From a virus, in the IMG/VR virus record IMGVR_UViG_3300037296_000076, positions 1-27,469 of that record: a stretch of 27,469 nt of DNA. One strand, written 5' to 3'. Made by a program: the position numbers and the translations under genes. Numbering within the stretch: position 1 is the stretch's first letter; every line of letters begins with the position of its first letter. Shown here piece after piece: positions 1-27,469 of the stretch. Below the pieces are notes generated by a model, which was not told the origin of the DNA, searched no databases, and worked only from the letters and a program-made list of their open reading frames with translations.

Positions 1-21
1 TGAACTGCGGGGGAATGTAGG

Positions 22-426
22 ATGGGCTATACTTGGAGCGACGTTTGCCGCGAAAAGAACGGCGGTATGAAATGCCATAGCGACGATGCGTGCCGAACCT
101 GCAAGAATGAGGCGAAGATGATGACAGATGCGCTTAATTCCAGCGCCCGTCCAGAACCGGACATGTCTTGTGACAACTGCGGTGCGCCCGTGACGCAGAA
201 TGTGCATGGCGAGATTTGGCACATTCCATCGCCCGCTGCGGATAAAGCGCGAATTGCAGCATTGGAAAAGGTCGCAAAAGCTGCGTTCGGCCTAGTATAC
301 CATGATCAATGGGGAACGCACATCTACACCGACGATGGTATGTGGAACGACGCGCAGAAGCTGATTGACGCGCTAAAATCCATCGAAAACAGCACCGCCT
401 TAGCCACACAGGAGGCCCGCCCATGA
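22..426 (+). CDS. Hypothetical Cys/His-rich small phage protein
   Basis: A 134-residue protein I do not recognise. It has two cysteine pairs, C..C..C near residues 18-27 and CDNCG near residues 50-54, followed by histidines, which suggests bound zinc. The middle holds an ADKARIAALEK helix like those in the next gene and in the gene ending at 3124, so these may be related accessory proteins. The ATG follows a GGGGGA stretch at about 8 bases. A TGA at 1-3 could be the stop of a gene upstream of the window. Its stop overlaps the start of the next gene by 4 bases (ATGA), so it opens a coupled rightward run that ends with the integrase. The function is unknown; I am confident only that it is coding. 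Confidence 0.7.
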   Translation: MGYTWSDVCREKNGGMKCHSDDACRTCKNEAKMMTDALNSSARPEPDMSCDNCGAPVTQNVHGEIWHIPSPAADKARIAALEKVAKAAFGLVYHDQWGTHIYTDDGMWNDAQKLIDALKSIENSTALATQEARP

Positions 427-776
427 CCGCCCAGACAGACCCCACGCCGAACAGCCGCCGCAGCCCGATGGAGCACGAGCGGGATTTGCCGGATGCCGCC
501 CAGACAGACGCGCCGGAACGGATTTGGGCGCTGCAATTCGATGAACCAAGGGACGCAAACACGCTTGGAGTTTGGGGCGCTGTAAATGGGCTAGAGAAAA
601 CCCAACGCACAGCCTACGTCCGCGCCGATCTGCACGACGCCGCGCAGGCCGAGATTGCCAAGCTGCGGGCGGCGTTGATGGACATTGCAGAAGGCGAGGG
701 GGTGCGTGGCATTAACCCCACGGCAGACTTGCTATGGGCGATGGAACACGCAGCACTTGCCACGGTGACGCCATGA
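423..776 (+). CDS. Hypothetical phage protein with a central helical segment
   Basis: A 117-residue protein of unknown function. The first 30 residues are polar and proline-rich. Then comes ERIWALQFDEP, which resembles small phage proteins of unknown role, and a helix AAQAEIAKLRAALMDIAEG at about residues 74-92. The ATG lies 7 bases after a very good AGGAGG Shine-Dalgarno sequence and overlaps the preceding stop (ATGA); its own stop again overlaps the next ATG. The overlaps argue for translational coupling and a shared role in the early or lysogeny region. No membrane segment or catalytic motif is visible. Confidence 0.72.
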   Translation: MTAQTDPTPNSRRSPMEHERDLPDAAQTDAPERIWALQFDEPRDANTLGVWGAVNGLEKTQRTAYVRADLHDAAQAEIAKLRAALMDIAEGEGVRGINPTADLLWAMEHAALATVTP

Positions 777-949
777 ACCTGCTGCTTGAGCAACACCAGC
801 ACGAGGCACTGCCCCGCATAGCCACCCTACGCCGCCTGCTGGACGAACACCGCGCCGCAGTCGTGCCGTGGGGATCGCCAGAGGTGCAGGCAACGTGGGA
901 GAGGCTTGAGCCGTTCCTAGGCGAGATATTCACAACGGGAGGGAAGTGA
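773..949 (+). CDS. Hypothetical 58-residue protein
   Basis: A small soluble protein starting MNLLLEQHQHEALP. An ATG 39 bases upstream would also be open, but the start at 773 makes the ATGA overlap with the preceding gene that is the rule in this run, so I prefer it. The sequence looks helical (PRIATLRRLLDEHRAA) and carries no motif I can name. Its TGA shares one base with the ATG of the excisionase-like gene (TGATG). It may be an accessory of the integration module by position, but that is only inference. Confidence 0.6.
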   Translation: MNLLLEQHQHEALPRIATLRRLLDEHRAAVVPWGSPEVQATWERLEPFLGEIFTTGGK

Positions 950-1227
950 TGGGGCAGGCACTGATGAAGCCTGACGAGGCGGCGCGAACGCTGGGGATCT
1001 GCGTAAAGTCCTTGCAAGAGTGCCGCCGTCGCGGGCTAAAGTGCGTGAAGGTCGCAAAAGGGGCCATTCGCTACCGCCAAGACGATCTGAACGCTTACAT
1101 CGAGGCAAACCTGCAATGCCATTCCGAACCAAGAAAACGGCCATCTGGCAATACGACATCGTTGTCGGGGGCAGTCGATTTCGCGGCAGTTGCGGGACTG
1201 ACCAATGGGAGGAAGCGAAGAACGTAG
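949..1227 (+). CDS. Excisionase-like helix-turn-helix DNA-binding protein
   Basis: A 92-residue protein with a MerR/HTH_17-type winged helix at about residues 5-55: DEAARTLGICVKSLQECRRRGLKC followed by the wing IRYRQDDLNAYIEA. This is the usual form of phage excisionases, which bend attachment DNA and set the direction of integrase recombination. Its place directly before the integrase fits that role. The ATG at 949 has GGAGG about 5 bases upstream; a GTG three bases earlier is the alternative. The last 37 residues are read from DNA that also encodes the integrase N-terminus in another frame, a 112-base overlap, and look unstructured. A small regulator of the same fold cannot be excluded. Confidence 0.75.
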   Translation: MGQALMKPDEAARTLGICVKSLQECRRRGLKCVKVAKGAIRYRQDDLNAYIEANLQCHSEPRKRPSGNTTSLSGAVDFAAVAGLTNGRKRRT

Positions 1228-2183
1228 AGGCCCGCGTCAGAGCGGACGCAAAGGCGCAGAAGGCCAAGGGTGGCAGTTACACGCTATCCGAGGCCATCGG
1301 CACCTACTACCGCGACAAGGCAATCGGCACGCCTTCGCAGAACACCACGAAAAGCCAAGCCAAGGTGATATTGGAAAAGATGGACGGCAGCACGCGCATA
1401 GATCGGCTAACAGACGCGCACATCATGGCATACGTCGCCAAGGACCGCGCCACCTGTTCCAATGCCACCGTAAACCGTCGCCTGCAAATGCTGGGCCGCG
1501 CCCTGCGGCATATGGCAAAGTTTTACAAGGCCGAGGTGCCGGCGCTTGAACTCAAGGCGGCAGAGACACGGGAACCGAAAGAGCGGGTGCGCGAGTTGTC
1601 GATGGACGAACAGGCCCGCATGTTTGACGCCCTGCCCACCGAACACCACGCGCTTGTCAGTTTTGCCCTGCTGACCGGTGCACGTATCGGAACGATCTGC
1701 GGCCTGCTTTGGTCTGATGTGGATATGGCAAGCCGGACCATCTTTTTCCGCCTCAAGGATGACCGCGTGATGACGTTCCCCATGTCGCCAGAATTGCGGG
1801 CGCTGCTGTCAGCCCTGCCGAGGTCAAACGTGATCGCCCATCGGCGCTATGTGTTCACCCGCCTAAATGCCCAGACGCTTGAGCGCGTCCCTGTTGTGTC
1901 GAACGGCGGCGTGTTCAATGCCGATTTCCGCAAGGCGCTGGCTGGGGCTGATATTGTAGATTTCCGCTTTCACGATTGCAGGCATACCTTTGCAACCCGT
2001 ATGCTGCGCCAGTGCAAGAATCTCAAACTGGTGAGCAAGCTTTTGGGACACACCCTACTCGAAACCACGTCACGGTATGCCCATGTTTTGGTGGATGACA
2101 TGCGGGCCGAATTAGACGCATTTAGCCCCCTGACAAACACCGTTCCCCAGACTGGCCCCCAGACTAAAACGAAAGGTCATTGA
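1116..2183 (+). CDS. int: Tyrosine site-specific integrase
   Basis: A 355-residue tyrosine recombinase that would insert and excise the phage genome at a tRNA gene. The N-terminal part (residues 1-50) is an arm-binding-type segment beginning MPFRTKKTAIWQYDI. The core-binding SAM-like domain follows (about 55-145), then the catalytic domain with the expected residues: Arg190 in LLTGARIG, His286-x-x-Arg289 in HDCRH, His312 in LLGHT, and the nucleophile Tyr321 in SRYAHV. Length is normal for the family. I start at 1116 because the MPFRT start is typical and the longer open frame upstream only shadows the excisionase-like gene; GAGG sits 10 bases before it. The attachment core lies 30 bases after its stop, the standard int-att arrangement. 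Confidence 0.95.
   Translation: MPFRTKKTAIWQYDIVVGGSRFRGSCGTDQWEEAKNVEARVRADAKAQKAKGGSYTLSEAIGTYYRDKAIGTPSQNTTKSQAKVILEKMDGSTRIDRLTDAHIMAYVAKDRATCSNATVNRRLQMLGRALRHMAKFYKAEVPALELKAAETREPKERVRELSMDEQARMFDALPTEHHALVSFALLTGARIGTICGLLWSDVDMASRTIFFRLKDDRVMTFPMSPELRALLSALPRSNVIAHRRYVFTRLNAQTLERVPVVSNGGVFNADFRKALAGADIVDFRFHDCRHTFATRMLRQCKNLKLVSKLLGHTLLETTSRYAHVLVDDMRAELDAFSPLTNTVPQTGPQTKTKGH
2145..2165 (+). repeat. Candidate left arm-type integrase sites (paired CCCCAGACT)
   Basis: CCCCAGACT occurs at 2145-2153 and again at 2157-2165, a 12-base period, inside the last codons of the integrase. The same motif recurs beyond the tRNA core at 2361-2405, again including a pair 12 bases apart. Motifs on both sides of a core are what arm-type sites of lambda-like integrases look like. 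The function is inferred from position and symmetry only. Confidence 0.5.
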
Positions 2184-2212
2184 AATGATTGCATTTAATC
2201 GCGGTTGCTTTG

Positions 2213-2259
2213 GGCTTCCCAAGCTTCAGTTACGGGTTCGATTCCCGTTACCCGCTCCA
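2213..2259 (+). other. attP core: 3' part of a tRNA-Gly(CCC) gene
   Basis: These 47 bases match the second half of a tRNA: anticodon loop TTCCCAA with anticodon CCC, the 3' anticodon strand GCTTC, a T-arm ACGGG-TTCGATT-CCCGT, the acceptor strand TACCCGC, a T discriminator and CCA at 2257-2259. The 5' half is absent; the sequence upstream cannot pair with the anticodon strand and runs into the integrase. This is the usual attachment core for integrases that use a tRNA 3' end, restoring the host tRNA on insertion. The implied acceptor 5' strand GCGGGTA fits a bacterial tRNA-Gly. The left edge of the shared block is an estimate. Confidence 0.85.
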
Positions 2260-2360
2260 AACGATCAAGAAACTTTCCCCAGATATAACAATAACTTGCC
2301 GATGTTTTTAGGCGATTTTAGCCAATGCGATCAAGAAACACGCAAGGCAAAATCGGGAAC

Positions 2361-2405
2361 GTCTGGGGCCATTCGGGAACGCGACCCCCAGAATATCCCC
2401 CAGAC
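2361..2405 (+). repeat. Candidate right arm-type integrase sites
   Basis: An inverted GTCTGGGG at 2361-2368 and direct CCCCAGA copies at 2386-2392 and 2398-2404 repeat the motif found in the left arm; the direct pair keeps the same 12-base spacing. A second repeat, TCGGGAACG, occurs at 2353-2361 and 2373-2381. The whole stretch 2184-2447 holds no convincing gene: an open frame across it reads through the tRNA fragment and looks non-coding. I read it as the second arm of attP. Confidence 0.5.
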
Positions 2406-2447
2406 ATCCCGCCCCACGCCGTCCGCCTGTGTGCAAGGGGGTGCGCT

Positions 2448-2762
2448 GTGAGTGACCCGTGCACATGGCCTAGCGGCGCTTGCGCCTGCATGATGGCGCA
2501 AGAGGCTAAGCCCGATGACTATGCTGGTCGCGTATGGATGCACTGCGAAGAAGGTCTGAACTTTTCTAAGGCCAGCATGTCCCGCTTTGTGATGTTCTGC
2601 CTTGGCAATAACGTCGAGATTGGCAGCATCCATCCATTCGACGCCAAGTGCCCGCGTTGTCAGGTGTCGGCTGCAATTCGGTTGCGGCCTGACCAGTTTG
2701 CAGCATTTGAGGCAGAGACTGGCGGCACCCTGCGCAAACCGCCGCGTGTGAGCCTAAATTGA
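2448..2762 (+). CDS. Hypothetical cysteine-rich protein
   Basis: A 104-residue protein of unknown function. Cysteines occur at CTW and CACMM near the N-terminus, in MHC, and as a CPRC pair (KCPRCQVSAAIRL) at about residues 72-75, so a small zinc-binding fold is likely. I choose GTG at 2448 because AAGGGGG lies 6 bases upstream and the longer frame would run through the attachment arm. It is the first gene to the right of attP and reads rightward. It has no TM segment and no visible catalytic motif. Confidence 0.65.
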   Translation: MSDPCTWPSGACACMMAQEAKPDDYAGRVWMHCEEGLNFSKASMSRFVMFCLGNNVEIGSIHPFDAKCPRCQVSAAIRLRPDQFAAFEAETGGTLRKPPRVSLN

Positions 2763-2863
2763 CCGACCTCGCCGCGATCATCCGCGACCTTTCCCGCGCC
2801 CGTGCGGTATTCCAGCAGCGCACCATCTTGGCCGTGATAGGCCACCACACAGGAGATAGACCG

Positions 2864-3124
2864 ATGACAGCAGCGACGTTGCAGGACCGCCTGCGAGGCA
2901 ATCCGCTATACGCGCAATGCGGGGTGGAAAGCAATTTGCCGGACGAAGCAGCCGACGCCCTAGACGCCGCACAGGCGCGGATTGCGGCGCTTGAGATGAT
3001 CCTGCTGGCAATCGAGATGCGGACGGCAACAGGCGAAGGTCTTAGCCCCGATGAAGCCGCCATTATCCACGACATGGCGAATGTGCGGCCTACCGATCCC
3101 CCGGCCTCTGATACACGAGACTGA
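2864..3124 (+). CDS. Hypothetical protein, helical
   Basis: An 86-residue protein starting at an ATG with AGGAG 8 bases upstream. The frame stays open back to a TTG at 2759 that overlaps the previous stop (TTGA), which would add 35 plausible residues, so the start is uncertain. The helix LDAAQARIAALEMILLAIE resembles the AAQAEIAKLRAAL helix of the gene at 423-776 and the ADKARIAALEK helix of the first gene. That similarity across the attachment core supports both sides belonging to one phage. The function is unknown. It ends 4 bases before the convergent zinc-ribbon gene. Confidence 0.6.
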   Translation: MTAATLQDRLRGNPLYAQCGVESNLPDEAADALDAAQARIAALEMILLAIEMRTATGEGLSPDEAAIIHDMANVRPTDPPASDTRD

Positions 3125-3128
3125 ACCG

Positions 3129-3290
3129 CTAGACGTGCGCCCCGCAGTCCTTGCACCGATAGCGGGCCTGCACGTCGGCAGCGGTCACGCACCCTGCGGC
3201 TATGGCGTCAACAGCACGCACGGGGTTGTCGCGCCCGCACTCGAACTCTAGCCAGATCAGGTGTCCGTCAATGTCGGCAAGGATCGTGAT
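3129..3290 (-). CDS. Small zinc-ribbon protein with no canonical start
   Basis: The open frame reads ITILADIDGHLIWLEFECGR, then about 25 residues, then RYRCKDCGAHV before TAG. The cysteines (C18, C34, C46 and C49 of 53) suggest a treble-clef or zinc-ribbon fold, and the sequence looks firmly coding. There is no ATG, GTG or TTG in frame at the expected place. A GGAG overlapping the TAG of the upstream gene is 7 bases before an ATC at 3290, so an ATC start is the best fit. A start mutation that killed the gene, or a sequencing error, are the alternatives. It is the last gene of the leftward accessory cluster. Confidence 0.55.
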   Translation of the reverse strand: MTILADIDGHLIWLEFECGRDNPVRAVDAIAAGCVTAADVQARYRCKDCGAHV

Positions 3291-3300
3291 GCGGGTGCTC

Positions 3301-3492
3301 CTATTTGGGTTGTTCGGTTTTGAACCGAGGCTTGAAGTGGTAGCGAGACAGAACGTCCAAATCGCGTTCCTTGAGTAAGTACGAATGGCCTTCCTCCATT
3401 TGGTATCGGATAGAGCCGTTTTTGCGGCAGACAGCCTTAACCACTAGGCCGCCGTTAGTGTTGTCGCGCATAAAGTCAGCCGCCATTCCCAT
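3301..3492 (-). CDS. Hypothetical 63-residue protein
   Basis: A basic small protein, MGMAADFMRDNTNGGLVVKA at the start and RYHFKPRFKTEQPK at the end, that I do not recognise. The ATG is preceded by AAGGAG with 8 bases between. It lies between the GIY-YIG-like gene (gap 12 bases) and the zinc-ribbon gene (gap 10 bases) and is likely read from the same leftward transcript. The VVKAVCRKNGSIRYQMEEG stretch looks like a small beta-sheet. No function can be assigned. Confidence 0.6.
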   Translation of the reverse strand: MGMAADFMRDNTNGGLVVKAVCRKNGSIRYQMEEGHSYLLKERDLDVLSRYHFKPRFKTEQPK

Positions 3493-3504
3493 GTCTCTTG
3501 CTCC

Positions 3505-3714
3505 TTAAAATGGACGATCACTTTGCAATAACAAAATATACCTGCACCTCTCGCACTTGATTGTCAGATCGCAAGTCTCAGGACCGAAACGGCCATCTTC
3601 ACACTGATCGGATGCGTCATGCGCCTTTGCGCGTGTGAAGGGGCATTGAGATATGCCGACATACAAAAGCACATCGGACGCGCCATAGAAGCGATACAGG
3701 GCTGATTTAGTCAT
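3505..3714 (-). CDS. GIY-YIG-like small protein
   Basis: A 69-residue protein beginning MTKSALYRFYGASDVLLYVG. The LYRF ... LLYVGIS pattern matches the two strands of the GIY-YIG nuclease fold (GIY and YIG variants, about 10 residues apart), and TRAKAH supplies the downstream arginine. The usual glutamate-bearing C-terminal half is missing; instead there are three cysteines (CDLTIKCERC), so it may be a truncated or metal-binding variant and catalysis is doubtful. The start at 3714 overlaps the end of the ribbon-helix-helix gene by 8 bases, so they are co-transcribed. Phages carry such short GIY-YIG proteins with unknown roles. Confidence 0.55.
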   Translation of the reverse strand: MTKSALYRFYGASDVLLYVGISQCPFTRAKAHDASDQCEDGRFGPETCDLTIKCERCRYILLLQSDRPF

Positions 3715-3877
3715 CCGCCAAACCCTTCTCAATCAGTTGACGGCAACCCTCAGAAAATGAAGGTAACTTGCCCGTAATGGAGTCTGCGTGCGCTGCACAC
3801 CATTCGTTTATGCGGCGCTGCATGTCGTGGGTCATGCCCAGACGTGTGAAATGCTCTGACACTTTTTCTTTTCCCAT
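3707..3877 (-). CDS. Ribbon-helix-helix (CopG/Arc-like) regulator
   Basis: A 56-residue protein. The MQRRINEW ... LPSFSEGCRQLIEKGL pattern is typical of the two helices of ribbon-helix-helix DNA-binding proteins (compare the common SRSEAIRRLIEKGL ending), with the basic stretch EKVSEHFTRLG as the likely strand. It would act as a dimer on short repeated operators. I start at ATG 3877, 5 bases after AGGTGG; a TTG 15 bases upstream is possible. It is the first gene of the leftward cluster and faces the AT-rich divergent region with repeated TTGTCAA-type sites, so it may regulate its own promoter. This is inference from fold and position. Confidence 0.6.
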   Translation of the reverse strand: MGKEKVSEHFTRLGMTHDMQRRINEWCAAHADSITGKLPSFSEGCRQLIEKGLADD

Positions 3878-3902
3878 AATGCCACCTATCAAAACAGCGG
3901 CT

Positions 3903-3952
3903 ACTTGGTCAAACTACAAATGTTATATAACTTTGTCAAGTTGGTTGACTTG
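3903..3952. promoter_or_regulatory. Divergent promoter/operator region
   Basis: This AT-rich stretch separates the leftward RHH cluster from the rightward DUF551 gene. ACTTGGTCAA (3903-3912) and ACTTTGTCAA (3930-3939) are repeats with a 27-base period. GTTATATAAC (3922-3931) is a perfect palindrome. GTCAA and TTGAC (3935-3939, 3945-3949) form an inverted repeat. On the minus strand TTGACA followed 17 bases later by TAGTTT makes a plausible promoter for the RHH gene. A rightward promoter is less clear. Confidence 0.5.
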
Positions 3953-4011
3953 GCGTTAGTTTCGTAAGATGGTGAACACAAGGAAACGAACATACACAGA
4001 GGACCGAACTG

Positions 4012-4224
4012 ATGGACGCACGATGGACCGAAGTTGATTTAGCCCTTCCAGATAAGGGGCAGCAGGTGATTGCATGGGCGACTGATGGTGACAGCCAAGT
4101 GAAAAACCTGATGCAAGAAACCTACTTCAATGGCCGTGATTTTGTTTATGGCTTTCACAATAACTGGATGCGTGGCGTGACCCACTGGATGCCGTTTCCA
4201 AGTCCGCCAGAAACCGAAGAATAA
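4012..4224 (+). CDS. DUF551 domain protein
   Basis: A 70-residue protein with the DUF551 pattern: an opening WTEVDLALPDKGQQVIAWA and a closing VTHWMPFPSPP, the W..V...LP..G and HWMPLP signature. Such proteins are common in tailed phages and prophages and their function is unknown. The ATG has GAGG 9 bases upstream. It is the first rightward gene after the divergent operator-like region and is followed 13 bases later by another small gene, so the two probably form a short operon ending at the terminator near 4600. Confidence 0.85.
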   Translation: MDARWTEVDLALPDKGQQVIAWATDGDSQVKNLMQETYFNGRDFVYGFHNNWMRGVTHWMPFPSPPETEE

Positions 4225-4237
4225 AGGACCGACAGCC

Positions 4238-4483
4238 ATGCTGATACAATTCGCAACGAACGACAGGCAGACCGCCTTGCGCCACCTAAATGGGTTTAGA
4301 TCGCGTGAAGTGTTCGACACCCCAGAGGACGCCGCCCCCGTTCTGGACTTGGTGGCGGAAGGTTTGTTCCGCATCCCCGATCCAAAGATGCACCCCAAAG
4401 GCGGGATAATGCCGGGGGAAAAATGGGACGAAAGCCGCCGCGATGAAGCAACCAAAATCCTATCAACTTGGATGAGCACATAA
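4238..4483 (+). CDS. Hypothetical 81-residue protein
   Basis: A soluble protein of unknown function, MLIQFATNDRQTALRHLNGF at the start, acidic in the middle (DTPEDAAPVLDLVAEGLF) and ending ATKILSTWMST. The ATG has AAGGA 9 bases upstream and follows the DUF551 gene by 13 bases. It is the last rightward gene; after its stop come the hairpins at 4500-4589 and the terminator. I see no motif or TM segment. Confidence 0.65.
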   Translation: MLIQFATNDRQTALRHLNGFRSREVFDTPEDAAPVLDLVAEGLFRIPDPKMHPKGGIMPGEKWDESRRDEATKILSTWMST

Positions 4484-4499
4484 AAGGACACCCAGAATT

Positions 4500-4589
4500 G
4501 ACCGCCACTAGCCTGAACCCAATATCCGAAAGCTAGGCGGTCGATAGCGTGACGCAGGCGGGGAACGGGTTAAGGCCCGCCTGTGTCAC
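4500..4589 (+). other. Two tandem strong hairpins in non-coding DNA
   Basis: Hairpin 1 pairs GACCGC (4500-4505) and CTAGC (4508-4512) with GCTAG (4532-4536) and GCGGTC (4537-4542), leaving a 2-base bulge. Hairpin 2 pairs GTGACGCAGGCGGG (4549-4562) with CCCGCCTGTGTCAC (4576-4589), 14 pairs with one G-U, around a 13-base loop. Neither is followed by a U-run on either strand. A third, terminator hairpin follows at once. They may be a structured 3' UTR, a small RNA or processing sites. Confidence 0.55.
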
Positions 4590-4594
4590 GAACG

Positions 4595-4634
4595 AAAAAA
4601 CCCCAGCCGCAATTAAGCGACGGGGGCGTTTTGG
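4595..4634. terminator. Bidirectional rho-independent terminator
   Basis: A 10-pair GC-rich stem with one mismatch, CCCCAGCCGC (4601-4610) against GCGACGGGGG (4617-4626), closes a short AATTAA loop. On the minus strand it is followed by six Ts (AAAAAA at 4595-4600), so it ends the lysis transcript. On the plus strand it is followed by CGTTTT, so it should also stop the small rightward operon. It sits between convergent genes. Confidence 0.85.
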
Positions 4635-4652
4635 TCCTGCGGTAATCAAGCG

Positions 4653-4847
4653 TCAACTTCGATTGTCTGCGTTAGGCACGGCATAGACAAGGATCGGCGT
4701 TAGCACGATGGCTAAGGCGTTGATCCACATATCCACCTGATCCGGCGTCACCTCGGCGGCACCATCGGGGCGGAACGTGTTCCACGCCACAACGGCCATC
4801 GGCAGCAGCGTGACGAAGAACTTGCGATATTTGGCTAGGTTTTCCAC
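4653..4847 (-). CDS. Holin-like small membrane protein
   Basis: A 64-residue protein with two hydrophobic segments, FFVTLLPMAVVAWNTF (about residues 10-25) and MWINALAIVLTPILVYAV (about 40-57), and a short charged tail. A small two-TM protein directly downstream of the endolysin is a typical holin, which would let endolysin out at the lysis time. The start is GTG at 4847 with AAGGA 7 bases upstream. It is the last gene of the leftward transcript before the bidirectional terminator. The holin call is by topology and position; other membrane proteins upstream of the endolysin compete for the role. Confidence 0.65.
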   Translation of the reverse strand: MENLAKYRKFFVTLLPMAVVAWNTFRPDGAAEVTPDQVDMWINALAIVLTPILVYAVPNADNRS

Positions 4848-4864
4848 GGTGTGTTCCTTTCGGG

Positions 4865-5659
4865 TTATACGCGGGGGTCGTGGTTGTCGGCCAGCAGGCG
4901 CAGGGCGTCCACTAGGGCGATGAGGCGGGCCTCTGCGGCCTGTTCGTCGTCAGGGGCGGCAACGGGCGCTGTGGGGGCTGTCTGTGGCGCTGGCAAGGCG
5001 GTCAGGGCATTGTGCATAGCGGCGCGGGTCTTTGGTCCGCTGATACCGTCCACGGCCAGCCCTGCGTCACGCTGGAAGCCGCGCACGTTGTCCGCCTCAT
5101 AGTCCAGCAGCACCAGAGCGGCGCGGTCATAGAGGCGCAGACGATCATCGTATCCATTCAGGCCCCCGTTAATGGTGCGCGACACCATCTCGTTGTCGCC
5201 TACATCGGCGTAGCGGTTGATCCGGTTGACCGACCAGAACCACAGCGGCCCCAGCCCCTCCCACGGGTCCGTGTTCATCAGTTCCGGCGATACGGTGAAG
5301 TCCGGCACATGCAGCCCGGGGAACGTTTCAACGCACCAGCGATAGAACGCCGTGGTGTTGCCCCGTCCGGTGATCTGCATGGCGGTATAGCCGCGAAACT
5401 TGGAACCGTCGCCGGGTTGCGTATTGCCCAGATCGGCGCGACCCTCATAGCGGGATTGCGCGGCAGTTGGCCCCCAGACCTCCCCGTCATAGCGGAACAG
5501 GGCACTTTCATGCGCAAGCTGCGCGATGTATTGCGCGACCCGGGCCGGGGTATCCATGCCGACCGTCGGGCCGTAGCTTTCCAGCGATGTCAGCACTGAC
5601 CGCATGTTGTCGTTAATGGGCCGGTCACATATTGCGACCAGTTGCGATGCTGTCAGCAT
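4865..5659 (-). CDS. Endolysin: GH19 chitinase/lysozyme-like with peptidoglycan-binding domain
   Basis: A 264-residue muralytic enzyme for host lysis. Residues 35-175 match the glycoside hydrolase 19 fold of phage lysozymes: IAQLAHESALF with the likely catalytic Glu51, YEGRADLGNTQPGDG (71-85), AMQITGRGN (93-101) and TINGGLNGYDDR (162-173). Residues 190-220 (VRGFQRDAGLAVDGISGPKT) form a PG_binding_1-type repeat. No signal peptide is seen, so a holin is needed. The ATG at 5659 has AAGGA 7 bases upstream; the open frame extends 56 codons further but only over the preceding small gene. The C-terminal 40 residues are Ala/Pro-rich and then acidic. Confidence 0.93.
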   Translation of the reverse strand: MLTASQLVAICDRPINDNMRSVLTSLESYGPTVGMDTPARVAQYIAQLAHESALFRYDGEVWGPTAAQSRYEGRADLGNTQPGDGSKFRGYTAMQITGRGNTTAFYRWCVETFPGLHVPDFTVSPELMNTDPWEGLGPLWFWSVNRINRYADVGDNEMVSRTINGGLNGYDDRLRLYDRAALVLLDYEADNVRGFQRDAGLAVDGISGPKTRAAMHNALTALPAPQTAPTAPVAAPDDEQAAEARLIALVDALRLLADNHDPRV

Positions 5660-5670
5660 AGCGCGTCCTT

Positions 5671-5889
5671 TCAGTGGTAAGTGTTGTAGAACCGCCAACT
5701 TCTTTGCACATGGTCCAGCACCACGCGCCGATCCGCGATCAGGTGCCAGACGATGCCGCCCGCGTTCAGCAGCACCACGGCAGCTAACCACGCGGGGTGA
5801 CGCCTGCGGTCCCAGCAATGGCTGCATACCGAATGATCGGCAGGGCAGCCGCGAAACATGCGGCGGTGCATACGGCGGGATAGCGACAT
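5671..5889 (-). CDS. Small membrane protein, lysis cassette
   Basis: A 72-residue protein with a basic, Cys/His-containing N-terminus (RMHRRMFRGCPADHSVCSHC) and one hydrophobic segment, AWLAAVVLLNAGGIVWHLI (about residues 33-51). I do not recognise the family. The two CxxH/HxxC groups could bind metal on the cytoplasmic side. The ATG has AAGGGG 6 bases upstream. It lies 11 bases before the endolysin start, so it belongs to the lysis transcript and may be an accessory such as a spanin-like or antiholin protein, but nothing in the sequence shows that. Confidence 0.6.
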   Translation of the reverse strand: MSLSRRMHRRMFRGCPADHSVCSHCWDRRRHPAWLAAVVLLNAGGIVWHLIADRRVVLDHVQRSWRFYNTYH

Positions 5890-5922
5890 GCGCGGCCCCT
5901 TGCTGTCACAGTTTGTGATTGG

Positions 5923-6117
5923 TTAGCGGTGCGTGCGGTCCAAGATGATATCCAGCTTGGATTCCATGCGCTGCTGATTGCCTTCGATCCGGTGCAGCGT
6001 GTCGTCTGGCTTGCGTGGCGTAGGCTCGCTACGCGCCTTGAAAACGGCAAGCCCGCCGATTGCTGTAATCAACGCGGAAACCGAAAGGAGAATATATCCG
6101 TAATCATTTGCCGTCAC
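5923..6117 (-). CDS. Single-TM protein with coiled-coil tail
   Basis: A 64-residue protein: an N-terminal TM segment, YILLSVSALITAIGGLAVF (about residues 8-26), then a charged helical tail with RIEGNQQRMESKLDIILDR. This topology fits inner-membrane spanin subunits and also several unknown phage membrane proteins. No outer lipoprotein partner is visible, so a spanin role is weak. The start is GTG at 6117 after a G-rich stretch, and it overlaps the preceding membrane-protein gene by 14 bases. Confidence 0.6.
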   Translation of the reverse strand: MTANDYGYILLSVSALITAIGGLAVFKARSEPTPRKPDDTLHRIEGNQQRMESKLDIILDRTHR

Positions 6118-6517
6118 GCCACGCCCCCCAGACGTGAACCACGTCTTTTACAGCGCCATAAATACAGATTAAAGCCGCGACACTAAGCGACGAGTAAATC
6201 CAAACGGCTGTAGACTTTGGATCCATTGCCCAAAATCCCGCCGCAAAACTGGCATAGATTAGCGCGTTGGCAGACGTTGCCGCAGTCCGCACGAACGGCG
6301 TCCACCATGCGCGGCCATTGATGCCAAGCGCAACAGCGTGACAACCGCCGGTCACGACGAACAGCAGGCCCCAGTTTGTTTCGGTCAGCCATGTCCGCAG
6401 CACGTCATAAGCCGCGCTATCCATTGATTGCCAAGCCGCAGCGATGAACACGCCGAAAAACGCGGTGTTGATGGCAAGCCACCATTCCAAGCGGCGGTCT
6501 TTATGATGGTGCGTCAT
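6104..6517 (-). CDS. Four-TM phage membrane protein of unknown function
   Basis: A 137-residue protein with about four hydrophobic segments: LAINTAFFGVFIAAAW, LLFVVTGGCHAVALGI, ALIYASFAAGFWAM and WIYSSLSVAALICIYGAV. The N-terminus MTHHHKDRRLEWW is basic and probably cytoplasmic. It sits between the fibre genes and the lysis genes. Proteins of this type near lysis genes are sometimes holins or antiholins, but I cannot assign that here. The ATG is preceded by AGGGT and overlaps the end of a 22-codon leader frame. It overlaps the next gene by 14 bases. Confidence 0.65.
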   Translation of the reverse strand: MTHHHKDRRLEWWLAINTAFFGVFIAAAWQSMDSAAYDVLRTWLTETNWGLLFVVTGGCHAVALGINGRAWWTPFVRTAATSANALIYASFAAGFWAMDPKSTAVWIYSSLSVAALICIYGAVKDVVHVWGAWRDGK

Positions 6518-6569
6518 AAACCCTACCCTTGCAGAATCGGGACGCTCGCCCCCATGTCGGTGTCATCAT
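6501..6569 (-). CDS. Possible 22-residue leader peptide
   Basis: A short frame MMTPTWGRASRFCKGRVYDA plus PS starts 7 bases after an AAGGA and ends inside the start of the four-TM membrane gene. It could couple translation of that gene. The same 14-base start module occurs before the gene at 9471-9770, so the start signal may be a relic of a tail-cassette duplication rather than a used one. Coding is unproven. Confidence 0.3.
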   Translation of the reverse strand: MMTPTWGRASRFCKGRVYDAPS

Positions 6570-6580
6570 GCCGGTATCCT
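6567..6580 (-). repeat. 14-base start module, copy 1
   Basis: CATGCCGGTATCCT on the plus strand, that is, an AGGATACCGGC ribosome site plus ATG on the minus strand, is identical to 9768-9781, which starts the gene at 9471-9770. The copies bracket the lectin-like and SGNH fibre genes and may reflect duplication or exchange of tail cassettes. Confidence 0.55.
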
Positions 6581-6595
6581 TAGTGTCGGTGTGTA

Positions 6596-6631
6596 GGCGC
6601 GGGGATGTGGGTTGCTGCCCTGCCCCGCGCC
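6596..6631 (-). other. GC-rich hairpin after the lectin-like fibre gene
   Basis: GGCGCGGGG (minus strand) pairs perfectly over 9 bases with CCCCGCGCC around an 18-base loop that can pair further. It lies just past the stop of the fibre gene at 6639. There is no U-run, so it is not a classic intrinsic terminator. It may protect the mRNA 3' end or pause transcription before the lysis genes. Confidence 0.4.
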
Positions 6632-6638
6632 GATTGGC

Positions 6639-7508
6639 TTAGGTAAAAGCAGTTTTAGGGGCGGCTGCGATAGCGTTAGTGCAGAACTGGTAATCACGCA
6701 CGATATAGTCATGCGCTGAAAGGATAGTGCTGGCGTCAAAACCTTGTGCTGCCTCTGCGGCCTTCGATGCGTCTATGTTCGTCAGCGAGACGCGGTAGTA
6801 TGTCCACAAGGCCACAGACGACAGGCGCATGAAATACGTGCTTGCGTCAAATAGTGTCGTCGGAACCCCAGCCAGTAATTCGGAAACGACCGCACCGTTA
6901 ATATAAAGCGCCAAGCGAACACCGGGATCGAAATGCAAGCCAATCTGCACAGGCACGTCTCGACTGATAACCCCAGCAGCCGCGACGGCTTTAAGAGCAC
7001 CGCCAGCGTCTACTACACCGCCGCGCAAAATCGTACCGTCGCTGCCAAAGTCGAAATAAACTTGCGAACTTCCAGTGCCACCAGAGCCAAGATAAAGCGG
7101 GCTTTTGCTCCCTGACAGCACAGACGCGGCGGGTACCTTCATCCATAAGATTATAGCAAATTCGTAGGGTGCAGGGGCCATGTTGAAGGCACCCGCACCA
7201 CCGATTGCAATATTGCCAGCGGCAACAGTCGCTGCGACAGGAACAGACACGCCACCGCCGGACACAACGCTAAACTGTGTGCCGACCGTTCCGCCGACAA
7301 CAGCCTCTACAGCGTTTTTTGTCAGACCAAGAAACTTAGAACCCGGAGCTAGTGCGCCGAGCGTAATTGTTTTGCCAGGGTGGCAATACGGCAAAGAGAA
7401 ATCATAAAGAAGTTTCGTTGCCGGGCGGATCATAGGGTCCCGCCCTATGACAGGACGACCAGTGTCGTTAACCGAAGATGGGGACCGCTGGATAAGCGAA
7501 TCTGTCAT
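6639..7508 (-). CDS. Lectin-like (LamG/concanavalin-fold) tail fibre protein
   Basis: A 289-residue predicted host-recognition protein. After a polar N-terminus, residues 90-250 show the beta-sandwich pattern of LamG/concanavalin A-like domains: FAIILWMKVP, SQVYFDFGSDGTILRGG, VPVQIGLHFDPGVRLALYING and a closing YYRVSLTNID. Such domains bind glycans. The ATG is 8 bases after AAAGG and one base after the stop of the upstream SGNH fibre gene, so the two are translated together and may form one adhesin complex. It could be a separate fibre tip or an accessory subunit. The domain call is from pattern, not from a search. Confidence 0.65.
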   Translation of the reverse strand: MTDSLIQRSPSSVNDTGRPVIGRDPMIRPATKLLYDFSLPYCHPGKTITLGALAPGSKFLGLTKNAVEAVVGGTVGTQFSVVSGGGVSVPVAATVAAGNIAIGGAGAFNMAPAPYEFAIILWMKVPAASVLSGSKSPLYLGSGGTGSSQVYFDFGSDGTILRGGVVDAGGALKAVAAAGVISRDVPVQIGLHFDPGVRLALYINGAVVSELLAGVPTTLFDASTYFMRLSSVALWTYYRVSLTNIDASKAAEAAQGFDASTILSAHDYIVRDYQFCTNAIAAAPKTAFT

Positions 7509-7509
7509 T

Positions 7510-9474
7510 TTAGATGCCTTTCAGTGTGATAAATTCTTGCAGGATTTCGGCGACTACCGCGTCACCTGTCGTGGTTAGGTGCGTGCCATCGGCCTTCATC
7601 TGGCTCGGGATCATATCGCCCGCAATATCCGACAAATCTTGGGCCGTGGCTGTAAGCCCTGCACGGCTCAAACCTTGGTCGATCAGTGCGCGCCGAATGT
7701 TTAGGAAATTGCGCGGGTAGGCATCAGCCAAAGCCTGCTCAATGGCAAAGATAGGCACCCAGCCCACGCCATCTGGCGGGCTTGCTCCCGAACCTGTCCC
7801 GTTCAGCACTGACATAACGACAAACCGATCATGACGCAGACGAGCAACGCAAGCCGCTGTGTCAGCCAGCACCTGATTAGGCTCGTAGTAGTTGTTCCGA
7901 CCAACCCAAAAAACATGCGTCAAGTCGTCGTTGTCGCGTTCCACAATCAGCGGCGTCCCGGCAGGGCACCCAGCGGGCAAGATTGCATCGCCATCAGGCG
8001 TGAATGTGTATGTTTCGGACGTGCTGGGGCTTCCAGTTGCCGCGATAGAGATTGTGCAGCGCGTTGCGCCGATAGTGCAAACGCGCGAAAACCCGTCCAC
8101 TCCATTTCCACTGTTGGATAAGAATTGCAGGCCGTAAAGCGTTGGGTCACTACCAACTGTAGTTCCGGTCACAATGGATTGCCCGCCCATTTGCGTGATC
8201 GTATTCGCACCGCTAACGATCTGATCCCCAGACACTGTGATCGGAACGCTGATTGCGCCGATCCGTGCCGCAATCTGCCGGGACTGCTGCCCGCCGATGG
8301 CGTCAACAATAGCAGACCGCCCGCTTAAAGCAGACCAAAGAAGCGGATACCCACGCGCTGTTAGACTGTCGCCAACAAAAACAACTGGCCCTAGGACTGC
8401 ATCACCACCCGCATCCCCAACGGAAAAAACTGTGCCGTCCGTGAAAGTGGCAAGCATGACGCCATCATCGCTATCCACGACGCCGTATGCAATTTGCTTG
8501 TAATCAAGGTAGAATTTTTCATCCGACGTGTAGATTATAGGGTCATCTGGAACGATGCTGAAATCGACGGATGTCCCATCTGTGAAATATGCCCAAATCA
8601 ACCGGTCATTGACGTCGACTTCGCCCGTCACAATCTGCTTTTCTTGATAGTACCAAGGGGAAGACGTGTCTATGGTGGCAGTGCTGACCTTACCCGCTAG
8701 TGCTGCCGTCTGTGCCGTGCTGACTGGCAACGCATCCACTGCATATGTCGCCGCGCTGCCCAGCCCCAAGTTCGTCCGCGCCGTTGCCTTGCTGGCAACC
8801 CCGGCCAAGTTGTCGGCCTTGGTAAGCGCCGCTGCAAGCCCCGCCGTCTGGCTCTCAATCAGCGCAATCGTGACAGGGCTAGTGCCGACCGTCGTGACGA
8901 CCGACTGACACTGGTATGTATTGCCAACGAGCGTATTGCCGCCCGTGACAGACACACACGCACCGACAAACTCAGCCGCCGCGTCCATGTCAGGTGCCCG
9001 CGTGTGAGAGCCTGCGCTGTTGTAGACGTAAATGCCGTTCTGGGCAGGTGCCGTCTGCGCTCGTGCAAGGTAGCGGTCGCCGTTGGTCATTGTACGACCA
9101 TCAACAGCATATGCGCCTGTCAGGGCTAAGTTGGCTGTGCTGGCGGCTGTGACAGCTTCAAGGCTGCGGCTGATGCCGGGATTGGCTGCGATGTAGGCGG
9201 CGAAGGTTGAGTTCACGTCATCCCTCACTTGTGCCGACAGAACCACAGCGGCGTCCGCAATGCCTGACGCGATCCCGGCATCAATGCCCGTCGCCGCGTC
9301 ACTGGCCGCAACGGCAGCAGCATTTGCCGCATCCGTCGCCGCATTTGCTGCGGCCACAGCGTCTGTCGTGTCGCCTTGCGGACCTTGCGGACCTCGCGGC
9401 CCTTGCGGTCCTTGGATGCCGACCGTGGTGGCCTTGACAATTATCTGGTTATTATTCTTTGTCACGACTGTCAT
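7510..9474 (-). CDS. Tail fibre/spike with collagen-like stalk and SGNH esterase domain
   Basis: A 654-residue fibre protein. The N-terminus MTVVTKNNNQ leads into a collagen-like run of GPQ/GPR triplets (residues 21-34) and an alanine-rich coil (38-75). A phage-tail segment with YLARAQTAPAQNGIYVY follows. Residues 362-654 form an SGNH/GDSL hydrolase: block I FVGDSL with Ser370, block II IGG (394-395), block III GRNN (Asn527) and block V DGTH (Asp629, His632), with a beta-rich insertion between I and III. It probably deacetylates surface polysaccharide during adsorption. The ATG at 9474 makes an ATGA overlap with the gene before it; a longer frame upstream is a shadow. Confidence 0.85.
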   Translation of the reverse strand: MTVVTKNNNQIIVKATTVGIQGPQGPRGPQGPQGDTTDAVAAANAATDAANAAAVAASDAATGIDAGIASGIADAAVVLSAQVRDDVNSTFAAYIAANPGISRSLEAVTAASTANLALTGAYAVDGRTMTNGDRYLARAQTAPAQNGIYVYNSAGSHTRAPDMDAAAEFVGACVSVTGGNTLVGNTYQCQSVVTTVGTSPVTIALIESQTAGLAAALTKADNLAGVASKATARTNLGLGSAATYAVDALPVSTAQTAALAGKVSTATIDTSSPWYYQEKQIVTGEVDVNDRLIWAYFTDGTSVDFSIVPDDPIIYTSDEKFYLDYKQIAYGVVDSDDGVMLATFTDGTVFSVGDAGGDAVLGPVVFVGDSLTARGYPLLWSALSGRSAIVDAIGGQQSRQIAARIGAISVPITVSGDQIVSGANTITQMGGQSIVTGTTVGSDPTLYGLQFLSNSGNGVDGFSRVCTIGATRCTISIAATGSPSTSETYTFTPDGDAILPAGCPAGTPLIVERDNDDLTHVFWVGRNNYYEPNQVLADTAACVARLRHDRFVVMSVLNGTGSGASPPDGVGWVPIFAIEQALADAYPRNFLNIRRALIDQGLSRAGLTATAQDLSDIAGDMIPSQMKADGTHLTTTGDAVVAEILQEFITLKGI

Positions 9475-9770
9475 TTGTAAATCACCGCCAATAGGTTTGT
9501 TGTCTGGTCTTCGTCGCCGATAGAAACCGACACACGAAAGGTCATGCGTTTGCGGCAAGGCGTCCCGTCCGCCCACTCTATGCGAACGCGGATCACGCCG
9601 GTTGCCGGGTCATCCATTGTTGCCGTGACAAGGCCCGCAATTGCTGGGGAAGGCTCGAAGATGCCAACGGTGTAGCCCGTGAGGTCAGCAGCACCGCCCG
9701 CACCATCGGGCCATGTAATTTCAAAGGTCAAGTCAGACCCGCGATTGACGTTAAAAGTCGCTGTTTCCAT
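9471..9770 (-). CDS. Small tail-associated beta-rich protein
   Basis: A 99-residue protein resembling short N-terminal modules found beside phage fibres: NVNRGSDLTFEITWPDGAGG followed by ADLTGYTVGIFEP and a strand-rich end (RMTFRVSVSIGDEDQTTNLLAVIYK). The likely fold is an immunoglobulin-like sandwich. It may connect the fibre to the tail, but I infer this only from position. The ATG has AGGA 7 bases upstream in a 14-base module repeated at 6567-6580. Its stop overlaps the SGNH fibre start (ATGA). Confidence 0.7.
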   Translation of the reverse strand: METATFNVNRGSDLTFEITWPDGAGGAADLTGYTVGIFEPSPAIAGLVTATMDDPATGVIRVRIEWADGTPCRKRMTFRVSVSIGDEDQTTNLLAVIYK

Positions 9771-9781
9771 GCCGGTATCCT
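9768..9781 (-). repeat. 14-base start module, copy 2
   Basis: Identical to 6567-6580 (CATGCCGGTATCCT, plus strand). It contains the ATG and Shine-Dalgarno sequence of the gene at 9471-9770. See copy 1. Confidence 0.55.
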
Positions 9782-9797
9782 ATCGAAGTGTCTGGCC

Positions 9798-10787
9798 TCA
9801 GAACAAAGGGGTGACGATGATAATCCCAGCCGTGCCATTCCCGCCATCAAACGAGGTTGTGTCAGAGCAGACAGCACCGCCGCCGCCTGCGCCGCGTCCG
9901 TCAGCGTTGACACTGAATGGGGTTGTGGATGCAGACGGTGCTGTGACAGCGCGCCCACCGCTTCCAAATGGGCTATCGCCGCCCGATCCAGAGCAACGCA
10001 CGGCAGCGCTCAACTTATAGGCGGGCGTGCCGGAAACACCGCTCCGGGCGATAATGTTGCCCGTTGGCGTGGTCCCAGTCGTTGCCCCCGCAATAACGTC
10101 TACCGTTGCCGCGCTTGACCCAGAGTTGCGGCCAGCGTTGCCCCCCGACGCCGTTAGGGTGCTGAATGTCGTATCGCCCCCCGCCGATCCATCAGCCACA
10201 GCGACACCATTGCCGCCAGCCCCAGCCGCCCCGACTGTGTAGGCGTATGACGCGGCCAGCGGCGCAGCGATGAAATGCTTGATATATGCGCCGGACTGCC
10301 CCCCTGTGCTTACGCGGGCAACTGTGCCAGACCTTGACGCACCGCCGCCGCCGCCGCCACCGCCGCACAACTCGACCAGCAAGGCTTTCGCCCCGGCTGG
10401 GACCGTATAGGTGCCACTACCAACGGCGCTGATGATGGTAGCACGCCCCGCCAGGTATGCTGCGAGTCCGTCCGCCGTGGCGATCCCATCGCTGCTGATG
10501 TTGTAGGCTTCAGCCCCGCCGACTGCGATGCCGACGGTGTTAGCCGCCTTGCGGAACAGCCCGGTATCTGGATCATCGGCGAATGAATGGCTTGGCGTTG
10601 CTGCCGTGCCGTAGCTGGATTTGACTGGCGCGGTAAACGGCTGCGTTCCGTCCACAAGGTTGTTTATGCCTGTGACCATGCCATTCAGTTCGTCGTCCAT
10701 GCGCGATGCGAGGATCTTCGTGCCGTTGTCACGATCCGTGACCCAGCTATAGAGTCTGGTAAAAATACCACTACCATTAAAGGGCAC
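9798..10787 (-). CDS. Tail fibre protein with glycine-rich C-terminal domain
   Basis: A 329-residue fibre. The N-terminus PFNGSGIFTRLYSWVTDRDN and the following KILASRMDDELNGMVTGINN are a virion-attachment module seen at the start of many podovirus fibres. PSHSFADDPDTGLFR is the usual link repeat. Residues 105-329 form a glycine-rich domain with a run of eight glycines and GGAGGGG-type loops, as in glycine-rich phage adhesins. I start at GTG 10787, where homologous fibres begin MPFNGSG and where GGAGG lies 8 bases upstream; the open frame extends 17 codons further without a good ribosome site. It is the first fibre gene of the leftward cassette. Confidence 0.8.
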   Translation of the reverse strand: MPFNGSGIFTRLYSWVTDRDNGTKILASRMDDELNGMVTGINNLVDGTQPFTAPVKSSYGTAATPSHSFADDPDTGLFRKAANTVGIAVGGAEAYNISSDGIATADGLAAYLAGRATIISAVGSGTYTVPAGAKALLVELCGGGGGGGGASRSGTVARVSTGGQSGAYIKHFIAAPLAASYAYTVGAAGAGGNGVAVADGSAGGDTTFSTLTASGGNAGRNSGSSAATVDVIAGATTGTTPTGNIIARSGVSGTPAYKLSAAVRCSGSGGDSPFGSGGRAVTAPSASTTPFSVNADGRGAGGGGAVCSDTTSFDGGNGTAGIIIVTPLF

Positions 10788-10818
10788 AGCATTTGCCTCC
10801 AGTTGCGTTAAATGGCAT
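10777..10818 (-). pseudogene. Vestigial fibre start (duplicate MPFN N-terminus)
   Basis: A 13-codon frame MPFNATGGKCCAL starts 6 bases after GGAGG, 31 bases upstream of the true fibre start, whose product begins MPFNGSGI. The two starts and their ribosome sites align base for base in part (GGAGGC ... TGCCxTTTAA). I read the upstream copy as a relic of a replaced or duplicated fibre gene. It may still be translated as a short peptide. Confidence 0.5.
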
Positions 10819-10879
10819 ATTGCAGCCTCCGTTGACATTTGGGGGGATCGGCACCACTTTTCACCAAAGGGGTGCTGGT

Positions 10880-11083
10880 TTGACGGTTTTGGAGATGTAT
10901 CAAACGATAGGCGCGGTCATCGCTGGCAATGTGCTATTTGCGATGATGGCCTATTTCTGGTGGCGCGCTTCGCAGAACGAAAAGAACGGGCTAAAACCGT
11001 TTGACAATTTGTCGTTTGGGGTGGCGCTTTGCGGTGCGATCCCGCCGCTTATTGTTGCGGCGGGTGCTTATTTTACTGTGTGA
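10880..11083 (+). CDS. Two-TM small membrane protein on the opposite strand
   Basis: A 67-residue protein read rightward inside a long leftward block. It has TM segments IGAVIAGNVLFAMMAYFWW and FGVALCGAIPPLIVAAGAYF joined by a charged loop (RASQNEKNGLKPFDN). I choose TTG at 10880, which has AAAGGGG 7 bases upstream; ATG 10895 touches GGAG with no spacing. Its end overlaps the end of the ejection-protein gene by 11 bases. Candidates are a second holin or antiholin, or a lysogenic-conversion (moron) protein such as a superinfection-exclusion factor. A TTGACA at 10832 lacks a good -10. Confidence 0.6.
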   Translation: MTVLEMYQTIGAVIAGNVLFAMMAYFWWRASQNEKNGLKPFDNLSFGVALCGAIPPLIVAAGAYFTV

Positions 11084-13091
11084 GTCGGTCTTCGCCAACA
11101 AGGCCAAGCTGTCGTAAGATGCCTTCCATATTCCGCGCCGCGCTCGCGTCTTTGCTGACCTCGCGCAGCAATGGGGCAAGCGCCGCCTGCGGATCTCGGG
11201 ACATTAACGCACGGGCCAGCAAAAGCTGTGTCGCCTCATTCTGTCCTGTGGCTACATTAGCGCCTTTCTGCATAACCTGCATACCAGCTTGACCTAATCG
11301 ACCAGCCAGCAAATTAGCCAAGACACCGCCAGTGCCGGCAACGTCCGCTTGGTCTGCGATGTTGTCAGCGGATTGCGAGCCGCCAAGCGCCTGACGCCGC
11401 GTTTCAAACATGACGTTTTCGCGGTCAACCTGTCGGCCCAATTGTTCGGGGTTGCCAGCCATTGCGCCAAGTTCTGCCGTCCGCTTCGGAGATTGCAGAT
11501 CGCGCGCCACGTTTACGCCGGGGGCCGCATTTTCGATCTTTGCCAGTAGTGGGTCAGAGTAACCGGCGCGGAACGCTGCCCGCTGGTCGCCAAGGTCTTG
11601 CGTGACGGTGCCAAACGGAACGAGATCAGTTCCCGGCGCTTGCCCTGGCTGCTTGCCAGGCAATGCCTGATACTGTGGCACTACGTCGGCCTGCCGGTTG
11701 CGGGGTCGGTATGCATCTTCGCCCGCGCCAACAGCGTCGATGGTGCGTGATGCATCGCGGAAACTGTCATTGGCCTGCCGATAACCCTTGCTGGATGCTT
11801 CTAGCGCGCCGTCCAGTTCAGTCATAAGCGCGCCCAATTCGCGCGCCTTATTGTTTTCACCTGCGCGCACAGCCTTGCCGATCTCGTCTTGCAGATCCTG
11901 CTTGACGCCCAGCACGCGGTCGAAGTCGCTCAACTCGCGCATCACCCCATCGGGGCCGGGTTGTGCCGCCAAGCGGCTGCGGAAACGCGACAGCGTGCCG
12001 TCGATGCCATCCCCGGCAACGCCAGACCCTTCCATCCCGCCGATGCGTGCGTCGATAACGGAAAGTGCGCCGCGCACGTCAACCGGACCAGCGCCTGCGC
12101 GGGCGTCTGCGTAGTTCGTATTAGCTTGCGCGCTGCGTGCGTCAGTTAATGCACCGCGAGTCTGCTTGCTGGTTGATCGCGTTCCCATGCTGTCAGTCAA
12201 AAATTGAGAAACCCGCTCAGATTGCCCTTGCTGCCGACCATCAAGAAAATCCGCAAGTTCAGTGCGGGCCGCGCCGGGAGTGCGAGCAACGCCAGACATT
12301 GCCCGCTGGCCGGGTTGCCCCAATGCGTCGGCAACCGTAAACATGCCCTGACCGTCTATAGCCGCCTGTCTGGTGGCTTGCGTTAAGTCGTCAGCCGTCA
12401 TGTTGGCTCGCTGCATGGCCCGCCCCAATGGTCGCGCTGCACGGGCTGGCGATGCTGTATTAGTGGCGGCTCCATAAGCCCCCGCAATCGGGTCAGCCGC
12501 CAATCGCCCAGCCGCGCGCAAGCCGACACCAACGGCGGGTGCGGCTAGGCCGAGAGATGCCCCGACAAGCCCGCCCTTGCCCGCTTGCGAAGCCACGTCA
12601 ACGCCGTCAGCATTGCCAGCGCCGAATAGTGCGCCCTCAAGACCGCCATATCCTAACATCTTTGCGCCAGACATAAGCGCATTGCCGCCAGCCGTTGACG
12701 GGAACGCAGAAATAGACGTTGCCGCCCCGGCGCCGATCTGGCCAGCGCCATAGGCAAGCGGTTCTTGTTCCCGAGCCTGCGCGCTGTCACGGCGTGCGGC
12801 GGCAATGTTGGAATTGTATGCAGCGGAAGGGTCTTGTCCTTGCAGCCCCGCACTAATCGCGCCCATGCTGCCGAGAATGTTATCGGCAAAGCCAAATGAT
12901 GCGCCATCTGTTGCACCAATGCCCATTGCGCCCATCTTGTCGCGGAACTCTGCCAAGCCCGATTGATTGACGGATGAACCGCCTTGTGGGGGCTGTGAGG
13001 CACGAGCAAGCGCGGCTTGTTGTTGCGGGGATAAGCCTTGCGGCTGCACGCCCATTACCCGCTCTAATGCGGCAAGCTGTTCTGGTGTCAT
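11073..13091 (-). CDS. Large internal virion / DNA-ejection protein
   Basis: A 672-residue protein. The N-terminus (MTPEQLAALERVMGVQPQGL) is helical. Residues about 110-210 are Gly/Ala-rich and hydrophobic enough to cross a membrane (GAGQIGAGAATSI, LVGASLGLAAPAVGVGLRAAG), and the rest is helical and polar with many Ala/Gln/Arg. This composition, size and place between fibres and the lysozyme-like protein match the ejection proteins of short-tailed phages, which leave the capsid to make a conduit through the envelope. The start at 13091 gives an ATGA overlap with the upstream gene; the 17-codon longer frame is a shadow. No enzyme motif is visible. Confidence 0.75.
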   Translation of the reverse strand: MTPEQLAALERVMGVQPQGLSPQQQAALARASQPPQGGSSVNQSGLAEFRDKMGAMGIGATDGASFGFADNILGSMGAISAGLQGQDPSAAYNSNIAAARRDSAQAREQEPLAYGAGQIGAGAATSISAFPSTAGGNALMSGAKMLGYGGLEGALFGAGNADGVDVASQAGKGGLVGASLGLAAPAVGVGLRAAGRLAADPIAGAYGAATNTASPARAARPLGRAMQRANMTADDLTQATRQAAIDGQGMFTVADALGQPGQRAMSGVARTPGAARTELADFLDGRQQGQSERVSQFLTDSMGTRSTSKQTRGALTDARSAQANTNYADARAGAGPVDVRGALSVIDARIGGMEGSGVAGDGIDGTLSRFRSRLAAQPGPDGVMRELSDFDRVLGVKQDLQDEIGKAVRAGENNKARELGALMTELDGALEASSKGYRQANDSFRDASRTIDAVGAGEDAYRPRNRQADVVPQYQALPGKQPGQAPGTDLVPFGTVTQDLGDQRAAFRAGYSDPLLAKIENAAPGVNVARDLQSPKRTAELGAMAGNPEQLGRQVDRENVMFETRRQALGGSQSADNIADQADVAGTGGVLANLLAGRLGQAGMQVMQKGANVATGQNEATQLLLARALMSRDPQAALAPLLREVSKDASAARNMEGILRQLGLVGEDRLTQ

Positions 13092-14923
13092 TGGAACAAC
13101 GCCCTTTCTTCGGGTGTCATGGCAGACCACGCGCGCGACCACTCGTCAGGCGACAGTTGCGTGCCTTGTGGGGGCGGCGGGGGCGCTGCCTGCGTCTGCA
13201 CCGCGTCAGGTGTCGGCTGCGGTTGCCCGCCCGTTCCGTTCACGATCTGCAAATAAACATCGTTTACCCGGTTCAAGTTGTAGGCCAGATCCTCGGCATC
13301 AAGCGATTGATCGAGGTTGCCAATAACAGACTGCAAGAGGCGCATTTCGCTCTCATTGATCGCGCCAAGCGCACCGCCTGTCGGGGAAGCGTCCCGCATC
13401 TGTTGCAGGCGATCAAAGCCGACGTTGGCCTTGATGGTTTCAAGGAGGCCAGAAAGGCTTTTAGCGTCAGTGCCGGGGATGGCAGCAAGGCGTGCGCCCA
13501 ATCCGGTTGTCCAACGGGGGCTTTGCTCAATGATGCCAAGAGCGCGGCCAATGTCCTCTTGCACAATGTTCGTGCTACGCTCGACTCCCGCTTGCGTCAG
13601 GGCGTCCTTGTCTTGGATCGCTTGGTCTTCAACTGTGACCGGCCCGCCTGGGATTGGCGATGCTTCGCCCGTGTTTCTATCCACGCGCCAGCCAGCGGGA
13701 ACGCCGCCGTCAGTGCCGTAAAGATATTGGCCCGCTTCTTCGCCCATGTTATTATTCACGGTCGTCTGGCTGCGCCCTGCTTGCGCTCTTGCCGTCTGGT
13801 AGTCCAAAAGCGAACCTTCAAACCCCTGATTGCGGGCATACTCATATTCCTGCATTCCTGCGGTCTGGTCTGGCTGTGGGTTTTGCATCTGCTGCAATTC
13901 AAGCTGCGCCCGTTGCAGTTCGATCTGGTCCATTTGCGACGGCCCCGGCTGCAACATGCGCTGCATCATCAGGCCCGCCAGTGCCTTTTGACCGTCGGAT
14001 GCGTAGGGGTTGTCCATAAACTGCGCGACCTGCGACAGCGCGGCCATATCAGGCTGTGCGCCGCCGAACGATTGCCCCGGCGCGCCTTGCGTCGAAACGG
14101 TCGCGTTCATGCCGCCGCCCGCGTGTGTCGTGGCGTAGTCGGACAGGCTAGTCCCGTTGCTGTCCGATGGATTATATTTCCCGCCGCTTTCGATGAACTT
14201 CCGCGCGCCGCCAGTGCCGCCCAGATGGGCCACCGCAAGGATGCTATCCTCCGTCAGCGGGGGGATGCCACCGGGGCCATCTATGTCTTGCCCAACGTAG
14301 CGGCCAAGGTCGCCCATGATGTCTTGCTTGTGCCAATTCTCGACGGCAAGCTGCGTTTGCTCGGGCGCACGGGAAAAGTCCGCGCCAGTCATGCCATCCG
14401 GGATAACGCCAGCTCGCGCAGCATCAGCCAAGCGCGCCTCGCCAAACTGCCCGCGCCCGCCATAGCCTTCGCTGTTTAGTGCATTCCAGTTGCCGCCGCT
14501 TTCGGTGCGAACGATGGAATCTGGCAAGCCATAGCCAAGCCCCGGACCATTCCCCGCAGCCGCGCCCATATCGGTGCTGTTGTCGGCAGGCATGAACGAT
14601 GGCGTCCCGGTCGCGCCCATCGTGGACGCGGTGCCAGTCATCCCGCCGCCCATGCTGTTGCCCCAGAGGGACTGCAACGCGCCAAACTGCTGTTCAGCAT
14701 CGCTACGGCCCGCTTCTTCGCCGATAGACGCCTGATTGCCAGCACGGCGCGCGCCAATGGCCTTGCCTACGGCATGGATGCCTTGCCCAATGTTCTGCGG
14801 CGTGTCTTGAGCCAATGACGCCATGAGGCGCTGTTGCAATGCCCGCTTGGACTTCACGTCCTCATATGTAGGCGTGTCGGTGCCTTTGCCGAAGATAAAC
14901 GACTGGATGCCTGACATGTTCAT
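13088..14923 (-). CDS. Internal virion protein with lytic transglycosylase-like domain
   Basis: A 611-residue protein. Residues 131-270 look like a lysozyme-fold peptidoglycan hydrolase: LPDSIVRTESGGNWNALN with likely catalytic Glu141, then GYGGRGQFGEARLADAA (153-169) and VAHLGGTGGARKFIESGG (231-248). The region after 330 is a Gln-rich coiled coil (QMDQIELQRAQLELQQM). This combination is standard for ejection proteins that open the cell wall during DNA entry. It is flanked by two other ejection-type proteins and overlaps both neighbours by 4 bases; its ATG overlaps the stop of the S74-like tail frame. The C-terminus is Pro/Gln-rich and then acidic. Confidence 0.85.
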   Translation of the reverse strand: MNMSGIQSFIFGKGTDTPTYEDVKSKRALQQRLMASLAQDTPQNIGQGIHAVGKAIGARRAGNQASIGEEAGRSDAEQQFGALQSLWGNSMGGGMTGTASTMGATGTPSFMPADNSTDMGAAAGNGPGLGYGLPDSIVRTESGGNWNALNSEGYGGRGQFGEARLADAARAGVIPDGMTGADFSRAPEQTQLAVENWHKQDIMGDLGRYVGQDIDGPGGIPPLTEDSILAVAHLGGTGGARKFIESGGKYNPSDSNGTSLSDYATTHAGGGMNATVSTQGAPGQSFGGAQPDMAALSQVAQFMDNPYASDGQKALAGLMMQRMLQPGPSQMDQIELQRAQLELQQMQNPQPDQTAGMQEYEYARNQGFEGSLLDYQTARAQAGRSQTTVNNNMGEEAGQYLYGTDGGVPAGWRVDRNTGEASPIPGGPVTVEDQAIQDKDALTQAGVERSTNIVQEDIGRALGIIEQSPRWTTGLGARLAAIPGTDAKSLSGLLETIKANVGFDRLQQMRDASPTGGALGAINESEMRLLQSVIGNLDQSLDAEDLAYNLNRVNDVYLQIVNGTGGQPQPTPDAVQTQAAPPPPPQGTQLSPDEWSRAWSAMTPEERALFQ

Positions 14924-15108
14924 CGCGTGGCCTTTCCGTAATTGACCGCCTTAAACCCGCCGTGTGTGGTTACGGCGTCAGGGCGGCGTTTCTCGACTTC
15001 TTGCGCCATCAAGACCATCTGGATCGGCCCGCCTGACTTATACCGGTATGTATAGATCTGCTGGCCGTCGTTAGTCTTGCCGACCTTCTTGATGTCGTCC
15101 TTCAGGCG
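14920..15108 (-). CDS. S74 intramolecular-chaperone module after an in-frame amber
   Basis: 62 codons continue in the same frame directly after the TAG of the upstream gene: RLKDDIKKVGKTNDGQQIYT, then about 11 residues, then MAQEVEKRRPDAV, and finally GGFKAVNYGKAT. This is the Peptidase_S74 / endosialidase-chaperone pattern (RLKxxI...G.MAQEV...P.AV...G..AVNY). There is no ATG, GTG or TTG until codon 31. Its stop overlaps the start of the next gene (ATGA), as real genes do here. Homologous structural proteins commonly carry this module fused at their end. It may be made by amber readthrough, or the fusion was broken by a point mutation or sequencing error. Confidence 0.65.
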   Translation of the reverse strand, partial: RLKDDIKKVGKTNDGQQIYTYRYKSGGPIQMVLMAQEVEKRRPDAVTTHGGFKAVNYGKATR

Positions 15109-16407
15109 CTAGCCAGAGAATATTGCCGCACCAGCGCCCAGAATCCCGCCCCAAAGTTGGTTTTTATTCTTCTGCTGGTTTTGGTAGTTTGCACTCTGAG
15201 CGCCGTAATTCGCGTTGATCAGCCCAGCGATGTCAGTATTTGCCACCTGTCCTTGCGGCATACCCGCCATCGGTGCCTGTTGTGCTTGTCCAAGCCCCGC
15301 CAACGATTGTAGGCGCTGCATAGGGTCGTTGCGCAAGGTCATGCGCTCGTTAATGTCCCGCGCCCGCATACTGTCGGCGTAGCTTGACTGACGCAGATCG
15401 TTGACTTGCTGCTGCGTCCGGGATTGGTTGTTCATGCTGATGGCCGACGTTTTGTTGTCATACATGCCTTGACGCGCCGCATTTTTAAGCCCGACCTGTT
15501 GCATATCCTGCCCGAATTGCTGGCCCTGTGCGTTATTGGCAAACTGCGCCGCGCCTTGGTTCTGTGCGTAACGCTGCGCAACGGCATCGTTGGCAAAGCC
15601 AGATCGGGCGGCGTTCTGCCCGAATTGCTGCGCTTGCGCGCTATTCTGAAATCCTGCGCGGTCACGCTCCATGCCGACCAGGCGGGCCTGCTCGTCGCCA
15701 GCACCTAGAATGGCCGACATCCGCGCATCGTTTGTCTGGCGGCTATAGTCGCCCATCGCGGCCTCGTATGCCGACGATCCGATGCCAATGCCCTGTGAAG
15801 CAAGGCGGGCTTCTAGCGCGTCCTTGTCTTGCGTGAGCGAGGGGTTCATCCGTGCCATGAGGGCATTTTGCACTTCGTCGCGCTGTGCTGCGAAGTCGCC
15901 GGAATAGCTGTTCGTGATCTTACCTGCGTTCGCAATCGTGCCATTGACGTTGCCGCCTTGATCAAAGCTGTTGGCGATATCGCCCTGCGCCACATTGCCG
16001 ACAAGCCCCGGCCCCGAGCCGACCATATCTTGACGGCCCATACCAATGCCGCCGCCGCCCTGCTGGATGCCGTTAAAGTTGAGCGCATTTTGCCCCATAA
16101 CGTCATAGGCGGCGCTATTGGCGGCTTTGGCGGTGCGCAGTGTCGCGTTCTGCGACTTGTTGTAAATGTCCTCATTCTTGCCAGTCAGAGACGTGTTCTG
16201 CGACATGATTGGCACGCTGTATGTCTTGCCGTCCGGGCCAGTAATAGTTTTAGTCCCGGTCTGGCTGCGCGTGGTCTTATATCCCGGCCCCGACATGTTG
16301 CCGCTGTTCATGTATTGGTTGGCAATCGCGGTCTGAATGTTAGACCCGGTTTGTGCCCCCGCCGTTTTCTGGGGATCGGGCGGGGTTGGGGCTTTTCCTC
16401 CACTCAT
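15109..16407 (-). CDS. Structural/ejection protein, Ala/Gln/Asn-rich (body of an S74-type protein)
   Basis: A 432-residue protein of the phage 'tail fiber domain-containing' type. Residues 176-245 hold the characteristic MNPSLTQDKDALEARLASQG ... AYEAAMGDYSRQTNDARMSA pattern. Residues 250-300 repeat FGQN/FANN-type units (QAQQFGQNA, GAAQFANNA, GQQFGQDM). It ends in a hydrophobic GGILGAGAAIFSG and TAG. Such proteins usually continue into an S74 chaperone module, which here follows in frame beyond the amber. The start at 16407 gives ATGA overlap with the GNAT gene and AGGAG 7 bases upstream, better than an ATG 10 codons earlier. By position it is probably an ejection or tail component. Confidence 0.75.
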   Translation of the reverse strand: MSGGKAPTPPDPQKTAGAQTGSNIQTAIANQYMNSGNMSGPGYKTTRSQTGTKTITGPDGKTYSVPIMSQNTSLTGKNEDIYNKSQNATLRTAKAANSAAYDVMGQNALNFNGIQQGGGGIGMGRQDMVGSGPGLVGNVAQGDIANSFDQGGNVNGTIANAGKITNSYSGDFAAQRDEVQNALMARMNPSLTQDKDALEARLASQGIGIGSSAYEAAMGDYSRQTNDARMSAILGAGDEQARLVGMERDRAGFQNSAQAQQFGQNAARSGFANDAVAQRYAQNQGAAQFANNAQGQQFGQDMQQVGLKNAARQGMYDNKTSAISMNNQSRTQQQVNDLRQSSYADSMRARDINERMTLRNDPMQRLQSLAGLGQAQQAPMAGMPQGQVANTDIAGLINANYGAQSANYQNQQKNKNQLWGGILGAGAAIFSG

Positions 16408-16835
16408 GGCAGGCTCCTGTATTTGCTCGTCAGCCACGTCTTGCGCGGCAGGACATAAATTGAAGACGGCTGGTCCTCGCCGCTCAAGTGCGGAACGGCG
16501 GTTTCAGATGCCCCAACTTTCAGCCAAAAGCGGCGGGCCGGTTCGTTATCGTGCTTGGATATGCCAACTGCGGCTTGGCAGTCAGCAGTGATGAAAACGT
16601 AATCAAATATCTCGGTCAGGACAGCTTTGTTTAGCCATCGCGGGTGATCCGAAGCGGCTGAAACCTCAATCGTGCCGAAGTGCGGGGTCCAACGGTGCAG
16701 CACAACGGCGGCAACTAGGGTGTCAGACCCATCAACCACGCCCACAGAGAGCGAATTGACGAACTCCGCACCGCCGGGCAACCTTTCGTCAAGGAACGCC
16801 TCTCCGACGCCCTCTGGAAGCCACACGGGGGTCAT
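16404..16835 (-). CDS. GNAT-family acetyltransferase-like phage protein
   Basis: A 143-residue protein with the GNAT outline: strands around SVGVVDGSDTLVAAVVLHRW, a segment FGTIEVSAASDHPRWLNKAVLTEIFDYVF and the late motif KHDNEPARRFWLKVGASET, where an N.PA..F..K.GF-type helix is usual. A clear acetyl-CoA pyrophosphate loop (Q/RxxGxG/A) is not evident, so activity is uncertain. Many short-tailed phages carry such a protein between tail-stopper and internal-virion genes; its substrate is unknown. It overlaps both neighbours by 4 bases (ATGA), so it is made with the virion proteins. Confidence 0.7.
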   Translation of the reverse strand: MTPVWLPEGVGEAFLDERLPGGAEFVNSLSVGVVDGSDTLVAAVVLHRWTPHFGTIEVSAASDHPRWLNKAVLTEIFDYVFITADCQAAVGISKHDNEPARRFWLKVGASETAVPHLSGEDQPSSIYVLPRKTWLTSKYRSLP

Positions 16836-18415
16836 AACGGCTCACCCGACATATACGTCAGGTCAACGGATACCAATTCGCAATCCACGCGCGCCGTGCC
16901 AGCGCTCAATATCTGCACTTGCGGGGCTAAGACGAAGCCTTGGCCGGATACGGTTTCCCACTCCGACTTGACGACGTAAGCTGTTCCCCCTGCGGCCCAC
17001 GTTGCCGTGTCCCAATCTGAAACGTCCCAAAGCGAGCCGTCCACTAGCGCAGGGTCTGACGACATAGGTGCGCTGCGAAATGCGGGGTCATAGTCCGACG
17101 CGATGCTGACCTTGGCGTCAAACGTGGTGCGCGATCTGAACGTCAGGCGGGCCAGTCCTGCCCGCTTAAACGCGGCAGGCGCGCCCAGATGGTCGAACTG
17201 ATAGCAGATGGCGCAAGTAAATGACGATCCGTTGTCAGTACCACCTGTTTCAGCCTGGCAGATATCCGATCCGTGGCCAAAGTAGGGGTAATCCCCCAGC
17301 ACGGTCATTGTGGCCGCGTCCCAGCCTGAAATCGTGGTCCAAGCCCCTGTGCGAAGCGATACGGCAAAGGAACGCGGGACTTGCCCCGATACGGTCGGGG
17401 GCGCGATGAACGCAAACCCGCCGCGCTCGTATTTGGCAACGCCCCAACTTGCCCCGCCGATCTGAACGGCATCGCGCCAATCTGGCTCAATCGCACGGGA
17501 TACAGCTTGTGCTTGCAACGCCCCCGGCTCCTTCGTGATGACTGCTGACAGGGGGATTAAGCCCTCCCGCGTGCATATCATCAGATCGCCGCCCACCTTA
17601 AAGTAGGCATCGCGGCCTAGCGGTTCGCCGACGCGGTAAACGCCTTGCAGTGAGATGGTGGCAGATGGGTCGCCGCTGTAGATAGCCACCTCACCTTGAT
17701 CCGTGACGAAGATGGTGTGATCGTCCAGCCCGTCGCCAGCATCGGTTGAGAATGTTTCGCCAAAAAGCAGCACGCCGCCACGGTTAAACACGCCCGCCAA
17801 GGGGAAATTGGTTGCAGCGCCAGACACCGAATTGATTCCAAGATACCAAGCGTTCATCGTGTTTTTCTGAATGAACCACTGGCGGTTGCTGTATGCCCAG
17901 ACATGGGACAACAGCGCGCTAGAAATGCCCGTAATCGACGGGACGGACCAAGCCGTGCCATCGTATTGCTGCGCCGGATCGGCACCGTTCACGACGGTCA
18001 GGAATGACCCGCCAGCGGTTTCGGTTTCAAGCGCTGAATAGTCACCGCCCGTTTGGCCCGTTACCGTGGCCGTTAGTGCCGTGCCTTCCGGTGTGGCCTG
18101 CGAAAACTCGTAAATCTGTGTCGCATCTGCGGCGAAGAACTTAGCCACACCGCCTGCGCGATACTGGAACAGCTTAGTGACATCGCCATCCGTCGTAGCC
18201 TTGACCACATACCCGCCGCGCGGCTTTGGCCCCGCCTCATATGGGAGGAAGTTATCAAGCACGATTGCCGATGATTCCGGCGCTTGCGACAGGTTAACAG
18301 CCGTCACAAGGCCAGACACCGGGGCAGCGTAAGTCTTTAACTGCGCCTGCGGTTGCTTGTCGCTTTCCGTCTGCTTGCGATCAGCAGGGCGCGCACGCGC
18401 GGGCCTAAGCACCAC
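16832..18415 (-). CDS. Tail stopper/hub (P22 gp10-like) protein
   Basis: A 527-residue beta-rich protein. After a short basic lead (PARARPADRKQ) it reads APVSGLVTAVNLSQ ... VLDNFLPYEAGPKPRGGY, the typical start of short-tail stopper proteins that count out 'DNFLPxxxG...RxG'. The rest has repeated strand motifs (KLFQYRAGGVAKFFAAD, ATQIYEFSQA, HTIFVTDQGEVAIYSGD) like a beta-propeller. It would seal the portal-adaptor ring after packaging. I start at GTG 18415, six bases after AAGG of AAGGCGG and overlapping the previous gene by 11 bases; a second GTG follows at 18412. The upstream remainder of the frame is a shadow. Confidence 0.75.
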   Translation of the reverse strand: MVLRPARARPADRKQTESDKQPQAQLKTYAAPVSGLVTAVNLSQAPESSAIVLDNFLPYEAGPKPRGGYVVKATTDGDVTKLFQYRAGGVAKFFAADATQIYEFSQATPEGTALTATVTGQTGGDYSALETETAGGSFLTVVNGADPAQQYDGTAWSVPSITGISSALLSHVWAYSNRQWFIQKNTMNAWYLGINSVSGAATNFPLAGVFNRGGVLLFGETFSTDAGDGLDDHTIFVTDQGEVAIYSGDPSATISLQGVYRVGEPLGRDAYFKVGGDLMICTREGLIPLSAVITKEPGALQAQAVSRAIEPDWRDAVQIGGASWGVAKYERGGFAFIAPPTVSGQVPRSFAVSLRTGAWTTISGWDAATMTVLGDYPYFGHGSDICQAETGGTDNGSSFTCAICYQFDHLGAPAAFKRAGLARLTFRSRTTFDAKVSIASDYDPAFRSAPMSSDPALVDGSLWDVSDWDTATWAAGGTAYVVKSEWETVSGQGFVLAPQVQILSAGTARVDCELVSVDLTYMSGEPL

Positions 18416-18989
18416 GATCCGCCTTGATATAGGTTTCCAGATCCGCCTCGAACTCTGCCGCCAAATCGTCGTAGGCAAAGCCCTTGAGCCGGTTCCAGCG
18501 CCACACACCGGCGCGGACCAAAAGCCGTTCTGGGATCAGCAATGCATCGCCATCGTCGGTGATCTTGCTCTTGCCGCCGTCAACCCAATTTCTGGACAGG
18601 TAAGTCACGGTCGCATCGTCTGACAGCGCCGGGGAAAATAGGATATTGCCACCGCGCAGGTGGTAATAGCCGGTATTGGATTCAGACCGGCTTAGGAACG
18701 ACCACAATTCGGGGGCTGTTACGGGGCGATATGCGCCGCAAGGGGCGCTAACTGTCCCGCTGTCGGCCATCTCCTGAAAGTCAGCAGGCAACGGCTGTGC
18801 GGTGGACCCTGTGGCCGCTGTGAATGTGCTGAACATTTTCGACCATTCAGCACGGGACGCAATGTCGCGCCCGCCTTCGTTAATCTCGTTAATAACTTGC
18901 TGCGCCTCGTAAGACGTATCCGAAAACGTAGCTGTGCCAGACAGGCCAATCTCGCGGTAAACCTGCTGGATCACATCTTGCGCGCTCAT
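18405..18989 (-). CDS. Head-tail adaptor-like protein 2
   Basis: A 194-residue protein, helical at the N-terminus (VIQQVYREIGLSG, QQVINEINEGGRDIASRAEW) and at the C-terminus (LLVRAGVWRWNRLKGFAYDD, AEFEADLETYIKAD), with a strand-rich middle. This is the usual layout of phage adaptor (P22 gp4 / T7 gp11-like) proteins that bind below the portal ring. Its partner at 18986-19555 has the same layout, so they may be ancient paralogues forming successive rings. The ATG overlaps the stop of that gene by 4 bases. The family call is from layout and position. Confidence 0.7.
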   Translation of the reverse strand: MSAQDVIQQVYREIGLSGTATFSDTSYEAQQVINEINEGGRDIASRAEWSKMFSTFTAATGSTAQPLPADFQEMADSGTVSAPCGAYRPVTAPELWSFLSRSESNTGYYHLRGGNILFSPALSDDATVTYLSRNWVDGGKSKITDDGDALLIPERLLVRAGVWRWNRLKGFAYDDLAAEFEADLETYIKADRGA

Positions 18990-19555
18990 GGTGTCGGCCC
19001 TTCTAGCGTGTAGGCAGACCCAACCATCCGTGCGGCGAAGTCACTATGCTGCAAGTCTTGGATCAGCGATGCAACGGCACCTTCGGCCAGTTGCGCGTTC
19101 TGCACGTCCAGCTTGGCGACGTATGCCTGGCGCTGGATTGCAACGAGATACAATTCGGGGGCCATTTCTAGCAGCCAATTTGTGCAGTTCTCGACTAGCC
19201 CCGGCAGCTTGGCGTAATAGGCCAGCGATAGGTCGGTGTCGCCAAAGCGGGTCTTGAGCGTGCCGTTGACTGTGGAATAGCCGTAATAGCGGTTCTGTAA
19301 TTCGTCATAGGTGCAGCCGGTCAGGTTGTTTGTGCCAACCATCAGGCGGCGCATCTGCAAGAAGTCGGAAGGCAGGTAGGCGGTGCCGTCCGCGTCCGTG
19401 GTCAACGTGGTCTGCGTTTCCATCGGACCCATGCGCAGGCGGCGGTTTAGGTCATTCTCCGCAAACCCGGTCAGCATTTCTGCGCGGGTCGCAACGCTAC
19501 CGTCACCAGTGCGCGTGACAACCTCGGCAATCAGTTCTGACCAGTCTGCAATCAT
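18986..19555 (-). CDS. Head-tail adaptor protein 1
   Basis: A 189-residue protein with the pattern of the phage adaptor family: WSELIAEVVTRTGDGS, MLTGFAENDLNRRLRMGPME, TAYLPSDFLQMRRLMV, then SLAYYAKLPGL and the late helix WLLEMAPELYLVAIQRQAY. The 'LPSDFLQMR' strand-turn and 'YYAKLP' are hallmarks I know from these proteins. It connects the portal to the stopper. ATGA overlaps at both ends place it firmly in the virion operon. Confidence 0.8.
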   Translation of the reverse strand: MIADWSELIAEVVTRTGDGSVATRAEMLTGFAENDLNRRLRMGPMETQTTLTTDADGTAYLPSDFLQMRRLMVGTNNLTGCTYDELQNRYYGYSTVNGTLKTRFGDTDLSLAYYAKLPGLVENCTNWLLEMAPELYLVAIQRQAYVAKLDVQNAQLAEGAVASLIQDLQHSDFAARMVGSAYTLEGPTP

Positions 19556-19866
19556 GTTCGGCCTTCTTTCACGCGAAACGCGGCGTTGTCGCTGTCATTC
19601 AGCCACTTGGACACAAACTTCTTGTCGTTCTGCACGAGCGCTTGGCTTAGCCCGTCATAGGCAACGCTAAGCGGCACGCGCGCCACCAGCCGCCCAATGC
19701 CGTCCGTCTGCCGTTGGCCTTCCATTGCGGCCCGCAGCTTCTTGTTCTCGTCAATGATCTGCCCGACCGGGGCGACGGTCTTATAGTGGACCAAGTCGCC
19801 ATCGCGGATGATCCATGTCTGAACGCCCGTTTCGGGGTCGCTTTTCCAAAGCCGCCATCCGCTCAT
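19552..19866 (-). CDS. Conserved-looking small structural-operon protein
   Basis: A 104-residue protein of unknown function: MSGWRLWKSDPETGVQTWII, DGDLVHYKTVAPVGQIIDEN, then a helical RLVARVPLSVAYDGLSQALV and KKFVSKWLNDSDNAAFRVKE. The last pattern, 'KKFLNDSDNRAFR', resembles proteins next to capsid genes in other short-tailed phages. It overlaps both neighbours by 4 bases. It may be a minor head protein or packaging accessory; the sequence alone does not show which. Confidence 0.7.
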   Translation of the reverse strand: MSGWRLWKSDPETGVQTWIIRDGDLVHYKTVAPVGQIIDENKKLRAAMEGQRQTDGIGRLVARVPLSVAYDGLSQALVQNDKKFVSKWLNDSDNAAFRVKEGRT

Positions 19867-20012
19867 TCTGTTTCCGCCGTCGTTTCAGTTGGCTTTTTAG
19901 CCAGGGCGAATTGGGCGGCAATAAGTTGATCCTGGGCGGCAAAGTAGGCGTCACGATAGGCGCGGTATGCTGCCCCGTCGCCGTAGTGGTGCTGTGCGCT
20001 GGTCCAGTTCAT
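19863..20012 (-). CDS. Small 49-residue protein
   Basis: MNWTSAQHHYGDGAAYRAYR begins a 49-residue protein that ends in AAQDQLIAAQFALAKKPTET and an acidic tail. It is mostly one helix. It starts one base into the stop of the gene before it (TGATG) and its stop overlaps the next start (ATGA), so it is translated even though very short. I cannot assign a role. Confidence 0.65.
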   Translation of the reverse strand: MNWTSAQHHYGDGAAYRAYRDAYFAAQDQLIAAQFALAKKPTETTAETE

Positions 20013-20182
20013 CAGTCCTCTCCCGGCAGCGGGTCGGCGCGCTCAACCTTCATCTCGGCAATCAGCGACTTGGCCAGCGATACGGATAGGTCAGTGACAG
20101 TCCCGGCGGGGTGGCGCTTGCCGTCCTCGTCCCACACGTCGAATAGGACCAAGACGGGCATGGTTTTTTTGCTTGCGGTCAT
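20012..20182 (-). CDS. Small 56-residue protein, first gene after the capsid terminator
   Basis: A 56-residue protein starting MTASKKTMPVLVLFDVWDED, then GKRHPAGTVTDLSVSLAKSL and a short acidic end. A beta-hairpin followed by a helix seems likely. The ATG is preceded by AAGGA 8 bases upstream, good for an independent start. It lies 34 bases past the capsid terminator and opens the long coupled run of structural genes. Its function is unknown. Confidence 0.65.
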   Translation of the reverse strand: MTASKKTMPVLVLFDVWDEDGKRHPAGTVTDLSVSLAKSLIAEMKVERADPLPGED

Positions 20183-20215
20183 GTCGGGGGTTCCTTCGGT
20201 TAGGCTCTAGGCATA

Positions 20216-20241
20216 CAAAAGGGGCCACCGAAGCAGCCCCT
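20216..20241 (-). terminator. Rho-independent terminator after the capsid gene
   Basis: AGGGGCTGC, a TTCG tetraloop and GTGGCCCCT form a 9-pair stem on the minus strand, with two wobbles, followed by TTTT. It begins 14 bases after the capsid stop. A terminator here would set capsid-gene transcripts above those of the genes downstream; partial readthrough, or antitermination by the phage NusG-like protein, would feed them. Confidence 0.8.
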
Positions 20242-20254
20242 CATAATGCTTAGA

Positions 20255-21244
20255 TCAACTAGAGGCTGTCAATCCGAAGACATCGGCGACGACGCCCAAA
20301 CCTGCCTCGTTCTTCACCTTCAACGTGCCTTCGCCGATCAGCACGCATTTCTGCGCGTCACCGGTCTTTGCAACGTCCTTGTCTTCCTTCACCTTCCGCA
20401 GCCAGTCAAATTCCAGCATGGTCGGGTCAATCAGGAACACGTTGCGCGATACGGCAGCGGATGCAGCCTGCACGCGGTTCGGCACCATCATGACCTTGCC
20501 GTAGTCGCCTTCGTAAACGTCTGCGGTGGCGATGATGGAGTTGGTCGATCCAGACGCAGCGTAGCGGAACGATGCCACGTTGGTGTCAGACATGAACGTG
20601 GTGAACACGCGCTTGACGTAGGGCGACATGCTGGCGTGGGTGACGTTTGCGCCAGACTGGTAGCAAGCCTGCATGGTGTCATCCAGCAGCGTCTTGGTGA
20701 ACGCACGCTGCGTGCCGTTGGTTGGGGCGACGGTCAGGCCAGTGCCGGACGAAAAGCCACCGGAGGCACCAGTAGCGCCGCGAGACACGTTAGTTGCCAG
20801 CCAGGTAGGCAGACCGCCAAACGTGCGGGTTGCGCCAGACGCGGACGCCGTGCTGCTGACAATGGCGAACTCAACATCCTTGCGGATCTCAATGCCTTTC
20901 TTCAGCTTCTGCTCTTTAACCTGCTCGTTGCGGCCTGCGTTGTCGGTCGCGTCCTGCGTGTTCGAGATGATGAACGACTTACGCATGATCTGCGTGTAGT
21001 TGCCCACGCGCGCAGGAGGCGTAACAGCGCCAAAGGTGTATTCATCACCTTCAAGCTGCACGTTCGCGCCCGGCACGGCCAGCGTGTCGTATTCCCATTC
21101 AGGGTGAACGGTTTTGCACGAACCTTTGCCAATCAGAGAGTAAATCGGCGTGTCTTCGGGGGTGATGCGGTTGACCACATCGGACAGTTCCTCGCGGTTG
21201 CCCTTTGCGGCAGTCGTCTGGAAGGTATTGGTAACAATAGCCAT
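20255..21244 (-). CDS. Major capsid protein, SU10/DUF5309 type
   Basis: A 329-residue HK97-fold capsid protein of the SU10 (DUF5309) group. Signs are the N-terminus NREELSDVVNRITPEDTPIY, then SKTVHP-like HPEWEYDTLA, the PPARVGNYTQIMRKSFIISN segment, the E-loop and spine region LKKGIEIRKDVEFAI, and the SPYVKRVFTTFM and RNVFLIDPTMLEF parts. Length is normal. The scaffold gene precedes it by 22 bases and a strong terminator follows it, the usual set-up for a product needed in hundreds of copies. I am confident in the capsid role. Confidence 0.93.
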   Translation of the reverse strand: MAIVTNTFQTTAAKGNREELSDVVNRITPEDTPIYSLIGKGSCKTVHPEWEYDTLAVPGANVQLEGDEYTFGAVTPPARVGNYTQIMRKSFIISNTQDATDNAGRNEQVKEQKLKKGIEIRKDVEFAIVSSTASASGATRTFGGLPTWLATNVSRGATGASGGFSSGTGLTVAPTNGTQRAFTKTLLDDTMQACYQSGANVTHASMSPYVKRVFTTFMSDTNVASFRYAASGSTNSIIATADVYEGDYGKVMMVPNRVQAASAAVSRNVFLIDPTMLEFDWLRKVKEDKDVAKTGDAQKCVLIGEGTLKVKNEAGLGVVADVFGLTASS

Positions 21245-21266
21245 GGGATTAGCCTTTCAGCTTGGC

Positions 21267-22217
21267 TTACTCGAAGTCGATTTTCAACGCATCTTGGAGT
21301 GAGCCGGTTTTTGATAGCCGCTGCATGGCCTTGCGATTGTCTATGCTGGATGCCGTCATCTGGGCTGGTCTGCCCTTCCCCTGCTTGGGTGTTTCCACCC
21401 GTCGCGCCGCATTTTTCCGGTTGGCTTCTGCCTTTTTGCCAAGCGCGGCATAGTGGACAAGCTGCCTGATGCGGTGATCTGCGGTCTGGTCGATCTCTGA
21501 TTCAGAGAAACCGAACTCTTGCGCCGCAGACTTGATGCGATTGTCGAATGCCGCCAGCTTGGCCGGGTCTTTGAGCGCTGGCATGACTTGCGCCAATGCT
21601 GCGTTTTCACTGTCCCGGAATTGCTGAATGTCGGCTGTGGACCATTGCTGTGTCTGTTCTTCGACTTTGCTTTTAACGTCGAATAGCTGGCCCATCTCGG
21701 CAATCGCTTGCTCGCGCAACGCCTTGGCCTGCGTATAGGCTCCGGGGTTGCTTTGAGCGAGCGACATGGATGGTTCTGGGGGGATGAGGCCCTGCACGAA
21801 AGTTGCGAAGGCTTGCACCGATTGTTCCAGTTCCGCAGTCCGCGTTTTGGCCGTCTCGCGCTCTTGTTCAAGGGCTTGACGGTCTGCGGTTAGCGTCTGG
21901 GTTTTGCGGGTGTAGTCGTCCTGGCGTAGCTGGCCCTTTTTCCACTCTTTCAATTCGGAAAGCGGGATGTCTTCGCCGTCAATGGTGACTACTAAGTCGG
22001 CATCCGGGTCGGCTTCTTCTTCCTCGTCCGGGGTGTCCGTGACTTCATCGTCGTCGGGTTCTTCGGAGGTCGCTTCGGCTTCTGCGTCTGCTTCGTCGTC
22101 ATCCGCGAGCGCCGCAAGGCCGTCCGCAAGGGTGTAGCCTTCGCTATCCTCTTGGCCGTCAGTGTCGGCGGTATCGTCCATGACCTGTTGTTCGCCGTCC
22201 TCTTGGGAAGCGTCCAT
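21267..22217 (-). CDS. Capsid scaffold protein
   Basis: A 316-residue scaffold. The first 85 residues are extremely acidic (runs such as EEPDDDEVTDTPDEEEEADP). GEDIPLSELKEWKKGQLRQDDYT follows, then a long coiled coil (DRQALEQERETAKTRTAELE) and a basic C-terminus (KKAEANRKNAARRVETPKQG). Acidic start, coiled-coil centre and basic end are standard for scaffolds that template the procapsid through the capsid floor and are then lost. Its place between portal and capsid genes agrees. Confidence 0.85.
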   Translation of the reverse strand: MDASQEDGEQQVMDDTADTDGQEDSEGYTLADGLAALADDDEADAEAEATSEEPDDDEVTDTPDEEEEADPDADLVVTIDGEDIPLSELKEWKKGQLRQDDYTRKTQTLTADRQALEQERETAKTRTAELEQSVQAFATFVQGLIPPEPSMSLAQSNPGAYTQAKALREQAIAEMGQLFDVKSKVEEQTQQWSTADIQQFRDSENAALAQVMPALKDPAKLAAFDNRIKSAAQEFGFSESEIDQTADHRIRQLVHYAALGKKAEANRKNAARRVETPKQGKGRPAQMTASSIDNRKAMQRLSKTGSLQDALKIDFE

Positions 22218-22249
22218 GTCTCACCTCATTGTGGGTGGTTGCCTGCGGC

Positions 22250-22474
22250 TTAGGCCACAGGATCGTCTGGCTGGGTGTCTACGTCGCCCAAGTGGCTACG
22301 TAGGTCCGACCAGACCGATCTGATTGCGCGAACCTGCATCGTGTAGGTTCGCCGCGTTTCGTCGTCGCTGAAACCCGCGTTTACAGCCGCTTCCACGGCG
22401 TTGCGCTCTAGTTTTGCGAATGTGTCTTTGAGTAACTGGTTGTCCAGCAGCAGTTCGGCTTCACCGCGTGCCAT
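22250..22474 (-). CDS. Small helical protein between portal and scaffold
   Basis: A 74-residue helical protein: ELLLDNQLLKDTFAKLERNA, then VNAGFSDDETRRTYTMQVRA and IRSVWSDLRSHLGD. It shares one base with the portal stop (22474). Small proteins of this type, with 'L.D..L..AFD.L....I' and a middle 'DDE.R..Y...V.AI', are common next to phage portals, but their job is unknown; a scaffold accessory or packaging role is possible. Confidence 0.75.
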   Translation of the reverse strand: MARGEAELLLDNQLLKDTFAKLERNAVEAAVNAGFSDDETRRTYTMQVRAIRSVWSDLRSHLGDVDTQPDDPVA

Positions 22475-24558
22475 TAGATGCCACCTTGGGCGTTCTGGCT
22501 CATACGCGCGCGGATCATTTCGGACTCAATACGGGCCGTTTCCAGCCGCTCCTGCATCGCCAGCTTTTCGCGCTCAATCGCCCATTTTTCCGCGTTGTCT
22601 TGCGAACGGGCTTGGATGTCAGCCTGCTTGACCTGCAAGTCGGCTTGCATCTGCGCCTGTTCCTTGTCGCGGTTGCCCTGCATTTTCATCTGCTCGATCT
22701 GCATCTGCGCCTGAATTTGCGCTTGCATCTTTTCGGTCTCGGGATCGGGCTTTTGCGCCGCTTCCGCCTGCTTTGCCGCGATCTCGTCAGGGTCGGGCTT
22801 GGTGAAGAACTTGCCAGACGAGGCAAAGCCCGCCGTTTCCGTGATCTTGTCCAGTGTGTTGTAGAATTGGTCAGGCTTCACGAGCGGGTTGTCATCGCCA
22901 AGCGTCATTAGGATTTCACGCTGCAAGCCAAGGATGATCTGCAACACGGCCATATCGCGCTCTTTCGTGCCGCCACCCAATCCGACATTGACAATGGCGT
23001 TCATCTCAGCGTTCCACGTCGCCGGATCGTATTCTACCCAATCGTCATCCATGCGAACTACTGCGGGCTTGTCGCTGTGAGCGATTACCAGCTTAAGCAG
23101 GCCCTTGAACGCGCGGGCCACACCGTAAGATACGCTGCGGATGATGGCGTCAGCCTGTGCAATGCCACTTTCCGACATAAGGTGCGCAGCCGTGGCGCTA
23201 GTGTTCTGGAAAGCCTCTGGGTCTACACCGCCGCTGGCGTCCGTAATGCCTGTGCGCTCTTTCGCCATGGTGTCGAAGTATTCCATGACGCCGAACAACT
23301 GCTGGCCGACGAACGGAACCTGCGCCCACTGGATTGCGTCACCAACCCTTGCGCCAGACTCAAGCTGGATTGCTTCGCCCCATGCGCCCTTGAGCAGCGT
23401 TTCAGGGTTCTTTACCAGATCAGCCTGAATGGCTGGCTTGGGGTTGTTCACCGCATAAGCGTTATCGAGGATGCCGCGCAGAACTGCGGTCTTGACGCGC
23501 TGAATGTCGCGCGTATCCTCATAGATCGAACGGCCCTCAAACTGGTGGGCTTCACGTTCAATAACCAAATCGGCATAGGGCGCTTCGTCCACCTGTTCCA
23601 TGCCAAGCAGCACCTGTCCGGCGTCAACGCTGCCAGATCCTGCGCCATCGCCGAACACAACGCGGTGCAGCTCGGCAATGCCGTCGTCGTCAGTATCGAG
23701 GCGCACATACACCTCGTAAATCATCACTTCTTCAAGTGCGCGTGTAGTGCCGCTGGTTTCTTCGCCGTAGTCACTGCCCTTGCGCGATTCCTCCTCGGCT
23801 TCTTCGCCCAGGAACGTGCGCAGGCTCTCAACCTTGGTTTTGTCATAGCCCCACTCGACAAGCTGCGAACGTGTCACGACCTGTTCTTCGCCAACCAATT
23901 CGGCGTCGGGGATGTTGTTTGCGCCGGGGCTAATGATGAACGACGCACGCGGCACGGCCTCAAGGCGAACGTCGGTCCTCTCCACAACGCGCTTGAGTCG
24001 GAACGAATGCCGCTTTGCCTCGGGATCATAGGCCAGCACTTCCACGTCCGTCTCCGGCGTGGATGTAATGTTTGCAATCTCAACGTCGGGATCATCGAAC
24101 AAGCCTAGAACGGCCTCGTCTGATTGGTCCGTGTAATCCTGAATTGTCACGTCGCGGCGCTTGTAGGCGCACCACTTGAGAATGCCCGTCTTGAGCAGGC
24201 AGGCATCAAAGATAGCATCGTGCAGGGCAGCACGCGCGCCGCAAGCGGGGATAACAATGCGGTTAACGTATGTGGTGGCTTGCTCTGCGCCTTCCTCGTC
24301 GCCGGGGCCGACTGGCTCGTAAACCACAACGCTGTCAGATCCGAGAATGGACCGCATCAGCGATGGCATCAGCTTTTTGATCGTCGCCCGCACGTCGTTG
24401 CTGGTTACGGTTGACCGACCTGCCCGCGTGACCTTCAGGTCTTTCATCTCGCCGCGATAGTATTCCTGCGCGGTTTCCCGGTCTTTCGACTGGTCGTCAC
24501 GGTGCGCGCGGCACGCATTCACGAGCCGGTCAATGTGACCGAGTGAGAAATCATCCAT
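22474..24558 (-). CDS. Portal protein, P22-like
   Basis: A 694-residue portal that forms the dodecameric gate at the capsid vertex. The N-terminal wing starts LVNACRAHRDDQSKDRETAQ and holds VTSNDVRATIKKLMPSLMRS, the 'S.V....IEW..PSL' element of large portals. RVKTAVLRGILDNAYAVNNP is the stem/clip part, and NTSATAAHLMSESGIAQADA matches the conserved 'SATGI..LM..A..R...I.R' crown-side helix. Residues 570-694 are a long Gln/Met-rich helical tail like the barrel of P22-type portals. The ATG is 7 bases after GAGG and 12 bases past the terminase stop. Confidence 0.9.
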   Translation of the reverse strand: MDDFSLGHIDRLVNACRAHRDDQSKDRETAQEYYRGEMKDLKVTRAGRSTVTSNDVRATIKKLMPSLMRSILGSDSVVVYEPVGPGDEEGAEQATTYVNRIVIPACGARAALHDAIFDACLLKTGILKWCAYKRRDVTIQDYTDQSDEAVLGLFDDPDVEIANITSTPETDVEVLAYDPEAKRHSFRLKRVVERTDVRLEAVPRASFIISPGANNIPDAELVGEEQVVTRSQLVEWGYDKTKVESLRTFLGEEAEEESRKGSDYGEETSGTTRALEEVMIYEVYVRLDTDDDGIAELHRVVFGDGAGSGSVDAGQVLLGMEQVDEAPYADLVIEREAHQFEGRSIYEDTRDIQRVKTAVLRGILDNAYAVNNPKPAIQADLVKNPETLLKGAWGEAIQLESGARVGDAIQWAQVPFVGQQLFGVMEYFDTMAKERTGITDASGGVDPEAFQNTSATAAHLMSESGIAQADAIIRSVSYGVARAFKGLLKLVIAHSDKPAVVRMDDDWVEYDPATWNAEMNAIVNVGLGGGTKERDMAVLQIILGLQREILMTLGDDNPLVKPDQFYNTLDKITETAGFASSGKFFTKPDPDEIAAKQAEAAQKPDPETEKMQAQIQAQMQIEQMKMQGNRDKEQAQMQADLQVKQADIQARSQDNAEKWAIEREKLAMQERLETARIESEMIRARMSQNAQGGI

Positions 24559-24570
24559 GCGGGAACCTCG

Positions 24571-25830
24571 TCAGACTACGGCGTCTGGTGTGAATTTGGG
24601 CCATGCGGTCTGCGGTGCGATAAGGTCCAAGCCCATCACGCCTATCCCGCAAGCGTCTGCGCCGTGGCTTGCCCAATTGTGGACGGGCCGGGTGCGCAGC
24701 GTCATATTCTTGTCGTCGTATTCGGCGCGATACATGCGCAAGCTATCCAGACCACGATTAATGCCTTCGCCGCTTTCGTTGAACCACATACGCGGGAACG
24801 CCATGCGCACGGCATTGATGCGGTCGTCTACGCGGTGTTGAGGCACGATCCGGCATTTCAGCCCGCGCCCCTTTAGGAAAGTCTCGCGGCTTTGGCCTGT
24901 CTGCAATTCGCGCGCCGCTGCGTCATGCGGCAACAAGTGCTGGTGAACAGGGAACGGACGCGCTTTGACGTAATCAACGTAGTGATCGAGGCCAAAGCCA
25001 TTCTGTTCGTAGTATTCCAGCCAGTGGATCTCTTTACCGACAGCCTGGCCGAACCAAAGCGACATCGCGTCACCAATACCCAAGTCCCAGCTGCAAAACA
25101 CGTCAGCGGCGGGGTCATGCGCGAATGGCTTGATACGGTCTACTGCGGCGTCAACTGCCTTGCCATAATATGCGCCGATGATAGCGGCCTGAAAGCTGCA
25201 CTCGTATTCCTGCGCGTATTGCTCCGGCGTCATCTGCGAGCGTGCGTCGTCAAGTTCTGACTGCAAGATTAGCCCCGTGCGGCTGGATGGCATCATGCCG
25301 TTAAACCAGTCGTCGCGGGTCTTGGCCTGCTCGTAAATCTCGTAGAACCGATTGCGGCCCTTCGGCGTCCCGATGAATGTGGCCCAACCCTGCCGATCAG
25401 ACAGCGCGGGGCGGATTACCTCGGGGAACGCGCGCGGGTCTTGGTCGCCTGCCTCGTCAATGATGCAGCCATCCAGATACAGACCGCGCAACCGGTCGTA
25501 GTTTTCCGCGCCGTAAAGCCTAATCCGCGCGCTGTTATGCGGGAAGATGACCGACAATTCGCTTTCGCTAATCTTCATGCCGGGAATGGCTTGCGTGTAT
25601 TCCTTCAGGTAGGTCCAAGCTACGTCCTTGGCCTGCTGATACGTTGGCGCAATGTATGCAAAGCGCGGCTCGCGTCCGGTGTGCTGTATCGCACGAATGA
25701 CCAGATCCATGATGCAGGCGACAGTCTTGCCAGCGCGTCGGTGCGCAACAAGGCATGACCATCTCTCCTTGCGCTCAATGTAAGCCTTGAACGGGCCGCG
25801 CGGAACAAACGTCAGGTTAACGGCTGTCAT
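24571..25830 (-). CDS. terL: Terminase large subunit
   Basis: A 419-residue DNA-packaging motor. The ATPase has a Walker A variant VAHRRAGKT (28-36), Walker B GCIIDEA (121-127) with catalytic Glu126, and the coupling motif GTPKG (154-158). The nuclease domain begins FCSWDLGIG (245-253) with metal ligand Asp249, then HDAAARE, DRINAVR and the late HGADACGIG acid. All key residues are present, so it should be active. It overlaps the small-subunit gene by 14 bases. The mechanism of genome ends (cos or headful) cannot be told from this alone. Confidence 0.95.
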   Translation of the reverse strand: MTAVNLTFVPRGPFKAYIERKERWSCLVAHRRAGKTVACIMDLVIRAIQHTGREPRFAYIAPTYQQAKDVAWTYLKEYTQAIPGMKISESELSVIFPHNSARIRLYGAENYDRLRGLYLDGCIIDEAGDQDPRAFPEVIRPALSDRQGWATFIGTPKGRNRFYEIYEQAKTRDDWFNGMMPSSRTGLILQSELDDARSQMTPEQYAQEYECSFQAAIIGAYYGKAVDAAVDRIKPFAHDPAADVFCSWDLGIGDAMSLWFGQAVGKEIHWLEYYEQNGFGLDHYVDYVKARPFPVHQHLLPHDAAARELQTGQSRETFLKGRGLKCRIVPQHRVDDRINAVRMAFPRMWFNESGEGINRGLDSLRMYRAEYDDKNMTLRTRPVHNWASHGADACGIGVMGLDLIAPQTAWPKFTPDAVV

Positions 25831-26107
25831 CGCCGCCGATTATCACGTTGATGGTTAGCGGGTTCTCTGCATCGCCAGCGAGTTGCGTTGGCAGAACCTT
25901 ACCCAGCAGCGCCATGAAGGGGCCGGGGTTTTCGTGCGCCTGCAATGTCAGATAGCCAACCATGCCGCCCTTGCCACCTGCATCCTGTGCGGCTTGCAGT
26001 AGCGCGTCCTTGAGTAACGCCGTTGTTTTGTTAGGACTACCTTTTGGCCTGCCGCGCTGTCGTTTTTCTGCCGGGATATCAGACGCTATTTTATTTTGCG
26101 GTGCCAT
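25817..26107 (-). CDS. terS: Terminase small subunit-like protein
   Basis: A 96-residue protein with the basic RGRPKGSPNKTTALLKDALL stretch near the start and a helical middle that continues PFMALLGKVLPTQLAGD. This pattern is frequent in short terminase small subunits and related DNA-binding proteins just before terL. It would bind the packaging start site. The overlap with terL (14 bases) and the structured non-coding DNA upstream support that. The ribosome site is weak (GGA 8-10 bases upstream). Confidence 0.75.
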   Translation of the reverse strand: MAPQNKIASDIPAEKRQRGRPKGSPNKTTALLKDALLQAAQDAGGKGGMVGYLTLQAHENPGPFMALLGKVLPTQLAGDAENPLTINVIIGGDDSR

Positions 26108-26178
26108 GACTTCTATTCCGCTATGATGCGGCTCCCTGTTGGGGTTGGTGGGTTGCCTGTTCTGGTGAATGCCTTATC

Positions 26179-26212
26179 GCGTGTGTTTATGTCACGCGGC
26201 CTGCATTGCAGG
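26179..26212. repeat. Adjacent dyad repeats upstream of terS
   Basis: CGCGTG and CACGCG (26179-26184, 26194-26199) form a perfect 6-base inverted repeat around 9 bases. It is followed at once by CCTGCATTGCAGG (26200-26212), a perfect palindrome about a single T. They sit in the 291-base stretch 26108-26398, which has no convincing gene. They may be protein-binding sites for terminase or a regulator. Confidence 0.45.
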
Positions 26213-26284
26213 GCTTGGCCCACTTGGCGGGATGGTTACGCGTCGGCTGGTGTGCCGTGCTGCGAGTATGTGGAATTGCGTTGC

Positions 26285-26319
26285 TAGGGCGTCTGCCTGC
26301 GGAATACCGCGACACCCTA
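26285..26319 (-). ncRNA. Folded RNA element between NusG-like gene and terS
   Basis: On the minus strand TAGGGTGTC pairs with GACGCCCTA (9 pairs, one G-U). Inside is a second hairpin, GCGG-TATT-CCGC, and a 5-base bulge AGGCA on one side. A 35-base two-stem element with so little unpaired sequence is unlikely by chance. It lies 80 bases after the NusG-like gene and could be a cis-acting antitermination, packaging or regulatory RNA. No known family is recognised. Confidence 0.45.
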
Positions 26320-26398
26320 ACACTCAAGACTTACTGCCCGGCGTCTTTAGCGGCGACCCTAGCTGCTTGCAGGTCAATCGCTACCACATCATGTGCGG

Positions 26399-26989
26399 TT
26401 ACGCAAGCCCTAGTCGCTGCACCTCGTCACGCGACGACTCGCCCTTGATCGGCAATCCGTTGGGCATAATCGCCTGCCACCATACGCGCCCGTCCTTGGC
26501 CTGCGTTACGTCCACCATGAAGCCAGACAGCGGCCCTTCTGTGACTTGCACCGTCTCGCCTGCGTATAGGCGCTGTAGGGCCTCCTTAGCGGCCTGTAGG
26601 CGCTCTATGCGGGTCGGTAGCCCCTGCAATGAGCGGATCACGTCGTAGGGCAGCGCAATGGGCCGTGTTCCGTAGCAGAACACGCCGTTGATTACTCGGC
26701 GGGCGCGTAGCACGTCCCACTGCGGTTGGCGCTTAAACCGTGCGTAGATGATGCGCGTGATTGTCGGATGCTTAGTCACGATCTTTTCGCCGCGAAAGAA
26801 GCGCGTGCGTTCCTCTGTCGGGTAGAATGAAAACACGCCTTCACGGGCAAGCACCGCCTTTGCGGCCTGTTCCTTGCCGGGGGGTGTGACAAGCGCGTGC
26901 CAGCGTGCGGTGTCCAGCTTTGCCCCGACAATGCCCCGGTGAAACTCTACCGGCAGCACGTCGCCTTTTTGCAGGTCGGTGTATTTCAT
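26399..26989 (-). CDS. NusG/RfaH-like transcription elongation factor, phage-encoded
   Basis: A 196-residue protein built like NusG. Residues 28-125 form an NGN domain: ARWHALVTPPGKEQAAKAVL, VFSFYPTEERTRFFRGEKIV, PTITRIIYARF and RVINGVFCYGTRPIALPYDV. Residues 141-161 (LYAGETVQVTEGPLSGFMVD) are a KOW motif. NusG proteins bind RNA polymerase and alter pausing and termination; RfaH-type paralogues act only at chosen operons. Directly upstream of the late operon it is placed to let polymerase pass terminators. The ATG has GAGG 8 bases upstream. The N-terminal 27 residues are extra. Confidence 0.85.
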   Translation of the reverse strand: MKYTDLQKGDVLPVEFHRGIVGAKLDTARWHALVTPPGKEQAAKAVLAREGVFSFYPTEERTRFFRGEKIVTKHPTITRIIYARFKRQPQWDVLRARRVINGVFCYGTRPIALPYDVIRSLQGLPTRIERLQAAKEALQRLYAGETVQVTEGPLSGFMVDVTQAKDGRVWWQAIMPNGLPIKGESSRDEVQRLGLA

Positions 26990-27013
26990 GGCTCTGTCCT
27001 CTGTGGCGGGGTG

Positions 27014-27169
27014 TTATGCGTCGGGGGTGAGTTCGTAGCGGTAGATCGCTGTGCCGCCTGCTGCCTCGCGCTCGGCTTGCTCTCGTGTCTTGAACCATCG
27101 CCAAGCGGCCTTCTTGCTGGCCTTGTGATATGCAAGCGCACGCCACACTGTTTGCGGTGCATCGCTCAT
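27014..27169 (-). CDS. Small basic protein upstream of the NusG-like gene
   Basis: A 51-residue protein, MSDAPQTVWRALAYHKASKK at the start, then AAWRWFKTREQAEREAAGGT and a short end IYRYELTPDA. Helix and strand with many Lys/Arg/Trp suggest nucleic-acid contact, but no family is recognised. The ATG has AAAGGAG 7 bases upstream and overlaps the previous stop (ATGA). It precedes the NusG-like gene by 24 bases and is likely on the same transcript. Confidence 0.65.
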   Translation of the reverse strand: MSDAPQTVWRALAYHKASKKAAWRWFKTREQAEREAAGGTAIYRYELTPDA

Positions 27170-27369
27170 GCGTTCTCTCCTTTGCGGTGCGGCTGTCCGG
27201 CGTCTGCGCTGGTGTCGTGCAAGCGTCCCAGCCCCATGATCTGCATGATGCGCGGCGTCTTGACCGGGCAGTAGCGCATGGCGACGATGGCGGCGGCTAT
27301 CTCGATGTGCTGGGGCGGTATGCTGCCACCGTGTAGGATTGCGGCGGATAGCTGGTGGCGGGTGGTCAT
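27166..27369 (-). CDS. Hypothetical 67-residue protein
   Basis: MTTRHQLSAAILHGGSIPPQ starts a 67-residue protein with a helical middle (HIEIAAAIVAMRYCPVKTPR). I do not know its family. The start at 27369 is chosen because it makes an ATGA overlap with the partial gene upstream; an earlier in-frame ATG would lie mostly in that gene's coding region. Its own stop overlaps the next start by 4 bases. Confidence 0.6.
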   Translation of the reverse strand: MTTRHQLSAAILHGGSIPPQHIEIAAAIVAMRYCPVKTPRIMQIMGLGRLHDTSADAGQPHRKGENA

Positions 27370-27469
27370 GGCTGGGCCTGTGCTGTGACTGGGCCTAGGT
27401 CGCGCTCTGGCTGAATGTATCTGCCGTCCCGCACGATGATGCCTCGCATCTGGCACGGGCACTTAGGCT
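27366..27469 (-). CDS. Partial hypothetical protein (5' end outside window)
   Basis: The frame entering from the right edge reads KCPCQMRGIIVRDGRYIQPE and 13 further residues before TGA, which overlaps the next ATG. A CxC near the visible start hints at metal binding. Only about 33 residues are seen. The overlap is the main reason to think it is coding. Confidence 0.5.
   Translation of the reverse strand, partial: PKCPCQMRGIIVRDGRYIQPERDLGPVTAQAQP

Follow-up and report, generated by a model that had tools for sequence, protein, structure and literature searches.

A phage NusG paralogue and its leader RNA as a candidate late antitermination system in alphaproteobacterial phages and their environmental relatives

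Specialised members of the NusG family find their operons by means of leader sequences. LoaP binds a hairpin in the dfn leader of Bacillus velezensis that is essential for antitermination (PMC12691694), RfaH reads the 12-nt DNA element ops, and UpxY of Bacteroides acts in 5' leaders that adjoin the gene encoding it (PMC7819879). Among phages, the gene of the late antiterminator Q of lambda lies beside the late promoter pR' and its leader, ahead of the late genes (PMC7171158), and HK022 put is a structured RNA that lets polymerase resist pausing and termination (PMC9378689). In phages without a Q-like protein, the late expression of a 20-kb operon often goes unexplained, and in the literature outside subscription journals we found no description of a late leader RNA that goes with a NusG paralogue in a phage. 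We describe here a locus that may have this arrangement, in a virus record of 27,469 bases (hereafter, the window). The window encodes an integrase and so probably represents part of a temperate phage genome. Its late genes are on the minus strand, in the order NusG-like gene (26989-26399), terS, terL, SU10-type portal, scaffold, capsid, adaptor and onwards, and the features of this region are as follows.

26399 to 26989, minus strand: NusG-like protein, 196 aa, with NGN and KOW domains (profiles, AlphaFold model, PDB search)
25817 to 26107, minus strand: small terminase subunit (terS; phrog_11043), assigned by position; relatives carry homologues at the matching position
24571 to 25830, minus strand: large terminase subunit (terL; Pfam/PHROG profile search)
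22474 to 24558, minus strand: portal, SU10 type (Pfam/PHROG profile search)
20255 to 21244, minus strand: major capsid protein, SU10 type (Pfam/PHROG profile search)
20216 to 20241, minus strand: intrinsic terminator 3' of the capsid gene (GGGGCUGCUUCGGUGGCCCCUUUU; z=-3.52)

Coordinates and profile matches thus agree with the preliminary description of this DNA, which had placed 291 non-coding bases between the NusG-like gene and terS-terL-portal, and the terminator that it had noted after the capsid gene is a good intrinsic one. A promoter-like TTGACA-N18-CATTAT (20272-20243, minus strand) was also observed at the capsid stop codon, directly ahead of this terminator. Neither Rfam families nor tRNA genes were found within the window, and a phage collection searched with the window DNA and with its NusG yielded no match to the window.

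The protein is a specialised NusG paralogue, nearer to UpxY and RfaH than to housekeeping NusG. Its CDS matched Pfam NusG (7e-7) and the PHROG 'transcription antiterminator' (4e-14); the NGN domain (residues 29-121) reached 30.1 bits against a cut-off of 22.2, in agreement with the fold match, and the C-terminal KOW barrel (VQVTEGPLSGFMVDV) was a beta-barrel in the predicted model. The AlphaFold model (pLDDT 83) comprised both the NGN domain and this barrel, and its top PDB matches were NusG and RfaH, so that the two-domain assignment made earlier from the sequence is borne out. Among curated subfamilies the best was UpxY (2e-13), at 50.6 of the 100 bits required; RfaH reached 38.6 of the 144.5 bits of its equivalog cut-off, and the protein stayed under every curated NCBIfam cut-off. 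The curated LoaP profile gave no match to the window protein and scored 46.2 of 125 bits, also under the cut-off, with a rhizobial homologue. The sole close NusG relative (L001, 54%) lies near a contig end, and no common leader was detectable between it and the window.

The gap between the NusG-like gene and terS (26398-26108, 291 nt) is predicted to be folded, as had been proposed. The predicted RNA reached -105.9 kcal/mol (z=-3.36) and none of 200 shuffles folded as well; fold z-scores alone are not discriminating, the covarying RNA copies of the relatives described below reaching no more than about +0.6 to -1.8 when tested in a comparable way, and fold z-scores 3' of NusG genes were dropped as a criterion for this lack of discriminating power. 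Within and at the edge of the leader we distinguish the following.

26401 to 26412, minus strand: TAGGGCTTGCGT, the same as the stretch that contains the -35 box of the candidate late promoter in the relative L063, in a different reading frame
26375 to 26382, minus strand: AGCGATTG, one base short of the motif AGCGATTTG that is conserved at the 5' end of the relatives' RNA (putative counterpart, by sequence comparison)
26363 to 26372, minus strand: small hairpin CUG-CAAG-CAG, candidate counterpart of the relatives' first hairpin
26340 to 26359, minus strand: small hairpin GG-GUC-loop-GAC-g-CC, in which one base bulges on the 3' side; it may correspond to the relatives' second hairpin
26283 to 26321, minus strand: two-storey hairpin (z=-4.15)
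26179 to 26212, minus strand: two adjacent dyads, CCUGC-AAU-GCAGG and CGCGUG-loop-CACGCG, without a U tract (z=-3.66)
26131 to 26172, minus strand: C-rich, G-poor stretch just 5' of terS, possibly a Rho-loading region

The compact two-stem element first noted at 26285-26319 proved to be a single hairpin in which two stems are stacked, with a bulge of 5 nt on one side, folding at -25.1 on the transcribed (minus) strand and at -16.7 on the plus strand. It is rare but not unique, since about 0.2% of the 49-nt stretches on the same strand fold equally well. The adjacent dyads were likewise confirmed. No U-tract terminator was found in the leader, and its best promoter-like site, GCGACT-N18-CATGAT, was equalled in 42 of 200 shuffles.

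We gathered one close NusG relative, 70 terL loci and 80 of 205 capsid relatives, and NusG-like genes were frequent among the terL and capsid relatives; a search profile made from an alignment of 10 diverse NusG proteins was too divergent and was set aside. Sinorhizobium/Ensifer prophages carried a strongly conserved non-coding element of about 100 nt that begins immediately 3' of the stop codon of the nusG-like gene, and an exact motif search found it in 20 viral contigs and three named genomes. In nearly all the copies whose upstream sequence is long enough, the end of the NusG gene coincides with the edge of the element; in L185 the two are 267 nt apart. This element is a structured RNA. 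In 27 sequences 95.9% of the cells pair, with a clear drop when the partners are slid, and 22 cells showed double changes against 4.7 in shuffles (0/500); in a wider set of 13 sequences there were 17 double changes against 5.6 (0/500). No Rfam family covered the element in the ten loci tested. What was first read as a terminator in the leader of L063 corresponds to the second hairpin of the RNA element there, and was therefore dropped as separate evidence. In most members a sigma70-like site with a 16-18-nt spacer, identified with a general sigma70 matrix and not one from alphaproteobacterial data, ends 9-12 nt ahead of a conserved GATTTG, so that the late transcript would begin with the RNA.

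The preliminary description had suggested looking for the gene and the leader together, and in the relatives they do occur together. In whole-record searches of 50 capsid relatives, 16 had both RNA and NusG, one the RNA only (18 bits), four NusG only and 29 neither (Fisher p=1.5e-8, without correction for relatedness and hence optimistic, as related sequences were counted separately). No recognisable RNA accompanied the NusG-like gene of L159, L172, L207 and L216. A search of 298 Rhizobiaceae genomes with a covariance model yielded six matches. One of them was already known; in L270 the element is beside an independent NusG gene, with a TerS-like gene downstream; in L274 it is in an apparent prophage remnant; and the match in L273 was judged to be due to chance, as was a further match, L317, from outside these six. 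The other two are in apparently decayed prophages, where the element is fused to what seems to be a gcrA-like pseudogene (L271) or adjoins a transposase-like gene (L272). Copies in phages lacking the gene, which had been named beforehand as evidence against the pairing, were thus found only in apparent prophage remnants and as the one weak match of 18 bits. The element also lies 3' of the annotated NusG-like antiterminator genes of the isolated phages phiLM21 (Sinorhizobium), RHph_N28_2 and RHph_TM3_3_3 (Rhizobium), whose RNA is unannotated and whose NusG proteins are distant from that of the window; since these isolates carry both gene and RNA, the system is directly testable. A second type of NusG is followed in G771 by its own type of element, and 1.1 kb beyond this lie a type-B element and a nusG tail; in G1080 the RNA is 1.8 kb from the NusG gene yet just upstream of terS-terL, with a promoter-like site of its own. 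The genomic pairing in this phage group is therefore well supported.

Several other arrangements were observed among these loci. L312 has two NusG/element modules in one phage (about 1060-1225 and 2215-2346), the second retaining only the last nusG codons. Between the NusG-like gene and the terminase region there is a tRNA-Met in L312 (2647-2725), L315 (1528-1604), L270 (1612-1688), L311 (1347-1422) and L309 (4958-5034), and a tRNA-Trp in L050 (4718-4791) and L052 (3985-4058). L300 and L302 carry yet another NusG type; after its stop codon, about 110 nt of non-coding sequence are conserved between both, possibly a further type of element, and the sequence beyond is unrelated. In three phages (L290, L292, L294) the NusG profile match extends upstream through an in-frame TGA, which suggests a shortened start.

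We then compared the window leader with this RNA family. None of the covariance models R1, R2 and R3 recognised it (best same-strand score, 4.3 bits), sequence profiles gave no match, and blastn against the terL loci gave only one match near the terS start plus short chance matches. The window's own two stems were absent from all the other sequences, and a direct hairpin search of viral contigs was empty. By comparison, a model built without L113 and L063 recovered both, just 3' of their NusG genes (27.7 bits, E 9e-5, and 23.6 bits, E 0.0013, respectively). L063 shares with the window the gene order NusG-leader-terS-terL and the 12-mer TAGGGCTTGCGT at a matching place, though no good -10 box follows it in the window, nor does the window leader have a sigma70-like promoter about 10 nt before GATTTG as in the relatives. 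The leader does agree with the family in its position between NusG-like and terminase genes; AGCGATTG lies close to its start, and the order of its small hairpins is similar. A match made by hand through the motif, the small hairpins and the two-storey hairpin is conjectural, as no model supports it. Either the leader has diverged beyond recognition, or another site is used, such as the ops-like GGTAGCG (26385-26379). Probably the window has a system of the same type as its relatives, in which a NusG paralogue and its leader would provide late antitermination.

On these grounds we propose, with moderate confidence, that the phage-specific NusG paralogue (26989-26399) is a late antiterminator whose loading site is the leader that separates its own gene from terS. 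It would bind polymerase in place of host NusG. Polymerase would start at a late promoter adjoining or near the nusG-like gene and transcribe first the folded promoter-proximal RNA, which the paralogue would recognise; the modified complex would then resist termination across the 20-kb late region, passing terminators, tRNA genes and opposite-strand cargo to reach the terminase and capsid genes. We infer this binding and antitermination, as well as a similar working of the window leader, and polymerase might be carried past the 20216-20241 terminator as the preliminary description had envisaged. The dedicated NusG-plus-leader antitermination put forward there is plausible for the window: the covarying RNA paired with the gene in relatives and the resemblance of the protein to specialised NusG paralogues of the RfaH, UpxY and LoaP kind speak for it, and the failure of three covariance models to find the window leader and the want of a convincing promoter and of a U-tract terminator speak against it.

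We regard it as unlikely that the paralogue instead acts as RfaH does, reading a short ops-like DNA site on the exposed non-template strand, with the downstream hairpins dispensable. The head of the window leader does carry GTGGTAGCG, where GGTAGCG, all that is present there of the ops element GGCGGTAGCGTG, overlaps AGCGATTG and resembles the core of the ops site; L159 has TTGCGT-N16-GTAGCC at the matching place; and a conserved ops-like CACCCG..TGCGGTAGC lies just 3' of three chromosomal NusG paralogues (L277, L279 and L285, alphaproteobacterial genomes), between each and the next gene or operon. However, GGTAGCG is a weak 7-base match, the relatives with covarying RNA show such a site only within the codons of the nusG end, and the covariation itself points to RNA. 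Nor do we give much credit to an ordinary late promoter region with an untranslated leader after nusG, the paralogue acting elsewhere or genome-wide: several phage clades do have promoter-like sites at the stop codon of nusG, but this reading would leave the covarying RNA and the gene co-occurrence unexplained. Packaging sites (pac or cos) often adjoin terS, and the 26179-26212 dyads are on the terS side of the gap, which could then be such a site for the small terminase with its folds acting as DNA dyads. This is rather improbable, because in most relatives the conserved RNA adjoins nusG or a promoter-like site and is separated from terS by about 1 kb or more, and because the main hairpin is stronger as RNA of the transcribed strand; the terS-proximal part may nevertheless have a role in packaging. 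That the hairpins control only the stability or translation of the terS message, a common role of long structured leaders, is very unlikely given that in relatives other genes, some on the opposite strand, separate the element from terS.

Returning to antitermination by the NusG paralogue and its leader RNA, LoaP is similar in that a NusG paralogue near a long operon goes with a small leader RNA hairpin. Its target is of the UNCG type and many rhizobial copies of the phage RNA have UUCG in the loop of the second hairpin, although no UNCG-loop hairpin was noted in the window leader. In contrast, the targets of LoaP are antibiotic operons of Gram-positive bacteria; the phage RNA, known here from its sequence, is larger, has several helices and lies beside a late promoter candidate; and the window protein lacks a LoaP profile match. 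RfaH is also a specialised NusG paralogue of similar fold serving long operons, but what it reads is DNA and its curated cut-off is not reached by the window protein. UpxY, the best curated match and likewise below its cut-off, serves capsule operons and not phages. The region of lambda Q at pR'/qut has the same layout of antiterminator gene, late promoter (here a candidate), leader and late genes, but Q is unrelated to NusG and loads via DNA at a sigma-dependent pause. HK022 put is, like the phage element, a structured RNA at the (here putative) start of a transcript, whereas put acts alone and on early genes and the RNA of the relatives is paired with a protein gene. It is thus conceivable, at slightly less than even chances in our judgement, that alphaproteobacterial temperate phages and their environmental relatives have an undescribed late antitermination system, made of a phage NusG paralogue and a dedicated structured RNA located where transcription of the late operon begins, the type of RNA and the type of NusG changing together, and that the window holds a diverged copy. 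Such a paralogue, paired with a leader RNA of its own, would offer a second route to the layout of lambda Q or HK022 put, and would connect phages with the LoaP and RfaH families.
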